Below, piece by piece: positions 1-64,000 of a stretch of 64,000 bases of DNA (the stretch's first letter is position 1; the number at the start of each line of letters is the position of its first letter). The translations under genes and the position numbers were made by a program. This DNA comes from Arthrobacter globiformis NBRC 12137 (GTDB taxonomy: Bacteria > Actinomycetota > Actinomycetes > Actinomycetales > Micrococcaceae). The notes under the pieces were generated by a model. It was not told where the DNA came from, did no database searches, and saw only the letters and a list, made by a program, of their open reading frames with translations. The stretch is taken from positions 62,001 to 126,000 of the forward strand of contig NZ_BAEG01000083.1 in NCBI RefSeq assembly GCF_000238915.1, written 5' to 3'.

Positions 1-886
1 CGCCTTTTCCGCCCACCACGAGGGAGGCCGCCGCTGCCCCATACCGGACGGCGGCGGCGAGGCTGTCGCCGAGCACCAGACGCGCGGTCAGCGTGCCCAC
101 GAAGGCGTCGCCGGCCCCGGTCTGGTCCACCACGGCAGGTGCAGGAATGGCTTCGATCCAGGCCGACTCGGAGTCGCTCTCCAGCTGGATTCCCTCAGCC
201 CCGCAGGTCACGGCAACGTTGGCGGTGCCCAGCGAGCGCAGCCTCGCGGCGGCCTCCTGCGGCGAGGACGTGCCCAGCAAGGCGGACGTCTCCCCCGGGA
301 AGGAAGGCGTCACCAGGAAGGCCTGCGGTGCCAGCTCGACCACGGCCGCCGTCGCGTCCTCCACGGAGGTGAGCCGCGGCCGGTAGTTCGGGTCAAAGAC
401 AAAGCGGCTGGCAACCTCGGCGGCCTTGTAGACGGCGGCCCGGGACGAAGCCGAGATGGCGCACGCGATGCCCCCGGCAATCACAGCGCCGGCTGTGGCA
501 AACACGTTCGGGTCGACGTCGTCCGGCCCCAGCGTGGAGCCCACGCTGCCGCTGCGCGCGTAGGAGAACTCGCGCTGCCCGTCCGGGTCGCAGTGCACCA
601 AATACACGCCCTGCTGGCCCGGACGGAACTTCAGTAGCTCGGTGGAAATGCCTAGCTCGGCGATCCGGGCGGCGACCGCCTGGCCGAGGTCGTCGTCGGG
701 CAGTACTGCCAGCAGCGCGGTGCGGGCACCGGCCGCGGCGGCGGCCGCGGCGACGTTCAGGGCATCGCCGGAGATGCCCAGCTGCGCCGGAACGCCGTGC
801 CCGAACGGGACGTCGGTGGCCACCTCGAGGAGGATCTCCCCCATGGCGACGACGTCGAACGGCTGTGCTTCTGTCGGGTTACTCAC
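1..886 (-). CDS. PfkB-family sugar kinase (probable 2-keto-3-deoxygluconate kinase), C-terminus cut by window edge
   Basis: This gene reads leftwards off the window, so the C-terminus is missing. The start is a GTG whose bases overlap the TGA stop of the mannonate dehydratase gene (4-base overlap), giving [20 protein letters not shown]. The visible part has the ribokinase/PfkB pattern: an N-terminal GE(I/V)L strand, a glycine-rich GDALNVA segment, and near the edge the anion-hole/catalytic signature DQTGAGDAF, where the last Asp is the catalytic base of the family. Translational coupling to a D-mannonate dehydratase, whose product is 2-keto-3-deoxy-D-gluconate, makes KDG kinase (forming KDPG for the Entner-Doudoroff pathway) the most likely role. 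Another sugar-acid kinase specificity is possible. Family assignment is firm; substrate is inferred from context. Confidence 0.85.
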
Positions 887-2094
887 CAGTCATGCACCGA
901 CCCGTCGAGCCGCCGGTTGATGGGCAGGTACTTGGGGTCGAACGGGAACGCGGCGGCCGCTTCCTCGTCGAACTGAACGCCGAGGCCCGGGGCGTCGCCG
1001 GGGTGCATGTAGCCGTCGGTGAAGGTGTAGGAAGTCTTGAACACCTCGTTGGCGGGGTCGCGGTGGCCCATGTATTCCTGGACGCCGAAGTTGGGGATGC
1101 TCATGTCCACGTGCAGCGCCGCGGCGAAGGACACCGGCGAGAGGTCACCCGCGCCGTGCGAGCCGGAGCGGACGCCGTACAGGTCCGCAAGCGAGAAGAT
1201 ACGGCGCAGGTGCGTGATGCCGCCGGCGTGCGAGACGGACGTGCGGATGTAGTCGATCAAGCGTTCGGTGATCAGCTGCTGGCAGTCCCAGATCGAATTG
1301 AATACCTCGCCCACGGCGATCGGCGTGGTGGTGTGCTGGCGGATCAGGCGGAACGCGGACTGGTCCTCGGCCGGCGTCGGGTCCTCGATCCAGAACGGGC
1401 GGAACGGTTCCAGCGAAGCGCCCAGCCGGCCAGCTTCAATCGGCGTCAGCCGGTGGTGGACGTCATGCAGGACGTGCACACCGTAGCCGAACTGTTCCCG
1501 CACGTGCGCCAACATCTTCGGCGCGAAGTCCAGGTACGCCGTCGTCTCCCACAGGTCCTCCTGCGGAATGTTGCCGCTGGCAGGCTCGTAGGTCTTGCCG
1601 TCCACCGGCCCGATCCCGTAGGTCTTCTCCAGCCCCGGCACCGCGGCCTGGGCGCGGATGGCCTTGTAGCCGAGGTCCAGGTGGTGCTGGAAGTCGGCGC
1701 TGAGGTCCTCCAGCGAGGAGCCGCTGGCGTGGCCGTAGACCATGACGCCCTCGCGGGCGGCGCCGCCCAGCAGCTCGTACACCGGCATGCCGGCGGCCTT
1801 GCCCTTGATGTCCCACAGTGCGACGTCAATCGCGGCGATCGCGGTCATGGTCACCGGGCCGCGGCGCCAGTAGGCACCCTTGTAGAAGTACTGCCAGGCG
1901 TCCTCGATGCGGCGGGCGTCGCGGCCGATCAGCAGCGGGCAGAGGTGCTCGGACAGGTAGGACGCCACAGCGAGTTCACGTCCGTTGAGGGTGGCGTCGC
2001 CGATGCCGGTAATCCCGTCCTCGGTTTCGATAACGAGCGTGACGTAATTCCGTCCTGGCGACGAAACCACTACGCGTGCGTCGGTGATCTTCAC
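883..2094 (-). CDS. manD: D-mannonate dehydratase ManD (enolase superfamily)
   Basis: About 403 residues, the usual length for the RspA/ManD branch of the mandelate-racemase group. It dehydrates D-mannonate (some members also D-gluconate) to 2-keto-3-deoxygluconate in the cytosol. The N-terminal capping domain begins [20 protein letters not shown]. The barrel carries metal-ligand acidic residues in [17 protein letters not shown] and VGEVFNS, and a late SHGAGD segment. I chose the GTG at 2094 (VKITDAR becomes MKITDAR), the conserved family start, preceded by AAAGGACC; an in-frame start at 2127 would add 11 unconserved residues. The 3' end overlaps the kinase start by 4 bases. It follows the transporter gene with a 15-bp-arm hairpin in between. 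Many ManD homologues have low activity, so D-mannonate as the true substrate is likely but not proved. Confidence 0.88.
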
Positions 2095-2134
2095 TGGTGG
2101 GGTCCTTTTGTGTGTCGGGTTTTGCAAGTAGGTC

Positions 2135-2176
2135 GCAGCAGATGGCGTTATGAGCCCTCAGAACGCCATCTGCTGC
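2135..2176. repeat. Hairpin repeat GCAGCAGATGGCGTT between transporter and manD
   Basis: Perfect 15-bp inverted repeat (2135-2149 and 2162-2176) with a 12-base loop. No U-tract follows on either strand. The same core (GTAGCAGCAGAKGGCGTT) recurs in the larger palindrome at 44997-45044. It may act as an intra-operon attenuator or RNA-stability hairpin, or be a member of a dispersed palindromic repeat family. Confidence 0.7.
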
Positions 2177-2188
2177 TACTCAGTTGGG

Positions 2189-3598
2189 TCAGGAGAGAGA
2201 CGCGCGGTGGGTCGTGCCCACGCTGCCGTCGTCGGAGGGCTGCGAATCCAGTCCCCAATCCGCATATTCCTTGCCTCCGAGCCTGCCCGGGGCGGTCTCG
2301 GGCAGGAATGCGAGACAGACGACGCTGACAAGGATCAGCGCTGAGACGTAGATGGCGACGCCCGTCACCGAGCCGCCTCCAGCGGCGAGCAGAGCAGTGG
2401 CAACGACGGTGAAGGGACCGCTGGCGATCATGGCGCCGAACTGCCACACGATGGAGACACCGGTGTAACGGCCGCGGACCGGGAAGAGCTCGGGGTAGTA
2501 GGAAGCCTGAGGCGCGTAGGTTCCGGCGTGTCCCAAAGCCAGACCGGCGATGAGGATCGCAATGATGGGGAGAGGATCGCCGCTGGCAATGGCGTTGAAG
2601 GCAGGCCAGATCAAGAAGAGGTTCAGCACGGCAACGCCCAGGAAGATCTTCTTGCGCCCGAACCGGTCAGTCAGATGCCCCCAGATTGGGATCATGATGA
2701 GTTCGGCGATGATGGCGATGATGATGGCCTGGAGGACGAATGCCGAGTCATTGCCGAGGTGCTTGGAGTAGGCGACCAGGAAGACGGTGTAGAACGGGAA
2801 CACCGCGGCCTCGACGAACTTGGAACCCATGCCCAAAAGGACTTCACGGCGGCTCGTCTTGAAGATCACCTTTATCGGGGCCTGCTGTGAGGCAGCATTT
2901 TCCTTCACCGCTTTGAACGTCTCCGACTCATCAACGCGCAACCGGATGTACAGGCCGACAGCGACCACAACGATGCTGAGCAGGAACGGCACGCGCCAGC
3001 CCCAGAGGAGGAACTGCTCCTGGGACAGCTGGGTGGTCAGGAAAGCGAATAGGGCGGAGGGAACCAAATACGCCGCGGGAGATCCGAGCTGGACAAGGCT
3101 GGCGAAGAAACCCCTGCGGTTTGGTGGGGCAGCCTCAGCGGTAAGCAGTACCGCACCGCCCTGCTCGCCACCGACGCCAAACCCCTGCAGAAGGCGCACG
3201 ACAACAAGGATCACTGCCGCCCAAAGGCCAATGGTTTCGTAGGTCGGCAGGAGACCTATGGCAAAAGTGCCAAGACCCGTGATGAGCAACGTGTAGACGA
3301 GGGCCTTCTTCCGGCCGATCCGGTCGCCGATGATGCCCCAGACGATCCCGCCCAAGGGCCGGGCGAAGAACCCGACGGCGTAGGTCGAAAAGGCGGCGAG
3401 TGTTCCCAAAAGAGGGTCAATTTCAGGAAAGAAAATCTTGTTGAAGACGAGCGCCGACGCTGTTCCGTAGATGAAGAAGTCGTAGTACTCAGCCATCGTT
3501 CCGATGAATGACGCGGCTGCTGTGCGGCGGACCTTCTTCGGATCATGCGTGGGGGCCGCGGCGGGGGTGTTTGCCGCCGACGCTGTTGGGTCGTGCAT
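2189..3598 (-). CDS. MFS transporter, metabolite:H+ symporter (MHS) type
   Basis: This 469-residue, 12-helix permease has an N-terminal hydrophilic tail of about 25 residues, then a first helix region with FIGTMAEYYDFFIYGTASALVF, typical of the MHS family (KgtP/ProP/ShiA relatives). The MFS loop 2-3 signature is GRKKALVYT, repeated in the second half as FGRKKIFLG. It imports an organic acid or similar anion with protons across the cytoplasmic membrane. The start ATG has a good ribosome site (AAGGAAGAAGGAC). It is the first gene of a leftward unit with manD and the PfkB kinase, and is divergent from a GntR regulator. The cargo is therefore probably a sugar acid such as mannonate, gluconate or a uronate derivative. 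Substrate is inference. Confidence 0.88.
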   Translation of the reverse strand: MHDPTASAANTPAAAPTHDPKKVRRTAAASFIGTMAEYYDFFIYGTASALVFNKIFFPEIDPLLGTLAAFSTYAVGFFARPLGGIVWGIIGDRIGRKKALVYTLLITGLGTFAIGLLPTYETIGLWAAVILVVVRLLQGFGVGGEQGGAVLLTAEAAPPNRRGFFASLVQLGSPAAYLVPSALFAFLTTQLSQEQFLLWGWRVPFLLSIVVVAVGLYIRLRVDESETFKAVKENAASQQAPIKVIFKTSRREVLLGMGSKFVEAAVFPFYTVFLVAYSKHLGNDSAFVLQAIIIAIIAELIMIPIWGHLTDRFGRKKIFLGVAVLNLFLIWPAFNAIASGDPLPIIAILIAGLALGHAGTYAPQASYYPELFPVRGRYTGVSIVWQFGAMIASGPFTVVATALLAAGGGSVTGVAIYVSALILVSVVCLAFLPETAPGRLGGKEYADWGLDSQPSDDGSVGTTHRASLS

Positions 3599-3745
3599 TG
3601 CCAGTCCTTCTTCCTTGGAGGTTCTGATGGCCAGGAGGCCTTATAGGCGCCGCTTCGGCGCCAGCCTGAAAAGCGGGGAATCCCGATCACGCGACTTCAG
3701 TGCATTCGGGGGAATCTGCTTCCTCCTCGCGCTTTGCTGACTACC

Positions 3746-3774
3746 ATACAAGCACTACCATTCTAGTTTGTCAA
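3746..3774 (-). promoter_or_regulatory. Probable promoter of the transporter-manD-kinase unit, with direct repeats
   Basis: On the minus strand TTGACA (3769-3774) is followed after 17 bases by TTGTAT (3746-3751), upstream of the transporter start. A direct repeat ACTACCAT (plus strand 3740-3747 and 3754-3761) lies across the -10 and spacer and is a candidate binding site for the divergent GntR protein. The -35 is convincing, the -10 is weak. Confidence 0.45.
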
Positions 3775-3781
3775 CGATGGC

Positions 3782-3787
3782 TACACT
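3782..3787 (+). promoter_or_regulatory. -10 element TACACT of a leaderless GntR gene
   Basis: TACACT is followed by six bases and then the ATG at 3794. No purine-rich ribosome site is visible upstream, so the transcript probably begins at or next to the start codon. Confidence 0.45.
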
Positions 3788-3793
3788 GGATGC

Positions 3794-4525
3794 ATGGCAA
3801 CCGGCAAACCCGAAAAAGGGCAGTCTCCGCGGCTCTCCGTGCGGGACCAGACACTGGATACGCTCCGGCGTCGCATCATCTCCCTGCAGCTCCCTCCCGG
3901 CGAGCCGCTGTCCGAGAACGAGCTCGCCCAGGAACTGGGTGTCAGCCGGACGCCCGTGCGGGAGAGCCTCATCCTGCTGCGTGAGGAAGGGCTGGTGCAG
4001 GTCTTCCCGCAGATCGGTTCGTTCGTCTCGCTCGTGGATCTGGGACGGGTTGCAGAGGCCCAGTTTGTGCGCGAGGCCATCGAGTGTGCCTCCCTGAAGG
4101 ATGCCGTCGTTGACGCCGCAGGGCTTGCCGGGCTGCGGGAAATTTTGGCTGCCCAGCGGGACGCGGAATCCGCCGGCGACGTCGAGGAGTTCTTCCGGCT
4201 CGACGAGGACTTCCACCGCGAGCTGCTCCGGCTGGCGGGGCACGAGTCGGCGTGGACAGCGGTCAACTCGGCCAAGGCGCACCTGGACCGCGCGCGCCGG
4301 CTCAGCCTGATCGACACCCGGCCCGTGTCCACGCTGATTGAGCAGCACACCGCCGTGGTGGACGCGCTCGAAGCCAACAACCGCCCCGAAGCGGACAGCT
4401 CCCTGCGGGTCCACCTGCGCGGCGTCTTCGAGGACGTCAAGCGCATCCAGGCATCGTCGCCCGAGCTCTTCTCGGACGGCACAGCATCACGCCCGGTCCG
4501 CCGCAGCATCGCCCGGCTTTCCTAA
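3794..4525 (+). CDS. GntR-family (FCD subfamily) transcriptional regulator
   Basis: This 243-residue protein has a winged helix-turn-helix at about residues 17-80 (SENELAQELGVSRTPVRESL, then the wing with IGSFVSL). An all-helical FCD effector domain follows, with conserved DEDFHRELL and late His residues that in this family bind metal and small carboxylates. It is divergent from the sugar-acid transporter/manD/kinase unit, so it most likely represses that unit and responds to a pathway intermediate such as mannonate or KDG. The gene seems leaderless. The family call is firm; the regulon is inferred from position. Confidence 0.9.
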   Translation: MATGKPEKGQSPRLSVRDQTLDTLRRRIISLQLPPGEPLSENELAQELGVSRTPVRESLILLREEGLVQVFPQIGSFVSLVDLGRVAEAQFVREAIECASLKDAVVDAAGLAGLREILAAQRDAESAGDVEEFFRLDEDFHRELLRLAGHESAWTAVNSAKAHLDRARRLSLIDTRPVSTLIEQHTAVVDALEANNRPEADSSLRVHLRGVFEDVKRIQASSPELFSDGTASRPVRRSIARLS

Positions 4526-4532
4526 GCCCGTT

Positions 4533-4578
4533 CGGCCCGTCGGTCCGCTGGTTGGGCTTGTCGAAACCCGACGGGCCG
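4533..4578. terminator. Inverted repeat between convergent gntR and yceI genes
   Basis: Arms CGGCCCGTCGG (4533-4543) and CCGACGGGCCG (4568-4578) flank a 24-base loop holding GGTTGGGCTTGTCGAAAC. It lies between convergent genes and probably serves as a bidirectional terminator. The loop resembles a short dispersed element (a related GACAGGCTCGACCAAC occurs near 12840). Confidence 0.5.
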
Positions 4579-4582
4579 CTTG

Positions 4583-5128
4583 CTACTGCTGCTTCACCAG
4601 GGCCGCTTCAAGGTTGATCTTCACCTTGTCGCTGACCAGGAGTCCGCCTGCTTCCAGGGCGGCGTTCCAGGTCAGGCCGAACTCCTTGCGGCTGATGTCG
4701 GCCTCGGCCGAAAAGCCTGCGCGGGTGGCTCCGAAGGGGTCGACGGCCACGCCGGTGAACTCGACCTCCAGTTCAACCGGCTTGGTGATGCCCTTGATGG
4801 TGAGGTCGCCCGTCAGCGTGTAGTCCTCGCCGTCGCCGTCAATGTGCGTGCCCGTGAAAGTCATCTCCGGGTACTTCCCGACGTCGAAGAAATCCTCCCC
4901 CTTCACGTGCGCGTCACGGTTGGCGTCGCCGGAATCGAAGCTTGCGGTGCTGACGGTGGCATGCAGCGAAGAATCGGCCAGGGAGTCCCGCACGTGGGCT
5001 TCGCCGGTTGCTTCCCGGAACCGCCCGCGGACCTTGCTGATCCCGGCGTGCCGTACGCTGAAGCCGATCTCACTGTGGGACATATCGAGTGTCCAAATAC
5101 CGGGAGTCAGGCCTGCGGGAAGAGTCAT
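4583..5128 (-). CDS. YceI family protein
   Basis: This 181-residue protein matches the YceI/lipocalin-like beta-barrel family throughout: GIWTLDMSHSEIGFSVRHAGISKVRGRF at the N-terminus, a central DSLADSSLHATVSTASFDSGDANRDAHVKGEDFFDV, and DLTIKGITKPVELEVEFTG near the C-terminus. Family members bind isoprenoid-type lipids in a hydrophobic barrel, and many are linked to stress or acid tolerance. There is no signal peptide, so it should be cytoplasmic, as is common for actinobacterial members. A strong ribosome site (AAAGGAG) precedes the ATG. It is a single gene facing the GntR gene tail to tail. The exact ligand is unknown. Confidence 0.93.
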   Translation of the reverse strand: MTLPAGLTPGIWTLDMSHSEIGFSVRHAGISKVRGRFREATGEAHVRDSLADSSLHATVSTASFDSGDANRDAHVKGEDFFDVGKYPEMTFTGTHIDGDGEDYTLTGDLTIKGITKPVELEVEFTGVAVDPFGATRAGFSAEADISRKEFGLTWNAALEAGGLLVSDKVKINLEAALVKQQ

Positions 5129-5488
5129 GACGCATCTCCTTTGAAGGAAAAACCTGCTGGTCAGTGCGATTTCAACACTGGTTTAGCCCGGCGGTGAAGT
5201 CAAGGACGAGTAGCTTCATCGGGAGCGCATTCGAGCGGCAAGCGGACCCACCGGGAAGAACACATTCCTAGCCAATTTTCAGGAAACTTCTCTAGCCTAG
5301 GAACAGGCCCACCGCGTATCCCCCATCCGGGGTGGTCCTGCCGCTAGGAGAAGCCCCGCAAAGCCGTCAGGCAGTGCGGGGCTCTCTGCGTTTCGGGCAC
5401 GTCTCCCGCGTGGCACCGCCAGCTCCGTCGCGCCGGCCAGTACGATCGACCGTTGAATCGACGACCAGCGCCACGGGAGTAAACCGCC
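5129..5488. other. 360-bp intergenic region with hairpin; possible small RNA or attenuator
   Basis: No convincing protein gene. It holds a possible -10 TAGCCT (5293-5298), an imperfect GGCCCACC/GGTGGTCC stem (about 5306-5338), and a GC-rich hairpin AGCCCCGCA/TGCGGGGCT (5352-5360 and 5375-5383) followed by CTCTCTGCGTTT. Together these could be a short structured transcript of about 85 nt or the attenuated leader of the downstream nuclease gene. Confidence 0.3.
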
Positions 5489-6256
5489 TTGCATCAAGCA
5501 CCACCCCGCAAAAGAAACTGGTTTGCCGCTGGCGCCCTTGCCGCCGTCATCCTGGCCACCACCGCCTGCGGCGGGGTTATCAGCGCAACCCGGCAGCCGT
5601 CGTCGGACGCTGTCCCCGGCGGGTCAACCGGAAACGCACCGGGGTATGCCGTCAAGGCAGCCGACCTCCTCGCCACCCTGCCCGTCAAAGGCCGCGCCCC
5701 GAAAACCGGCTACGACCGGGAGAAGTTCGGTCCGGCGTGGTCGGACACGGACCACAACGGCTGCGACACCCGCAACGACATCCTGGCCCGGGACCTCACC
5801 AAGACCACGTTCAAGCCCGGAACGAAGAACTGCATCGTCCTGACCGGCACCCTCGCGGATCCGTACACCGCCACCAGTATCGCTTTCACCCGCGGCAGCA
5901 AAACCAGCAGCGCAGTCCAGATCGACCACGTCGTTGCCCTCAGCGATGCGTGGCAAAAGGGCGCCCAGCGCCTCAGCAAGGCACAGCGGACCGCGTTCGC
6001 CAACGATCCCCTCAACCTGCTCGCCGCTTCCGGTCCCGCCAACCAGCAGAAGTCCGACGGCGACGCCGCCACCTGGCTGCCCGGCAGCCGTGCCTACCGC
6101 TGCCCGTACGTCGCGCGGCAGATTTCGGTCAAGGCGAAGTACAAGCTGTGGGTGACGCAGGCCGAACGCACCGCGATGGCCTCGGTCCTGGCCCAGTGCG
6201 GCGGCACTGTAGCTGGAGGTACAGCGGCTGGAGGAACGGCGGCTGGAACCAAGTAA
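5489..6256 (+). CDS. Secreted HNH (DUF1524/GmrSD-type) nuclease lipoprotein
   Basis: 255 residues starting at TTG, preceded by GGGAGT at good spacing. Residues 1-27 form a lipoprotein signal: positive RKR, hydrophobic AAGALAAVILA, and a TTAC lipobox with Cys27. After a Ser/Gly-rich tether, residues 67-235 match the HNH family with DUF1524. They contain WSDTDHNGCDTRNDIL, the metal/catalytic pair IDHVVALSDAW (Asp146, His147), NDPLNLL and ANQQKSDGDAATWLP. The C-terminus is a short low-complexity Gly-Gly-Thr-Ala tail. Such proteins are predicted extracellular DNA nucleases, perhaps for nutrient acquisition or defence. No immunity protein is visible next to it. Family firm, role inferred. Confidence 0.88.
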   Translation: MHQAPPRKRNWFAAGALAAVILATTACGGVISATRQPSSDAVPGGSTGNAPGYAVKAADLLATLPVKGRAPKTGYDREKFGPAWSDTDHNGCDTRNDILARDLTKTTFKPGTKNCIVLTGTLADPYTATSIAFTRGSKTSSAVQIDHVVALSDAWQKGAQRLSKAQRTAFANDPLNLLAASGPANQQKSDGDAATWLPGSRAYRCPYVARQISVKAKYKLWVTQAERTAMASVLAQCGGTVAGGTAAGGTAAGTK

Positions 6257-6310
6257 CTGGAACCGTGTAGCCGGACCCGCCGCCCGGCGACCGGCCAGAC
6301 GGGCCGCTCC

Positions 6311-6610
6311 TCAGCCCTGCTCCGGCTCCACCTCCCCGGCGAACGGGTAGTCGTCCTCGTCGCTGCCAGGCGTGCCCGCGGCCTGCTCAATGGCGTCGGC
6401 CTCGGCAGCTTCCTCGGCGGAGAGATCCGGCGCCGCCGGCGGGCCGTTGGACCGCAGCGGGGTCCGCTGCTCCAGGGCGTCCGCCTCGGGAACGTCCTCG
6501 GGCAGCGGCCGCTGTTCCTCCTCCCCGAATTCCCCGCCCGCCGACTGGCGCTGCTCAAACGCGTCGACTTCCGGGACTTCGAGAGGTGTTTCGTCAGGCT
6601 GGCTGTTCAT
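6311..6610 (-). CDS. Small acidic protein with three PEADALEQ-type repeats, function unknown
   Basis: 99 residues, strongly acidic and without predicted membrane segments. Its visible feature is an eight-residue motif repeated three times: PEVDAFEQ, PEADALEQ and AEADAIEQ, roughly 30-40 residues apart and separated by disordered Pro/Gly/Glu stretches. The start has an excellent ribosome site (GCAGGAGG, 6 bases before ATG). I do not recognise a named family with certainty. The repeats look like short linear binding motifs in a disordered chain, which is speculation. It is monocistronic, facing the HNH gene tail to tail. Confidence 0.75.
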   Translation of the reverse strand: MNSQPDETPLEVPEVDAFEQRQSAGGEFGEEEQRPLPEDVPEADALEQRTPLRSNGPPAAPDLSAEEAAEADAIEQAAGTPGSDEDDYPFAGEVEPEQG

Positions 6611-6738
6611 GGATCCTCCTGCGGCTGGGTCGGTTGTTCCACGAGTCTGGCCCTACTCTACGACGACGGCAATGGGGGCCGCGTGCTGCCCAACCCCTAT
6701 GTGGAAAACTGCACGCGGCCGCGCATTGCTGCCCTACG

Positions 6739-7950
6739 TCAGCTGAGGTATCCGTTCGGGTTCAGCACGTACTTGGTGGCGGCGCCGGCGTCGAACTCGG
6801 CGTAGCCCTTGGGTGCGTCCTCCAGCAGGATCGGCTTCGCGTTGACGTTCTTGGCGATGTGCACGCGGTCGTTGAGGATGGCCATCATCAGCTGCCGGTT
6901 GTACTTCATCACCGGGCACTGTCCTGTAGTGAAGCTCAGTGACTTCGCCCAGCCCGTGCCGAGGCTCAGGCTCAGCGATCCCTTCTTGGCGGCCTCGTCG
7001 ATGCCGCCCGGGTCACCAGTGACATACAGTCCCGGAATGCCCAACGCCCCGCCGGCGGCAGTGATGTCCATCAGCGAGTTCAGCACCGTGGCCGGCGCCT
7101 CCTTGGCACCCTCGCCATGCCCTTTCGCCTCAAACCCCACAGCGTCCACGGCGCAGTCCACCTCCGGGACCCCCAGGATCTGCTCGATCTGCTCCGCCGG
7201 GCCGCCCTTGGTCAGGTCGACGGTTTCGCACCCGAAGCTGCGGGCCTGAGCCAGGCGATCGCCGTTCATGTCGCCCACAATTACGACGGCGGCACCCAGC
7301 AGATGCGCGCTCGTCGCCGCTGCCAGTCCAACCGGACCGGCCCCCGCGATGTATACGGTGGAGCCGACGCCGACCCCTGCCGTCACAGCACCGTGGAAGC
7401 CCGTGGGGAAGATGTCCGAGAGCATGGCGAGGTCCAGGATCTTCTCCATGGCCTTGTCCTTGTCCGGGAACTTGAGCAGGTTCCAGTCTGCGTACGGCAC
7501 CAGGACATAGTTGGCCTGGCCGCCCACCCAGCCGCCCATGTCCACATAGCCATAGGCGCTCCCCGGCCGGTCAGGGTTCACGTTGAGGCAGATGCCGGTC
7601 TTGCGCTCCTTGCAGTTCCGGCACCGGCCACACGAAATATTGAACGGCACTGAGCAGATGTCCCCGACCTTGATGAATTCGACGCCGGGCCCCACCTCCA
7701 CCACTTCACCGGTGATTTCGTGGCCCAGCACCAGGTCCGGTGGAGCTGTGGTCCGGCCGCGGACCATATGCTGGTCCGAACCGCAGATGTTGGTGGCCAC
7801 AGTTTTTATAATTGCTCCGTGGGGAACCTGGCGCCCCACGTTGGCCGGATTTACGCCCGGCCCGTCCTTGAGTTCAAAAGTGGGGTAGTCGATGTCGATG
7901 ACTTCCACCTGGCCGGGTCCCTTGTAGGCAACGGCTTTGTTCCCTTCCAT
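6739..7950 (-). CDS. fdhA: Glutathione-independent formaldehyde dehydrogenase (zinc-dependent MDR family)
   Basis: 403 residues from the ATG at 7950, chosen because AGGAGG lies directly upstream and MEGNKAVAYKGPGQVEV is the conserved family start; the longer open frame to 8109 is not supported. The catalytic zinc site is seen in NICGSDQHMV and GHEITGEV, and the structural zinc cluster is CGRCRNCKERKTGIC. The Rossmann NAD site is AGAGPVGLAAA. The long insertion and AVDAVGFEAKGHGEGAKEAPATVLNSLM are typical of the FdhA/PFDH branch, which oxidises formaldehyde (or dismutates aldehydes) with tightly bound NAD and no glutathione. It is a monocistronic, leftward gene that probably detoxifies formaldehyde. 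Confidence 0.92.
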   Translation of the reverse strand: MEGNKAVAYKGPGQVEVIDIDYPTFELKDGPGVNPANVGRQVPHGAIIKTVATNICGSDQHMVRGRTTAPPDLVLGHEITGEVVEVGPGVEFIKVGDICSVPFNISCGRCRNCKERKTGICLNVNPDRPGSAYGYVDMGGWVGGQANYVLVPYADWNLLKFPDKDKAMEKILDLAMLSDIFPTGFHGAVTAGVGVGSTVYIAGAGPVGLAAATSAHLLGAAVVIVGDMNGDRLAQARSFGCETVDLTKGGPAEQIEQILGVPEVDCAVDAVGFEAKGHGEGAKEAPATVLNSLMDITAAGGALGIPGLYVTGDPGGIDEAAKKGSLSLSLGTGWAKSLSFTTGQCPVMKYNRQLMMAILNDRVHIAKNVNAKPILLEDAPKGYAEFDAGAATKYVLNPNGYLS

Positions 7951-8273
7951 CTCTTTCCTCCTGGCGTCACGGACCCTTCCCGGTGAAGGGTCGGCGGTGA
8001 ATTCCTGAGTGATGTGATGCGCCCTCCAGGGCATTCCCTTGAAAGGCCGGACGGCGCCGTCGGGCCCTAAAGGTGGAGGGTCCTGCCAGTCTAGAACGGT
8101 GCCTGCCAAGGGTCCATGGGGCTCCTGCTAAGCCATGCCGGGCGACTACGGGGCAGATCCTGCAATTACGATAATTACGCAACACAATTGGGTCTTTTTG
8201 ATCCGGCGCATCGGGCCTACGTTGGGAACAGCGAGTCGCCCAGCCAGGGCGTCCGGAACCGTGGAGGAATCCC
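7951..8273. other. 323-bp divergent intergenic region
   Basis: No coding signal. It contains a small inverted repeat GACCCTTC/GAAGGGTC (about 7971-7989) in the fdhA leader and an AT-rich patch with a repeated AATTACG (about 8164-8179). A TACGTT hexamer (8218-8223) may be the -10 of the DUF1540 gene. Promoters for both divergent genes must lie here. Confidence 0.35.
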
Positions 8274-8576
8274 ATGAGCACGCATGTAGCCGATTGCAGC
8301 GTTACCAACTGCTCCTTCAACGACCACTCTGAATGCAACGCCGAGGCCATCACAGTTGGCGGCACCACAGACCACGCTTCGTGCGCCACCTTCATTGACA
8401 CGGGCACTCACGGCGGCCTTCCGAAGGTCCTTGCCGGTGTCGGAGCATGCCAACGGGCCGAATGCGTCCATAACAACCATCTGATGTGCAGCGCACCGGA
8501 AGTCCACGTCGGCCCCGGTCCGGACAACGCCGACTGCCTTACCTACTCCCACAACGGCAAGCAGCCGGTCACCTAA
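8274..8576 (+). CDS. Tandem DUF1540 cysteine-rich small protein
   Basis: 100 residues made of two copies of a DUF1540-like module. Copy 1 (about residues 7-42) has C-x4-C-x6-C spacing, AEAITVG and DHASCATF. Copy 2 (about 58-92) has C-x4-C-x6-C, APEVHVG and DNADCLTY. Each copy therefore keeps four Cys, consistent with a small metal-binding (zinc-type) domain, though the ligand and function of DUF1540 are not known to me. The start has GGAGGAATCCC upstream. It stands alone between divergent fdhA and the nuclease-helicase gene. Confidence 0.88.
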   Translation: MSTHVADCSVTNCSFNDHSECNAEAITVGGTTDHASCATFIDTGTHGGLPKVLAGVGACQRAECVHNNHLMCSAPEVHVGPGPDNADCLTYSHNGKQPVT

Positions 8577-8707
8577 CCGGCAGGCACGTAGGGTCCCCCA
8601 TTGGCGCAGTCCCCGGCCGGTGGGGCTTGATTGTCACAGCCTCTTGCTAGATTCGAATCAGCGCACCGGGAACCGTCCCGGAGCGAGGCTGCCAATGGGG
8701 AGGCCCC

Positions 8708-11700
8708 ATGTTCCTGCTCGACCCAACCACGCCGGGAGCCCCGGCTGATCTGGTCTTTTCAGCCAGCGACCTCGTGGCCGCCAGCGAATGCGAGTACCGC
8801 ACGCTCCGGATCCTGGACGAGAAGCTGGGCCGCTCCCCTAAAGCCGACTTCCCTGCCGATGAGATGCAGGCACGGGCGGGCAAGCTCGGCGACCTCCACG
8901 AGCACAAGGTGCTCGCTTCACTCGTCGACCGCCATGGCACGTGGGATGCCTCGCGCGGAAACGGCGTCTACTGCATAGAACGTGGAACTCCGGACCGGGC
9001 CAGCCTGACGGACAAGGCGCGCGAAACCGCCGCTGTGCTCCGCGCCGGGGCCGACGTCGTCTTCCAGGCCACCTTCTTCGACGGCGAGTTCCTCGGCTAC
9101 GCGGACTTCCTCGTGCGTGAGGAGCCTGCCTTGCCTGATGGAGTGCCTGATGGAGTGCATGAAGCGCAGCGGTACGCGGTCTGGGACACCAAGCTGGCGC
9201 GTCACGCCAAGGTAGGGGCCCTGCTGCAGCTCGCCGCCTACGGCGACCAGCTGATCGGCCTCGGACTGGAACCGGCCCCGCGCGTCACCCTGATGCTGGG
9301 AAACATGGAGCGCAGCTCGCACTCACTGGACGATCTGCTGCCGGTGTACCGCGAGCGCCGGGCGCGCTTCCGCGAGCTCACTGCTAGGCATCGTCGCGGG
9401 GAGACCGCCGTGGCGTGGCAGCAGCCGGGTGTCAGCTACTGCGGCAGGTGCGACTACTGCGCCGAGCAGGTGGCCAGGCACCGGGACCTGTTGATGGTGG
9501 CCGGCATGACGTCCGTCCAGCGGAAGAAGCTCGTCGCGGATGGCATCACCACCATCGACGCCCTCGCCGAACTGCCGCCGAACCTGGCCACAGGTTCGCG
9601 GCGGCGCCTGCGTGACCAGGCCAGGATGCAGACCGGGCTGGAGGCGGCCGACGGCTCACGCACCTTCGTGAAGGAGGGCCAGCCGCACACCGTCACGTAC
9701 AGGGTGCTGGCGGACAACGCGCTGGCCGGCATCCCTGCCCCGAGTGACGGCGACATCTTCTTCGACTTCGAGGGCGACCCGCTCTGGCAGGATCCCGCTG
9801 GCCAGTGGGGCCTGGAGTACCTCTTCGGCGTGATTGAGGCCGCGCGGCCCACCGACCCGCCAGGCCAGGAACCGGTCTTCCGTCCGTTCTGGGCTCACTC
9901 CCGGGCGGACGAACGGCAGGCGTTCCTGGACTTCCTCGCCTACGTGGAGGAGCGCCGCGCGCAGTATCCGGACATGCACGTCTACCACTACGCGCCCTAC
10001 GAAAAAACGGCCCTGCGCAACCTCTCGCTGAACCACGTTGCCGGCGAGGATGTGGTGGACTCGTGGCTGCGTGACGGGCTCCTCGTGGACCTCTACGCCA
10101 CGGTCCGGCATTCACTCCGGATTTCCGAAGCCTCGTACTCCATCAAGAAGCTCGAGCCCCTGTATATGGGGGACAACCTGCGCTCCGGGGACGTCAAAGA
10201 CGCCGGAGCCTCGGTGGTGGCCTACGCCGCTTACTGTGCGGCGCGCGACGCCGGCCCTGACACGCAGGCGGAGGCGGCCGCCATTCTGGCCTCCATTTCC
10301 GACTACAACCAGTACGACTGCCTGTCCACGCTGCGCCTGCGGGACTGGCTGCTGCAGCTGCGTGGCGGTGCGCCTGCCGCTCCTGGCGAGGCGGGCGCGG
10401 CGGACGCCGCGGGAATGCCCGGGGTGGACGCAGTCCCGGGGATGCCCGGTGCGGATGCAGCTCCGGACGCGGGACCTTCGCCGGAGGAAGCAAGCCTGCG
10501 CGCCTTCCTGGACGCCATTCCGGAGCACCGCGAGCTGGGGCCGGACGAGCAGGCCGTGGCCATGGTCGCGGCGGCCACCGGCTATCACCGGCGGGAGCGC
10601 AAGCAGTTCTGGTGGGAGCACTTCGACCGCCTCGAATCCGAGGTCGACAGGTGGCGGGACCAGCGCAACGTCTTTATCGTGGAAGCGGCCGAGGTGGTCT
10701 CGGACTGGGCGCCGCCCACCTCCCGGGCCCGGACTGAGTCCCGCACCTTGCAGCTCACCGGGATCATGAGCGAGGGCTCGGAATTCAAGCCGGGCTCCAC
10801 CTGGTTCCGGATGTTCGAGGACCCCCTGCCCGACGGTCTGGGGGAGGTCGACGGCGGGCGGACGCCGAGGCGTGCGGGGACCGGCCAATCTGCGGGTGCG
10901 GGCACAGCGGCCGGGGGCAGCGTGGCAAGCACGGACCCGGGCACGGTTGGGGCCGGCTCGTCGGCAGGCGCGGAGTCAGCACGCCATGAAGCCGCCATGC
11001 CGCCCTCCCGTGACGGCATCTTCGGCACGCTCGTGGTGGCCGTCGAAGACCATCCTGATCAGCCCGGCCGGACCGTCATCACCATCACGGAGAAGTCCAC
11101 GGGCAAGGTGCCGCCGTACTTTCAGCTACCCATGGCGCTGACGGACGACCGCCCCATTCCCACCGTCAGCATCGAGGCAGCCCTGACAGAGCTCGCGCAG
11201 CTTGTCGGCTCCACGCTGCCGGAACTCCCCAAGCATCCCGGAGTGGACATCCTGCGGCGCACAGCACCCAGGCTGGCCGGCATCCCGAATCTGCCTGCCG
11301 TCGGCAATGATGAATCGGGGCACGCCGACTACGTCTCAGCCATTACCCAGGCGCTGAAGCACCTGGACCGGTCCTACCTCGCGGTGCAGGGACCTCCGGG
11401 GACCGGCAAGACGTTCGTCGGCTCCCACGTTATTGCCCGGCTCGTGGAAGCCGGCTGGAAGGTTGGTGTGGTCGCCCAGTCCCACGCCGTCGTCGAGAAC
11501 ATGCTCTGCACGGCCATTACGAAGGCCGGGGTGGATCCTGCAGCCGTGGCCAAAAGGCTGGCGCAACCGCACGACGTTCCGTGGACCTGCATCGCCGACG
11601 AGGACATCGCGAGGCTCTTGAACGCCGACGGCGGCTGCCTGGTTGGCGGAACCGCCTGGACCATGACGGGCAAATGCGTCCCGGCAGGGTCGCTGGATCT

Positions 11701-12529
11701 GCTGGTCATTGACGAGGCCGGCCAATATTCGCTGGCCAACACCCTGGCTGTGGCCCGGTCCGCGAAGCGGCTTCTGCTGCTCGGCGACCCGCAACAGCTT
11801 CCGCAGGTCACCCAGGGCTCCCATCCGGAGCCGGTCGATGAATCGGCACTCGGCTGGCTGTCGGCCGGGCATGCCACGTTGCCTGCAGAGCTGGGCTACT
11901 TCCTCGCCGATTCCTGGCGGATGCATCCCGAGCTGTGCCGCAAGGTGTCAGTGCTCAGTTACGACGGCCGGCTGGAGTCCGCACCGGCGGCATCCCTGCG
12001 CCATCTCGACGGGGTGCCGCCGGGCGTCGAAACCGTCCTGGTGCCGCATGCCGGCCACACCACGAGTTCGGCGGAAGAGGCAGCCGCGATCGTCGGACTG
12101 GCACGCGAACATATCGGACTCAAGTGGACGCCGGGCAAGGACGAGCCGATCCGGCGGCTGGAAGCCAGGGACATCCTGGTGGTGGCTGCCTACAACGCCC
12201 AGGTCCAGACCATCCGGCATGCCTTGGATCAGGATGGCCTGCCGGGCGTGCGGGTGGGCACCGTGGACAAGTTCCAAGGGCAGGAAGCTCCCGTGGTGCT
12301 CGTGTCCATGGCATGCTCGGCCATTGCCGAGGCACCCCGGGGAGCCGAATTCCTGCTCAACCGCAACCGGATCAACGTGGCTGTGTCGCGGGGCCAGTGG
12401 CGGGCCGTGATCGTCCGCTCCCCCGAGCTCACGAACTACATGCCCTCGCGCCCCTTCGCACTTGAGGAGCTCGGGGCCTTCCTGGGCCTCAGCCCGGGTG
12501 AGCTCAGCCGACGACCTGAAAGCTCCTGA
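8708..12529 (+). CDS. TM0106-type RecB-like nuclease fused to SF1 (UPF1-like) DNA/RNA helicase
   Basis: 1273 residues. The N-terminal third is a RecB-type nuclease: DFLVREE and [25 protein letters not shown] give the D...DxK...Q pattern. It is followed by a Cys cluster (Cys245, Cys248, Cys251), then an RNase H-like segment with [12 protein letters not shown]. The C-terminal half is an SF1 helicase with Walker A GPPGTGKT (residues 895-902), Walker B DEAG (Asp1002), [27 protein letters not shown] and [14 protein letters not shown]. The middle has two low-complexity Ala/Gly/Pro linkers. Family members are predicted to process nucleic acid ends; the physiological role is not established. A GGGGAGG site precedes the ATG. 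The last 26 bases overlap the convergent acylphosphatase gene. Confidence 0.92.
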
Positions 12530-12806
12530 ATCCGCCCTCAGCCGGGGAAACTTTCTCATCGACGTGGGCCACCCTGCCCGGCGCCTGGGATGAACCAAGC
12601 CAACGCCTGAATTCGACGATGTCGGGCTGCGGGCCCTCCGCGACGACGGCGACCGAACCGTCGTCGTCGTTCCGGACCGAACCGGTCAGCCCCAGCTCGT
12701 CGGCCTTTCGCGCGGTCCAGTAGCGGAAGCCGACACCCTGGACCATTCCCGTGACGCGTGCGGTGAGGCGGACGCTGTCCGGGTCTGCTGCCTTCGAGTC
12801 AGTCAT
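12504..12806 (-). CDS. acyP: Acylphosphatase
   Basis: 100 residues with the complete acylphosphatase fold signature: [31 protein letters not shown], containing the catalytic Arg of VGFR, followed by the catalytic Asn of TGSVRN, and then [10 protein letters not shown]. It hydrolyses acyl phosphates such as 1,3-bisphosphoglycerate or acetyl phosphate in the cytosol. A TACATT hexamer (12813-12818) stands six bases before the ATG and there is no ribosome site, so it is probably leaderless. The 3' end overlaps the end of the convergent helicase gene by 26 bases. Confidence 0.93.
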
Positions 12807-12861
12807 GGAACCAATGTAGCGCCGGCGGCTTGGGTCTAGACAGGCTCGACCAACGCACAGC

Positions 12862-12898
12862 GAAGCCCCGCTGCAGCGTGGTGCTGCAGCGGGGCTTC
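12862..12898. terminator. Strong GC-rich hairpin downstream of the winged-helix/X25 gene
   Basis: Perfect 16-bp arms GAAGCCCCGCTGCAGC (12862-12877) and its complement (12883-12898) with loop GTGGT. It sits just beyond the stop of the leftward gene at 12911, so it most likely terminates that transcript. Confidence 0.8.
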
Positions 12899-12910
12899 GG
12901 CCGGATGGGG

Positions 12911-13786
12911 TCAGTTGACGGTGATGTCCCGGGTCCGGTGGTCGTAGCGGATCGTGAGCTGTCCGCCGGAGTGGTGCAGTTCGTGGTTGGCTCCATCGAA
13001 CGCGCCGAACGCGCCATAGTTCTCATCCCAGGAACGGTTGAGGGCGATCTTAAAGGTGTAGTAGCCAGCCGGGACTTCAGCCGAAAGCTTCCACAGCTGG
13101 TCCAGCTCGTCCAGCTTCATCTGCGCTTCGTCGTACTGCGGTGCCCAGTTCTCCGGGGCTCCCAGCAGGGTGTTGAAGTCGCCGGCCACAGCTACGGCGG
13201 CGGGCTGGTCGATGGCTTCCGCGGAGCTTTCGACGGCGGGAGCCTGCGCTTCAGCGTCGGCCTCTGCCTTCTTCAGGACAGCCTTGGCCACGGGAGCGAC
13301 TGCATCCTCGATCAGCTTGGCGGCCTTGTCGACAACCTTCGCTGCCTTGGACGGAGCCTTCTCTGCCTTGGCTGCGGCGGCCTTCGCGGGCGCTTTCTTG
13401 GCTGCCGGCTTGGCAGGTGCAGCCACCGGAAGGGGCGTGTCGGCAGGGACCGGGGTACCGGCGTCGAGCGCTGCCGAGAAGCTGGCTGCGTCCGGGAAAG
13501 CAACCGTAGCGCGCTGCCCGTCCTCGGTGATGGTCCAGCCGGAGCGTCCCTTGACCAGCCAGCCGGCCTTGACCAGCTTGGCCGTGGCGGTGGTCAGCGA
13601 TTTGTGGCCGCGGGGGATCCCGCCGCTGAGGAGTTCAGCTTCGTAGGCGTTCAGCGGAACCCGGACGAGGGCTTCAGCCAGCACGGCGCCGGCGTTCTGC
13701 GACTCACCGGACAACACCCCCTCTGCCAGAACGTCCAGCACGGCCTTAAGGCGGATGTTGGTGTTTTCGGCGGCAGTCTTGCGCAT
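12911..13786 (-). CDS. Winged-helix / Lys-Ala-rich / X25-module fusion protein
   Basis: 291 residues from the ATG at 13786 (TAAGGGGA upstream; a longer frame to 13828 is less likely). Residues 10-97 look like a winged helix related to Mrr-N-type DNA-binding domains, ending [25 protein letters not shown]. Residues 120-180 are rich in Lys, Ala and Pro ([18 protein letters not shown]), like histone H1 tails. Residues 198-290 match the pullulanase X25 / carbohydrate-binding-like module: [17 protein letters not shown], then [18 protein letters not shown]. There is no signal peptide, so it should be intracellular. The mix suggests a DNA-associated protein with an alpha-glucan-sensing or binding domain. 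Domain calls are moderately sure; function is unknown. A 20-bp dyad lies upstream. Confidence 0.75.
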
Positions 13787-13820
13787 GGTTCCCCTTACAG
13801 AGCGATTGTTCCCCCAGTAG

Positions 13821-13840
13821 TTTGCCAAGTACTGGGCAAA
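13821..13840. promoter_or_regulatory. 20-bp near-perfect dyad, candidate operator
   Basis: TTTGCCAAGTACTGGGCAAA is palindromic except for one mismatched pair flanking a central AGTACT. It lies 35 bases upstream of the winged-helix/X25 start, a suitable place for autoregulation or another regulator. Confidence 0.5.
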
Positions 13841-13900
13841 TCTGGCGACTTTGTTCGGTAAACATTGTGTGTCGTGACCGACTATGACGGGGATTACACC

Positions 13901-13935
13901 GAAACCGAGCCGGAAATCTCGGTTTCTGGAGATTT
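13901..13935. repeat. Two overlapping, mutually exclusive inverted repeats
   Basis: GAAACCGAG (13901-13909) pairs with CTCGGTTTC (13918-13926). AAATCTC (13914-13920) pairs with GAGATTT (13929-13935). The two pairings share 13918-13920, so only one can form at a time. They lie between divergent genes, upstream of the likely promoter of the gene at 14032 (-10 TACGAT at 13991-13996). Confidence 0.5.
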
Positions 13936-14031
13936 GCGGGGACTAGCTTACCCCTCGAAATTTTCTGGCGGCGGAAATAGAAAGTAGGCTTACGATACAG
14001 AGTGAGGCACTAGTCGGAAGGGATGAATTCA

Positions 14032-14322
14032 GTGAGTGAACACAGCAGCAAGGCAGACGGCTTTATCGTTCCGGACCCCTCGAAGCTCCGGGACGACGTT
14101 CCCGGCGATGCGGGTGATGACGCCAACGCCATCCGCTTCAGCGAGGAGCAGGCGCTCATCGAGGAACAGTCACACGGCATCCGCCCGCAGCGCTACAGCG
14201 TCCCGTCCGGCGGCCCCACCATGGAGGAAGCCCGCGGCAACATGGACCTGTCCGACGACACCGGCGACGCGGCCTCCTCAGACAGCAGCGACGACGGACT
14301 GCACAGCGGCCAGGAACAGTAA
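14032..14322 (+). CDS. Small acidic hypothetical protein
   Basis: About 96 residues from the GTG at 14032, chosen because GGAAGGG is nine bases upstream; the ATG at 14023 would abut that site. The chain is hydrophilic and acidic (VPGDAGDDANAIRFSEEQALIEEQ, then a Ser/Asp-rich tail SDSSDD) with no membrane segment, signal or recognised domain. It is likely largely disordered apart from a short helix around SEEQALIEEQ. A TACGAT hexamer at 13991-13996 is a plausible -10. It is convergent with the DUF2630 gene. Function unknown. Confidence 0.7.
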   Translation: MSEHSSKADGFIVPDPSKLRDDVPGDAGDDANAIRFSEEQALIEEQSHGIRPQRYSVPSGGPTMEEARGNMDLSDDTGDAASSDSSDDGLHSGQEQ

Positions 14323-14393
14323 GCACTGACCGCGGATCAGCGACACGGAAGGGCGGCTGCCGGCGGCGGCCGCCCTTCCGCATTACCGGCGAC

Positions 14394-14693
14394 TTACTGC
14401 ACGTAGCCTTCCACCTCATTGACGGGCCGGGCATCCGCCTCGTTGGGATCTTCGCCGGCCTTCGCCTTCGCGCGCCGCTGTCGCAGCAAATCCCAGCACT
14501 GGTCCAGCGCCTCCTCTACCTGCCGCAGCCGCGCGCGGCGTTCACCCCGATCCTCCTCGTCCCCATCCTCCCCATCCCCGTCGGAACCGTCCCCGCCGGA
14601 GCCGCCGGCCGGGCCCGACGCCGCCCGCTCACGGAGCTGGTGTTCTTCGTCAACCAGCGCCTGAATGCGCTGCAGAATGTCCTGGTCGTCCAT
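14394..14693 (-). CDS. DUF2630 family protein
   Basis: 99 residues starting MDDQDILQRIQALVDEEHQLRE. The ATG at 14693 has AAGGAG eight bases upstream; the in-frame GTG at 14702 overlaps that site and is rejected. The family pattern is two amphipathic helices: an N-terminal I-L-x-R-I-x-x-L-V-x-E-E-H-x-L-R and a C-terminal RLRQVEEALDQCWDLLRQRRA, ending with a short tail. Here they are joined by a Gly/Asp/Glu-rich linker longer than in typical members. DUF2630 proteins are small actinobacterial proteins of unknown role, predicted to form a helical hairpin. Confidence 0.85.
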   Translation of the reverse strand: MDDQDILQRIQALVDEEHQLRERAASGPAGGSGGDGSDGDGEDGDEEDRGERRARLRQVEEALDQCWDLLRQRRAKAKAGEDPNEADARPVNEVEGYVQ

Positions 14694-14710
14694 CGCCTTC
14701 ACTCCTTAGT

Positions 14711-14766
14711 TACCGCGTGCTGGTCACCGCATGCTGGTCACCGCGTGCTGGTCACCGCATGCCGGA
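14711..14766. repeat. Tandem repeat, 14 bp x 4
   Basis: Four units of CACCGCRTGCTGGT run from 14711 to 14766, the first and last slightly degenerate; the variable base alternates G/A/G/A. It lies just upstream of the DUF2630 gene start. Confidence 0.8.
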
Positions 14767-14944
14767 TTCACTCATGAGGACCGCCACCGGCGCGTCGCTC
14801 GCCCGTGCTGGGACTGCCAGCCTAATGAGGTGCCGCAGCCCGCGGAAGAGACTGCCGGATGCCCTTCGCAGCGGGAGCCTGCGCCTCGCATTCCGAACTG
14901 CGGCACCACTGGCGGCGCCGCCGTCGTCTCGTTAGGGTAGACGG

Positions 14945-14956
14945 TAAGCATGCTTA
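14945..14956. promoter_or_regulatory. Perfect palindrome TAAGCATGCTTA upstream of SDR gene
   Basis: A 12-bp perfect palindrome about 75 bases upstream of the SDR start, next to AGCATTATCCC. It is a candidate operator. The rest of 14767-15029 shows nothing clear besides a weak GGGTAGAC. Confidence 0.4.
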
Positions 14957-15029
14957 GCATTATCCCGATGCCAGCACCGCCCGGAGCACGATGATCCTGT
15001 CCGCGTTCAACACCATCTGGAGGAGAACC

Positions 15030-15923
15030 ATGACCGACCAGTACACGTTCAAGAATCCTGTCACCGCCTACGAGCACATCGAGCCGCCCAAGCAGCACCA
15101 GCCCGAGCCCGGCCTGGACGCCAAACTTGAACCCAAGGCCGACCTGGGCGAGGACACCTACCGCGGCACCGGACGCCTCGACGGCCGGAAGGCAATCGTC
15201 ACTGGCGCGGACTCAGGCATCGGCGCAGCGACGGCGATCGCGTTCGCCCGGGAAGGGGCCGACGTCGTACTTTCCTACCTGCCGGAGGAGGAGGAAGACG
15301 CGGCAAAGATCGCGAACCTGATTGAGAAGGCCGGCCGCAAAGCCGTGAAGGTGCCCGGAGACCTCAAGGACGCCGCAATCTGCCAGAAGCTGGTGGACAC
15401 CGCACTGCAGGAACTGGGCGGACTGGACCTCCTCGTGAACAACGCCGGAAAGCAGGTGGCGCAGGAGGACATCGGCGACATCACGGACGAGCAGTTCGAC
15501 CACACGCAGAAGACCAACGTGTACGCCATGTTCTGGCTCACCAGGGCCGCGGTTCCACACCTTCCCGCTGGCTCCACAATCATCAACACCACGTCGATCC
15601 AGGCCTACAACCCGTCGCCGACACTCCTGGACTACGCCACCACGAAGGCGAGCATCAACAACTTCACCAAGGGACTTGCCCAGCAACTGGCACCGAAGGG
15701 CATCCGCGTGAACGCCGTGGCTCCCGGGCCGATCTGGACGCCCCTGCAGGTCAGCAGCGGCCAGCCCAAGGAAGCGCTGCCCGAGTTCGGCAAGGACACT
15801 CCCCTGGGCCGCGCCGGACAGCCCGCCGAACTCGCCCCGGCCTACGTGTTCCTGGCCTCGGCGGAATCGAGCTTCGTGGTCGGAGAGACCCTGAACGTCA
15901 ACGGCGGCAGCCCCACGCCATAG
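15030..15923 (+). CDS. SDR family oxidoreductase (general-stress/YhxC type)
   Basis: 297 residues from the ATG at 15030, with CTGGAGGAGAACC before it. The roughly 45-residue N-terminal extension ([42 protein letters not shown]) is typical of the group that includes the Bacillus stress proteins YdaD/YhxC. The Rossmann site is [13 protein letters not shown], followed by NNAGKQVAQ. The catalytic Ser is in NTTSIQAY and the Tyr-x3-Lys is YATTK. The end [13 protein letters not shown] is also typical. It is an NAD(P)-dependent oxidoreductase of unknown substrate, single gene. The palindrome upstream may reflect stress control. Confidence 0.92.
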
Positions 15924-16083
15924 CTGTCGCCCCGCTCTGCGTCAGGTTGCAGCAAATATCCGCACCACTTCAGGTAGCAGCACCGCCGCCAGCCACCGGG
16001 AAAACCGCACCAGCATGCGGAAGACCCGGGGCCGGCGGCATTTCGGCGCCACGAAAGTGGAGCAAGATTGCCGCGAATCGACT

Positions 16084-16089
16084 TATAGT
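16084..16089 (+). promoter_or_regulatory. -10 element TATAGT, probable aldo/keto reductase promoter
   Basis: TATAGT lies 57 bases before the ATG at 16146. No good -35 is seen. It would give a leader of about 50 nt that carries the CTGAGGAGAG ribosome site. Confidence 0.4.
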
Positions 16090-16145
16090 GGCGACTAGAC
16101 CGCACCTCCCTGAGCCACTCCCGCAACCTACCTGAGGAGAGCCCC

Positions 16146-17120
<975 letters not shown>

Positions 17121-17184
17121 AACCCGGCGCATCCGCCGGGATCACCGCACCAATGAGTTAGAGACGAGCAGGAAAGGTAATCCA

Positions 17185-17547
17185 ATGACAGGCAACACCG
17201 AAGGCGACGGCGGCACCGCCTCCGCCGGAGCGACCGGCACCGGCGACACTGACCAGGACCTCGCAGACTGGAGCCATCGACTCATCCAGGCGCTGCAGAT
17301 CCTGGATCTGAAGGTGGACCAGCAGCTGGTCGCTCGCCTGGCCGACGAGTCTTCCCGCGCGGTGAACGGACGTGCCGCTCCTGTCACCGCGATGCTGGTC
17401 GGCTACGCCGCCGGACTCCGGGCACACGGCAGCAGCGCGTCGCCGCAGGAGGCGGTGCAATCGGCGGCCGACGTCGCCCTGCGGCTGTGTGAGCACGGCA
17501 CCGAGGGCGGCCCGGACAGCGAAGGCTGGTCACGCACCGCCCAGTAA
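17185..17547 (+). CDS. DUF6457 domain protein (molybdopterin-associated)
   Basis: 120 residues. After a disordered Gly/Thr/Asp-rich N-terminus of about 25 residues, residues 26-100 resemble DUF6457 (DLADWSHRLIQALQILDLKVDQQLVARLADESSRAV, then AAPVTAMLVGYAAG). This domain in actinobacteria is often attached to, or encoded with, molybdenum-cofactor guanylyltransferase. It is convergent with an FdhF/YdeP molybdoenzyme gene only 38 bases away, which supports a role in molybdenum-cofactor or molybdoenzyme maturation. The domain call is from pattern recall and moderately sure; the function is inference. Confidence 0.7.
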   Translation: MTGNTEGDGGTASAGATGTGDTDQDLADWSHRLIQALQILDLKVDQQLVARLADESSRAVNGRAAPVTAMLVGYAAGLRAHGSSASPQEAVQSAADVALRLCEHGTEGGPDSEGWSRTAQ

Positions 17548-17585
17548 GGGCGATGCGTGACGGGGCGGTCAGGAAGCTTCGGGAG

Positions 17586-19889
17586 CTAAACAGGCTCGGC
17601 GGTGGGCTCCAACCGCACGAGCACAGCTTTGGACGCCGGCGTGTTGCTTCCCTCCGCGACGCTGTCCAGGGGCACCAGCACGTTGGCCTCCGGGTAGTAG
17701 GTGGCCGCGCAGCCGCTGGCCGTGGGATACGAAACGACGCGCAGCTTCCGCATCACCCGCTCCACGTTATCCTCGTATACGCCGTGGATATCCACGAACT
17801 GGCCGTCGCTGAGGCCAAGTTCGGCGATGTCCTCGGGGCTCACGAACACCACGTCGCGGCCCTTCTTGATGCCGCGGTAGCGGTCGTTGTGCCCGTAGAT
17901 GGTGGTGTTGAACTGGTCGTGCGAGCGGACGGACTGCAGGATCAGCGTGCCGGCTGGCCGCTCGATGCTCTCCAAGTGATTGACCGTCAGTATGGCCTTG
18001 CCCGTGGGAGTGGGGAAGGTCCGCGAATCGCGCGGGCCGTTGGGCAGGACGAAGCCGCCTTCCTGCCGGATCTTGTCGTTGTAGTTCTCGCAGCCGGCCA
18101 CCACGTGGGAAATGTGCTCGCGGATGAGGTCGTAGTTCTTCTCAAACCCTGCCCAGTCCGCGCTGGACTTCCCCGCCACCGTCTCCCGCGCGATCCGGCA
18201 GACGATCGCAACCTCCGACAGCAGGTTCGGCGCAACGGGCTGCACCCGCCCTGCCGAGGGATGAACGGCGCAAACGGTGTCCTCCACGGAAACGAACTGC
18301 GGACCGGACTCCTGGAGGTCGATTTCCGTGCGCCCCATGGTGGGCAGGATGAGGGCTTCCCTCCCCGTCACCGTGTGCGAGCGGTTCAGCTTCGTGGAGA
18401 TTTGGACGGTGATGTCGGTGTTCTCCATTGCCGCTTCGGCGGCGTGCGTGTCCGAAATGGCGGCCACCAGGTTTCCGCCCAAGGCCACGAAAACCTTGAT
18501 CCCGCCGTCGCGCATTCTTCGGATGGTTTCCACGGCATCAGCGCCGTGCTCGCGCGGCGGGTCGAAGCTGAACTCCTTGCCGAGCGCGTCGAGGAAGGCG
18601 GGCGGCATCTGCTCCCAGATGCCCATGGTCCGGTCCCCCTGCACATTGCTGTGCCCGCGGATCGGCGAGGCGCCGGCCCCCGGCTTGCCGATGTTTCCAC
18701 GCAGCAGGAGAAGGTTGATGATCTCCTTGATGGTGGCCACACCCTTCTTGTGCTGGGTGATTCCCATGGCCCAGGTGATGATGACCCGGTCGGCTTTCAG
18801 ATACCGGGCGGCCAGCTCATCGATCTCGTCGCTGCGGAGTCCCGTGGCGGCCAGGACGGTCTCGTCGTCAAGACCCTCTAGATGTGCTTTGAGGTCGTCC
18901 AGCCCCTCACAGTGCTCCTCGAGGAATTGATGGTCCAGCACGGTCCCCGGGTTCTTCGCCTCGGCGTCGAGGACCCGCTTCGAAATGGCCTGCAGCAGCG
19001 CCATGTCGCCGCCCACGCGGATCTGCAGAAACTGGTCCGCGAGGTCGGTGCCGTGGCCGATGATGCCTTTGACCTTTTGCGGGTTCTTGTACCGCAGCAG
19101 CCCGGCTTCCGGCAGCGGGTTGACGGCCACAATCTCCGCGCCCGCCTCCTTGGCCTCCTCGAGGGCCGTGAGCATGCGCGGATGGTTGGTGCCCGGGTTC
19201 TGCCCCATGATGATGATGAGCTGCGCCTTGGCGAAGTCGTCGTAGGTGATGGTGGCCTTGCCGATGCCGATGGTCTGGCCCATAGCCCAGCCCGACGATT
19301 CGTGGCACATGTTGGAGCAGTCCGGCAGGTTGTTGGTGCCGAAGGCCCGCACGAACAGCTGGTAGATGAAGGCGGCCTCGTTCGACGTCCGGCCGCTCGT
19401 GTAGAAGGCGGCCTCGTCCGGGCTGGCCAGTCCGTTGAGCTTTCGGCCCAGAATCCCGAATGCCTCGTCCCAGCTCACGGGACGGTAACGGTCTTCGCCT
19501 GCCGGCTTGTACACCGGCTCCGTCAGGCGGCCCTGCATCCCGAGCCAGTACTCAGTCCGCTGGCGCAGCTCACTGACAGTGTGCTCCGCCCAGAAGTCCG
19601 ACTCGATCACCACAGGTGTGGCTTCCCAGGTGACAGCCTTGGCCCCGTTTTCGCAGAACTCAAAAGTCTTCCGGTGGTCCGGGTCCGGCCAGGCGCAGCT
19701 CATGCAGTCGAAACCGTGCTTCTGGTTCAGGGCCAGCAGCGTCTTCTCTGTCCTGCCCAGGCCCATGTGCTTGATGGCCGGCTGCATCGAGTGCAGGACG
19801 CCCGGGATGCCGGCGGCCCACTCCTTCGGCTTGCCTACCTCGAGGTCCTTCTCGTCCGCCTCTTCAACGTCTGGGTTCTTGCGCGGCAT
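17586..19889 (-). CDS. FdhF/YdeP family molybdopterin oxidoreductase
   Basis: 767 residues from the ATG at 19889 (AAGGAG eight bases upstream; the open frame extends to 20081 without support). N-terminal motifs LNQKHGFDCMSCAWPDPDHR and GRLTEPVYK...YRPVSWDEAFG are characteristic of the YdeP branch of the DMSO-reductase superfamily, which lacks the classic N-terminal Fe4S4 Cys cluster. Further motifs are SNMCHESSGWAMG, IIMGQNPGTNHPRML, NLLLLRGNIGKPGAGASPIRGHSNVQGDR and a C-terminal molybdopterin-binding barrel with RSHDQFNTTIYGHNDRYRGI. The enzyme should bind bis-MGD; the reaction is not known (YdeP is linked to acid resistance in E. coli). No partner subunit is next to it. Confidence 0.9.
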   Translation of the reverse strand: MPRKNPDVEEADEKDLEVGKPKEWAAGIPGVLHSMQPAIKHMGLGRTEKTLLALNQKHGFDCMSCAWPDPDHRKTFEFCENGAKAVTWEATPVVIESDFWAEHTVSELRQRTEYWLGMQGRLTEPVYKPAGEDRYRPVSWDEAFGILGRKLNGLASPDEAAFYTSGRTSNEAAFIYQLFVRAFGTNNLPDCSNMCHESSGWAMGQTIGIGKATITYDDFAKAQLIIIMGQNPGTNHPRMLTALEEAKEAGAEIVAVNPLPEAGLLRYKNPQKVKGIIGHGTDLADQFLQIRVGGDMALLQAISKRVLDAEAKNPGTVLDHQFLEEHCEGLDDLKAHLEGLDDETVLAATGLRSDEIDELAARYLKADRVIITWAMGITQHKKGVATIKEIINLLLLRGNIGKPGAGASPIRGHSNVQGDRTMGIWEQMPPAFLDALGKEFSFDPPREHGADAVETIRRMRDGGIKVFVALGGNLVAAISDTHAAEAAMENTDITVQISTKLNRSHTVTGREALILPTMGRTEIDLQESGPQFVSVEDTVCAVHPSAGRVQPVAPNLLSEVAIVCRIARETVAGKSSADWAGFEKNYDLIREHISHVVAGCENYNDKIRQEGGFVLPNGPRDSRTFPTPTGKAILTVNHLESIERPAGTLILQSVRSHDQFNTTIYGHNDRYRGIKKGRDVVFVSPEDIAELGLSDGQFVDIHGVYEDNVERVMRKLRVVSYPTASGCAATYYPEANVLVPLDSVAEGSNTPASKAVLVRLEPTAEPV

Positions 19890-20103
19890 GCTGCACACTC
19901 CTTGACTCGGCATGGTCCAAGTACTGCTGTCCGCGGCTCCGTCGCCGCCGTTTGCCTCCCTCACAGGACTAGCAGTTATGGAAGGCGCCTGCAAGCATTC
20001 GGCCAGCTGCCGGGCCGGACGGTCCTGCCTGGGTCCTGCCTGCTGGCGCGTCGAAGCAAACGGGGCGGACAATTGGAGCACCTGCAGACCGTTTGGAGCC
20101 GCA

Positions 20104-20925
20104 ATGGGCCGTTCAATGGGCTGGCTAAAGCACCACAGGCTTCTGGCTTTCTTTATCGTCGCCTACGCAATTTCCTGGGCCTCCTGGCCGTTCTTCGCGG
20201 CCGGGCTGTTGCCGCGAATGGAATTCCTGCCGGTTGGTCCGCTTGCCGCGGCAGTCGTCGTCATGGCCCTGACCGAAGGACGTCCCGGGTTCCGTGCCTG
20301 GGGACGGCGGTTGATCCGGTGGCGCGTCGGGTGGATCTGGTACGCCGTTGCACTCCTTCTCCCCGCAGCACTCGTCCTGGTTACCGGCTTGGTCACCATG
20401 GCACTCGGCGCCGCCGCCCCGGGCCTGGAACGGCTGACGTGGAGCGGCCTGCTGACCGTGTTCGCGGTCAGGCTGGTGAATCCGCTGGACGGACCACTGG
20501 GCGAAGAGCCCGGTTTCCGCGGCTACGCCCTGCCCCTGCTCCAGGCATCGCGTCCGCCGCTGCTGTCCGCGGCGATCCTCGGTGTGCTTGTAGCGCTGTG
20601 GCACCTGCCGCTGATCCTCTTCGGTGGGCTAAGCCCGATCGGTCTGCCGACGACGTTCGCTATCACGTTCCTCTACGTGTGGCTTTTCAACCGCACCGGC
20701 GGCAGCGTCCTCTTGACGCTTCTGTTCCACAACAGCCAGGGCACCTTCACCGTTGGTTCCTTCGGCTTCAGCACCGCCGCCGCTGGCCGCGCCGAGCTGA
20801 TTTACTTCCTGGTGGTGGTCCTGGCAGTTCTTGCAACCGTGGTGCTGGACCGCCAGGCGTGGCGCAAGGCACCCCGCTCGGCCACCGCCGTCGGGCGTTT
20901 CCCGCTTGCCATGCGTCCCAAGTGA
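20104..20925 (+). CDS. CPBP family intramembrane metalloprotease
   Basis: 273 residues from the ATG at 20104 (GGAG five bases upstream). It has about seven to eight hydrophobic segments. CPBP motif 1 is LGEEPGFRGYALPLL (Glu134, Glu135, Arg139). Motif 2 is the His of VALWHLP (His167). A later LFHNSQG supplies the third motif His/Asn. These residues form the glutamate-type/Rce1-like membrane protease site. Actinobacterial members are of unknown substrate; roles in prenyl-protein processing or bacteriocin self-immunity are known only for relatives. The gene is divergent from the molybdoenzyme gene. Confidence 0.9.
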   Translation: MGRSMGWLKHHRLLAFFIVAYAISWASWPFFAAGLLPRMEFLPVGPLAAAVVVMALTEGRPGFRAWGRRLIRWRVGWIWYAVALLLPAALVLVTGLVTMALGAAAPGLERLTWSGLLTVFAVRLVNPLDGPLGEEPGFRGYALPLLQASRPPLLSAAILGVLVALWHLPLILFGGLSPIGLPTTFAITFLYVWLFNRTGGSVLLTLLFHNSQGTFTVGSFGFSTAAAGRAELIYFLVVVLAVLATVVLDRQAWRKAPRSATAVGRFPLAMRPK

Positions 20926-20933
20926 ACGACGGC

Positions 20934-20975
20934 GGGTGATTGGCGCCGGATGATCGGCGCTGGGTGATCGGTACC
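20934..20975. repeat. Tandem repeat, 14 bp x 3
   Basis: Three units GGGTGATTGGCGCC, GGATGATCGGCGCT and GGGTGATCGGTACC directly after the CPBP stop codon. Confidence 0.7.
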
Positions 20976-21034
20976 GTGCGAACGGCGCCGGCGCTCCCAT
21001 TCAGGAACCGGTAACCCATACCCCAGGAGGAAAA

Positions 21035-21659
21035 ATGTCCTCACCGTTAGCTAGATCCGCCGGTCCCATCGCGCTGGTGTCCGGCCTTGTCTTTGCCGCA
21101 GCGGACGTGGCGCGCCTGCTCGCTGCCGACCTGAGCCTGGACCGGATCGAGATGATGCGGCAGGCGCCCTTCCAGATCACGAACGCCCTGTACTGGGTGG
21201 TCTTCATCGGCCTCACCCTCGCCCTGGCATCCGTCTACTTCAGGCTCGGTGGCAGGGCAGGCGGACTGGGCGCCGTCGGCTTCTGCTTCGCGCTGGTGGG
21301 CACCCTGGACATGGCCGGCAACATGTGGTTCGACGGTTTCGCCGCCCCCTGGATCGCAGACGTCGCCCCTGGCGCGATCCTCGCCGGAGGGTCCGGAATG
21401 CTGGCGGTCGGAGGGCTCTCCAGCTACGTGCTTTTTGGCTCTGGGCTGGATGGTCTTCGGCATCACCGGCTGGCGCTCAGGCATGTTCCCTTGGTGGCTG
21501 GGTGTGGCCTTCGTCGTCGCCGGCTTCCTCGGTTACAACGCCGGACTGCCGCCCTACGGGATCCCCGTCGGGCTGGTCATGGCGGCGCTGGGCTGGTGGA
21601 TCATCCGGACGGGCGCGCCGGCGGTCACCAAGCCGCTGACCACCCCTCCCGATTCCTAG
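21035..21659 (+). pseudogene. Hypothetical multi-pass membrane protein, frameshifted at a T5 run
   Basis: A strong ribosome site (CAGGAGGAAAA) precedes the ATG. The first about 133 residues are hydrophobic (ALVSGLVFAAADVARLL, ALYWVVFIGLTLALASVYF, LGAVGFCFALVGTLDMAGN). The frame then leaves membrane-like sequence at the T5 run 21432-21436. The following frame continues with LALGWMVFGITGWRSGMFPWWLGVAFVVAGFLGYNAGLPPYGIP and ends at 21659. Dropping one T gives a smooth junction (SYVLLALGWMVFG) and a 207-residue protein with about six membrane helices. The break may be a sequencing error or a real mutation. I do not recognise the family. The stop overlaps the convergent deaminase stop by 4 bases. 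Confidence 0.75.
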
Positions 21660-22744
21660 CCCGACAGTTCGGCCAGCAGCTCCTGCTTCCGTTCCTCGCT
21701 GGCGAAGGACGACCTGATCGAGTTGGCGGCCAGCCTGACCCGGTCGAATTCGGACAGGCCCAGAACCGACTCGAGCTGGGCAAAGTTGCTGTCCACGTAG
21801 CCGCCAAAGTACGCCGGGTCGTCCGAGTTCACGCTGACGTTGAGCCCGGCGGCCAGCATCGCCGGCAGCGGATGGGCGGCCAGCATGTCCACGGCGCGGA
21901 GCCGGACGTTCGACAGCGGACAGACCGTCAGCGGCACCCTGTCATTGACCAGCCGTTCCACGAGCTCGGGATCCTCCATGCACCGGATTCCGTGGTCGAT
22001 CCGCTCCACGGCCAGGACATCCAGCGCCTCCACAATGTACGACGGCGGGCCTTCCTCCCCCGCGTGCGCAATCTTCCGCAGGCCTGCTTCGCCGGCCCGG
22101 GCAAACAGCCGGGTGAATTTCGACGGCGGGTTGCCCACCTCTGCGGAATCCAGACCGATGCCGGCGATCGGCGCGTTCATCGCAAGAAGCCCCTCCAGGA
22201 CCTCGAGCGCCGAGTCCTCGGAGAGGTCGCGCAGGAAGGCGGCAATCAGCAGCGTCGAAACGCCGAACTCCTCCTCAGACGTGGCGAGCACCGACGCCAC
22301 GCCGTTGACGCACGTCTCCAGGGAAACCCCGCGCGAGAGGTGCGCCTGCGGATCCATCATGATTTCCGCGTGCCGCACCCCGGCCGCCGCAGCCCGCGCC
22401 AGGTAAGCCCGGGTCATGTCCGCGAAGTCCTGCTCCGTCCGCAGCACAGCCATGTTGGCGTAGTACAGATCGAGGAAGGACTGCAGGTCGGTGAACTCGT
22501 AACGGCTCCGCAGCTCGTCCAGGTTCGCGTACGGCAGCTCGATCCCGTTCCGTTCAGCGAGCGCAAAAATCAGTTCCGGTTCCAGCGTTCCCTCGATGTG
22601 AAGGTGGAGCTCGGCCAAAGGCATCGGCGACGCGGCCGCCACCAGCTCCTCTTCACCAGAAATCGCAGTTTGATCTGAAGGCCCAGTTTGACCTGAAGGA
22701 GCAGTGGGATCGATCGGTTCGGCGGCGGCGTCGTAAGTGTTCAC
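21656..22744 (-). CDS. Adenosine deaminase family protein (probable adenine deaminase, Aah1-type)
   Basis: 362 residues if started at GTG 22744, preferred because TATTCT lies six bases upstream (leaderless). The conserved domain begins at MPLAELHLHIEGTLEPEL (an ATG at 22624 is the alternative). Zinc ligands are His in LHLHIEG, His in KIAHAGEEG and Asp in VNSDDPAYFGG. HAGEEGPPS and NVRLRAVDML are like type-2 adenine deaminases (Pseudomonas ADE, yeast Aah1), and YEFTDLQSFLDLYYANMAVLRTEQDF also fits that branch better than true adenosine deaminases. It would deaminate adenine to hypoxanthine for purine salvage in the cytosol. It is divergent from a UvrA paralogue with only 48 bases between start codons. 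Confidence 0.88.
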   Translation of the reverse strand: MNTYDAAAEPIDPTAPSGQTGPSDQTAISGEEELVAAASPMPLAELHLHIEGTLEPELIFALAERNGIELPYANLDELRSRYEFTDLQSFLDLYYANMAVLRTEQDFADMTRAYLARAAAAGVRHAEIMMDPQAHLSRGVSLETCVNGVASVLATSEEEFGVSTLLIAAFLRDLSEDSALEVLEGLLAMNAPIAGIGLDSAEVGNPPSKFTRLFARAGEAGLRKIAHAGEEGPPSYIVEALDVLAVERIDHGIRCMEDPELVERLVNDRVPLTVCPLSNVRLRAVDMLAAHPLPAMLAAGLNVSVNSDDPAYFGGYVDSNFAQLESVLGLSEFDRVRLAANSIRSSFASEERKQELLAELSG

Positions 22745-22792
22745 CCCGACAGAATAGTCCCCGGACCGGCTATGACCGCTAGAGTCGAACAG
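22745..22792. promoter_or_regulatory. Compact divergent promoter with two leaderless -10 elements
   Basis: Minus-strand TATTCT (22751-22756) is six bases before the deaminase GTG. Plus-strand TAGAGT (22780-22785) is seven bases before the UvrA-like ATG at 22793. The two -35 regions must overlap within less than 50 bases, so the promoters probably compete. Confidence 0.5.
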
Positions 22793-25456
22793 ATGCGGAC
22801 TGAAGAGTATGCTGCCCCCTTGGCCGATCTGGACTGGAGCCTGGAAGCCGGCCCCGGAGCCGCCCACTCCATCGGTGCCCACCATTCCGCGGACGGCTTC
22901 GTCCGCGTGCGCGGTGCCCGCGAGAACAATCTTCGCAACGTGGACGTGGCTGTGCCGCGCGACGCGATCGTTGCGTTTACCGGCGTCTCGGGATCGGGCA
23001 AGTCCTCGCTGGCATTCGGCACGATCTACGCTGAAGCCCAGCGCCGGTACTTCGAGTCCGTGGCGCCGTACGCCCGGCGCCTCATCCAGCAGGGCCACAA
23101 TCCCAAGGTGGAAATGATTACCGGGCTGCCTCCCGCCGTCGCGCTTCAACAGCGCCGCGGGACACCGAGCAGCCGTTCCACGGTGGGGACGGTGACCACG
23201 CTGTCCAACTCGATCCGCATGCTGTTCTCGCGCGCCGGCAGCTACCCTGCCGGTGCCGGCACCCTGGACTCGGACGCCTTCTCTCCCAACACGGCCGCCG
23301 GGGCCTGCCCCGAGTGCCACGGCCTCGGCGTTGCGCACACCGTGAGCGAAGCCTCCCTGGTCCCGGACCCGTCCCTGAGCATCCGGGACGGGGCCATCGC
23401 CGCCTGGCCGACGGCGTGGCAGGGCAAGAACCTGCGCGACATCCTCACCCACCTGGGCTATGACGTCGACACCCCCTGGCAAGAGCTGCCCAGGAAGGAC
23501 CGCGACTGGATCCTTTTCACCGAAGAGCAACCGGTCGTGGAAATCACCCCTCAGCGCGACCGCGTAGCAAAGCCGTACAAGGGCAAGTTCTGGAGCGCCA
23601 AGAGCCACGTGCTGCACACGCTCGCGGACTCCAAGAGCACCACGATGCGCGAACGGGTGCTCCGCTTCATGGAAACCGGCCCCTGCCGGCGGTGCAGCGG
23701 CAGCGGCCTCACGCCGGAGGCCCTGGCCGTGACCTTCGCCGGAAAGACCATCGCCGAACTCAACGCAGTGCCGATGGCCGAACTGGCGGACATCATCCGC
23801 CCGACGACCGAGCTGAAGGACGCCGGAACCGCCTCCCGCAAGCTGTCCTCCGGCGAAAGCAACGAGGTGGCCGTGGCCATCACGCGCGACCTCCTGCAGC
23901 GGATCACCGTCCTGCTGGATCTGGGGCTCGGCTACCTCGCCCTCGGCCGGTCGACACCCACCCTCTCCCCCGGCGAAATGCAGCGCCTCCGGATCGCCAC
24001 CCAGCTCCGCTCGGGTCTGTTCGGCGTCGTGTACGTGCTGGACGAGCCGTCGGCCGGGCTGCACCCCGCCGACGCCGAGCCCCTGCTCGCTGTGCTGGAG
24101 CAGCTCAAGGCGTCGGGCAACTCCGTGTTCGTGGTGGAACACAACATGGACATCGTTCGCCGCGCCGACTGGCTCGTGGACGTGGGGCCGAGGGCTGGAG
24201 AGGGCGGCGGTGAAGTACTGTACAGCGGGCCGGTTGCCGGTCTCGCCGCGGTGGAGGCCTCCGTCACGCGTCCGTTCCTCGTGCCGGATGGCCCCAGCGG
24301 CGGCGCGCCGGGCACCGACTTGCCCGGCACCCGTGCCACCGGCGCCGGCGAGCCCGGCAGCAGCGAGCCAACCGGCCGCCGTCGGGAACCTGGTGCTTGG
24401 CTGGATCTGAACGACATCACGCGGCACAACCTCCGCAGCCTCGACGCGTCCTTCCCGCTGCAGGTCCTGACCGCCGTTACCGGAGTCTCCGGCTCGGGCA
24501 AGTCGACGCTGGTCAGCCACGTTCTCGCCGAGGTGGTGGGATCGGAACTGCACGGCGACGCGGGCGCGGGCGGCCCGGATTCTGCCGGCGAGGACCAGCC
24601 CCTAGACGCCGTCGAAGCGGGCACCCCGCTGAGTGTGGGAACGGTGACAGGCCTGCACCACGTGGACCGGCTGGTGACGGTGGACCAAAAACCGATCGGC
24701 CGCACGCCCCGGTCCAACCTGGCCACCTACACCGGACTGTTCGACGCCGTGCGCAAGGAGTTCGCTGCCACGGACGAAGCCCGGTCCCGCGGATACGGCG
24801 CCGGACGCTTCTCCTTCAACGTGGCCGGCGGGCGCTGCGAGACCTGCCAGGGCGAGGGATTCGTCGCCGTCGAACTGCTGTTCCTGCCCGGCAGCTACGG
24901 CCCCTGCCCGGAATGCGGCGGTTCCCGCTACAACCCGGAAACCCTCGAGGTCACCTACCGCGGCAAGAACGTGGCCGACGTCCTGGGAATGACCGTGGAC
25001 GCCGCCGCTGAATTCCTGCAGGACGTTCCCTCAGCCGCGCGCAGCCTGCAGACGCTGCGGGAAGTCGGGCTGGGCTACCTGCGGCTCGGACAGCCCGCCA
25101 CCGAACTCTCCGGCGGTGAGGCCCAGCGCATCAAACTCGCCACCGAACTGCAGCGGGCCCGCCGCGGCCACACCCTGTACCTGCTGGACGAGCCCACCAC
25201 CGGGCTGCATCCGGCCGACGTCCGGCTCCTCATGGCCCAGCTGCACCGCCTCGTCGACGCGGGAAACACGGTGGTCGTGGTGGAGCACGAAATGGACGTG
25301 GTGGCAGAAGCGGACTGGGTGATCGACCTCGGACCGGCCGGCGGGGACGCCGGCGGAAAGATCATTGCCTCCGGAACGCCCGCCGCAGTCGCCGGTTCAC
25401 CCGACTGTCGGACAGCGCAGTACCTGGCTTCCGCGCTCGGCCGGAGTGCCCCATAA
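22793..25456 (+). CDS. UvrA paralogue (excinuclease ABC subunit A-like ATPase)
   Basis: About 887 residues from ATG 22793 (leaderless choice; ATG 22772 is also possible). It has two ABC ATPase halves. The first Walker A is TGVSGSGKSS (about residues 63-72), with FARAGSYP-type signature domain and LSSGE-like signature KLSSGESNEVAVA. The second Walker A is TGVSGSGKSTLVSHVL with signature ELSGGEAQRIKLATELQ. Zinc-binding Cys pairs are CPECHGLG, CRRCSGSG, CETCQGEG and CPECGGSRYN. It is shorter than UvrA1 (about 940-980), and UvrB-binding regions look reduced, so it is a class-II/III UvrA-like protein. Some of these confer resistance to DNA-intercalating antibiotics. The main uvrA is presumably elsewhere. 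Role inferred. Confidence 0.88.
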   Translation: MRTEEYAAPLADLDWSLEAGPGAAHSIGAHHSADGFVRVRGARENNLRNVDVAVPRDAIVAFTGVSGSGKSSLAFGTIYAEAQRRYFESVAPYARRLIQQGHNPKVEMITGLPPAVALQQRRGTPSSRSTVGTVTTLSNSIRMLFSRAGSYPAGAGTLDSDAFSPNTAAGACPECHGLGVAHTVSEASLVPDPSLSIRDGAIAAWPTAWQGKNLRDILTHLGYDVDTPWQELPRKDRDWILFTEEQPVVEITPQRDRVAKPYKGKFWSAKSHVLHTLADSKSTTMRERVLRFMETGPCRRCSGSGLTPEALAVTFAGKTIAELNAVPMAELADIIRPTTELKDAGTASRKLSSGESNEVAVAITRDLLQRITVLLDLGLGYLALGRSTPTLSPGEMQRLRIATQLRSGLFGVVYVLDEPSAGLHPADAEPLLAVLEQLKASGNSVFVVEHNMDIVRRADWLVDVGPRAGEGGGEVLYSGPVAGLAAVEASVTRPFLVPDGPSGGAPGTDLPGTRATGAGEPGSSEPTGRRREPGAWLDLNDITRHNLRSLDASFPLQVLTAVTGVSGSGKSTLVSHVLAEVVGSELHGDAGAGGPDSAGEDQPLDAVEAGTPLSVGTVTGLHHVDRLVTVDQKPIGRTPRSNLATYTGLFDAVRKEFAATDEARSRGYGAGRFSFNVAGGRCETCQGEGFVAVELLFLPGSYGPCPECGGSRYNPETLEVTYRGKNVADVLGMTVDAAAEFLQDVPSAARSLQTLREVGLGYLRLGQPATELSGGEAQRIKLATELQRARRGHTLYLLDEPTTGLHPADVRLLMAQLHRLVDAGNTVVVVEHEMDVVAEADWVIDLGPAGGDAGGKIIASGTPAAVAGSPDCRTAQYLASALGRSAP

Positions 25457-25460
25457 CCAC

Positions 25461-25490
25461 TTGACTGTCAATAAAGATCTCGATTTGATA
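25461..25490 (+). promoter_or_regulatory. Probable promoter of the rpf gene
   Basis: TTGACT (25461-25466), 17 bases, then TTTGAT (25484-25489). This places the transcription start near 25497 and implies a leader of about 180 nt before the rpf ATG at 25678. Confidence 0.5.
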
Positions 25491-25496
25491 ACGGCG

Positions 25497-25677
25497 CGCA
25501 ACACCTCTAGGGTGGGACACATGCCCGCGCACGCGGGCCCATGAATGCCCGGTACCGCCACCACCAGTTACTGCCCGGCCGGCGGATACCGAATTGACCT
25601 CTAGTTCGTCAGGGGCGGGCAGTAGCGCGACAACGTCCGGGGACGGACCGAGCGCGGGTGGCCTCAGGAGCATCCCA
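25497..25677 (+). promoter_or_regulatory. Long structured 5' leader of rpf; possible c-di-AMP (ydaO-type) riboswitch
   Basis: The leader has a short CCCGC/GCGGG hairpin (about 25524-25537). A longer TACTGCCC...GGGCAGTA pairing (about 25570-25632) encloses ACCGAATTGACC and a TGAC/GTCA stem. rpf genes in actinobacteria are often preceded by ydaO-type c-di-AMP riboswitches, and a CCGAAT box is one of its conserved pieces. Other conserved pieces are not clear here, so the riboswitch call is tentative. Confidence 0.35.
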
Positions 25678-26359
25678 ATGAAGAAGTCCACTCTTAGTAC
25701 TGCCGCGCGCCGTGGAGTCACCCTGGCCGCCGTTTCCGCCGCAACTCTGGCGCTTTCGGCCACTGCCGCCAACGCTGCAACGCCCACCGCCACGAGCGGC
25801 TCCACTTGGGATGCCCTCGCCCAGTGCGAGAGCGGCGGCAACTGGTCCACCAACACCGGCAACGGTTTCTCGGGCGGCCTGCAGTTCACCCCGCAGACCT
25901 GGGCCGCTTTCGGCGGAACCGGCTCACCCCAGAACGCTTCCCGCGCCCAGCAGATCGCCGTGGCCGAAAAGGTCCAGGCCAGCCAGGGTTGGGGCGCATG
26001 GCCCGCCTGCTCCGCCAAGCTGGGCCTGAACGGTGGCGGTGGCGCTCCTGCACCGCAGATCCTGCCGCAGAGCGCACCTGTTCAGGCAGCACCGGTCCAG
26101 GCCGCACCCGTCCAGACCGCTCCCGTTGCCCAGGCCCCCCGTGGCCGAAGTAGCCCAGGCTCCCGTCCAGGCCCGTCACGCCGCCGCCATCGCGGTGAGC
26201 GGCGAGACCTACACCGTCCAGGATGGCGACACCCTGAGCAAGATCGCCGACAAGCTTGGCATCCACGGCGGCTGGCAGCACCTCGCCGACGCCAACGCTG
26301 ACACCATCAGCAACCCGAACCTGGTGTTCGTGGGCCAGGTTCTGCAGCTCCCTGCCTAA
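25678..26359 (+). pseudogene. rpf: Resuscitation-promoting factor (Rpf) with C-terminal LysM, frameshifted at a C6 run
   Basis: AGGAGCATCCC precedes the ATG. Residues 1-34 are a Sec signal peptide ([32 protein letters not shown]). Residues about 43-112 are the Rpf/transglycosylase-like domain [28 protein letters not shown] (catalytic Glu in CESGGNW). Then comes an [20 protein letters not shown] repeat linker. At the C6 run 26135-26140 the frame is lost. The next frame carries a complete Lys[18 protein letters not shown]...NPNLVFVGQVLQLPA. Removing one C gives a continuous 226-residue secreted Rpf-LysM protein. It should cleave peptidoglycan and promote resuscitation or growth. As written, the product would lack LysM and end in a basic out-of-frame tail at 26301. 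Confidence 0.88.
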
Positions 26360-26397
26360 TCTGCTTGGTCAGGCCGCTTAGCGGCGCTGCCTTAAAG

Positions 26398-26444
26398 CAC
26401 GACGCCGGGCGGTCCCTTTTGAGGGGCCGCCCGGCGTTGTCGTG
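26398..26444. terminator. Hairpin terminator downstream of rpf
   Basis: Long hairpin with arms CACGACGCCGGGCGG and CCGCCCGGCGTTGTCGTG around a TTTTGA loop. It stands just after the rpf stop. Confidence 0.8.
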
Positions 26445-26451
26445 TCCCGGC

Positions 26452-26511
26452 CGTTGTGTCCGGCTTCGTTGTGTCCGGCTTCGTTGTGTCCGGCTTCGCT
26501 GCGTCTGTCTT
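26452..26511. repeat. Tandem repeat, 15 bp x 4, between two terminators
   Basis: Three exact units of CGTTGTGTCCGGCTT (26452-26496) and a diverged fourth (CGCTGCGTCTGTCTT) fill the space between two facing hairpins. Confidence 0.85.
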
Positions 26512-26520
26512 TCTTTAGAG

Positions 26521-26567
26521 ATAACGACGCCGGGCGCCCCCAGAGTGGGGACGCCCGGCGTCGTTAT
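26521..26567. terminator. Hairpin terminator downstream of the membrane protein gene at 26611
   Basis: Perfect 16-bp outer arms ATAACGACGCCGGGCG (26521-26536) and complement (26552-26567), with CCCC/GGGG inside. It shares the CGACGCCGGGCG core with the hairpin at 26398 and serves the convergent leftward gene. Confidence 0.8.
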
Positions 26568-26610
26568 TTATTCACTACAGCGTGACGGCTGGAAGCGTCA
26601 GTGTTTGGCC

Positions 26611-27237
26611 TTAGGCCGCGGCGGGAAGTTCCCGGACGATGCGCACCTTCCAAGCGGCGTCGTCGCTGGTGTCCAGAAGGGCAACGGTGCCGGACGCGAG
26701 GTGCAGGGCAACCCGCTTAGCGTGCAGCAGCTCGAGGTAGAGGTGCTCGTTGACGCGGGCCGGGCTGTCGACGACGAACTTCACGGCGTCGCGCACCTTA
26801 CGGTAGTTGTCGCTGCGTTCGCGGTGCAGGTGCAGCTCGAGTTCGTGGCGCTGCTTGACGCGCGGCTCGTGCTTGTTCAGCCAGTTCACGGCGGCGTGGA
26901 CACCGATCACCAGTGCCAGGGACACGGCGTAGATCCACCAGCCGGTGGACATCAGGAAGAGCGGCAGGTTGGCGACCGCCACCACTGCGATGAAAACGCG
27001 CAAAGCCACAAGGCGGCGCAGGGTAAGCGCAACGGATGCAAGCGCGGTGCGGAAACGGTGCTGGTCCTTGCGCGCAGCCGCCGGGTCCAGAGTAAACTCG
27101 TCGAGAACGAGGATCCCGTTCGCGTCGGCGCCCAGCATTTGGCCGTACTTCGGAACGAACAGCTGGGGCTCCTGTGGCGCATGTGAAGTCGTCTCCGCGG
27201 GGGCGGAGGACAAGGGTGCGGGAGAGGTAAGAGTCAT
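26611..27237 (-). CDS. Small integral membrane protein, function unknown
   Basis: 208 residues. The N-terminal about 75 residues are hydrophilic (QEPQLFVPKYGQMLGADANGILVLDEF). Two adjacent membrane helices follow (about residues 82-100 VALRVFIAVVAVANLPLFL and 101-118 WWIYAVSLALVIGVHAAV). Then comes a charged, His/Arg/Glu-rich cytosolic C-terminal domain (ELELHLHRERSDNYRKVRDAVKFVV, LLHAKRVALHLASGTVALLDTSDDAAWKVRIV). I do not recognise a named family. GGAAG lies before the ATG. It is single, leftward, convergent with rpf. Confidence 0.75.
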   Translation of the reverse strand: MTLTSPAPLSSAPAETTSHAPQEPQLFVPKYGQMLGADANGILVLDEFTLDPAAARKDQHRFRTALASVALTLRRLVALRVFIAVVAVANLPLFLMSTGWWIYAVSLALVIGVHAAVNWLNKHEPRVKQRHELELHLHRERSDNYRKVRDAVKFVVDSPARVNEHLYLELLHAKRVALHLASGTVALLDTSDDAAWKVRIVRELPAAA

Positions 27238-27403
27238 GAGTTGGCTTCCAGACGCTGGTGAGGTTTCGGATATCTTAGTGGATTAATCAACCTTCCGTAT
27301 GCATGGGTCCACTATGTGAACACCGGACCGTCCATTTTGGCCGCTGGCTGTGCCGTCCGGCACTTCAATTGGCACAGGGCGCCAGGGACGGCAGACTGAA
27401 GGG

Positions 27404-28384
27404 ATGCAAACCTTCCTTCCCTATCCCGATTTCCGGCAAAGCGCGGCCGCGCTGGACACCCCCCGGCTCGGCAAGCAGCGCGTAGAAGCGCTGCAGACAC
27501 TCCGTGCGCTGGTCATCCCGGAATACGGGTGGCAGTCACACCCCGCTATCCGCATGTGGATGGGGCACGTGCCTGCGCTCACCATGTACGGCCTGGCCAT
27601 GGTGGACGAATGGACTAAGCGCGGCTTCGACGACACCACCCGGGACAACATCCGAGAGTTCGCACCCCAGGCCGCGCACCCAGACTATGCAGCCAAGATC
27701 CTGCTTCCGCCGTGGCTCGGAGACCCCGACTTCCACCTGAGCCACCGCTCCAACCTGATCCGCAAGGACCCGCACTTCTACGAACAGGTGTTCCCCGGCA
27801 CCGAGCACGGGCTGGAGTACGTCTGGCCGGAGCCCAAGCACGAGTTCCTGCCGGAGGATCCAGAGGGTGACGTGCTGTGGATTCTCCGCGAGCACGTCGG
27901 CCAGGGCGACCCCGAGAAGCTGGTCAAGGTCGGGCTTCCCGCCGTGGGGCGGGCGGCGCAGGGTTCCGCCGTTGCTTCGGGCGGCGGGGCTGCTGGGTCT
28001 GGGGCCGGGGCTGGTTCGGGCGCCGGCGGGGATTCCGCGGACTCCGGGGACGACTACCAGTTCGTCTACGCTGAGGAAACATCGCGCCGCCCCGCCAAGG
28101 TCGCCCGGAAGGCCGCCCCCAAGCCGCTGGTCAAGAAGCCGTCCCGGAAACGGCAGCGCCAGGAGGCAGCCTTCTCAACACTTCCGGGCAAGTCCCCGGT
28201 GGCCGTGCCGTTCGACGGCGGCAGCAGGTTCGCCGTCGGAATGGTCGTGGGCCGTCCCATCACGCTCGACGACGGGCGCTTCGGCCGCAACTTCCAGCTC
28301 ACGGACATCATCGACCGGTCGGAATTCGACTACCCGGCGCTGCTGCAGGACCCCCGCGTCTTCTTCCCCGTACCGGCGCTCTGA
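27404..28384 (+). CDS. MSMEG_6728-type protein, pyrimidine-dimer DNA glycosylase-like
   Basis: 326 residues from ATG 27404, the conserved start MQTFLPYPDFRQSAAALDTPRLGKQRVEALQTLRAL. Residues 1-165 resemble the MSMEG_6728 family, related to T4 DenV-type pyrimidine-dimer glycosylases (LDTPRLGKQRVEA, HPAIRMWMGHVPALTMYG, WLGDPDFHLSHRSNLIRKDPHFY). A Gly/Ala/Ser-rich linker and a basic region (RRPAKVARKAAPKPLVKKPSRKRQRQ) follow. The C-terminal about 60 residues (AVGMVVGRPITLDDGRFGRNFQLTDI) are of unknown type. A role in UV-damage repair is inferred from family resemblance. The next gene starts 7 bases after its stop, so the two are probably co-transcribed. Confidence 0.8.
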   Translation: MQTFLPYPDFRQSAAALDTPRLGKQRVEALQTLRALVIPEYGWQSHPAIRMWMGHVPALTMYGLAMVDEWTKRGFDDTTRDNIREFAPQAAHPDYAAKILLPPWLGDPDFHLSHRSNLIRKDPHFYEQVFPGTEHGLEYVWPEPKHEFLPEDPEGDVLWILREHVGQGDPEKLVKVGLPAVGRAAQGSAVASGGGAAGSGAGAGSGAGGDSADSGDDYQFVYAEETSRRPAKVARKAAPKPLVKKPSRKRQRQEAAFSTLPGKSPVAVPFDGGSRFAVGMVVGRPITLDDGRFGRNFQLTDIIDRSEFDYPALLQDPRVFFPVPAL

Positions 28385-28391
28385 ACCGCAG

Positions 28392-29252
28392 ATGACTATC
28401 CTTCTGGCCGGTTGCGGCGATCTGGGCACCGAGGCGGGTTTGCGGTTCGCCGCAGCGGGACACCGGGTGGTGGGATGGCGCCGCTCGCCGGACAAGCTGC
28501 CGGCTGCGATTGAGGGCGCCGCGGCGAACCTAAGCACCGCAGAACTGCCGCCTGTCCCGGCGGACACCACCGCCGTCGTCATAGCGGTGGCAGCGGACGC
28601 GTCCACCGAAGAGGCCTACCGAAGCGCGTACCTGGACGGCGTGGCGCATGTGCTCGACGCTCTTGATCGAGACCGCGTTACCCCCGAACGCGTCCTTTTC
28701 GTCTCCTCCACGGCCGTGTACGGCGACGCCGGCGGCGGATGGGTCGATGAGAACACGACGCCGGAACCCGGCGGATTCTCGGGCCGCATCATGCGTGAGG
28801 CTGAGGAGCACCTGCTCAAGCGGCTCCATGGAACCGGAACCACACCTGTCGTGCTCAGGCTTGGCGGAATTTACGGGCCGGGCCGCACGCGCCTCATCGA
28901 CCAGGTTCGAACTGGCGCCGCCGTCATTCCTGACCAGCCCCGTTACACCAACCGCATCCACCGCGACGACGCCGCGGGTGCCATCGTGCATTTGTGCACC
29001 ATGAACGCTGTGCCGTCGCCGGCCTATCTGGGGGTGGACAACGATCCAGCCGAGTTGGGCGACGTTCTGCGCTTCCTGGCGGCCGAATTGGGGTTGGACG
29101 TACCGCCGACGGATTCTCTGGGCAGCGCGCGGGGTGGCAACAAGCGGTGCAGCAACGCGCTGCTTCGGGATACAGGGTTTTCATTCAAGTACCCATCCTT
29201 TCGCGAGGGGTACCGCGACATTCTGGCCGGCGTCGGAGTTCGCCACCCATGA
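28392..29252 (+). CDS. NAD(P)-dependent epimerase/dehydratase-like protein (extended SDR)
   Basis: 286 residues. The N-terminal nucleotide site ILLAGCGDLGTEAGLRFAAAGHRVVGWRR is the G-x-G-x2-G Rossmann of the YeeZ/atypical extended SDR group. The substrate side includes FVSSTAVYGDAGGGWVDENT, where SST and Tyr of VYG are catalytic-type residues (Lys is not at the usual Y-x3-K spacing). RLGGIYGPGR and NRIHRDDAAGAIV are family motifs. The start lies 7 bases after the previous stop, so the genes look coupled. Substrate unknown. Confidence 0.85.
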   Translation: MTILLAGCGDLGTEAGLRFAAAGHRVVGWRRSPDKLPAAIEGAAANLSTAELPPVPADTTAVVIAVAADASTEEAYRSAYLDGVAHVLDALDRDRVTPERVLFVSSTAVYGDAGGGWVDENTTPEPGGFSGRIMREAEEHLLKRLHGTGTTPVVLRLGGIYGPGRTRLIDQVRTGAAVIPDQPRYTNRIHRDDAAGAIVHLCTMNAVPSPAYLGVDNDPAELGDVLRFLAAELGLDVPPTDSLGSARGGNKRCSNALLRDTGFSFKYPSFREGYRDILAGVGVRHP

Positions 29253-29386
29253 GTACACGCGTCGCCCAGGTGGAGATGCCGGTCAAATGACCGGGCCAAA
29301 AAAAATTTTCAAAAGTTTTTCACGTTTAGTTCGCAGTGACGCTCCTCACCCCTAAAAATGTCAGACCCCGCTGAGAGAGTTTCTCT

Positions 29387-31534
29387 ATGGAAGCTATTGG
29401 GGAGCACGGAGCGCATAGCTCGGCGGGGACTGACGTCTCCGGTCTGGGTTCCGCGGCCCTGCTGCCTGGCCGCCGGCTGCGCAGCGTCCCTGCAGCTCCC
29501 CTTTCTGACGCACCGGCCAAGGACGTGTCCGACGGCGGTGCTGCCGCCGGCTTTGCAGCTGGCTCCGGCCCTGCCACTCCACACCTCGGCACGGACGGCC
29601 CGGAGTCAGCTGCCCTGTTGACCGCTGAACTGGCGCTGGCAACGACTGATCTGAACGCGGCCCTGGCGCTGCTGGAGTCCGCCACCAGCTCGGCGCCGGA
29701 GGAGCTCGCCGCGGCCAACTTCCTTCAGACGGCCGATTTCGCGGAACTGACCGAGAAGCTCTCCCGCCGCGTCGAACACCTGCAAGTACTCGCCGCCGCG
29801 GCGGTGGACCGGACACGGACCGAGGCGATCAACGCCGCCGCGACCGCCAGCCGCGCCGCAGGCTGGACCACAGGCTGGTGCACCGAACCCGGGCCTGTCC
29901 CGGATCCTGGCGCTCAGCCCTCCGATCCGGCCGACACGGCTGGAGCCTCTGGCTCCTCCTTAGCCGCTGCCGCCGCCCCTGCTCCAACCCCGGCGGCCTC
30001 TGCCTCTGCGGTGGCCTGGTCCCCGGCCGATGACGGAGCCCGAAACACCGCCGAGTTCCTCCGCACCCGGCTCCGGATCAGCACCCCCGAAGCACGCCGC
30101 CGCCTCGCCCTCGCCAACGCCACCCTCCCCCGCACCGGACTCGCCGGCCGGCCCATGCCACCCGAACGCGAAGAAACCGCAGCAGCCCTCACCACCGGAA
30201 TCATCTCCTCCCGCGCCGGAACCACCATCACCACCGCCCTGGACAAAGTCCGCCACATCCCCGACCCCGCCCTGATCACCGAAATGGAACACAACCTCAC
30301 CCAAACCGCGATCGAAAACGACCACGACTTCCTCACCCGCATCGCCCACCGCTGGATCGACGCCCTCGACCAGGACGGCACCGAACCCTCCGAAGAAAAC
30401 CTCCGCCACCGCCAAGGCGTCTTCCTCCACCACAAACGCGGCGGCCTCCACCACCTCGAAATCCGCGCCACCACCGACCAATACGAAGTCCTCACCACCG
30501 TCATGAACACCGCCACCAACCCCCGCACCACCACCCCCAACACCACCACCTGCCGGAATACCGACAACGGCACCAGCGGTGACGGCGGTACCGGCAGCGC
30601 CGACGGTATCAGCGCCGCCGCTGCCGACCCCGACGCGGCCTTCAACGCCCCCACCCCGGAACCGGACCTGGACCGCCGCACCCTCGCCCAGCAACGCCTC
30701 GACGGCCTCGTCGGCGCGTCCAAGGCAGCCCTCGCCGCCGGCACCCTGCCCACCACAGGAGGACTCCGCCCCCAAGTCATGGTCACCATCGGCTACCGGG
30801 ACCTCCTCAACAGCATCCAAACCACCGCCAACCGCGGCCCCCGCTACGCCTCCAAAAGACATGACAGACCCAGCAGCATGCGGCCCGCCAGCCCGGAGAC
30901 ATCACAGACCACCGACCCCTGGCTCCCGCCACGCACCTGGCAGACCACCGAACCGGACACCAGCACAGAAGCCGCGCAAACAAGCGAACCCGACGCCCCG
31001 ACAGGCCACCAGCCCATCACCAACGCCGCCAGCATCACCCCGCCCGGCACCGACTGGTCCGGCACCGACCTCTTCGCCACACCCCTCCCCGGCGGACCGA
31101 GCGGCGCGGCCACCGGCAGCGGAACGTTCAACTACACCGGCCCCGTCACCGCCTCCACCATTCGCAAAATCGCCTGCGACGCCGACATCATCCCCGTCCT
31201 CCTCGGCAGCCAAGGACGCATCCTCGACATCGGCCGCACCACCCGGATCTTCCCGCCCCACATCCGCAAAGCCCTCAACGCCCGAGACCAGGGCTGCGCC
31301 TTCCCCAACTGCACCATCCCCGCATCCTGGTGCGAAGCCCACCACATCACCTACTGGTCCCGCCGCGGACCCACCAGCACCGACAACGGCGTCCTCCTCT
31401 GCACCCATCACCACCACTTAATTCACAAGGAACAGTGGAAAATCCACGTCAAAAACGGGGTCCCGTGGTTTATCCCGCCGCCCCACATCGACCCCCGCCA
31501 ACAACCCCGACAAAACCACCACCACAAAACATGA
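29387..31534 (+). CDS. 13E12-type DUF222 / HNH endonuclease signature protein
   Basis: 715 residues. The N-terminal 110 residues are variable and Ala-rich. DUF222 spans about residues 215-520 (NTAEFLRTRLRISTPEARRRLALANATLP, TGIISSRAGTTITTALDKVRHIP). A hypervariable Thr/Pro-rich insert follows, then the HNH domain near the C-terminus (ALNARDQGCAFPNCTIPASWCEAHHITYWSRRGPTSTDNGVLLCTHHHHLIH). This family is present in many copies in Arthrobacter and mycobacteria, and its biological role is unresolved. Codon use becomes extreme (C at nearly every third position, CCACC runs) from about 30030, unlike the first 600 bases. An AT-rich stretch with A8 and T runs (29296-29330) precedes it. The start ATG lacks a clear ribosome site and is uncertain. 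Confidence 0.88.
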   Translation: MEAIGEHGAHSSAGTDVSGLGSAALLPGRRLRSVPAAPLSDAPAKDVSDGGAAAGFAAGSGPATPHLGTDGPESAALLTAELALATTDLNAALALLESATSSAPEELAAANFLQTADFAELTEKLSRRVEHLQVLAAAAVDRTRTEAINAAATASRAAGWTTGWCTEPGPVPDPGAQPSDPADTAGASGSSLAAAAAPAPTPAASASAVAWSPADDGARNTAEFLRTRLRISTPEARRRLALANATLPRTGLAGRPMPPEREETAAALTTGIISSRAGTTITTALDKVRHIPDPALITEMEHNLTQTAIENDHDFLTRIAHRWIDALDQDGTEPSEENLRHRQGVFLHHKRGGLHHLEIRATTDQYEVLTTVMNTATNPRTTTPNTTTCRNTDNGTSGDGGTGSADGISAAAADPDAAFNAPTPEPDLDRRTLAQQRLDGLVGASKAALAAGTLPTTGGLRPQVMVTIGYRDLLNSIQTTANRGPRYASKRHDRPSSMRPASPETSQTTDPWLPPRTWQTTEPDTSTEAAQTSEPDAPTGHQPITNAASITPPGTDWSGTDLFATPLPGGPSGAATGSGTFNYTGPVTASTIRKIACDADIIPVLLGSQGRILDIGRTTRIFPPHIRKALNARDQGCAFPNCTIPASWCEAHHITYWSRRGPTSTDNGVLLCTHHHHLIHKEQWKIHVKNGVPWFIPPPHIDPRQQPRQNHHHKT

Positions 31535-31570
31535 CTCTGCGGACAAGAGGTAGCCGGACCACCAAAAACA

Positions 31571-31608
31571 GAAGCGCCCAGCCTCCTAAACCAGGAGCCA
31601 GGCGCTTC
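31571..31608. terminator. Bidirectional hairpin between 13E12 gene and small hypothetical gene
   Basis: Outer arms GAAGCGCC/GGCGCTTC and inner CTCCT/AGGAG around AAACC. It lies between convergent genes. Confidence 0.75.
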
Positions 31609-31631
31609 GGTGAAACGATCCTTTGCAGCCG

Positions 31632-31952
31632 CTACGCGTCCTGCCAGCCACTGCCTTCCGTGAAGGTAGCTACGAGAGTGCCCACGCCTGCCTGAAGCGA
31701 ATTCGAGGGGTCCTCATACAGGGACGCCTCCGTCGCCCGGCTGTGGGTGATCAGCTGCTCGGCTTCGAGCTTCGCTTCGGGCACGGTGGCACCGATGATG
31801 CCGGTACGGGCGGGGAGCTCGGGGGTGTGCACTACGTCGGCGTTGGTCTCCGAGAGCGGGATGGTGGTCCCGGGTCGAATCTCGTCGTGCGGGAACTCGA
31901 ATTCGGCGTTGTCGGGGGCAGCGGGAATCGTGTAGTCCAGGAAGTAGTTCAT
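31632..31952 (-). CDS. Small conserved-looking hypothetical protein
   Basis: 106 residues from ATG 31952 (MNYFLDYTIPAAPDNAEFEFPHDEIRPGTTIPL); the frame continues to 31979 but the internal ATG gives a cleaner start. It is soluble, acidic and likely alpha/beta, with a repeated TNADVVHTPELPARTGIIGATVPEAKLEAEQLI section. No signal peptide, membrane segment or catalytic motif is recognised. It ends in TLVATFTEGSGWQDA. It lies between the 13E12 terminator and the gamma-glutamyltransferase gene, in the same direction as the latter. Function unknown. Confidence 0.65.
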   Translation of the reverse strand: MNYFLDYTIPAAPDNAEFEFPHDEIRPGTTIPLSETNADVVHTPELPARTGIIGATVPEAKLEAEQLITHSRATEASLYEDPSNSLQAGVGTLVATFTEGSGWQDA

Positions 31953-32062
31953 GCCCCCAGCCTTGCAGATAACCGCCACGCCAGAAACCCCGCCCCGCGG
32001 CCCGCGGGCACGTATATTCGCTGCCCACCCAGCGAGAACGTGAGCGGAAAGGGATTCCGCGC

Positions 32063-33922
32063 CTACCGGCCCGCCGCGTATCCCTGAGCGCCCCGCGGGT
32101 TCGCTGCAGCCTGCAGCACGCCGGTCCTGGGATCGCGTACGGCGGCGGACAGCCGTCCCAGCGTCCAGTCACCTGCCCTGGTGATCCGGTGTCCCCGCCG
32201 CTCGAGTGCGGCGATAACGTCGTCGCCCAGTCGATCCTCGACGACGGCACCGCCGGGTTCCCATGTGCGCGGCCAGAAAGACCCGGGCATGGACGTCGTG
32301 TGGAACGCCGGCGCATCGATGGCCTGCTGTGGGGTGTACCCGCCGACGATGGTCCGCAGCAGGTACAGCAACTGCCACTGGTCCTGCTGGTCTCCCCCTG
32401 GCGAGCCGAGCGCGGAGACAGCAGCGCCATCGCGCAACACCAGCGTCGGCGTCAGCGTGGTCCGCGGCCGCTTCCCCGGCGTCAGCGTGGACGGCGTTCC
32501 GGGCTCAAGCCACGTCATCTGCAGCCGCGTGCCCAGGCAAAACCCAAGCTCAGGGATCGCGGGCGACGACTGCAGCCAACCCCCGGACGGTGTGGCCGAA
32601 ACCATGTTGCCCCACCGGTCCACAACATCGATGTGGCACGTGTCGCCGCGGGTTTCCCCGTTGGCCGTCACGCTGTGTTCGCCGGGCGTGGGTTCACCGA
32701 TCGTCGGATCACCAACCGCGGCGTCGCCATCCGACAGCACCGCCGCCACATACTCGGTGCGAAGTGCGGGCACATACGGCTCACGCCCGGGCACGGAGCC
32801 CGGACGAAACTCGAGCGACGCATTTTCCGTGATCAGCTCCCGGCGCGACGCCGCATACTCATCTGACAGCAGGTAATCGAGCGGGACATCCGCGTCGCCG
32901 TAGTAAGCCTCACGGTCCGCCAGTGCGAGCTTCTGGGCCTCCAAGATGACGTGTGCCCCGAGCTCGGTGGAAGGGTCGAGGCGGTCGTCGTCGAAGCCGG
33001 CCAGGATAGCGAGCGTCTGCAGCAGGGCCGGCCCCTGCCCCCACGGCCCGGTCTTGGCGATGGTGTACCCGCGGAACTCGAGGGTGGACGCTTCCTCGTA
33101 CGACGCGCGGAATCCGGCCATGTCGGCCATCGTCATGACACCGCGGTGGTTGGTGCCGGATGAGTGCCGGTGCGGTATGCGGACGCTTTCGGCCACGGCC
33201 CGGGCCACGAAGCCCTCGCCCCATTCCCTGCGGGCGGCGTCGATACGCTCCTCGCGGGTATGCGCCGGCTCGGCGGCGAATGCCTCGCCGAGGCCGGCAC
33301 CGGCCTGGACCAGTTTCTGGAGCGTGCGGGCAAGCGCGGGATTCCGGACCAGTTCGCCCTCCACCGGGATATGTCCCTCCGGCATCCACAGTGCGGCAGA
33401 AGTGGGCCAGTGCTCGCGGAACGACTCCGCAACTGCCGAAATGGTGCTGCAGACGCGTGCCAGCACCGGGTGGCCATCGCGCGCATAGCGGATGGCGAAA
33501 TCCAGGACTTCGGCCAGTTCCCACGTTCCGTGGTCCCGCAGCAGCAGGAGCCAGGCATCGACGGCGCCGGGAACCGCAGCGGCCAGCGCACCTGAGCCGG
33601 GCACCAGTTCCAGGCCCTCGGCGCGGAAGTGTTGGACCGTCGCGCCCGCGGGAGCCGGGCCCTGGCCCATCAGGACCACCGGTTTCCCGGGTTCCTCCGC
33701 CGTGCAGAAGACACCGGTCATGTCACCGCCCGGCCCGTTGAGGTGAGGTTCCGCCACATGCAGCACGAAGGCGGCGGCCGTGGCCGCGTCGAACGCGTTG
33801 CCGCCCCGCTCCAGCACCGCCTGCGCCGTGCCTGTAGCAAGCCAATGGGTCGTGGCGGACATGCCGAACGTGCCCTGCAGCGTAGGACGGCTGGTAAAAG
33901 ACTCCGGCCTCGTAAAACTCAT
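32063..33922 (-). CDS. ggt: Gamma-glutamyltransferase family protein
   Basis: 619 residues from ATG 33922 (the TACAGT hexamer 7 bases upstream suggests a leaderless start; an ATG at 33976 is not favoured). The Ntn-hydrolase pattern is clear: GMSATTHWLATGTAQAVLERGGNAFDAATAAAFVLHVAEPHLNGPGGD at the N-terminus. The autoprocessing/nucleophile Thr428 is in GDTCHIDVVDRWGNMVSATPSGG. ALGSPGGDQQDQWQLLYLLRTIVGGYTPQQAIDAPAFH follows near the end. There is no signal peptide, so it may be a cytoplasmic acylase-like or oxamate-amidohydrolase-like member rather than a periplasmic glutathione hydrolase. The family is certain, the substrate open. Confidence 0.9.
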   Translation of the reverse strand: MSFTRPESFTSRPTLQGTFGMSATTHWLATGTAQAVLERGGNAFDAATAAAFVLHVAEPHLNGPGGDMTGVFCTAEEPGKPVVLMGQGPAPAGATVQHFRAEGLELVPGSGALAAAVPGAVDAWLLLLRDHGTWELAEVLDFAIRYARDGHPVLARVCSTISAVAESFREHWPTSAALWMPEGHIPVEGELVRNPALARTLQKLVQAGAGLGEAFAAEPAHTREERIDAARREWGEGFVARAVAESVRIPHRHSSGTNHRGVMTMADMAGFRASYEEASTLEFRGYTIAKTGPWGQGPALLQTLAILAGFDDDRLDPSTELGAHVILEAQKLALADREAYYGDADVPLDYLLSDEYAASRRELITENASLEFRPGSVPGREPYVPALRTEYVAAVLSDGDAAVGDPTIGEPTPGEHSVTANGETRGDTCHIDVVDRWGNMVSATPSGGWLQSSPAIPELGFCLGTRLQMTWLEPGTPSTLTPGKRPRTTLTPTLVLRDGAAVSALGSPGGDQQDQWQLLYLLRTIVGGYTPQQAIDAPAFHTTSMPGSFWPRTWEPGGAVVEDRLGDDVIAALERRGHRITRAGDWTLGRLSAAVRDPRTGVLQAAANPRGAQGYAAGR

Positions 33923-33929
33923 AGGGGCC

Positions 33930-33935
33930 ACTGTA
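33930..33935 (-). promoter_or_regulatory. -10 element TACAGT of leaderless ggt
   Basis: On the minus strand TACAGT is followed by seven bases and the ATG at 33922. No ribosome site is visible. Confidence 0.45.
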
Positions 33936-33996
33936 GTCACCGGCGTCCACCCAGCCCGGGATACGGCCAGCGACACGGCTGCCCGCGAGCGGGAGC

Positions 33997-36669
33997 CTAC
34001 TTACCCAGACCGGCCCGGCGCAGGGCTTCGGCCATGGCTGTGTCCGCAGAAGCTGGCCGCTGGCCGGACTGCTTCGGCTGTCGCTTTGCGCTGTTGCGCT
34101 CTGCCGCAGCCTGGCCTGAATCACTCCCCTGGCGCGCCCCGGGCTTTCCGGCAGCCTGGCCGGGAGTACCCGCCCGGTTCCGGCCGCCGTCGCGGTTGCC
34201 GCCTGCTGAACGTTCGGCGGCGCGGCCGCCTTCCCGGTCCCGGTCGCCTCCGCCGCGTCCCCCAGCCGGGCGTCCCCCGGCTGGGCGGCCGCCGGAAGGG
34301 GCCGGTTCGTCGTCGAGCCTTAGCGTGAGGGAGATGCGCTTCCGCTCCGGATCGGCCTCAAGCACCTTCACCCGAACCACCTGTCCGGACTTCACCACCT
34401 CGCGCGGATCGGCAACGAACCGGTTCGCGAGCGCCGACACGTGAACCAGCCCGTCCTGGTGGACCCCCACATCCACGAACGCGCCGAAGGCAGCCACGTT
34501 GGTGACGGTTCCTTCGAGGACCATGCCAGGTTTCAGGTCGGAGATCTTTTCGATGCCCTCGGAGAACGACGCGGCCTTGAACGCCGGACGCGGATCGCGG
34601 CCCGGCTTCTCGAGTTCGGCAATGATGTCGCGCACGGTGGGGAGCCCGAACGTTCCATCGACAAAATCGGCAGGGTCCAGCCGTCCGGCGTCGGCCAGCG
34701 GAGCAAGACGGGCGGTGCCGCCGGAAGCGCCGGAAGTGCCGGACCCGCGAGAGGCGCCGGCGGCAGTCAGGACTTTGCGGGCCACCGAGTACGCCTCGGG
34801 GTGCACACTGGAGGCGTCCAGCGGCTCCGCTCCCCCGGTGATCCGCAGGAATCCGGCACACTGTTCGAACGCCTTCGCTCCGAGCCGTGGCACCTTCTTC
34901 AGCTCGCTGCGCTTGGCGAACGGTCCGTGCTCGTTGCGGTACGCCACAATGTTCTCGCTCAGCAGCGGCCCGACGCCGGCCACCCGGCTCAGCAGCGCCG
35001 GCGACGCCGTGTTCACGTCCACGCCCACGGCGTTCACGCAGTCCTCCACCACGGCGTCCAGGCTGCGGTCCAGCTTCGCGGCCGTGACATCGTGCTGGTA
35101 CTGCCCCACGCCGATCGATTTCGGATCGATCTTCACCAGCTCAGCCAGCGGATCCTGCAGGCGGCGGGCAATGGACACCGCGCCGCGCAGGGATACGTCC
35201 ATGCCGGGGAGTTCGGCCGCGGCCAGGGCGGACGCCGAGTACACGGACGCACCTGCCTCGGATACCACCAGCTTCTGCGGCGCTGCGGCCGCCCCGGAAG
35301 CGCTACCGGTGCCGGCACCTGCGGACAACTGCTTGATCAGTTCGGCCGCGAGCTTGTCCGTTTCGCGCGACGCCGTTCCGTTGCCGATGGCCACGAGTTC
35401 GACGGCGTGCTGCCGGGCCAGGCGGGTCAGCGTCGCCAGGGCTTCGTCCCACTTGCGCGCCGGTGCGTGCGGGTAGACGGTGTCCGTGGCCACCACTTTG
35501 CCGGTCTTGTCGACCACTGCCACCTTCACGCCCGTCCGCAGCCCGGGGTCCAGGCCAAGGGTGGAACGGTTTCCGGCAGGCGCCGCCAGCAGCACGTCGC
35601 GCAGGTTGGCGGCGAAAACGCGCACGGCCTCGTCTTCCGCGGCGGCGAACATCCGTCCCCGCAGGTCGGCCGTCAGCCGGGCAAGCACCCGGGAGCGCCA
35701 CGCCACCTGGGCGGTTTGAAGCAGCCACGAGTCGGCGGGCCGGCCACGGTCGGCAACCCCGAGGAACCGCGCCACGGCGGATTCGTAACGGGAGCGCGCG
35801 GCGGCGAGGGCGTCGTCGTCGGCAGGGTCCGCTTCGGTGAGGTCCAGCTCGAGCACCCCGTCCTTCTCACCGCGCAGCAGCGCCAGCACACGGTGCGACG
35901 GCATTCCCGACGGTGCCTGCGAAAACTCGAAGTAGTCCGCGAACTTCTGCCCCTCGGATTCCTTGCCCTTCTTCACCCGGGACACCATCCGGCCCCGCGT
36001 CCACAGCCGCTCTCGCAGGTTCTCGGCAAGGTCGGCGTCCTGGGCCACGCGCTCCACGATGATGGCGCGGGCGCCGGCGAGCGCCACAGCGGCGTCGTCG
36101 ACGGCGTGGTCCGCGTTCAGGTACTTGGCCGCCTCGCGTTCGGGGTCAAGTTCCGGGCGCTTGAGCAAGGCGTCCGCGAGCGGTTCCAGCCCGGCTTCGC
36201 GGGCGATCTGCGCCTTGGTGCGCCGCTTGGACTTGAAGGGCAGGTAGATGTCCTCAAGCCGCGACTTCGTGTCGGCGGCCACGACGGCGGCCTGCAGTTC
36301 CGGGGTCAGCTTCCCCTGCGCGGCAATCGCCTCCAGGACTGTCCGACGGCGGTCCTCCAGTTCGCGGAGGTAGCGCAGGCGCTCATCGAGCTCGCGGAGC
36401 TGGCCGTCGTCGAGCGTCCCGGTGGCTTCCTTGCGGTAGCGGGCGATAAAGGGAACCGTCGACCCGCCGTCGAGCAGTTCCACGGCCGCCTTCACCTGCC
36501 ACGCCTTCACGCTCAGCTCGGCGGCGATCTGTTCCGCTATTCGGGCTGCGACATCGTCCATGCCCTGGCCGCCGGCCGGCGCGGGTGCGGGGGTGTCCTT
36601 CGGCTTTGTCCCGGCGGCGGAGGCAGGGCTGGGCGTGGGCGTGGCGGGGTGCTGCGGCTGTTGGGTCAC
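33997..36669 (-). CDS. tex: Tex family RNA-binding transcription accessory protein
   Basis: 890 residues from GTG 36669 (an internal ATG at 36561 would remove a Pro/Ala-rich leader). Domain order is the N-terminal Tex helical region (VPFIARYRKEATGTLDDGQLRELDERLRYLRELEDRR, IYLPFKSKRRTKAQIAREAGLEPLAD), a YqgF-like fold (STLGLDPGLRTGVKVAVVDKTGKVVATDTVYPH), helix-hairpin-helix repeats (LLSRVAGVGPLLSENIVAYRNEHGPF) and an S1 domain (GMVLEGTVTNVAAFGAFVDVGVHQDGLVHVS). The last 110 residues are an RGG-like Gly/Arg/Asp-rich disordered tail, longer than in E. coli YhgF. Tex acts on transcription complexes and RNA in the cytosol and tolerates stress. It is monocistronic. Confidence 0.94.
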   Translation of the reverse strand: MTQQPQHPATPTPSPASAAGTKPKDTPAPAPAGGQGMDDVAARIAEQIAAELSVKAWQVKAAVELLDGGSTVPFIARYRKEATGTLDDGQLRELDERLRYLRELEDRRRTVLEAIAAQGKLTPELQAAVVAADTKSRLEDIYLPFKSKRRTKAQIAREAGLEPLADALLKRPELDPEREAAKYLNADHAVDDAAVALAGARAIIVERVAQDADLAENLRERLWTRGRMVSRVKKGKESEGQKFADYFEFSQAPSGMPSHRVLALLRGEKDGVLELDLTEADPADDDALAAARSRYESAVARFLGVADRGRPADSWLLQTAQVAWRSRVLARLTADLRGRMFAAAEDEAVRVFAANLRDVLLAAPAGNRSTLGLDPGLRTGVKVAVVDKTGKVVATDTVYPHAPARKWDEALATLTRLARQHAVELVAIGNGTASRETDKLAAELIKQLSAGAGTGSASGAAAAPQKLVVSEAGASVYSASALAAAELPGMDVSLRGAVSIARRLQDPLAELVKIDPKSIGVGQYQHDVTAAKLDRSLDAVVEDCVNAVGVDVNTASPALLSRVAGVGPLLSENIVAYRNEHGPFAKRSELKKVPRLGAKAFEQCAGFLRITGGAEPLDASSVHPEAYSVARKVLTAAGASRGSGTSGASGGTARLAPLADAGRLDPADFVDGTFGLPTVRDIIAELEKPGRDPRPAFKAASFSEGIEKISDLKPGMVLEGTVTNVAAFGAFVDVGVHQDGLVHVSALANRFVADPREVVKSGQVVRVKVLEADPERKRISLTLRLDDEPAPSGGRPAGGRPAGGRGGGDRDREGGRAAERSAGGNRDGGRNRAGTPGQAAGKPGARQGSDSGQAAAERNSAKRQPKQSGQRPASADTAMAEALRRAGLGK

Positions 36670-36805
36670 CAGAACATTTTGCCCTACGCACCCGGATCGG
36701 GAGCGTTCAGGCGTCTGAGGGCCGACTAAACCGCACTACCCACAACGGCCCTTAAGTGGTGTAGTGACTTTATGCAGCGGAGGTCAGCGACTTAGGCGGC
36801 GCATC

Positions 36806-37102
36806 ATGCAGGAACTGCTCATCATTCTCCAGGACGGCTTCAACGATGATGAAGTCGCCATCACGGTCAACGGCAAGGAGGCCCGGTACGACCGCGAAGT
36901 CACCACCCGGGAGCTTTTGGGCATGGCCGAGGAAGTCTCCGTTGAACTGCCGGCAAAAGGCGCAACGGTGGGGGTTGAGGTCACCAGCCGCAATCTCAGT
37001 GCGGAAATGAAGCTCCACGGCAGGCCACGGAGCCTCCTGGTCTCCATTGAGGACGGGGAGCTCGTGCTCAGCGAAGGGACGGGCCGGGAGGCATTCCTTT
37101 AG
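36806..37102 (+). CDS. Small hypothetical protein
   Basis: 98 residues from ATG 36806; an in-frame GTG at 36764 is also possible and no start has a strong ribosome site. The sequence MQELLIILQDGFNDDEVAITVNGKEARYDREVTTRELLGMAEEVSVELP suggests two beta strands, a basic turn and a helix. ATVGVEVTSRNLSAEMKLHGRPRSLLVSIEDGELVLSEGTG at the end suggests a beta-sandwich-like half. It has no membrane segment or known motif. The 3' end overlaps the convergent isomerase gene by 4 bases. Function unknown. Confidence 0.65.
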   Translation: MQELLIILQDGFNDDEVAITVNGKEARYDREVTTRELLGMAEEVSVELPAKGATVGVEVTSRNLSAEMKLHGRPRSLLVSIEDGELVLSEGTGREAFL

Positions 37103-37953
37103 TGCTCGCTGTCAGGAGCCCTCCGCGCCGCCAGCGACAGCGCTTCGTCCAGCACTTTTCCGAAGTTCGCGGCGTCGTGCGCGAACCGGCCCAGGAACAG
37201 CCCCGACACCCCGTCCAGGGAGGGCAGCAGGCCCGGTTTCGCGGAGCCGCCATAAATGACCGGCAATCCCTGCAGCCCGTGGGCACCAAGCAGTTCCCGC
37301 AGAATACGCACGACGGCGGACACGTACGCCGCGCTGGCGGGCTCGGCTGCTCCGATGGCCCAGACGGGTTCATAGGCGATGACCAGCCGGGCGGCGAGCC
37401 CCCAGTCGCCGCCGACCGCGGCCTCGATCTGTCCGCAGACAAACCGGGCGGCGCCTTCCGCGCCCGCCGTACTGTCGGCGACGGCTGCTCCGGTACTTGG
37501 GGTGGTCTCCGTGCCGCGCGACTCCTCCCCCACGCACAGCAGCGGGGTGACGCCGGCGCCGTCGGCCGCCCTGACCTTGAGCGCGATCATGGCGTCGTCC
37601 TCGCCGAAGTGCCGCCGCCGTTCGGCGTGCCCGATCTCCACGAGTCCCACGCCCAGCTCGGCAAGCAGCGACGGCGAGAGCTCACCCGTCCACGGGCCGT
37701 CGGCCCAGCCGCAGTTCTGGGCACCCAGGACCAGCGGCGACCCGGCAATGATGTCCCCGGCCGCCGGAAGCATGGGGAAGGAGGGAATCACGAACGGAAC
37801 CACCCGCCCGGCCGCGAGGGCCGGGCGGGTGTCCACCTGTTGGCGCAGTTCATCCAGCCAGCGCAGGCTGTCCCGGTAGCCCAGGTACATCTTGGTGCTG
37901 ACGCCAACGAAAGTCGTGCCGGGGTCCTTGCTAGCCTGGCTGAGCTGGGTCAC
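37099..37953 (-). CDS. Triose-phosphate-isomerase family protein, probable tetrulose-phosphate isomerase
   Basis: 284 residues from GTG 37953 (AGGAAA four bases upstream). It has the TIM fold with N-terminal lysine in VGVSTKMYLG, the catalytic-histidine segment (VEIGHAERRRHFGEDD), the catalytic glutamate in VIAYEPVWAIGAAEPAS, and the phosphate loops YGGSAKPG and GLFLGRF. Differences from glycolytic TPI are the VSTKMYLG start instead of GNWKMN and insertions around residues 125-150. It is the last gene of a C4-sugar operon. By analogy with EryH of the Brucella erythritol pathway it probably isomerises a tetrulose phosphate. Fold firm, substrate inferred. Confidence 0.85.
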   Translation of the reverse strand: MTQLSQASKDPGTTFVGVSTKMYLGYRDSLRWLDELRQQVDTRPALAAGRVVPFVIPSFPMLPAAGDIIAGSPLVLGAQNCGWADGPWTGELSPSLLAELGVGLVEIGHAERRRHFGEDDAMIALKVRAADGAGVTPLLCVGEESRGTETTPSTGAAVADSTAGAEGAARFVCGQIEAAVGGDWGLAARLVIAYEPVWAIGAAEPASAAYVSAVVRILRELLGAHGLQGLPVIYGGSAKPGLLPSLDGVSGLFLGRFAHDAANFGKVLDEALSLAARRAPDSEH

Positions 37954-38020
37954 GGGGTTTCCTGCCTTCGCTGGAGGTACTGAGCGCCGGGGTTGCTGCG
38001 CTTCTGTGCTTTGCTGCTGA

Positions 38021-39424
38021 CTACTTTTCCAGCAGTACTTCTTCTTGGGCAGTGCCTGCCTTCCCGGTGGCGCTGGTTTCGAGCAGGTCGTCGGCCTTGT
38101 TCTTGAACTTCCGCGTGCCGATCATCATCACCGCGGCGAGGAACGGCAGCACGCCGAGTGCGTACACGCCCATGGTGCCGGTGTCCGAGGCGGTGACCTG
38201 GTTGACGGTCGTCCGCAGGATCGGAGCCACGAAGCCGCCCAGATTGCCCAGCGAGTTGATGAGCCCAATGCCCGCCGCTGCGGCAGTTCCGGTGAGGAAC
38301 GCCGTCGGATACGACCAGGCGATGGGGCCGATGGAGAGGAAGCTACACACCGCGAGGGTGATGAACACGATGCCCAGCGCAGGCAGGTGGTTGGCGCCGG
38401 CCCAAGCGGAGCCGAAGATGCACAGGCCGGTGGAGATGAACAGGCCGGTTCCCCAGACGCGGCGGCGGATCACGGTGTTGGCGGCCTTGCCGATGAAATA
38501 GCAGGCGAAGATGCCGAAGAACCACGGGATGGCAGCCATGAGTCCGACGGCGAGGCCCACCTTCTGGCCGGTCAGCTGGGCGACCTGCTGGGGCAGGTAG
38601 AAGGTCACGCCGTACACGGCGATCTGGAGGCAGAAGTAGATGACCGTGAAGTACCAGACGCGGCCGTTCTTCATGGCTGCAAGGACACCGCGGGGGCCGG
38701 ACTCTTCCTTGACGTTGTCCTCAAGGGCCATGACGTCCTGCAGCGCCTTCTTCTCGTCCTTGTTGAGGAACTTGGCGTCCTGCGGGCTGTTGATCAGGAA
38801 GAAGAAGGCGGCGATGCCCGCCAGCACGGCGAGCATGCCCTCAACGAAGAACATGACCTGCCAGCCCTGGACACCGGGAACCTGGTCGCCGATGTTGATC
38901 AGCCAGCCGGACAGCGGGGCGCCCATCATCTGGGAGAACGGCTGCGCCAGGTAGAAGATCGCGAACATCTTGACCCGGACCTTGTTCGGGAACCAGGCCG
39001 CGAGGAACATGATGACGCCGGGGAAGAGGCCGGCCTCGGTCACGCCCAGCAGGAACCTCAGGATCACAAAGGAGGTCTCGTCCTGCACGAAGGCGAAGCA
39101 GGCGGAGACGATGCCCCAGGTGACGGCGATACGTGCCAGCCACACCTTGGCGCCGAACTTGGTCAGGAGCAGGTTGCTGGGGATCTCGAATAGTGCGTAG
39201 CCGATGAAGAAGATGCCGGCACCCAGCGCGTAGGCACCCGCGCTGATGCCCTTGTCGGCTTCGAGTGCGGCCTCGGCGAAGCCCACGTTGGTGCGGTCCA
39301 GGAAGGCCACGACGTACAGGATGACGAGCATCGGCATGAGCCGGAAGGACGCCTTGGAAATGGCCGATTTGAGAACCGGCGAGTCCAGCAGCTCCTTGGT
39401 GGTGGATGGGTTGGTGACAGTCAT
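38021..39424 (-). CDS. MFS transporter, anion:cation symporter (ACS)-like
   Basis: 467 residues, 12 membrane helices. N-terminal LVILYVVAFLDRTNVGFAEAALEADKGIS is the typical first helix/loop of the ACS family (phthalate, glucarate and galactonate permeases). GVTEAGLFPGVIMFLAAWFPNKVRVKMFAIFYLAQPFSQMMGAPLSGWL, and a second-half loop with NTVIRRRVWGTG, are also as expected. A rich ribosome site (CAAAGAGGAG) precedes the ATG. It lies within the leftward C4-sugar operon, between the 51-residue membrane peptide and the TPI-like gene, so it is the likely importer of the pathway's substrate (a polyol or sugar acid). Confidence 0.9.
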   Translation of the reverse strand: MTVTNPSTTKELLDSPVLKSAISKASFRLMPMLVILYVVAFLDRTNVGFAEAALEADKGISAGAYALGAGIFFIGYALFEIPSNLLLTKFGAKVWLARIAVTWGIVSACFAFVQDETSFVILRFLLGVTEAGLFPGVIMFLAAWFPNKVRVKMFAIFYLAQPFSQMMGAPLSGWLINIGDQVPGVQGWQVMFFVEGMLAVLAGIAAFFFLINSPQDAKFLNKDEKKALQDVMALEDNVKEESGPRGVLAAMKNGRVWYFTVIYFCLQIAVYGVTFYLPQQVAQLTGQKVGLAVGLMAAIPWFFGIFACYFIGKAANTVIRRRVWGTGLFISTGLCIFGSAWAGANHLPALGIVFITLAVCSFLSIGPIAWSYPTAFLTGTAAAAGIGLINSLGNLGGFVAPILRTTVNQVTASDTGTMGVYALGVLPFLAAVMMIGTRKFKNKADDLLETSATGKAGTAQEEVLLEK

Positions 39425-39477
39425 TCAAACTCCTCTTTGAGTAAAAGTGAGCAAATCAGGTGCCTGCGGGAAAAACC

Positions 39478-39633
39478 TCAGAGTGAAAAGGCGATGAGCA
39501 GTACGCCCGCCAGGCTGGCGAGGACGCCGATGGCCAGGTAGATCTTGCGTTCCCTGGTCCACGAACTGATGCCCGCGGGGACCGCTTGTGCGGTTGCTCG
39601 CCGGGTGGAATTGGTGTTCCGGTTGGAAGCCAT
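39478..39633 (-). CDS. 51-residue single-pass membrane peptide in the C4-sugar operon
   Basis: A short gene with a good ribosome site (CTAGGAAGGACC) before ATG 39633. The N-terminus MASNRNTNSTRRATAQAVPA is polar and positively charged. GISSWTRERK precedes one membrane helix (IYLAIGVLASLAGVLLIAFSL) that ends at the C-terminus. It lies 12 bases after the SDR gene and 53 bases before the transporter gene, all in the same direction. It could be a small accessory subunit or regulator of the transporter; that is an inference. Too short for homology from inspection, but coding is supported by the ribosome site and gene packing. Confidence 0.7.
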   Translation of the reverse strand: MASNRNTNSTRRATAQAVPAGISSWTRERKIYLAIGVLASLAGVLLIAFSL

Positions 39634-39645
39634 GGCCGGTCCTTC

Positions 39646-40413
39646 CTAGTGCATGTAGAGGCCGCCATCCACATTCAGCGTCTGGCCGGAGATGTATCCG
39701 GCGTCCTCGCTGATGAGGAAGGCGATGGCTGCTGCGATGTCGCGGGTGGAACCGACCCTGTTGACCACGAGGTCCTTGACCAGTTCGTCCTTGCGTTCCT
39801 GGCTCAGGGTCCCGCCCATGATGTCGGTGTCGATGGGGCCGGGTGAGATGGCGTTGACGGTGATGTCGTACTCCCCGAGTTCACGGGCCGTGGCGCGGGT
39901 CAGGCCGATCACGCCGGCCTTCGCCACGGAGTACGGGGTCTTGGAGAACGTCCCGCCGCCGCGCTGCGCGGAGACGGAGGAGATGTTCACGATGCGGCCG
40001 ATCCGGTGCTTGGCCATGGATTCGGCGACGCGGCGGGTGGCGTAGTGGACGCCGTTGAGGTTGATGTTGAGCACGCGGTCCCATTCGGCGGCGTCGAGTT
40101 CCAGGTACGGGACGGGAGAGCTGACGCCGGCAACGTTGGCCAGGGCCACGATCTGGGGCAGCTCCGCCTCGATGGAGTCGATCGCTGCGCGGACTGATGC
40201 CTCGTCCGCGACGTTCGCGCCCACGCCGTGGGCCTTGACGCCGTACTGGCTGGCGATCTCTTTGGCCGTGGCCTGGCAGAGGGCGTCGTCGAGGTCGATG
40301 ATGCCGATGTTCCAGCCTTGTTCTGCCAGGTAGTTGGCGGTGGCCCGGCCGATGCCGCGCTCCGAGACTGCGCCGGTGACGATGGCTGTGCGCTCGGATG
40401 GAAAAGTACTCAT
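39646..40413 (-). CDS. SDR oxidoreductase, probable polyol/ketose dehydrogenase
   Basis: 255 residues from ATG 40413 with CTTAGGAGCACAGCC upstream. Classical SDR motifs are IVTGAVSERGIGRATANYLA (cofactor), ALANVAGVSSP (NAG-like), Ser of NISSVSAQRG, YSVAK (Tyr-x3-Lys) and the C-terminal YISGQTLNVDGGLYMH. The acidic end of beta-2 (IIDLDD) points to NAD(H). In a C4-sugar operon it may oxidise a tetritol to erythrulose. Downstream genes are the 51-residue membrane peptide and the transporter. Confidence 0.9.
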   Translation of the reverse strand: MSTFPSERTAIVTGAVSERGIGRATANYLAEQGWNIGIIDLDDALCQATAKEIASQYGVKAHGVGANVADEASVRAAIDSIEAELPQIVALANVAGVSSPVPYLELDAAEWDRVLNINLNGVHYATRRVAESMAKHRIGRIVNISSVSAQRGGGTFSKTPYSVAKAGVIGLTRATARELGEYDITVNAISPGPIDTDIMGGTLSQERKDELVKDLVVNRVGSTRDIAAAIAFLISEDAGYISGQTLNVDGGLYMH

Positions 40414-40528
40414 GGCTGTGCTCCTAAGTCGTGGGAGAAATGGGCAGCACAACAGAAGGGCAGCCGCCCGGGGGCGGCGCCCAACTGCTGTGGTGCTCGG
40501 TTGATCAGTGCTTAGTTAGATGGCGCGC

Positions 40529-41497
40529 CTAGTTGATCGGGGCCGGGCCGAGTTCCTCGATGAGCTTCTGCATGGCGACGTAGGCCTTGTTGCGGTACGC
40601 GATCAGCTCGGGGGTGCGCTCGGCCGGGACGTTCAGGAAGCCCGCGCCGGTCTTGGTGCCGAGCTTGCCTGCCTCCACGAGGTCCGTGAGGATCTTCGGT
40701 GTGGCGAAGCGCTCCGGGAAGTCGGTCTGCAGCGACTTGTAGCAGAAGTTGTAGACGTCCAGGCCGGCCATGTCGGCGATGGCGAAGGGGCCGAAGAACG
40801 GCAGCCGGAAGCCGAAGGTGGTGCGGACCAGGGTGTCCACATCCTCCGCCGTCGCGATGCCCTGCTCCACCAGCTGTGCGGCCTCGTGGAAGAGCGCGTA
40901 CTGCAGGCGGTTCAGCACGAAGCCGGTGACGTCCTTGACCACGGCCGTCTGCTTGTTGGCGGAGTGGACCAGGTCGCGGACAGCGGCAACGGTCTCGGTG
41001 GAGGTGCCCTCGTGCGGGATGATCTCGACGCCGGGGATGAACGGCGACGGGTTGGAGAAGTGCACGCCGAGGAAGCGCTCCGGGTTGGCGACCGGCTGGG
41101 AGAGTTCGGCGATGGAGATCGTGGAGGTGTTGGAGCCGATGACGGCGTCCGGCCGGGCGGCGGCGCTGATGCGGGCCAGCGTCTCGTGCTTGATGCCAAT
41201 GACCTCGGGCACCGCCTCCTCGATGAAGTCGGCGTCTGCCACGGCTTCCTCGATGTCCTTCGCGGCCCAGAGGTTCTGTTTGAGGATCTCGGTGGATCCC
41301 TCGGGGAACAGCCCGTCCGCCACGAACTGGTCGGACTCGGTGAGCAGGCGCTCGTAGTTCTTCTGTGCCACCTCGGCGGATACGTCGGCGAGGGCAACGC
41401 GGGCCCCTCCGAGGGCGAGGACCTGGGCGATGCCGCCGCCCATGTAGCCGGAACCGACGACGGCGAACTTGCGTGAGCTGGTGGGTGTATCGGTCAT
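40529..41497 (-). CDS. 3-hydroxyacyl-CoA dehydrogenase family protein (probable sugar-acid 3-dehydrogenase)
   Basis: 322 residues from ATG 41497, next to the rpiB stop (2 bases after). The Rossmann motif is FAVVGSGYMGGGIAQVLALGGARVALADVS. The catalytic pair region is SNTSTISIAELSQPVANPERFLGVHFSNPSPFIPGVEIIP with the family's His in VHFSNP and a Glu/Asn in VKDVTGFVLNRLQYALFHEA. The length fits short-chain HBDH-type enzymes, but no fatty-acid gene is nearby. Relatives in carbohydrate operons oxidise hydroxy acids such as gulonate or tetronates, which fits this operon better. Substrate inferred. Confidence 0.85.
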   Translation of the reverse strand: MTDTPTSSRKFAVVGSGYMGGGIAQVLALGGARVALADVSAEVAQKNYERLLTESDQFVADGLFPEGSTEILKQNLWAAKDIEEAVADADFIEEAVPEVIGIKHETLARISAAARPDAVIGSNTSTISIAELSQPVANPERFLGVHFSNPSPFIPGVEIIPHEGTSTETVAAVRDLVHSANKQTAVVKDVTGFVLNRLQYALFHEAAQLVEQGIATAEDVDTLVRTTFGFRLPFFGPFAIADMAGLDVYNFCYKSLQTDFPERFATPKILTDLVEAGKLGTKTGAGFLNVPAERTPELIAYRNKAYVAMQKLIEELGPAPIN

Positions 41498-41499
41498 GT

Positions 41500-41982
41500 T
41501 CAGTCGGCCTTCGTGTAGTCGGGTTCGTAGGAGCAGATGGCGTCCACCTTGGCGGCGGAGGAGGAGTTTTCGTCGAAGCGGTGCTCCAGCCATTCGCCCA
41601 CGAGCTTCTTGGCAAGTTCCAGCCCAATGACGCGCTGGCCCATGGTGAGGACCTGGGCGTTGTTGCTGAGGACGGAGCGTTCCACGGAGTAGCTGTCGTG
41701 CGCCGTGACGGCGCGGATGCCGGGGACCTTGTTGGCGGCGATGGCCACGCCAAGGCCGGTGCCGCAGATCAGGAGTGCGCGGTCCGCTTCGCCTTCGGCC
41801 ACCTTGCGGGCGGCTGCCACAGCCAGGTGCGGGTACGCGGTGGAGTCGTTGGCCGCGACGCCAATGTCCTCGACGGAGGCAACGCGGGGGTCCGCCTCCA
41901 GCAGGGCCTTCAGTGCTTCCTTGTATTCAACGCCGGCCTCATCGTTGCCGATGACAATGCGCCAGCCTTCTGTGTTGCTCAT
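41500..41982 (-). CDS. rpiB: RpiB-family sugar phosphate isomerase (probable D-erythrulose-4-phosphate isomerase)
   Basis: 160 residues of the RpiB/LacAB fold: [91 protein letters not shown]. The Cys of LICGTGLG is the usual catalytic base. The start ATG overlaps the kinase stop by 4 bases (ATGA), so the two are translationally coupled. In erythritol pathways an RpiB paralogue (EryI/DerI) converts D-erythrulose-4-phosphate to D-erythrose-4-phosphate, and coupling to a DhaK-type kinase supports this over ribose-5-phosphate. Confidence 0.88.
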
Positions 41983-43754
41983 TCCGTTGCTCCGTTTCCG
42001 GCCGTCGAGGCCATGTGGGACGCGGCCGGTGTGGAATCGGCCGCATCAGATGCGAGGTAGGTGGCTACGCGTTCGGCGATCAGTCCGAAGGAGACTGCAC
42101 CGGGGTCCGGGTGGCCAAGGCTCTTTTCAGCCAGCGGGCGGGCGCGGCCCTTGAGCGGGCGCAGGTCCGCGGTCCGGCGGGCTGCTTCGTTCGCCGCGGC
42201 AGCGGCGGTGGTGAGGGCACCGGTGAGGGAGGCGCCGCCGTCGAACGCGTCTTTGAACGCGTCCCGGAACGGCAGGAGGGCGTCAACCATGGTCTTGTCC
42301 CCCGGCTCTGCCTTGCCGAGCTCGGTGATGGCGTTGCTGAAGGCGGACACGGCGGCGGACGCGTCCCCGGCGGCGTACGAATCCCGGTTGCCCAGCGCGA
42401 GGCCGGCGGCCATCACGGCGGTACCCCAGAGCGCCCCCGACGTTCCGCCGGCGCGCTCGCTCCAGGCCTCGCCGGCGGCGGTGAGCACGCGTTCAACCGA
42501 GGTTCCGGCTGCTGCATTCTGCTCGCCGGCCGCGGCAGCCGCATCAACGCCGCGGCGCATGCCGATGCCGTGGTCGCCGTCGCCGGCGATCGCGTCCAGG
42601 TCACCAAGCTCCGCTTCATGCTCGACGACGACGTCCCGCACCTGGGCGAGGACGGCGGCTGCCAGCCGGCCCAGGTCAGCGGACGCAGCGGTGGCCTTTT
42701 CGGTCTCCTCGGCGGCTGTGTCTTCGGCGCTGGAGAGTTCGCGGCGGGCGCGCGGCGCGGTGTTGCCCTTGCGGAAGGCAGGGGTGTCGGCCGGCGCGGC
42801 CCAGAACTGTTCGAGTTCGTCGTCGAGCCACAGCAGGGTGAGCGAGAGTCCGGACATGTCCAGGCTGGTGACGAGTTCGCCGCACTCCGGTTCCACGACG
42901 GTCAGGTTGGCGGCGATGAGGAGCTTTTCGATCTTGCCGAAGAGGAGGAACAGCTCGTCGTACTTGACCGTGCCCAGTCCGTTGACGATGGCAACCACGC
43001 GGTCACCGGCGTCGTCGGGTTTGTCCTCGAGAAGCCGGGAGACCAGCAACTCGGCGAGCTCGGACGCCGTGGGCATGGGGTGCTCGGAGATGCCCGGTTC
43101 GCCGTGGATGCCCAGGCCCAGCGACATCTGCCCGGCCGGGACGTGGAACAGCGGCTCGGACGCGCCGGGAAGGGTGCAGCCGTCAAAGGCGACGCCCAGC
43201 GAACGCGTGCGGTGGTTCGTCTTGATGGCGAGACGCTCCACCTCGTCCAGGCTCAGACCGGCCTCGGCCGCGGCGCCTGCGATCTTGAAGACCGTCAGGT
43301 CGCCGGCGATGCCGCGGCGCTTCTCGATCTGGTCCAGCGGCGCACTGGCGATGTCGTCCGTGACCAGCACCGTGCGCGTCTCGATGCCTTCGGCGTTGAG
43401 CCGCAACTGTGCCTGGCCGAAGTGCAGGACGTCCCCGGCGTAATTGCCGTAGCTCAGCAGCACGCCGCCACCCGCGTTTGCCGCCTTGGCCACGCGGTAG
43501 ACCTGTCCGGCGGCCGGCGAGGCGAACATGTTGCCGCACGCGGACCCGGCGGCCAGGCCAGGCCCGACCAGGCCGGCGAAGGCGGGGTAGTGTCCCGAGC
43601 CGCCGCCCACCACGAGGGCCACCTGGCCGGCGGGGATCTCGGTGGAGCGGACGACGCCGCCGTCCACGCGGGCAACGTATCCGCGGTTGGCGGCCACGAA
43701 GCCGTCCAGCGCCTCGTCTGCGAAATCAGCGGGATTGTCGAAGATCTGGGTCAT
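41979..43754 (-). CDS. Fused DhaK-DhaL dihydroxyacetone/erythrulose kinase
   Basis: 591 residues. The DhaK part (about 1-325) has [32 protein letters not shown] and the substrate-binding His217 in [12 protein letters not shown]. The DhaL part (about 355-575) has [15 protein letters not shown] (Mg-ATP Asp residues 391-395), SGGTSGALW-like GGTSGALWG and a C-terminal [10 protein letters not shown]. This is the ATP-dependent single-chain form, as in Citrobacter DHA kinase. It should phosphorylate dihydroxyacetone or, given neighbours, D- or L-erythrulose. The 3' end overlaps rpiB by 4 bases. No PTS DhaM is present. Enzyme class firm, substrate inferred. Confidence 0.9.
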
Positions 43755-43801
43755 GGTTCCTCATTGAATCCGGGTTGGTTGGTCGGTTCTGCTGCGCTGT
43801 C

Positions 43802-44797
43802 CTAATGCGCGACGGCGGCGGGCTGCTGACGGCCCTGCGCCACCTGGCTCTGGCCGAGGGCGTAGCCTTCCTTCTTGGGCAGCACGTGGCGGCGCAGGTA
43901 ATCCTGGTTGCTGGCCGTCACGGAGAGGCCGTCGCCGCCGTAGTGCTCAGTGCAGAGGATGCCCTGGAAGCCCACAGAGAGGGCCACCTTGAACGCCTCG
44001 CGGTAGTTGATCAGGCCGCTTTCCATGGGGGCAGGCATGGCAACATACATGTCGCGTGCCACGTCCTCGTCACGGATGTAGTTCTTCATGTGCCAATAGT
44101 TGGAGTACGGCAGGGTCTTGGCAACCATTTCCCGCCAGTCCTCGATCGGCCGGTGCAGGCGGATCAGGTTGCCCAGATCTGGGTTGAGGCCGACGTTCGA
44201 CAGGCCGATGTCCTGGACGAACTGCACGGAGGAGTCCGCGGTGCCGATGTAGGTGTCCTCGTACATCTCGAGCGAGAGCAGGACGCCCACCTCTGCCGCG
44301 TGGCGGCCAAGCTCCTGGAAACGGGCGACGGCGTTATTCCAGGCGTCCTTGTCGCCGACCGGGTCCTTGTAGCCTTCGACGGTCCAGAACCAGAGCTGCT
44401 TCTGCTGTTCCGGGGTGATGGCCTGGTGCAGGCCGAAGGAAACCACTTCGCAGCCGAGTTCAGCGGCGGCGTCGATCGTGCGGTGGCTGTAGGCCAGGTT
44501 GTCCTCCCACTTGCCCTCCTCGATCACGCTCTGGCGGATGGCGGAGATGACCGGGATGCCGATGCCGACGCTCTCCGCACTCTGCTTGAACTCGGCGAGG
44601 CGCTGCTTGCTGAGGTCGCCGGGACGGACCCAGCTGTCGGTGAGGTCGGCGTTGGCGAAGCCAGCTTCCTTGACCTCCGTGAAGACCTCCGCCCAGGCGG
44701 AGGCGTCAGCGTCGTTGATGTGGGTGCCTTGGGCGTCAACGCCCGGGAACTGCAGCAGTGCCGCGGTGATGGGCCAGTTGTCGGCGGTGTAAGCCAT
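43802..44797 (-). CDS. Sugar phosphate isomerase/epimerase (AP-endonuclease-2-like TIM barrel)
   Basis: 331 residues from ATG 44797, with GGGAG eight bases upstream; a GTG at 44806 overlaps this site. It is a xylose-isomerase-like barrel with metal-ligand-type residues in LLSLEMYEDTYIG, NVGLNPDLGNLIR, YWHMKNYIRDE and GILCTEHYGGDGL. It is the first gene of the operon under the TTGACA/TCCTATAGGA promoter. In the Brucella erythritol pathway the EryC step (L-erythrulose-1-phosphate to D-erythrulose-4-phosphate) belongs to this fold, so a tetrulose or tetrulose-phosphate epimerase is plausible. Confidence 0.83.
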   Translation of the reverse strand: MAYTADNWPITAALLQFPGVDAQGTHINDADASAWAEVFTEVKEAGFANADLTDSWVRPGDLSKQRLAEFKQSAESVGIGIPVISAIRQSVIEEGKWEDNLAYSHRTIDAAAELGCEVVSFGLHQAITPEQQKQLWFWTVEGYKDPVGDKDAWNNAVARFQELGRHAAEVGVLLSLEMYEDTYIGTADSSVQFVQDIGLSNVGLNPDLGNLIRLHRPIEDWREMVAKTLPYSNYWHMKNYIRDEDVARDMYVAMPAPMESGLINYREAFKVALSVGFQGILCTEHYGGDGLSVTASNQDYLRRHVLPKKEGYALGQSQVAQGRQQPAAVAH

Positions 44798-44824
44798 GGT
44801 GTTCACTCCCTCGTGGATCCTGTT

Positions 44825-44859
44825 TCCTATAGGATTTACTATCTAGTAGGAGTTGTCAA
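44825..44859 (-). promoter_or_regulatory. Operon promoter with operator TCCTATAGGA over the -10 region
   Basis: Minus-strand TTGACA (44854-44859) lies upstream of the perfect 10-bp palindrome TCCTATAGGA (44825-44834), which covers the expected -10 position (17-bp spacing gives AATCCT). Binding there should block transcription of the C4-sugar operon. Confidence 0.6.
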
Positions 44860-44906
44860 GGTCACACCCACTTCCACTGCAAGCCACGATTGTTGGCCAT
44901 CGAAGA

Positions 44907-44916
44907 TCCTATAGGG
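44907..44916. promoter_or_regulatory. Second operator-like site TCCTATAGGG
   Basis: TCCTATAGGG, 48 bases upstream of the -35 of the C4-sugar operon. A weaker CCCTATAG lies at 44953-44960. With the site at 44825 this could allow looping or cooperative binding. Confidence 0.5.
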
Positions 44917-44996
44917 GTGATGTCCGCCTGTGAAGGGCCCTCACTCTCGAGGCCCTATAGTCGTTGCACCTTCCACGCTACGCCTCACCCAACTAG

Positions 44997-45044
44997 GTAG
45001 CAGCAGAGGGCGTTCCCACGGCTGGGAACGCCCTCTGCTGCTAC
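44997..45044. repeat. 22-bp-arm perfect hairpin, same core as the one at 2135
   Basis: Arms 44997-45018 and 45023-45044 are perfectly complementary around a CGGC loop. The arm begins GTAGCAGCAGAGGGCGTT, close to the 2135 hairpin core. It lies just after the gntR stop and may terminate that transcript, but there is no U-tract. Confidence 0.8.
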
Positions 45045-45081
45045 TTACTTGGGGTGTGCTGTCGCTACCGCGCGGGTGCCG

Positions 45082-45813
45082 CTACTCCTCCGGGGCGTCC
45101 GCCATGGCGCGCTCGCGGACCTTCTGGATGTGGGCCGCCATGGCGGCTTCGGCCTTCTCGGGGTCGCCGCTGGACAAAGCGTCCAGGACGGACTGGTGCT
45201 CGGCGATGGCATTCTCGGCGTCGGTGATCCCCACTCCGCCGAAAAGCCGGAAGCGTTGGACCTGTCCCCCGAGTGCAGCATAAGCGCCGACGAGGAACTG
45301 GTTGTCCGTCTGCTGGGCAATCAGCTGGTGGAATTGCTCGTCGGCCTCGAGGTAGTCCTTGTACTCGGCAAAGGACGGGCCGCGCGGCGCCGACTTCAGG
45401 TCGGTGACCGTTTGCTCAAGCTCGGCGAGACGATGCGGGTTCAGGCGCGCGCAGGCAAGCCGGGCGTTGACCGGCTCGATCGCGAGGCGGGCCTCCATGA
45501 GATCCGCAAAGTCCTCCCGGGTGAACACCGGCGCCACGCGGTAACCCTTGAGCGCCACCCTGCGCACCATGCCGGTGTGTTCCAGCCGGGCCAATGCTTC
45601 GCGGACGGGGGTCGGGGAAACGTCCAGCTCGCGGGCAGTACCGTCGATGCTGACGGCCGCCCCTGGTTCCAGCCGGCCGTCCATGAGCGAGGCCAGAAGC
45701 TCCTCGTAGACGTGGTCGGCCAGGACCTGGCGGCTGACAGTCCGGCCCGCTTTGCGCCCGGTCGGATCCTCGGGCCGGCTGCCGGCGCGGGTGCCGTTGG
45801 ACGCTTTTTGCAT
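45082..45813 (-). CDS. GntR-family (FCD) regulator of the C4-sugar operon
   Basis: 243 residues. After a charged N-terminus the winged helix spans about residues 28-95 (VYEELLASLMDGRLEPGAAVSIDGTARELDVSPTPVREALARLEHTGMV). It is followed by an FCD domain (DFADLMEARLAIEPVNARLACARL, DEQFHQLIAQQTDNQFL, AIAEHQSVLDALSSGDPEKAEAAMAAHI) with the Asp/His metal-type positions. A TAGGAT hexamer six bases before the ATG (leaderless) is embedded in TCCTATAGGG, the same palindrome as at the operon promoter. Autorepression and repression of the operon at 37099-44797 are therefore likely. Confidence 0.9.
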   Translation of the reverse strand: MQKASNGTRAGSRPEDPTGRKAGRTVSRQVLADHVYEELLASLMDGRLEPGAAVSIDGTARELDVSPTPVREALARLEHTGMVRRVALKGYRVAPVFTREDFADLMEARLAIEPVNARLACARLNPHRLAELEQTVTDLKSAPRGPSFAEYKDYLEADEQFHQLIAQQTDNQFLVGAYAALGGQVQRFRLFGGVGITDAENAIAEHQSVLDALSSGDPEKAEAAMAAHIQKVRERAMADAPEE

Positions 45814-45819
45814 GATCAG

Positions 45820-45830
45820 ATCCTATAGGG
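45820..45830 (-). promoter_or_regulatory. Overlapping -10 and operator of gntR
   Basis: Plus-strand TCCTATAGGG (45821-45830). On the minus strand the same bases form TAGGAT (45820-45825), six bases before the gntR ATG at 45813. Confidence 0.55.
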
Positions 45831-45865
45831 ACGCCTCAGGGAAGCATGGCACGCTCAGGCAGACG

Positions 45866-46354
45866 TTACGGCGCACACTTGACCTTGCCGCCGCTGCTGA
45901 CGACGCCAAGGGTCCATTCTGCGGTGGCTTTCTGACCGTCCAAGAAGGTGGCGGTCACGCGAACTGTCATTGGGTTTGCGCCGGCGTTGGCAATGACGAT
46001 GGGCGAGGTCTCGGTCAATGTGAACGTCTGCGCGTTGAGGTCGGCGAGGTACTCGATGGCGAGTGGGCTGTAGGTCCCGTTGGTCCGCCGGGCAATACTG
46101 AGCAGCGTGGGCGCCTGGGTAGAACTTACCGCGAGGGTCGCAGTCTTTTCGTTCGTGCTGGGCGTGCAGGCCAACGCTATTGACGGGGAACCCCAGTTGG
46201 CAGCAACGGAGACTGACGTCGTCGCCGTTGCTGACTGTTGCCACAGTGCGACGGCGGCCGTGCCGCCAATGCCCAGCAGCACCGTCAGCATGCAAGCGAA
46301 AAGCGCCAGCATGGCGCCGGGAACCTTGGCATGAACGACGTCCGGGGGTTTCAT
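45866..46354 (-). CDS. Exported/membrane-anchored protein of the SipW cluster
   Basis: 162 residues from ATG 46354, whose ATGA overlaps the signal-peptidase stop. One N-terminal hydrophobic segment (VPGAMLALFACMLTVLLGIGGTAAVALWQQSATATTSVSVAANW) resembles a SipW-type signal: a hydrophobic stretch followed by (A/S)LW. The rest is beta-rich, Thr/Ala/Val-rich with two Cys (ALACTPS, KVKCAP). The order and coupling to the signal peptidase suggest it is a substrate or assembly partner of the extracellular fibre-like proteins encoded upstream. No named family is recognised. Confidence 0.75.
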   Translation of the reverse strand: MKPPDVVHAKVPGAMLALFACMLTVLLGIGGTAAVALWQQSATATTSVSVAANWGSPSIALACTPSTNEKTATLAVSSTQAPTLLSIARRTNGTYSPLAIEYLADLNAQTFTLTETSPIVIANAGANPMTVRVTATFLDGQKATAEWTLGVVSSGGKVKCAP

Positions 46355-47022
46355 GCCGCTGCACCTGCTTCGCGGCGCCGGCTGCGGATGTGCCGGAAGA
46401 TGAGCAGGGCACCGTAGCCGATGAGGCCGGCAGCACCCACCGACATCCAAAGGCCGCGGTCTGAGTTCCCCAGCGCGTTGGCCACGTAGCCCACATACGG
46501 GACGGCGTAGAAGAGCTTGCCCTTCACCTGCGGCTCGCGGACAGGATCGGGATCGGTGATGTCGTTGTTGTCACCCTTGGTGATGAGGGTCTTCTCCCCC
46601 GTTTGCGTGGTTCCAAAGCCAATGATGCGGTGAGACTCCACTGCAGGCTTTCCCGACTCCAGCTGGAACGTGATGACATCCCCGGCCTTCAGTTCGCTGA
46701 AAGCGGCGGGCTTGACCACCAGGTAGGTGCCCGGCGAGTACTTGGGCGCCATCGAGTTCGTCAGCACCGCGTAGGTCTGGGAGCCCGTGGCCTTGGGAAC
46801 CAGGATGAGCACCAGAGCAGCAAAAACCGCGACTATCAGCAGCACGAAGTTGACGGTTCTGCCTACGGCCGCGAGCCACTGGACAGCCCGGCGGCCGCCG
46901 CGGACGGAACTCTTGGAACCACCAGCCGCCGAACCGGCCCGGCCGGCCTCGCCGGAATCCGGACCGTCAGCCCGACCGGCAACTGCCAGGTCCGCCGTCG
47001 GAAGAATACTAGGCGCAGCCAC
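46351..47022 (-). CDS. sipW: SipW-type (ER/archaeal-type) signal peptidase I
   Basis: 223 residues. After an N-terminal disordered Ala/Gly/Ser region comes a membrane helix at about 57-76 (VNFVLLIVAVFAALVLILVP). The catalytic Ser90 is in VLTNSMAPKYSPGTYLVV. His131 in VESHRIIGFG replaces the Lys of bacterial SPase I. The GDNND box (150-154) and the final membrane helix LWMSVGAAGLIGYGALLIF near 192-210 complete the ER-type (SipW) pattern. It is translationally coupled at both ends: the start overlaps the upstream exported protein gene by 14 bases, and its stop overlaps the next start. It should cleave the alternate-type signals of the exported proteins of this cluster. Confidence 0.92.
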   Translation of the reverse strand: MAAPSILPTADLAVAGRADGPDSGEAGRAGSAAGGSKSSVRGGRRAVQWLAAVGRTVNFVLLIVAVFAALVLILVPKATGSQTYAVLTNSMAPKYSPGTYLVVKPAAFSELKAGDVITFQLESGKPAVESHRIIGFGTTQTGEKTLITKGDNNDITDPDPVREPQVKGKLFYAVPYVGYVANALGNSDRGLWMSVGAAGLIGYGALLIFRHIRSRRREAGAAA

Positions 47023-47614
47023 TGGGCACCCCGCAGAGCTGCGTGGCGGAGAGGGGAATCGTGATGGTCACGGATTGTCCTTTCACGGTGGCTGGAGCGT
47101 TGGAGGCGAGCTTGACTTCAAAACACAGGGTTGTGCTGGCCAGTTTTGTGACGGCCACCGGTGCTAGTCCGGAAGCAGTGATGTTGGTGTAAGCCGTTGT
47201 GCCGCAGGCGGCGGCATTTGCCGCGAACTTAGCGCTGACAGTGAGATATTGCGCCAAATCACCCGGCGCAACATTGCTCTTTGCCGCCGGGCCCGTGGCG
47301 ACGTTGAGGTTGAACTGGCCTCCGGCGTCGGAACTGTTGGTAACTGCAACGTTGGAGTAGACAGCGCTTCCCGGCGTCAGCGAACCGGACGGATTTACTG
47401 ACACGATTGCCGACTGTCCCCCTGCCAGGGTCATGTTGGTCGACGGCGTTGAGGGTCCCGAGAGGTTCACGTCGAACGAGGCTGATGTCACGGTTCCGGG
47501 TGCCGCGGAGGCAGCAGCAGACCAGAGTGCGTAGCTGCCCTGAACGGTCAGGAGGCCCAGGAGCACTGCCGCGGCGACAACTGCCGCGGCCCGCAGGTGG
47601 CGCGGGATGCCCAT
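47009..47614 (-). CDS. SipW-dependent-type exported protein
   Basis: 201 residues. The signal region (RHLRAAAVVAAAVLLGLLTVQGSYALWSAAASA) has the SipW-type pattern: long hydrophobic core ending G-S-Y-A-L-W. The mature part is beta-rich (FDVNLSGPSTPSTNMTLAGGQSAIVSVNPSGSLTPGSAVYSNVAVTNSS), with four Cys including a C-terminal CGVPSGCA, similar in general look to TasA/camelysin-like surface proteins. The ribosome site is AGGAGGAACC before the ATG. Its 3' end overlaps the signal peptidase gene, supporting joint expression. Confidence 0.85.
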   Translation of the reverse strand: MGIPRHLRAAAVVAAAVLLGLLTVQGSYALWSAAASAAPGTVTSASFDVNLSGPSTPSTNMTLAGGQSAIVSVNPSGSLTPGSAVYSNVAVTNSSDAGGQFNLNVATGPAAKSNVAPGDLAQYLTVSAKFAANAAACGTTAYTNITASGLAPVAVTKLASTTLCFEVKLASNAPATVKGQSVTITIPLSATQLCGVPSGCA

Positions 47615-47655
47615 GGTTCCTCCTGACCCTCATTCGATAACTGCCGACGTTTGGA

Positions 47656-47685
47656 CTTCCGGCCGCCCTAAGCGACGGCCGGAAG
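47656..47685 (-). terminator. Hairpin between the first exported-protein gene and the rest of the SipW cluster
   Basis: Arms CTTCCGGCCG (47656-47665) and CGGCCGGAAG (47676-47685), loop of 10. No long U-tract. It could be a partial terminator that keeps the first gene more highly expressed than the downstream peptidase genes. Confidence 0.55.
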
Positions 47686-47689
47686 CGGC

Positions 47690-48232
47690 TTAGGACAGAC
47701 CCGTCTGAGTGATCTGGTTCAGGGTGAAGGAAACCTCATTGAAGTCGTATTCCGCAGTCACGTCGTCGCGGCCTGCTGTGGCCCACTTGAATTCGAAGGT
47801 AATTTTGGCGGTGACCTTCTGGCTGGTCTTCAACGGGTTCGTAACCTCCGTACCCAGACCCGTTTCACCAACGGTCAGGACCGGGTCGGTGACAGTGACG
47901 TTGGCTGCCGTAAAGCCGTTATCCGGTGTAGCTCCCTCGGCGGCAACCTCTGCGGCCATCTTGTCGCCGGTCAGGGTCACGTCCAGAACCTGGGTGTAGG
48001 TGAGCTTGTCGCCGGGGACAACCTTGTAGTTGGCGATGTTGGTGATCGTAGCTCCGGTCCGGTCCTTCCAGACGCCGGTGGCGGCCACGACGTTCAGGTC
48101 ACCGGCGACGACAGTGCCGGGGGTGGCGGATTGGGATGCGTTCCAGGAGGCCAGGGTGCCGCCACCGCCCAGGAGCAGTGCAGCGCCAACGGCGATGGCG
48201 GCGGTTCCCTTGATCAGAGCGCTGTTCTTCAT
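47690..48232 (-). CDS. Alternate-type signal-peptide protein, TasA/camelysin-like
   Basis: 180 residues. N-terminus MKNSALIKGTAAIAVGAALLLGGGGTLASWNASQSA is the actinobacterial alternate-type signal peptide (hydrophobic core ending GGGTLASW) recognised by SipW-type peptidases. The mature part carries GTVVAGDLNVVAATGVWKD (the TasA-like AGxLxL start) and then a beta-sandwich-like pattern (YKVVPGDKLTYTQVLDVTLTGDKMAAEV, LKTSQKVTAKITFEFKWA). It is the first gene of the leftward cluster and probably the main surface subunit. Function as a fibre or S-layer-like matrix protein is inferred from TasA. Confidence 0.87.
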   Translation of the reverse strand: MKNSALIKGTAAIAVGAALLLGGGGTLASWNASQSATPGTVVAGDLNVVAATGVWKDRTGATITNIANYKVVPGDKLTYTQVLDVTLTGDKMAAEVAAEGATPDNGFTAANVTVTDPVLTVGETGLGTEVTNPLKTSQKVTAKITFEFKWATAGRDDVTAEYDFNEVSFTLNQITQTGLS

Positions 48233-48351
48233 GATGAGACCCTTCGGGGTAAATACTGAGTGGATTTCCTGCTGGACAAAACAATGCAGGGGCTAACTCA
48301 GGACTCCATGCGATAAAGGGTCAAGATTCACTCAAGAAAAAACGCCCGGTT

Positions 48352-48394
48352 AAACCACGGAAACCGCCCGGCGAACGGGCGGTTCCTGTGGTTT
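48352..48394 (-). terminator. Terminator of the Old Yellow Enzyme gene
   Basis: Nested hairpin AAACCAC...AACCGCCCG/CGGGCGGTT...GTGGTTT. On the minus strand a T6 run (48336-48341) follows about 10 bases after the stem. It ends the transcript of the gene at 48427. Confidence 0.8.
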
Positions 48395-48426
48395 CTTTAC
48401 GGAGGCTGAGCTAGACCAACATGAGC

Positions 48427-49500
48427 TTAGGCCGGCTGGTACACCGGGTAGTCGGTGTAACCCTGCGCGCCCTCGCCGTAGAACGTGGACTGGTCCGGTT
48501 CGTTCAGCGGCAGGCCTTCGCGCCAGCGGCGGGCAAGGTCCGGGTTGGCGATGGCGGGCCGGCCCACGACGACGGCGTCCGCGTGGCCGTCAGCCACGAG
48601 CGCCAGCGCTTCCTCGCGTGTGGTGATGACGCCGAAGCCGGTGTTGACCAGGAACGTGCCGTTGAAGCGTGACCGCAGGTCCTGCACCAGATCGCCGGTC
48701 GGGTCGGCGTGCAGGATGCTCAGGTAGGCCAGGTCCAGCGGGGCGATGGAGTTGACCAGCACCTCGTAAGTTGCCCGGACGTCGGCGGCGTCGGTCTCTT
48801 CGATGCCCTGGACGTTGTGTTCGGGCGAGATGCGGATTCCGACGCGGTTGGCGCCAAGGGCCTCAACGACGGCGTTCACCGTCTCAATGACGAAGCGGGC
48901 GCGGTTCTCGGGCGAACCGCCGTAGCTGTCGGTGCGGACGTTGGTGTTGGGCGCCAGGAACTCGTGGAGAAGGTAACCGTTGGCGGAGTGCAGCTCCACG
49001 CCGTCGAACCCTGCCTCAATAGCGTTGCGCGACGCCGTGACGATCTCCTCCCGGACAATAGGCAGCTCGTCAATGGAGAGCTCGTGCGGGAAGGGGTGCG
49101 CCTGCTTGCCTTTGTAGGTCCGCGTTTCACCTTCGACGGCAATGGCGCTGGGGGCCACGACGCGGTGGCCGCCGTTGATGTCCTCATGCGAGACGCGGCC
49201 GCCGTGCATGATCTGGGCGAATATACGGCCACCCTCGGCGTGGACGGCGTCGGTGACTTTCTTCCAGCCGGCGATCTGCTCGGGGGTCACCAGCCCGGGC
49301 TGTCCCGGGTAGGAGCGGCCGGCCTGGCTGGGGTAGGTTCCCTCGCTGACGATCAGGCCGAGCGAGGCACGCTGGCGGTAATGCTCCGCCACCAGGGGGC
49401 CGGGGACGCCTTCCACGCCGTTGCGAAGACGGGTCAGCGGGGCCATGACGAGGCGGTTGGAAAGTTCGAGCTCGCCGAGTGTCAGCGGGGAAAACAGCAT
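48427..49500 (-). CDS. Old Yellow Enzyme family alkene reductase (NADH:flavin oxidoreductase)
   Basis: 357 residues. Full OYE pattern: MLFSPLTLGELELSNRLVMAPLTRLRN, IVSEGTYPSQAGRSYPGQPGL, FAQIMHGGRVSHEDINGG, FDGVELHSANGYLLHEFLAPNTNVRTDSYGGSPENRARFVIETV, and the flavin-phosphate site GFGVITTREEALALVADGHADAVVVGRPAIANPDL. The His/Asn pair that binds substrate carbonyls is here the His of VELHSANGY plus Asn of the same motif. It is a classical N-ethylmaleimide-reductase-like enzyme (FMN, NAD(P)H) for activated alkenes or nitro compounds. It is single, with a good terminator. Confidence 0.94.
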   Translation of the reverse strand: MLFSPLTLGELELSNRLVMAPLTRLRNGVEGVPGPLVAEHYRQRASLGLIVSEGTYPSQAGRSYPGQPGLVTPEQIAGWKKVTDAVHAEGGRIFAQIMHGGRVSHEDINGGHRVVAPSAIAVEGETRTYKGKQAHPFPHELSIDELPIVREEIVTASRNAIEAGFDGVELHSANGYLLHEFLAPNTNVRTDSYGGSPENRARFVIETVNAVVEALGANRVGIRISPEHNVQGIEETDAADVRATYEVLVNSIAPLDLAYLSILHADPTGDLVQDLRSRFNGTFLVNTGFGVITTREEALALVADGHADAVVVGRPAIANPDLARRWREGLPLNEPDQSTFYGEGAQGYTDYPVYQPA

Positions 49501-49606
49501 GCGGAGTTCCTTTCAGAATGCATCAGGTTCACCAGCTCTAACTGCCTAGCGTGTGCAACTATTCCGGGTGTGTCCGAGTTCACCGTCCCAAGCACCTCAG
49601 GCATGG

Positions 49607-49639
49607 CGACGGCGGCACCGCAGTTGGGTGCCGCCGTCG
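49607..49639 (-). terminator. Hairpin terminator downstream of the butanediol dehydrogenase gene
   Basis: 13-bp arms CGACGGCGGCACC/GGTGCCGCCGTCG with a 7-base loop, 28 bases beyond the stop of the leftward dehydrogenase gene. Confidence 0.8.
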
Positions 49640-49666
49640 GACACTTCTGCTAATTGGCCCGTTCCC

Positions 49667-50722
49667 CTAGGGGTGAACGATGATTTTGACCGCGGTGTCG
49701 TTGTGGTTGATCAGGGTGTCGAATCCCTTGTCCACGAGGTCGTCCAATGCTATTCGTCCCGTGATGAAGGGTTTCAGATCCACCTTTCCGTCCTGGACCA
49801 GTTTGATGGCTGCGGCATGATCCCCCTTGTAAGCGATGGTGCCGCGAAGATCGATTTCCTTGAGCACAACCTTCTGCATGTCGACCGTGGCTGGGCGGCC
49901 CCAGATGGAAACGTTGACTACAACCCCCGCTGGCCTCACCACGTCGAGCATGCTGTCCAGCACCGCATTGACGCCGGCACACTCGAAGGCGGCGTCGGCT
50001 CCTTCCCCGGCGGTCAGTTCCAGCACCCGTGCTTTCACGTCCTCTTGGCTCGGATCGATGACATGGTGTGCGACGCCCGATGAGGCCGCTTTGTCCTTGC
50101 GGGCGGCGGACAGTTCCGTGACGATCGTTGTGATGCCGAGGCCCTTGAGCACCGCTGATGTCAGCAGGCCGATGGGCCCGGCACCGCCGACGACGGCCAC
50201 GTTCCCGGCAGTTAGGCCGCTGCGGCTGACTGCGTGGTACGCGACGGCCAAGGGCTCGATCAGCGCAGCTTCCTCCAGCGGAATGGAGCCCACGGGATGG
50301 ACCCAGCGCGAGTCGACCACGATTATTTCGCTGAGGCCACCCCCGCCGCCGCCCAGGCCGATGAACCCCATGCGGGTACAGAGGTTGTAGTTTCCGGCGC
50401 GGCAGGGCCCGCATTCATCACAGACGAAGTAAGGCTCAACCACCACACTGTCGCCAACCGACAGCCCGGACACCCCCTCCCCCAGTTGCGCGACGGTTCC
50501 GGAGAACTCATGGCCCATGGTGACGGGCGCCGCTTCACCCGTGAGCGGATGCGGATGTCCGGGTGATGGGATGAAGATGGGGCCCTCAAGGAATTCGTGC
50601 AGGTCGGTGCCGCAGATGCCGCACCAGGCCACGGCTATTTTGACCGCGCCCGGGCGCAGCTCCGGCTCCGGAACGTCCTCGATCCGAATGTCGCGCTGGC
50701 CGTGAAAACGTGCCGCTTTCAT
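49667..50722 (-). CDS. 2,3-butanediol dehydrogenase-type zinc alcohol dehydrogenase
   Basis: 351 residues. Zinc MDR motifs: catalytic WCGICGTDLHEFLEGPIFIP (the LHEFLEGP block is typical of (R,R)-2,3-butanediol dehydrogenases), GHEFSGTV, structural Cys cluster CDECGPCRAGNYNLC, NAD site GAGPIGLLT, then FECAGVNAVLDSML. It oxidises 2,3-butanediol, acetoin or another secondary alcohol with NAD. It begins 12 bases after the FMO gene stop, so both are likely one transcript, and it is governed by the regulator gene divergent to the FMO. The exact substrate is not proved. Confidence 0.88.
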   Translation of the reverse strand: MKAARFHGQRDIRIEDVPEPELRPGAVKIAVAWCGICGTDLHEFLEGPIFIPSPGHPHPLTGEAAPVTMGHEFSGTVAQLGEGVSGLSVGDSVVVEPYFVCDECGPCRAGNYNLCTRMGFIGLGGGGGGLSEIIVVDSRWVHPVGSIPLEEAALIEPLAVAYHAVSRSGLTAGNVAVVGGAGPIGLLTSAVLKGLGITTIVTELSAARKDKAASSGVAHHVIDPSQEDVKARVLELTAGEGADAAFECAGVNAVLDSMLDVVRPAGVVVNVSIWGRPATVDMQKVVLKEIDLRGTIAYKGDHAAAIKLVQDGKVDLKPFITGRIALDDLVDKGFDTLINHNDTAVKIIVHP

Positions 50723-50734
50723 GCCGTGCTCCTT

Positions 50735-52525
50735 TTAGCGGGTGTGGTGGGAGGGCTGCAGCTCGTACACCGGGGTGGGCAAGCCCTCCATGCGTGCCTT
50801 GAGCTGCAGCGCCAGGTAGCTGGAATAGTGCCGGCTCTGGTGAAGATTGCCGCCGTGAATCCAGAGGTTGTCCACGTTGGTGGGCTTCCACATGTTGCGC
50901 AGCTCCCCTTCCCACGGACCCGGGTCCTTGGGGGTGTCAGACCCGAACCCCCAGCATTTTCCGACCGTGTCTGCCACCTCGGGCGACACCAGGTCGGCAA
51001 GCCAACCGTTCATCGAACCGTAGCCGGTGGCGTAGATGATCGCGTCAGCTTCCAGCTCCGTGCCGTCATCGAGGACGACGGCGTTGCCCGTGATTTTGCC
51101 GACCTGGCCGTTGGCGAGTTTCACCCTGCCGTCGATGATCAGCTGCGAGGCGCCGACGTCGATGTAGTAGCCGGAACCGCGCCGCAGGTACTTCAGGAAC
51201 AGCCCGGAACCGTCCACGCCGAAGTCAAGGTCGAAGCCGGCGGCCTCAAGCTGGGAGTAGAAGTCGGCGTCGCGCCGCGCCATCTCCTCGTAGACCGGGA
51301 TCTGTGCCTCCGGCAGGATCCGGTACGGCAGCGAGGCGAACAGCAGGTCGGCTTTCTCGGTCGTGACGCCGTTGGCGAGCGCCTTCTCCGAGTAAAGGTC
51401 GCCGAGTGCAAGGTCCATGAGCGACTCGCTGCGGGCGATGTGTGTGGAGGAGCGCTGGACCATGGTGACGTCGGCGCCGTGTTCCCAGAGGTCGGCGCAG
51501 ATGTCGTGGGCCGAGTTGTTGGACCCGATCACCACAGCTTTCTTGCCCGTCCAGTCCCCGCCGCCCGGGTGCTTGGAGGAGTGGTACTGCTCCCCCAGGA
51601 ACGTCTCGGCACCGTCGAACTTTGGAACGTTCGGGTAGCCGGAAACGCCCAGCGCGAAGACGAGCTGCTTCGGGCGCAGGGTGACCGGTTCGCCGTCGCG
51701 GATCACGCTGACTTCCCACTCGCTCCGGTCCTCGTTCCAGCGTGCGTTGGTGCATTCGGTGCTGGACCAGTAGTTGAGCTCCATAATCCGGGTGTAGTAC
51801 TCCAGCCAGTCGCCGATCTTGTCCTTGGCGGCGAAGACGGGCCAGTCGTCGGGGAACTTCAGGTACGGCAGGTGGTCGTACCAGACGGGGTCGTGCAGGT
51901 GCAGGGACTTGTAGCGGTTCCGCCACGAGTCACCCGGCCGCGCGTTCTTCTCGATGATGATAGTGGGAACGCCAAGCCGGCGCAGCCGTGCCCCAAGTCC
52001 GATGCCGCCCTGGCCGCCGCCGATGATCACGGTGTAGGGCTGCTCCTCGTGGCCAAGCTTGGCAGCCTGCTCCTCCTTAAGCTCAAGCCAGGACCGTCGG
52101 CCTTTTTCGATGCGGTGGGCCACGCCCTGCTCACGGTTGGGGCCTTTCTTCTCCTCGAATCCCTTGAGTTCCTGCATCGTGGTGAGCAGGGTCCAGCACT
52201 TGCCGTTGCGAAGCCGCAGATGGGCGCAGCCGCGGGCCTGTGCAGTCTCGAATGTCACCCAGGCCTCGGTGCTGGCAGCGTCGCCGGTGGCGTCCTCGGC
52301 GAGCGCCCAGTTATGCGGCCCGACGTCGTCGAGGGTCGCATCGAGCATTCGCCTGATGCTGTCCTTGCCTTCCATGGTCTTGAGGTTCCAGGTGAAGGAC
52401 ACGAAGTCGCGCCAATACGATTCTTCGTCGAACAACTCGAGCGCGGCGTCGGTGTCCTTCGTGCGCAGCGCCTCGTCGAACTGCTCCAGCCAGCCGGCGA
52501 CGATGCCGTTTGGTGTCTCGGGCAT
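50735..52525 (-). CDS. Flavin-containing monooxygenase with N-terminal NTF2/SnoaL-like domain
   Basis: 596 residues from ATG 52525 (AAAGGAAAGAGG upstream). Residues 1-130 are an NTF2/SnoaL-like domain (IVAGWLEQFDEALRTKDTDAALELFDEESYWRDFVSFTWNLKTMEGKDSIRRML). Then comes the FAD site YTVIIGGGQGGIGLGARLRRLGVPTIIIEK (about residues 162-190), the FMO-type WRNRYKSLHLHDPVWYDHLPY, the second nucleotide site KKAVVIGSNNSAHDICADLWEHG for NADPH, and IIYATGYGSMNGW. It belongs to the class-B monooxygenases (FMO/BVMO). It probably oxidises a ketone or heteroatom compound, in one transcript with a secondary-alcohol dehydrogenase. Substrate unknown. Confidence 0.9.
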   Translation of the reverse strand: MPETPNGIVAGWLEQFDEALRTKDTDAALELFDEESYWRDFVSFTWNLKTMEGKDSIRRMLDATLDDVGPHNWALAEDATGDAASTEAWVTFETAQARGCAHLRLRNGKCWTLLTTMQELKGFEEKKGPNREQGVAHRIEKGRRSWLELKEEQAAKLGHEEQPYTVIIGGGQGGIGLGARLRRLGVPTIIIEKNARPGDSWRNRYKSLHLHDPVWYDHLPYLKFPDDWPVFAAKDKIGDWLEYYTRIMELNYWSSTECTNARWNEDRSEWEVSVIRDGEPVTLRPKQLVFALGVSGYPNVPKFDGAETFLGEQYHSSKHPGGGDWTGKKAVVIGSNNSAHDICADLWEHGADVTMVQRSSTHIARSESLMDLALGDLYSEKALANGVTTEKADLLFASLPYRILPEAQIPVYEEMARRDADFYSQLEAAGFDLDFGVDGSGLFLKYLRRGSGYYIDVGASQLIIDGRVKLANGQVGKITGNAVVLDDGTELEADAIIYATGYGSMNGWLADLVSPEVADTVGKCWGFGSDTPKDPGPWEGELRNMWKPTNVDNLWIHGGNLHQSRHYSSYLALQLKARMEGLPTPVYELQPSHHTR

Positions 52526-52716
52526 GATTCCTCTTTCCTTTGATGACCCGGCCGTGTATTGGCCTGGTGCCACGTTGCTGATGCCGGGGCAGCCACACCG
52601 CCGCCTCCGTGATCCGCATCACAAGTAAAAGCCGCGGAGGGTTACAATCGGGTTGCACGTTTTTCGTCCTGTGATGGGGGCGGGGCACGATTCAATGGCG
52701 AGTTGAGAGGACGCGT

Positions 52717-54042
52717 ATGCCGAAGTCCGATGCTGCCGCCCAGGCGCGCCACCTCCGCTTTACTTCACCCCTCGAGTACGCCCGGGCGCTGCGGCAGGCC
52801 CATGAAGCCACCATTTCCGGACGCCCAGATCCGTACATCGCTCCGTCACTCGTGAGCGCTTGGCAGCGGTCCCTGGCGCTGGGCATTGATCCAGACCGGC
52901 ACCGCCCCGTCCACCGCCACGACGTCAGCGAAGCCCGTCGGCTGGGCGCCGACCACCGCCTGGCAGCTGTGATGCCGGCACTGTCCCAGTTGATTGCCGA
53001 CGAGACGACGGATGGGCGGCATCTCCTCATTGTCACGGACCACCTCGGCGAGGTTCTTTGGCGGATCGGCAGCCGGCACGCTCTTCGGCAGGCGGATTCC
53101 TTGGAGTTCGTGGAGGGCGCCGACTGGTCTGAGTCCGGAGTGGGAACCAACGCCATCAGCGAGGCCCTGGTCACCGGTACCCCGGCCCAGCTGTTCTCCG
53201 CGGAGCACCTCGTTCGCACGCACCATGACTGGGCCTGCACCGCGGCACCGATCCGGGATCCGTTCACGGGCGACGTCCTGGGCGTCCTGGATGTCTCCGG
53301 CCCGATCGAATCCGTAACGCCGGACAGCCTGCGCATGGTGCGGTGCGGTGTCCGGCTGGCCGAAGAACTGCTGAAGTCTACGGGCGCGCCAGCGATCGGT
53401 GCAGTGCCCGGGCGGAGAGGCCTGGTTCCGGCAGCACAAGCCAACCGCACGCCCCATACGTTGACCCTGCGGATACTGGGTGACAGGCCCACTGCAGAGG
53501 TCGACGGCGGTGCGCCGCGTGCGCTGACACTACGCCGTGCCGAAATCCTGGCGATGCTCGCCTCCCGGTCCAGTGGCTGGAGCGCTGAAGAACTGGCGTA
53601 CGAGCTGTATGGCGAGGACGGTGCCGCCGCATCGGTGCGGACTGAGATGCACAGGATTCGCGGGCTACTTGGGAACGTTGTTGAACCCAATCCGTACCGG
53701 TTCACTGCGGAGGCGAAGGTTGAGACCGACGCGTCGATCGTGACCGCCCACCTGCGTGCGGGGCGCGTGGCCGATGCGTTGGCGTTGTATCCAGCGAAGC
53801 TGCTGACCCGTTCGGCCAACTTCGCCATTGAACTTATGCGCGATGAACTCAACGAGGCCGTCGGTGCCTCGGTGCGTGCCAGCGGTGAAGCCGATCTGGT
53901 CCTGCAGTGGTGCTCCACGGACATGGGTGCCGCCGATTCCGCCGCTGCTGCGGTGGTTGAGCAAGTGATCGGTGCGGCTGATCCGCGCTTGCAATTGCTG
54001 CGAGCCAGGACGGCACGGTTGGACCGGGAACTGCGGGCGTAG
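52717..54042 (+). CDS. AcoR-like GAF-domain transcriptional regulator lacking the sigma54 AAA+ domain
   Basis: 441 residues with a GAGAGGA site before the ATG. N-terminal about 1-80 is the AcoR-type leader (YARALRQAHEATISGRPDPYIAPSLVSAWQRSLALGIDPDR). Residues 85-215 are a GAF-like sensor domain (LIVTDHLGEVLWRIGSRHALRQADSLEFVEGADWSESGVGTNAISEALVTGTPAQLFSAEHLVRTHHDWACTAAPI). The C-terminus has a winged-helix/Trans_reg_C-like region (LTLRRAEILAMLASRSSGWSAEELAYELYGEDGAAASVRTEMHRIRGLLGN). There is no Walker A or GAFTGA loop, which fits actinobacteria lacking sigma54. It is divergent from the FMO/dehydrogenase genes, its likely targets. Confidence 0.85.
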   Translation: MPKSDAAAQARHLRFTSPLEYARALRQAHEATISGRPDPYIAPSLVSAWQRSLALGIDPDRHRPVHRHDVSEARRLGADHRLAAVMPALSQLIADETTDGRHLLIVTDHLGEVLWRIGSRHALRQADSLEFVEGADWSESGVGTNAISEALVTGTPAQLFSAEHLVRTHHDWACTAAPIRDPFTGDVLGVLDVSGPIESVTPDSLRMVRCGVRLAEELLKSTGAPAIGAVPGRRGLVPAAQANRTPHTLTLRILGDRPTAEVDGGAPRALTLRRAEILAMLASRSSGWSAEELAYELYGEDGAAASVRTEMHRIRGLLGNVVEPNPYRFTAEAKVETDASIVTAHLRAGRVADALALYPAKLLTRSANFAIELMRDELNEAVGASVRASGEADLVLQWCSTDMGAADSAAAAVVEQVIGAADPRLQLLRARTARLDRELRA

Positions 54043-54058
54043 GTCCGGCGGCGCTGTT

Positions 54059-55006
54059 CTAACGGTTCCCCTGAGCACCCCCTGGACAGCCTTCACCTTG
54101 CGGGTTGGTGTTGCAGTCGTCGGCATAATTGCGGGTGACCGAACGCCACACGCTCACAGTCTGGGGCGGAGAACTGAACTGACCCTGGTTGGGGATTGGC
54201 AGGTTCGGCCCGCCGTTCACGGAATAGGTGCCCTGGAAGTACGTGGTGAGGACGACGTCGAAGTCGCCGGTCGCGGCGTAGGCGTGGCTGGTCCGGGTCT
54301 TCTCACCCCAGCGGTCCTGCGGGAGCGGGCCGCCCATGGTGGTCGTGGGGCCGAGCGACGTGCCGTCGCCGTAGTCCCACCGGTACTGGACGGGCTTGGC
54401 GATGATGTGAATTTTCTGGGCCAGGATGGTGATGTCGAACGGCTGCTCTGCGGCTTTGGCGTAGAAGTTGGTCTCGGCACCACGGAGAGTGTGCGGACTG
54501 GGCTGTGCGGTTAGGGTTCCCGGGACGACGGGAAGCCTATCGAATGCCCTCTGGATAAGAGCGGCGATCCGGGGCAGAAGGTCCTCGGGGTTCTTGTCGT
54601 AGAGGCACGTCGGTCCGCCGCCATTGCCTTGCCAGTCCGTCCAAGTAGGATTCGCTATCTCCCGTGGGGCAACCTTCCAAATCACCGGAACGCCGGGTTT
54701 ACCATCGGCTCTCGGGGGACACACGCGTTGCTTCGCCAAGCAGTCAATTGCCAAGTTGCCGTCGTCCACTTGGCACTGCGGAAAAGCGTTGTATTGGTTG
54801 GGGTCGTTACTGACGTAGCCGGGTGGGGCGGGAACAATCTCTCCGGAATCCTCGTCGCGGACCCAGTTGGTTGCACCGACGTCGATTCCCTTCTCCTCGT
54901 ACCCGACGGCGATTGGATCCTTTGCCGTAGCCTCAGCCACTAAAGGGAAAACGACGAAAGGCACCACACAGAACCCGATCATGAGAGCGCGATTGTGCGA
55001 TTTCAT
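54059..55006 (-). CDS. Exported PKD-like domain protein
   Basis: 315 residues. N-terminal signal peptide MKSHNRALMIGFCVVPFVVFPLVAEATA. The middle holds several Cys (FPQCQVDDGNLAIDCLAKQRVCPPR, GPTCLYDK). Residues about 200-275 look like a PKD beta-sandwich (VQYRWDYGDGTSLGPTTTMGGPLPQDRWGEKTRTSHAYAATGDFDVVLTTYFQGTYSVNGG; the WDYGDGT...HAYAATGDF pattern is the PKD signature). Codon use here is less GC-biased than in neighbouring genes. The start lies 3 bases after the stop of the upstream lipoprotein gene, so they are co-expressed. Function unknown; extracytoplasmic. Confidence 0.82.
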   Translation of the reverse strand: MKSHNRALMIGFCVVPFVVFPLVAEATAKDPIAVGYEEKGIDVGATNWVRDEDSGEIVPAPPGYVSNDPNQYNAFPQCQVDDGNLAIDCLAKQRVCPPRADGKPGVPVIWKVAPREIANPTWTDWQGNGGGPTCLYDKNPEDLLPRIAALIQRAFDRLPVVPGTLTAQPSPHTLRGAETNFYAKAAEQPFDITILAQKIHIIAKPVQYRWDYGDGTSLGPTTTMGGPLPQDRWGEKTRTSHAYAATGDFDVVLTTYFQGTYSVNGGPNLPIPNQGQFSSPPQTVSVWRSVTRNYADDCNTNPQGEGCPGGAQGNR

Positions 55007-55009
55007 GAT

Positions 55010-55684
55010 TTACCGAATTAGGCCGAGGTCGATGATGCTCCAGCCCTTCGAATCAAAGCTAACAACTGCCTGGCTCGCGGTGTTTGATTCCTTCGTCACC
55101 GCTTGGAGTAGCTTTCCAGGAGCCTTGTAGATAGCAATTTCCTTTTGGATGACCTGCACAGTAGCTTGCTGAGTCTTTGCTCCACGGGTGTACTTGCCAG
55201 TGACTGAGGGTGTCTCAATTTTGCCTCCAGCCACCCATTGAGCCCCTTCCCATGCACTCTCCAGCCCTTCTGCAAGTCCGCTGCAGAACCGGCAATTTGG
55301 ACCGCTAATGGATTGAACCAGTGAAGTGTCGCCCGTCTCGTAGGCGTAAGACAATGCTTGGTACCAATACTTCGTAAACGCCTCCAGCCCCTCTTTCGTG
55401 TTCTTATCGGCAAGAGCAGGCTTGGCCGGAAGCGGAACATTCTGCGCCCTCCCCTTCGCGTCGGCCGGCTTGTAAGCCGGCGTCGGTTTGGCAGAGGGAG
55501 TGGCGCTTGGCGTGGCGGATGCCGAACCGGAACCAGACGCAGCTGGCGAGGCGACGGCAGTGGCAGTTGGACCGGTCTGGGGATCCCCGCCACCGCTGCA
55601 GCCGGCGAGCGCAAGGACGGACACAGTGACCGCGGAAATGACAGGCAGACGGAGGCGTTCGGAAATGCAGGTACGAGAAGTCAT
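55010..55684 (-). CDS. DUF6318-like lipoprotein
   Basis: 224 residues. Lipoprotein signal VISAVTVSVLALAGCSGGG (lipobox LAGC). A Ser/Thr/Ala/Pro-rich tether follows (ASGSGSASATPSATPSAKPTPAYKPA). Then comes the folded domain NVPLPAKPALADKNTKEGLEAFTKYWYQALSYAYETGDTSLVQSISGPNCRFCSGLAEGLESAW, which matches DUF6318 as I recall it (the KYWYQALSYAYETGD and CxxC segments). It is attached to the outer face of the membrane and coupled to the PKD protein gene. Function unknown. GC is somewhat below the surrounding genes. Confidence 0.82.
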   Translation of the reverse strand: MTSRTCISERLRLPVISAVTVSVLALAGCSGGGDPQTGPTATAVASPAASGSGSASATPSATPSAKPTPAYKPADAKGRAQNVPLPAKPALADKNTKEGLEAFTKYWYQALSYAYETGDTSLVQSISGPNCRFCSGLAEGLESAWEGAQWVAGGKIETPSVTGKYTRGAKTQQATVQVIQKEIAIYKAPGKLLQAVTKESNTASQAVVSFDSKGWSIIDLGLIR

Positions 55685-55827
55685 GCGCTAATCCCCCCGG
55701 ATAGGTTTCAAGACATCTGTGTCCAAACAATGATTAAAGGGTAACCGAGGTCACACTTTTCGGCTCAAAGTTATCCACAGCCAATGTAGCGCCCGAGGGG
55801 CCGCCAAGGCGCCGCGGCCCACATACA

Positions 55828-55862
55828 AAGCGGGCCCGGTGAGAATCTCACCGGGCCCGCTT
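55828..55862 (-). terminator. Terminator of the NCS1 permease gene
   Basis: Perfect palindrome with 17-base arms starting AAGCGGGCCCGGTGAGA and one central base; it folds as a long hairpin. It lies 51 bases beyond the permease stop. Confidence 0.85.
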
Positions 55863-55913
55863 CAGTCCCCCATCACGGCGCCGTCATCATGGCGCCAGCC
55901 ATGCCCTACAGCG

Positions 55914-57776
55914 CTACCCCCGGGGCTTCGCCGGAAGGAGGGGCTGCCCCGGAAGGAGGTGCTGCCCAGGACGGAGTGGCTGCCCCGGAAGGGGCAGCTG
56001 CGCCGGCAGTACCAGCTCCCCCGTCTTATCCGTCGACAAGGCGAGCGACGAGACATACTGGGGTTCGCCGTCGGGCCCGTCCTGGGCGGAGCGCACCATG
56101 TCCGGGCGTTCGAACTCAATCCCGGTCACGTGGCAGAGCAGCCTGGCGTCGCTGGGGTTCCCGTCGGCGTCGAACATCGGCAGGTCAATGCCGTCGTCCG
56201 TGCGGCGCAGGTAGTACTTGCCCTTGGTCAGGACCGCCAGAACCGGCGGCAGGACGAGCGCCAGGCCCACTGCGAATATCGGCGAGTACGGCTGGATTCC
56301 GGAACCAAAAGCACCGAAGAACACCGCGATGGACACCCCGGCAGAAACCAGCATGGATACAAACCCAACCGGGTTCACGGCGTGCAGCATGCCCCGCCGG
56401 AATTCGGGGGTCTTGGGTGAGATCTTCAGCAGGTATTTGTTGATGGCGATGTCCGCGGCCACCGTGACCACCCAGGCCATGGCACAGTTGGCATAGAAGC
56501 CCAGAATCGTGTTGAGGAAGTCGAACATATTGGCTTCCATCAGGACCAGCGCAATCAACAGGTTCACCGCAACGAACACCATGCGACCCGGGTACGTCTT
56601 GGTCACGCGGGTGAAGCTGTTGGTCCACGCCAGCGAGCCGGAATAGGCGTTAGTGACGTTGATCTTGATCTGGGAAATAACCACCAGCACCACGGCCAGG
56701 CTCATCGCCAGCCACGCCGGCATCATCTCCTCGTAGACGCCCAGGAACTGGTGCACCGGCTCATTCGCCGTGGCCGAGGCCGCCGGATCCAGCTTGGCGA
56801 TCAGGTAGACGGCGATGAACATGCCCACGATCTGCTTGACCGCACCGAACAGCACCCAGCCCGGCCCTGCGAGAATCACGGCGCGCCACCACGCGCCCTT
56901 GTTGTCGGCAATCTTGGGCGGCATGAACCGCAGGTAGTCGATCTGCTCCGCGATCTGCGCCATCAGCGACAGGCAGACGCCGGCGGCCAGCATGACCGAG
57001 GCCAGATTGGTTCCCTCACCACCGGAATTCCCGGTGTAGGCGAAGAAGTCATCGATGCTGCCGGGGTGGGATACCAGCAGATAGCCGACCGGAACCACCA
57101 TGAGGAGCAGCCACAGCGGCGTAGTCCAGACCTGGAGTTTGGCCAGCGTGTTCATCCCGTAAATGACCAGCGGAATGATGATGACCGTGGACGCGGCGTA
57201 ACCCAGCCATTGCGGAATTCCCAGCCCCAGCTCGAGGCCCTGCGCCATGATCGAGCCCTCGAGCGCAAAGAAAATAAACGTGAAGGTCGCAAAGATCACG
57301 TTTGTCACCACGGAGCCGTAATAGCCGAATCCGGAGCCGCGGGTAATCAGGTCCAAATCGATGTTGTACCGGGCTGCGTAATAGGCGAGCGGAAAACCCG
57401 TGGCGAAAATAATCACGGCGGCCACCACAATTCCGAGGATCGCATTCACCGTGCCGTAGGCAATCCCGATATTCGCCCCGATCGAAAAATCAGCCAGGTA
57501 GGCAATGCCTCCCAGCGCACTCGTCGCCACCACGCCCGCGCTCCACTTGCGGTAGGAACGCGGTGCGAACCTGAGCGTGTAATCCTCCAGGCTTTCCTTC
57601 GTGGCGCTCAAGGCGTCCGCGTTACCGGCCGCCTGTTTATCGCCCGCCGGGTTACCGCCCGCCCGTGCCCGCTTGGTTTCCGGCCCAGCGCCGGAACGTT
57701 CGACGGCGGCACGTTCGACGGCGGCACCGCCGCTCGGGCTATCCAACAGTTCGCTGTCCTTCAGGTCATTAGTCAT
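55914..57776 (-). CDS. NCS1 family permease (purine/pyrimidine or related compound)
   Basis: 620 residues, about 12 membrane helices. Core motifs: APRSYRKWSAGVVATSALGGIAYLADFSIGANIGIAYG, YNIDLDLITRGSGFGYYGSVVTNVIFATFTFIFFALEGSIMAQGLELGLGIPQWLGY, LMAQIAEQIDYLRFMPP and INVTNAYSGSLAWTNSFTRVTKTYPGR. These match the cytosine permease/PucI-like NCS1 group, a proton- or sodium-coupled importer. The N-terminal 60 residues are disordered. The C-terminal tail ends in LPxPGQPL-type repeats (PLPGQPLRPGQHLLPGQPLLPAKPRG), unusual for the family. The substrate (nucleobase, hydantoin or other) is not decided by the sequence. Confidence 0.87.
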   Translation of the reverse strand: MTNDLKDSELLDSPSGGAAVERAAVERSGAGPETKRARAGGNPAGDKQAAGNADALSATKESLEDYTLRFAPRSYRKWSAGVVATSALGGIAYLADFSIGANIGIAYGTVNAILGIVVAAVIIFATGFPLAYYAARYNIDLDLITRGSGFGYYGSVVTNVIFATFTFIFFALEGSIMAQGLELGLGIPQWLGYAASTVIIIPLVIYGMNTLAKLQVWTTPLWLLLMVVPVGYLLVSHPGSIDDFFAYTGNSGGEGTNLASVMLAAGVCLSLMAQIAEQIDYLRFMPPKIADNKGAWWRAVILAGPGWVLFGAVKQIVGMFIAVYLIAKLDPAASATANEPVHQFLGVYEEMMPAWLAMSLAVVLVVISQIKINVTNAYSGSLAWTNSFTRVTKTYPGRMVFVAVNLLIALVLMEANMFDFLNTILGFYANCAMAWVVTVAADIAINKYLLKISPKTPEFRRGMLHAVNPVGFVSMLVSAGVSIAVFFGAFGSGIQPYSPIFAVGLALVLPPVLAVLTKGKYYLRRTDDGIDLPMFDADGNPSDARLLCHVTGIEFERPDMVRSAQDGPDGEPQYVSSLALSTDKTGELVLPAQLPLPGQPLRPGQHLLPGQPLLPAKPRG

Positions 57777-57851
57777 TAGGCATCCGCTTTCGTCACCGGT
57801 TTATCCTTGCCGACGCTAGTCACACCGTGCGACAGCACGGTTCCGGCAGTA

Positions 57852-57865
57852 TTACAGCGATGTAA
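57852..57865. promoter_or_regulatory. Dyad TTACAGCGATGTAA, candidate operator
   Basis: Perfect 5-base arms TTACA/TGTAA in the divergent region between the permease and PPOX genes, 75 bases upstream of the permease start. A neighbouring CCGTGC/GCACGG hairpin is at 57825-57840. Confidence 0.4.
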
Positions 57866-57921
57866 AGTGTCCTACCCACCCGTCAAACGCTGCCATGCCC
57901 CGTGGCGCAACTCCGCACTTA

Positions 57922-57969
57922 TTGGGAAAATCTGTCCATACCCCTATCGTTTTTCTACAAGCTGTAGAA
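57922..57969 (+). promoter_or_regulatory. Promoter and palindromic operator of the PPOX gene
   Basis: TTGGGA (57922-57927), 17 bases, TATCGT (57945-57950). The palindrome TTCTACAAGCTGTAGAA (57953-57969) covers the predicted transcription start, so a repressor bound there would block initiation. Confidence 0.5.
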
Positions 57970-57971
57970 GA

Positions 57972-58415
57972 ATGGAGCACATGATGTTCAACCATGCCGA
58001 CGGCGATCCCATCCTGGTCCTCGACGAAGAGCAGTGCTGGCAGCTTCTTGAGGGCACCACGCACGGCCGCCTGGTGGTCACCGTGGCAGGCGAGCCGGAC
58101 ATCTTCCCCGTCAACTACGTGACCAGCCGGAGGAAGCTGTACTTCCGCACAGCGCCGGGCAACAAGCTCGCCCAGGTGACCATCAACGACAGGGTCCTGT
58201 TCGAGACCGACGGGATCATGTCGGACCAGGCGTGGTCGGTGGTGCTCCGCGGCACGGCCCGCGTCCTGAGCAAGTCAGCGGAGATTGCCGAAGCCGAAGA
58301 GCTGGGGCTCGCATCCTGGGTGCCCACACTGAAGGACTTCTATGTGGAGATCGATCCCGGTTCCGTGAGCGGCCGGCACTTCCAGTTTGGCGAGCAGCCG
58401 GAGCGCGATTTCTAG
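57972..58415 (+). CDS. Pyridoxamine 5'-phosphate oxidase (PPOX) family flavoprotein
   Basis: 147 residues from ATG 57972; ATG 57984 has the better ribosome-site spacing (GGAG six bases before) and would remove four residues. The split-barrel FMN/F420 fold is indicated by DEEQCWQLLEGTTHGRLVVTVAGEPDIFPVNYVTSRRKLYFRTAPGNKLAQVTINDRVLFETDG, DQAWSVVLRGTARVL and a C-terminal VSGRHFQFGEQ. Family members are flavin- or F420-dependent nitroreductases or heme-related proteins; many respond to redox stress. No F420 genes are nearby. Exact reaction unknown. Confidence 0.88.
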   Translation: MEHMMFNHADGDPILVLDEEQCWQLLEGTTHGRLVVTVAGEPDIFPVNYVTSRRKLYFRTAPGNKLAQVTINDRVLFETDGIMSDQAWSVVLRGTARVLSKSAEIAEAEELGLASWVPTLKDFYVEIDPGSVSGRHFQFGEQPERDF

Positions 58416-58429
58416 CAGGGCCGCCGGCC

Positions 58430-58435
58430 TAGACT
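58430..58435 (+). promoter_or_regulatory. -10 element TAGACT of leaderless vsr
   Basis: TAGACT then six bases then the ATG at 58442; it lies only 15 bases after the PPOX stop, suggesting independent expression. Confidence 0.45.
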
Positions 58436-58441
58436 GGAAAT

Positions 58442-58867
58442 ATGGCGGACCGGCTGACACCTGAGCAGCGCAGCTGGAACATGTCCCGGATCCGGGGCAA
58501 GAACACCAAGCCCGAACTGCTGGTGCGCAGCCTCCTGCACGCCAAGGGCTACCGGTACCGCCTGCACGGCGCCTCGCGCGGCATCAAGCTGCCCGGCAAC
58601 CCGGATCTCGTCTTCGCCGGACGGCGCAAGGTCATCTTCGTCAACGGCTGCTTCTGGCATTTCCACGACTGCAAAGTGGGCCAGCACGCGCCCAAAGCCA
58701 ACGCCGAATTTTGGGAAACGAAACGCGCCCGCACCCGGGACCGCGATGCCAGCCAGCGCAGGCAGCTGGAAAACGACGGCTGGGAGGTACTTACCGTCTG
58801 GGAGTGCGAACTCAAGGACATGTCCGCCGTCGAGAAACAGCTGGAGCTGTTCCTCACAGCGGGCTGA
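58442..58867 (+). CDS. vsr: Very short patch repair endonuclease (Vsr)
   Basis: 141 residues covering the complete Vsr fold. LTPEQRSWNMSRIRGKNTKPELLVRSLLHAKGYRYRLHG is followed by the active site PGNPDLVFAGRRKVIFVNGCFWHFHDCKVG (catalytic Asp of PDLVF, His of WHFHDC) and WEVLTVWECEL with a metal-type Cys. In enterics Vsr nicks beside T:G mismatches made by deamination of 5-methylcytosine; the partner methylase (Dcm-like) is not in this window. The start is leaderless by the TAGACT box. It sits four kilobases from a McrBC locus, an association worth noting but perhaps chance. Confidence 0.93.
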   Translation: MADRLTPEQRSWNMSRIRGKNTKPELLVRSLLHAKGYRYRLHGASRGIKLPGNPDLVFAGRRKVIFVNGCFWHFHDCKVGQHAPKANAEFWETKRARTRDRDASQRRQLENDGWEVLTVWECELKDMSAVEKQLELFLTAG

Positions 58868-58884
58868 CCCCGATCAGGCGTGGC

Positions 58885-59640
58885 TCAGTTCTCAGCCGGA
58901 GCCAGCCGGTATCCCACGCCGCGGACAGTCTGCAGCCACCGCGGGTTCTGTGCCGAATCACCGAGTTTCTTGCGCAGGTTGCCCATGTGCACCTCAACAG
59001 ACCGCTCGTCCGCCTCGCTGATGTAGCTTCCGACGTCGTACGGTTCGTCCCGCAGTCGGCGCACCAGGTCCGCTTTGGTACGGACCATGCGGCCCGCCTC
59101 CAGCAGGGCATGGAGCAGGTCGAATTCGGTGCGGGTCAGGCTCAACTCCTGGCCGTCAACCGCCACGGTCCGGGAGTCATAGCTCAGGTCAAGGCCGTTG
59201 TGGGTGTACTTACGCCCCTCGTTCGCGGCGGCGGCAGGTGAGCCGCCCTCCTCGGCGAGATCCGGCGTCGAACGCGGACGCCGCATCATGGCCGCAACAC
59301 GGGCACGCAGCTCACGCGGTCGGAACGGCTTGGTGAGGTAATCGTCGGCGCCCGACTCAAGGCCGATCAGGGTATCCAGCTCTTCCGCACGGGCAGTGAG
59401 CATGACGATGTAGGCATCGGAGAACTGGCGGATCTGCCGGGCCACCTCGAAGCCGTCGATGTCCGGCAGTCCGAGGTCGAGCGTGATGACCGCCGGATCC
59501 AGTTCCTTGGCGGCCAGAACGCCCTCGGCTCCGCTGCTCGCGGCGCGCACCTCAAAACCGGCCTGCGTCAGAACAACACGAACCAATTCGCGAATATCGT
59601 GATCATCCTCGATGACCAGTCCCACGCGTGTATCACCCAT
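58885..59640 (-). CDS. OmpR/PhoB-family response regulator
   Basis: 251 residues. Receiver domain 1-120: acidic pocket EDDHD (11-15), phosphoacceptor Asp55 in ITLDLGLPD, Thr/Ser in MLTAR, Lys104 in TKPF. An unusual Ala/Gly/Glu-rich linker at 120-145 follows. The Trans_reg_C winged helix is about 150-245 (LDLSYDSRTVAVDGQELSLTRTEFDLLHALLEAGRMVRTKADLVRRL, RSVEVHMGNLRKKLGD, TVRGVGYRL). It is divergent from a histidine kinase gene, so the two probably form a pair. A -10 TATACT (59674-59679, minus strand) and a GAGGGGG ribosome site precede the ATG. Signal and target unknown. Confidence 0.93.
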   Translation of the reverse strand: MGDTRVGLVIEDDHDIRELVRVVLTQAGFEVRAASSGAEGVLAAKELDPAVITLDLGLPDIDGFEVARQIRQFSDAYIVMLTARAEELDTLIGLESGADDYLTKPFRPRELRARVAAMMRRPRSTPDLAEEGGSPAAAANEGRKYTHNGLDLSYDSRTVAVDGQELSLTRTEFDLLHALLEAGRMVRTKADLVRRLRDEPYDVGSYISEADERSVEVHMGNLRKKLGDSAQNPRWLQTVRGVGYRLAPAEN

Positions 59641-59741
59641 CGCAGCCCCCTCAGCCCGCTACATCCCGTCTGCAGTATAGCTCCCGGCGGATATCCTGCT
59701 CCTATGCGTTTCTCACGCCCCGTCCAGATGGACCATCGCCC

Positions 59742-61433
59742 ATGAGCAGTATCGCCTGGAAAGATTCCTCGGGCCGGATCCTGCTTTTCCGGCGCCCCTT
59801 CCACGAATACTCCCTGCGGGGCAGGGTAATGCTGAGCCAAATGCCGCTTTCCGTGACGGCAGGAATCACAGCTTTTCTTATTCTGGCGTTCTTCCCTGAA
59901 ACGCTGCTCAATCCCCTTTTCATCAGTTTTCTGCTGTCACAGGCAGTAATCCTGATCCTTTGCTTGGCCGTGCCGTGGCACCGGTTGCCCTATCCCTCTT
60001 TCCTGGTAATACCCCTCCTGGACCTGGTGTCGATCTGCCTGGGCAGGGAAGGCGGCCAGGACAGCCTGACAGGGCTCAGCCTCATGGCCGTATTTCCGGT
60101 CATCTGGCTGTGCGCCTCCGGGCTATTCCCCAAGGCCGCGGTGGCGATCTCCTTCTTCGGACCCTTGGCAATCATCTGGGTGCCACTCTTTCTCCGCGGC
60201 GCCGTCTCCGGCCAGGACCTGGCGCGCTCCTTCCTGCTGCCGGTGATGATGCTGGGCATCGGCGTTACCGTGTCCGTCATGACGCTCAGCATGGTCCGGC
60301 AGCAACGGGACCTCGAGGAGCAGCAACGGGACCTCGAAGAAAAGGACTCCCAGCTCCGCGTTGTCCTGACCGGAAGCAAACGCCAGGAACGGCTACTGAA
60401 CACGGTTTTGGACACGGTGCATTTGGGCGTCCTCGCCGTGGATGCGGAGGGCCATGACATCCTGATGAACCGCAAGCAGCGCAAGCATCACCAGCTGGCT
60501 TCGCCACCGACCATCGAGGATCCCAACGAGTCGCAGCTGCTGGTGTTTGCCGCCGACCGGACCACACTGGTCCCCACCGACCAGCGGCCGGTCCGGCGCG
60601 CGGTCCTCGGCGAGGAATTCACCGATTACCTGGTGTGGCTCGGAGCGGGAGCCGAACAGCGCGCGATCTCCACCAGCGCGAGGCCCATGACGGACCAGGA
60701 CGGGAATTTCGCCGGCTCCGTCATCGTGTTCGGCGACGTCACCGAGCTGGTGAACGCCCTGGCCGCCAAGGACGATTTCGTCTCCAACGTCTCCCACGAA
60801 TTCCGTACTCCGCTCACGTCGATTCTTGGTTACGTCGAGCTTCTGTTGGACGACGACGACGATCTCACCGACTCCCAGCGTGGCCCCCTGGAAATCATCC
60901 GGCGGAACTCGGAGCGGCTGCTTACGCTGGTCTCGGACCTGCTGTCCAGCCGCAACGGCCAGCTGCTCGTCACGCCCGAGGCCGTGAATGTGGCAGAGCT
61001 TGTGCGCACCAGCGTCACCGCCGCCCTGCCGCGCGCCGCGGAATCCGGCATCCACCTGCGAGCCGATGCCCCGGACCGCTTGGAGGCCCACATCGACGCC
61101 GCGCGTATCTCCCAGGTGCTGGACAACCTCGTCTCCAATGCCATCAAGTACTCGCCCGATGGCGGCGACGTGGTGGTGTCGCTGCGGTCCGAGGGCGGCC
61201 ACATGGTGTGCAGCGTGAGCGATACAGGCATGGGGATGAGCCAGCAGGACCAGGAGGAGGTCTTTGCCAAGTTCTTCCGGGCCGCAGCCGTCCGCAATTC
61301 AACGATTCCCGGCGTCGGGCTGGGGCTGTCCATCAGCAAGGCCATCGTGGAAGCCCACGGGGGCCGCGTCTCACTCCGCAGCGAGGTGGGGAAAGGCACA
61401 ACGTTCACGTTCGCCGTGCCGGTGCAGAACTGA
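59742..61433 (+). CDS. Membrane sensor histidine kinase
   Basis: 563 residues from ATG 59742, the first in-frame start after a non-coding-like region. Residues 35-185 have five to six hydrophobic helices (VTAGITAFLILAFF, LFISFLLSQAVILILCLAVPW, SFLVIPLLDLVSICL, MAVFPVIWLCASGLF, VAISFFGPLAIIWVPLFL, LLPVMMLGIGVTVSVMTL). A coiled coil with an internal duplication QQRDLEEQQRDLEE (187-200) and a PAS-like domain about 215-340 follow. Then come the H-box FVSNVSHEFRTPL (His352), the N-box QVLDNLVSNAIKYSP, and G-boxes VSDTGMGM and GVGLGLSISKAIVEAHGG. The membrane-embedded sensor lacks a large extracellular domain, so it may sense a membrane or intramembrane signal. Partner of the divergent response regulator. 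Confidence 0.92.
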   Translation: MSSIAWKDSSGRILLFRRPFHEYSLRGRVMLSQMPLSVTAGITAFLILAFFPETLLNPLFISFLLSQAVILILCLAVPWHRLPYPSFLVIPLLDLVSICLGREGGQDSLTGLSLMAVFPVIWLCASGLFPKAAVAISFFGPLAIIWVPLFLRGAVSGQDLARSFLLPVMMLGIGVTVSVMTLSMVRQQRDLEEQQRDLEEKDSQLRVVLTGSKRQERLLNTVLDTVHLGVLAVDAEGHDILMNRKQRKHHQLASPPTIEDPNESQLLVFAADRTTLVPTDQRPVRRAVLGEEFTDYLVWLGAGAEQRAISTSARPMTDQDGNFAGSVIVFGDVTELVNALAAKDDFVSNVSHEFRTPLTSILGYVELLLDDDDDLTDSQRGPLEIIRRNSERLLTLVSDLLSSRNGQLLVTPEAVNVAELVRTSVTAALPRAAESGIHLRADAPDRLEAHIDAARISQVLDNLVSNAIKYSPDGGDVVVSLRSEGGHMVCSVSDTGMGMSQQDQEEVFAKFFRAAAVRNSTIPGVGLGLSISKAIVEAHGGRVSLRSEVGKGTTFTFAVPVQN

Positions 61434-61442
61434 GTTGCCGGC

Positions 61443-62147
61443 CTACACCCGGTGGTGCTCGATCAGCCAGCCGGCCAGCCGGCGGGCCCGATGGGCTGCC
61501 TCAAGATCCCCCTCCGCCGCGGAGATGATCGAGCCCTTCATCAGGATGTGCCAGGAGCGGGAGAAATCGTCGGTCCGCTGCAGCCCTGCCTCGTCCGCGA
61601 GCTGCTTCACGTGACCGCGGATCCTGGCGAGGTAATCAATGCTGGCCCGTCCCAGCGGATGCGAGGCGCCCATCTCCAGCAGCACGTTGATGAAGGAACA
61701 GGCCTCAAAGTCGGTGCGGTGGAACCAGTCGGAGAAGACATCGAAGATGGCCAGTAGCTGCTGCTCGGCAGTGTCCGCCCGGCGCCGCGCCTCCCCCATG
61801 ATGGCGTTGACCGTCCACACTTGGTCGCGCTTCTCCAGGAACGCCAGCACGAGCTCGTCCTTGGAAGCGAAATGTCGGTAGAACGTGGCCTTTGCGACCC
61901 CGGAACAGCTGATGAGTTCGTTGATGCCGACGTCCCGGACACCACGGCTGGCGAAAAGGTCATAGGAGGCGTCAACGATCCGTTCGCGCATTCCGGCAGC
62001 ACCGGATGCCGCAATTTCCTCGCCGCGCAACGGGTTCCCCGGTCTTAGGGGATCACCCGGCGTGGCGGCCGGCTGCGGTCCAGTCTGAAGCCCTCCGGAA
62101 GGCACTCTCCCGGCGCTCCACGGCTTGGAGCTGGGTACCTCTGCCAT
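61443..62147 (-). CDS. TetR-family transcriptional regulator
   Basis: 234 residues from ATG 62147 (TAGACT seven bases upstream, leaderless). The N-terminal about 50 residues are Pro/Gly-rich and likely disordered. The HTH is at about 60-100 (RIVDASYDLFASRGVRDVGINELISCSGVAKATFYRHFASKDELVLAFLEKRD). The remainder is a helical ligand domain (TDFEACSFINVLLEMG is typical of the TetR C-terminal type that binds aromatic or alkyl ligands). An AGACAGACCTGTCTGTCT operator lies upstream and partly shares the promoter, so autoregulation is likely. No clear partner transporter sits next to it. Confidence 0.9.
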   Translation of the reverse strand: MAEVPSSKPWSAGRVPSGGLQTGPQPAATPGDPLRPGNPLRGEEIAASGAAGMRERIVDASYDLFASRGVRDVGINELISCSGVAKATFYRHFASKDELVLAFLEKRDQVWTVNAIMGEARRRADTAEQQLLAIFDVFSDWFHRTDFEACSFINVLLEMGASHPLGRASIDYLARIRGHVKQLADEAGLQRTDDFSRSWHILMKGSIISAAEGDLEAAHRARRLAGWLIEHHRV

Positions 62148-62154
62148 TACAGAC

Positions 62155-62190
62155 AGTCTATCCCAAACCGCGAGACAGACCTGTCTGTCT
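62155..62190. promoter_or_regulatory. TetR promoter (TAGACT) and 18-bp palindromic operator
   Basis: The plus strand has AGTCTA at 62155-62160 (minus TAGACT, the tetR -10). AGACAGACCTGTCTGTCT is at 62173-62190, with 8-base perfect arms around a 2-base centre. An outer TCCCA/TGGGA pair surrounds it. The half-site ACAGAC recurs at 62149-62154. Confidence 0.65.
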
Positions 62191-62290
62191 TGGGATATTG
62201 TTCTCACAGGTCAGTGCATATTCTGCTGGCCGAAACCTTGGCCCATGCAGAGGCCTGGATATAGCGGAAGTCGATTATCGAGCGGTCGCC

Positions 62291-62602
62291 ATGACGGACT
62301 ACATACGGTTGGAAGCGCCCAACTCCCCACACCCTGACCCACGGCAGGGCGGCACGGCCGGCCTCGCAGCGGAGGCGTTGCGGGGACAGGTCTTAGGGGT
62401 TATTTCGTCGGTACTCGAGGACACTGACCCGGAATGCGCCGGCGCCAGGAGCCAGCTCCGGCATATCCTAGTCCACAATGCTGGGTCTCCGGAGAAGGCC
62501 CTCCTCGAGCACCTGCTCCATCTGCACGGTTCGGAGCTGTGCGGTTCCGAGCTGGACGGTGATCAGGAGGAGCCGGAGGAGCCGGAGGAGCCGCAGGACT
62601 AG
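62291..62602 (+). CDS. Small acidic hypothetical protein with EEP repeat tail
   Basis: 103 residues from ATG 62291. The middle is predicted helical (GLAAEALRGQVLGVISSVLEDTDPECAGARSQLRHILVHNAGSPEKALLEHLLHLHG). The C-terminus is an acidic repeat (DQEEPEEPEEPQD). No membrane segment, signal or known domain is seen and the start has no strong ribosome site. Its stop overlaps the convergent mcrC stop by 4 bases. It could be an accessory factor of the restriction locus or of the TetR region, but nothing in the sequence proves it. Confidence 0.6.
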   Translation: MTDYIRLEAPNSPHPDPRQGGTAGLAAEALRGQVLGVISSVLEDTDPECAGARSQLRHILVHNAGSPEKALLEHLLHLHGSELCGSELDGDQEEPEEPEEPQD

Positions 62603-63846
62603 CGCCCGAGGCTCGCTTGGCGCACCACTTCACCCCAGGACTGCTCCGCCAGGTCGGCGACGGCGGCCAGGATCTCCGACGGCGGCCGGGAAAGGTCCAG
62701 CGGAAACTCCACGATGTCGATATCCGTGTTCAGGATCCGCCTCAGCTTCACCTCACCCGCCCCGGCGTAGACCAGCCAGGCCGTGGGCACGCGCAAAGCC
62801 GTGCAGTACGCCAGCATCTGGAAGTGGTCCGCCGAAAGCGACGCGCCTTGGTCGGTACCGGCCCGGTACTGCGCGTCGTACACCACCACCGGCCGGCCGC
62901 CCAGCAGGTGCACGGCATCGGGGCGGACGGTCAGCCGGTCCGAATCCCGCACTGCCTCGTTCAGCATCGCGTTGTACTGCAGCCTCATCTCGCCGGGGAA
63001 GGCCGCCATGGCCCGGCGCAAGGCCGCGCCGACGAAGTCCTCAAAGACCTTGCCCATATCGACGACGAAAGACGCCGTCTGCTGTTTGCCCTCCCCTGCC
63101 TCGGCGGAGGCATTGCGCAGGACCACCTCGGAGAGCCGCAAAGCACCGTGGTAGCGGAGGTTCATCCGGCTGGCCCGCCACGGCGGAAGCGGAGCGCCGG
63201 CGTGGAGGCGGGTGACGCCGTCGAGCTTTCCCTTCAGCTGCCGCAGGCGGCTCAGCACATCGGGGCGCACTCCCGGGACGCGCGACATGCGGTCCAGCGC
63301 GGCACGCAGGATCCGGTTTTCCGGGATGTCCTCGGTGAACTCGTCGTAGGACACCTCGAGGGGCACCAGCATCCCGGGCCGGCGCGATATCTGGTCGGAA
63401 ATGCGGATGCGGCCCTTGACCGTCCGGAGCGAATCGTCGACAGTGACATAGCCCTGCAGGACGCCGCGCTGCAGTGCCCGTTCGGCGAGCTGCACCAGTG
63501 ACGCCGCCAGGGCGCTCCACAGCTCGGCATCTTCGTCGGCCGCCACGGTGTCGTCGCGGAAGCCTTGGTCCCCGGCGTAGCTCAGCAGGAAAAGCAGCCG
63601 GCTCAGCCCGAGCCGGTCCTTGGGCCGCACGTCCAGTTGCACCAGCGGAGTGCGCACCGACCCCACCATGCCGACGGGTTCGATCCGAAAGAGTCCCATG
63701 CCCATCGGCGTCGCCTTGGCCAGGCCGCTGGAGTTCAGGGAGGCGGCGCTGTCCGGGTCGAGCTTCTCCACAGTGCCGCCGGAGAGCTCGTCCAGAACGA
63801 TGTGCTGCCGCGCCGGCGCGGAGCCCGCCGGGCTAGCGAGCCGCAA
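62599..63846 (-). CDS. mcrC: McrC-type subunit of a McrBC type IV restriction system, with atypical catalytic motif
   Basis: 415 residues from TTG 63846, overlapping the mcrB stop by 14 bases (translational coupling). Family features: VGSVRTPLVQLDVRPKDRLGLSRLLFLLSYAGDQGF, LQGYVTVDDSLRTVKGRIRISDQISRRPGMLVPLEVSYDEFTEDIPENRILRAALDRM (the DEFTEDIPEN block is the McrC hallmark) and VDMGKVFEDFVGAALRRAM. The PD-(D/E)xK region reads RPDAVHLLGGRPVVVYDAQYR: Asp310 and Asp324 are present, but the usual Lys of D-A-K-Y is Gln326. McrC supplies the nuclease for the GTP-dependent McrB translocase that cuts DNA with modified cytosines. Confidence 0.88.
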   Translation of the reverse strand: MRLASPAGSAPARQHIVLDELSGGTVEKLDPDSAASLNSSGLAKATPMGMGLFRIEPVGMVGSVRTPLVQLDVRPKDRLGLSRLLFLLSYAGDQGFRDDTVAADEDAELWSALAASLVQLAERALQRGVLQGYVTVDDSLRTVKGRIRISDQISRRPGMLVPLEVSYDEFTEDIPENRILRAALDRMSRVPGVRPDVLSRLRQLKGKLDGVTRLHAGAPLPPWRASRMNLRYHGALRLSEVVLRNASAEAGEGKQQTASFVVDMGKVFEDFVGAALRRAMAAFPGEMRLQYNAMLNEAVRDSDRLTVRPDAVHLLGGRPVVVYDAQYRAGTDQGASLSADHFQMLAYCTALRVPTAWLVYAGAGEVKLRRILNTDIDIVEFPLDLSRPPSEILAAVADLAEQSWGEVVRQASLGR

Positions 63847-64000
63847 GGCGTCCCAGCAGCTGGTCCAGCCCGAAGCGCTCTTCCAGCTGGGCCCGGTTCA
63901 GCTGCCCGTGGTAGTGCTCCTCCAGCAGCGGCATGAGCTCGTACTTCCAGATCCGGCGCAGGCCGGCGGGGGTCTGGGCGGCCTTCTTCATGAAGTAGGA
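63833..64000 (-). CDS. mcrB: C-terminal end of a McrB-like subunit, cut by the right edge
   Basis: Only the last 55 residues are visible: they end KKAAQTPAGLRRIWKYELMPLLEEHYHGQLNRAQLEERFGLDQLLGRLAAR. The R-(I/V)-W-x-(Y)-E-(L/I)-x-P-L-L-E-E-(H/Y)-Y pattern is the usual C-terminus of McrB-type AAA+ GTPases that partner McrC. The coupled overlap with the McrC gene supports it. The GTPase domain and target-recognition domain lie beyond 64000. Confidence 0.8.
   Translation of the reverse strand, partial: SYFMKKAAQTPAGLRRIWKYELMPLLEEHYHGQLNRAQLEERFGLDQLLGRLAAR

Follow-up and report, generated by a model that had tools for sequence, protein, structure and literature searches.

The gene at 12911..13786 (minus strand) of a 64,000-nt window of Arthrobacter globiformis NBRC 12137, the window being the whole stretch of DNA that was analysed, raises the question of what a winged-helix domain and an X25 glucan module might do together in one small, cytoplasmic-looking protein. 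The reading frame is open throughout, starts with ATG and encodes 291 aa followed by a stop codon, with a ribosome-binding site, AAGGGG (13791..13796, minus strand), that is also present in close relatives. An ORF of 343 aa on the opposite strand (12830-13861, plus) was taken as a shadow, because it is the minus-strand frame that is under purifying selection. NCBIfam holds no model for the 291-aa protein, and returned three matches at chance level (E 0.18-0.28). In the AlphaFold model of the whole protein (mean pLDDT 75.6, pTM 0.47), confidence was high for two domains and low for the linker, which leaves the placement of the N domain relative to the X25 module undefined. An earlier note, made from the sequence, had read this ORF as a winged helix joined to an X25 module; Pfam, the AlphaFold model, fold matches that give a winged helix at one end and an X25 fold at the other, and the recurrence of the same layout across the family all confirmed that reading.

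The C-terminal assignment is secure. The X25 module (aa 191-291; 12914..13216, minus strand) was recognized by Pfam (PF22058, aa 198-286) at E 1.4e-20, with 73.6 bits against a cut-off of 27, and was matched in all 41 proteins scanned singly (the window protein and 40 of the 51 named relatives). The best fold match for this half of the protein was the pullulanase 2WAN (Z 13.9, rmsd 1.6 over 92 residues), and further matches included Sca5 X25-2 (7RPY, Z 11.1), 8JN0 (Z 10.2) and SusF (4FE9, Z 9.8). The PDB profile matches that came next after X25 were the glucan phosphatases DSP4/SEX4 and AMPK beta, all of them glucan-binding modules of the CBM48 type, and AMPK1_CBM was matched by Pfam in 7 of the 41 members (best E 0.00041). 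A tblastn search of plasmids matched aa 187-289 to a pulA pullulanase.

At the other end of the protein (aa 1-116; 13439..13786, minus strand), the Pfam match to Mrr_N (PF14338, aa 14-93) fell below the cut-off in the window protein alone (E 0.0019, 18.7 bits vs 29.5), yet it is supported by the family, in which 35 of the 41 singly scanned proteins matched Mrr_N at E <= 1 (best E 6.4e-8). Folded alone, the N domain was modelled with a pLDDT of 83.2, and its fold neighbours were winged helices of the MarR, Rrf2, PadR and DtxR types at Z of about 7-8.3, a range in which Z can reflect merely a common arrangement of structural elements; the top matches, at Z about 8, were NadR, NsrR and the PadR-type Rv0047c, and together with the Mrr_N matches of the family they support the Mrr-N/winged helix that had been proposed for this end. 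Foldseek by itself returned no N-domain match at E <= 0.001, and the winged-helix call was based on the second fold comparison and Pfam.

The sequence relatives of this domain belong to proteins that act on DNA. Its profile also detects Mrr proteins (Mrr_N + Mrr_cat) and McrB-like proteins (Mrr_N + AAA_5), with three of the profile matches assigned by Pfam to Mrr_N + Mrr_cat or Mrr_N + AAA, and tblastn against plasmids paired aa 1-103 with a protein annotated as part of an Mrr system (36% identity, E 7e-6). Genomes of the family also encode proteins of ~710-730 aa in which Mrr_N is combined with an AAA domain of the McrB-like type and which are closely related to the N domain (L210-L214). Pfam detected neither Mrr_cat nor an ATPase domain in the window protein, and Mrr_cat was absent from the 25 commonest families found in the 41 members. 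Mrr-N is described as a presumed DNA-binding winged helix (PMC3874153). Four basic residues of the domain are nearly invariant among the 121 copies of the fusion found in the family, namely R59 (120/121), K73 (119/121), K79 (121/121) and R81 (118/121). The main rival to a DNA-binding role would be an adaptor, in which the winged helix binds a protein and the X25 module brings this partner to glycogen granules, much as glucan phosphatases and AMPK beta are recruited to glucan. Such a role is consistent with the presence of winged helices that do not bind DNA but protein (CUL1 WHB, MukE) among the N-domain fold matches, with the X25 profile matches to the AMPK beta and SEX4/DSP4 modules, and with an N domain that is not basic overall (12 K+R vs 12 D+E) and thus has no net positive charge; the DNA-acting relatives (Mrr, McrB-like) and the conservation of basic residues in the helix-wing region nevertheless make it unlikely in our estimate.

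The highest mean Kyte-Doolittle hydropathy over any 18-aa window of the 291-aa protein was 0.87, and in the 121 family copies, scanned from the beginning of the N domain onward, no window exceeded 1.6. By this crude hydropathy test nothing points to a signal peptide or a transmembrane helix, which agrees with the earlier remark that a signal peptide is lacking and argues for a cytoplasmic protein. Pfam found no GH13 match in the window protein, and with no export signal seen either, the protein is not a secreted starch enzyme that happens to carry an X25 module.

Between the two domains lies a linker (aa 117-190; 13217..13438, minus strand) that is Ala/Lys-rich and then acidic, and that was modelled at pLDDT <50 over aa 126-188. 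It had been described as a histone-like Lys/Ala tail, a description that applies here only to its first half (aa 117-158, pI 10.4; aa 159-190, pI 4.4) and that did not hold for the family: a conserved Lys/Ala-rich basic tail of the kind seen in histone H1-like/HC2 proteins was not found across the 121 copies, in which linker length varies between 0 and 138 aa, with 3 copies lacking a linker, and net charge between -25 and +12, with 42 copies positive, 67 negative and 12 at zero. Because length and charge vary so freely, the conserved unit is the two-domain fusion and not the tail, and the histone-like tail was rejected as a functional part. The same counts bear on the possibility that the protein tethers granules to the nucleoid, with the basic linker and winged helix holding DNA non-specifically while X25 holds glycogen. 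The basic half-linker of the window protein and an HC2 histone-like Pfam match in 5 of the 41 members (best E 0.0024) would fit such a tether, which is nonetheless quite improbable when a positive linker charge is confined to 42 of 121 copies.

The fusion itself is kept with great regularity. N-domain profile matches occurred in 124 of the 295 Micrococcaceae genomes searched; five of these genomes held just McrB-like or Mrr-like proteins, and the remaining 119 carried the fusion, in 121 copies, each with one N domain and one X25 (121/121). Within ten genera it was present in 119 of 125 genomes (g1 24/24, g7 15/15, g8 10/10, g17 1/3, g18 1/1, g24 21/22, g28 5/5, g30 1/1, g31 18/21 and g32 23/23, as counted by eye from match tables). 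Two genomes carry a second copy (L171, L215), of which one is strongly diverged (L215, genome G285), and in another of the 119 genomes (G192) the gene, L122, is split across two frames, either through a sequencing error or because the gene is broken. The named relatives, at least 51 loci that all encode both domains, belong to Arthrobacter, Pseudarthrobacter, Paenarthrobacter and Sinomonas. Outside the family, searches of the phylum (346 genomes) and the order (297 genomes) yielded nine N-domain matches, all Mrr-like (L125 by Pfam, the others by eye), McrB-like or short, with no X25 in the fetched stretch around any of them; the X25 modules seen outside the family in the order search were all in ORFs of at least 900 aa among the matches listed. 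One Mrr_N-kind winged helix and one X25 are thus joined in one cytoplasmic-looking protein that is kept across ten genera. Both domains are under purifying selection, with dN/dS against eight named relatives of 0.018-0.216 for the N domain and 0.089-0.236 for X25 (0.082-0.647 for the linker).

Of 96 X25 rows, 3 were dropped as duplicate or gappy, and we built a tree from the other 93, namely 41 fusion modules picked by hand, 22 modules that belong to secreted enzymes of the family and 30 from the order. The 41 fusion modules formed one clade, with a support of only 0.34, and this clade was joined at a support of 0.945 by nine X25 modules from secreted proteins of the family. This topology points to one likely origin of the fusion's X25, inside the family, from a module of the secreted-enzyme kind. 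An origin from phages or mobile elements was not supported: a search of the phage collection gave no full-length match, and the single PHROGs match had an E of 0.04. Among plasmids, the match that came near to full length, with a query coverage of 75%, was to a 1.35-Mb Arthrobacter replicon. Two unannotated records labelled as bacteriophage from human faeces (MT836818.1, MT835825.1), possibly bacterial contigs, contain X25-like stretches at 38-41% identity.

Whether the module could still bind sugar can be judged from its residues. Seven positions of X25 are invariant in all 121 copies: Trp214, Trp232, Lys246, Trp253, Asn256, Gly258 and Gly265. Counted along the 7RPY alignment with the residue numbers of PMC9112005, Trp214 (codon 13145..13147, minus strand) aligns with Sca5 Trp620, and Trp253 (codon 13028..13030, minus strand) with Sca5 Trp661 (= Sas20 Trp481), the pair of Sca5 X25-2 that stacks against the maltooligosaccharide ligand, an equivalence taken from a weak sequence alignment and the fold match (first domain i-Evalue 0.0016; second domain, used for the Trp pair, 0.41, weak alone). 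Mutation of Sas20 Trp481 is reported to have abolished binding (PMC9112005). According to the same source, paired X25 lobes of Sas20/Sca5 bind maltoheptaose at 0.61 uM, isolated lobes show no binding, and SusF modules bind at about 300 uM. Since isolated Sca5 lobes do not bind, a lone X25 might be inactive unless the protein forms a dimer. It is this behaviour of the isolated lobes (PMC9112005) and the lack of an Asn opposite the ligand-contacting Sca5 Asn684 in the window protein's X25 alignment that speak for a module that no longer binds sugar and would serve dimerisation or stability in an ordinary regulator. The retention of Trp214, Trp253, Lys246 and Asn256 in 121/121 copies, and of Trp214, Trp253 and Asn267 in secreted X25 modules too (12-row alignment), renders that loss distinctly unlikely.

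The genomic setting was compatible with a glycogen-related role at the level of whole genomes. The branching enzyme GlgB scored above cut-off in 210 of the 295 family genomes, namely in all 119 that carry the fusion and in 91 of the 176 that lack it (counted by eye; a Fisher test, with relatedness and genome size ignored, gave p 1.9e-24). Common descent and genome size may be all that this association reflects. Glycogen and trehalose pathways are reported for Arthrobacter genomes (PMC8171050). The A. globiformis genome itself contains a second X25 (L002) that is C-terminal in another protein and lies beside a further gene. From their sequences we take that protein to be a GH13-type enzyme and the neighbouring gene to encode a 4-alpha-glucanotransferase-like protein.

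The immediate neighbourhood of the fusion was less informative. The upstream neighbour lies at a distance of at least 131 bases, and the commonest neighbours at 52 loci were genes that we take, from their sequences rather than from Pfam, to be adenosine-deaminase-like (28), acylphosphatase-like (27) and a TM0106-type helicase (18). With such gaps and neighbours of no visible metabolic meaning, a conserved operon was rejected. No glycogen genes adjoin the fusion, with two weak exceptions: upstream of L079, a second fusion copy in Paenarthrobacter sp. DKR-5, a plus-strand ORF looks by eye like the antisense of malQ, and at 7 of the 52 loci (L038-L040, L042, L045, L046, L051) a GH13 gene resembling oligo-1,6-glucosidase (by eye) lies ~4 kb or less downstream on the opposite strand.

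Upstream of the gene, a near-perfect 20-bp palindrome, TTTGCCAAGTACTGGGCAAA, occurs at 13821-13840 (expected 0.01 per window); it was rejected as an operator, its arms being absent upstream of the 114 other copies among the 115 examined, and no conserved palindrome or operator was found upstream of the fusion in these 115 copies. A second element, GACACACAATGTTTACC (GACACRC-N3-GTTWACC; 13857..13873, minus strand), is kept in part of the family, with GACACRCNNNGTTWAC present upstream of 20 of 115 copies although the adjoining gene differs, and could be part of the promoter. A whole-genome scan for this element returned just one exact site and one with a single mismatch, so no regulon is visible. 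That neither an operator nor a regulon was found is a further point in favour of the adaptor considered above.

In genus g24 only, the fusion is flanked by a PLD-helicase gene and a DNA methyltransferase gene, at 9 and 8 of 71 flanked loci, respectively (loci L251, L254-L257, L259, L078 and L081, plus L253, L260 and L077 for the methyltransferase). The helicase is presumably SauUSI-like. Close copies of the PLD-helicase were found in 4 of 15 genomes tested, and the g24-type methyltransferase in 15 of 15, which marks it as a core gene; with flanking confined to g24, a link to restriction/modification was rejected. The same facts weigh on the idea that the protein reads modified, for example glucosylated, DNA, as a restriction leftover or partner that combines Mrr_N without a nuclease with a glucose-stacking module. 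This idea takes its appeal from Mrr_N relatives that act on modified DNA (PMC3874153) and from the adjoining g24 genes; given a methyltransferase that is core and elsewhere in most genomes, the scarcity of the helicase, the lack of a nuclease or ATPase part, and an occurrence in 119 of the 125 genomes from ten genera that is unlike that of patchy defence genes, we regard it as highly improbable.

Together, the DNA-binding fold and the X25 module suggest, without proving, a regulator that senses the cell's own glycogen. The model joins a winged-helix fold and a candidate ligand part (X25, with putative binding) in one chain, as in one-component regulators, and our tentative reading, somewhat short of an even chance though ahead of the adaptor, is a conserved one-component regulator of the Micrococcaceae whose effector would be an intracellular alpha-glucan, either glycogen or maltodextrin. 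For the fusion itself, we infer sugar binding, DNA binding and the existence of target genes from these likenesses. The functional proposal of the earlier note accordingly stands in one half: the glucan-linked regulator agrees with the Trp pair (121/121) and GlgB (119/119), and the alternative of a nucleoid protein is weakened by the non-conserved linker charge.

By analogy with the tandem X25 lobes of Sas20/Sca5, a mechanism can be imagined that requires a dimer. The winged helix would bind DNA, probably as a dimer, and the two X25 modules of this dimer would meet over a glycogen or maltodextrin chain through Trp214 and Trp253, in the manner of the tandem lobes. Closure of this clamp would alter or release DNA binding, and the target genes, most likely those of reserve-glucan or carbon metabolism, would then follow the amount of stored glucan. 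That a winged-helix dimer indeed closes an X25 clamshell on glycogen, which would make it the first bacterial one-component regulator with a storage polymer as its effector, is doubtful, if somewhat less so than the adaptor. To our knowledge, bacterial glycogen is controlled by enzyme allostery or by small molecules, ADP-glucose among them. A glucan module coupled to a DNA-binding fold could let the cell measure its reserve directly, and, if the proposal is true, gene expression would respond to how much glucan is stored, or to the length of its chains, instead of to a small precursor. The fusion is near-universal among these hardy soil bacteria; because it is small, and single-copy in nearly all sampled genomes, deletion and binding tests would be simple in laboratory strains of Arthrobacter, which are harmless.

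The earlier note knew of no described system with this layout, and we likewise found no description of a winged-helix/X25 protein in the open-access PMC literature, where absence is weak evidence. Mrr and McrB-like restriction proteins have the Mrr_N kind of N domain in common with the fusion, but carry an Mrr_cat or ATPase domain, and the window protein has neither. AMPK beta offers an intracellular glucan-binding module of related fold that gave a weak profile match to the fusion's X25; this CBM48-type module belongs to a kinase complex without a DNA-binding domain. The glycogen-binding module of AMPK beta is used for sensing or targeting. Among bacterial regulators, E. coli GgaR (YegW) controls glycogen accumulation, as proposed for the fusion, but is described as a GntR-family protein that senses ADP-glucose, not the polymer (PMC10819704). 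The closest analogue is Arabidopsis BZR1-BAM7/BAM8, in which a DNA-binding domain is joined to a starch-metabolism part, and which is described as a proposed metabolite sensor (PMC6394054); it is a nuclear plant protein whose BZR1 and GH14 domains are unrelated to those of the fusion, with no shared ancestry. By family and fold, X25 is that of B. acidopullulyticus pullulanase (2WAN), R. bromii Sca5/Sas20 (7RPY) and B. thetaiotaomicron SusE/SusF, and the Trp pair of these secreted alpha-glucan modules is matched in the alignment by Trp214 and Trp253. Whereas those modules leave the cell attached to dockerins, catalytic domains or more X25, the fusion pairs a single X25 with a winged helix in an apparently cytoplasmic protein, a secreted-enzyme module apparently reused inside the cell.
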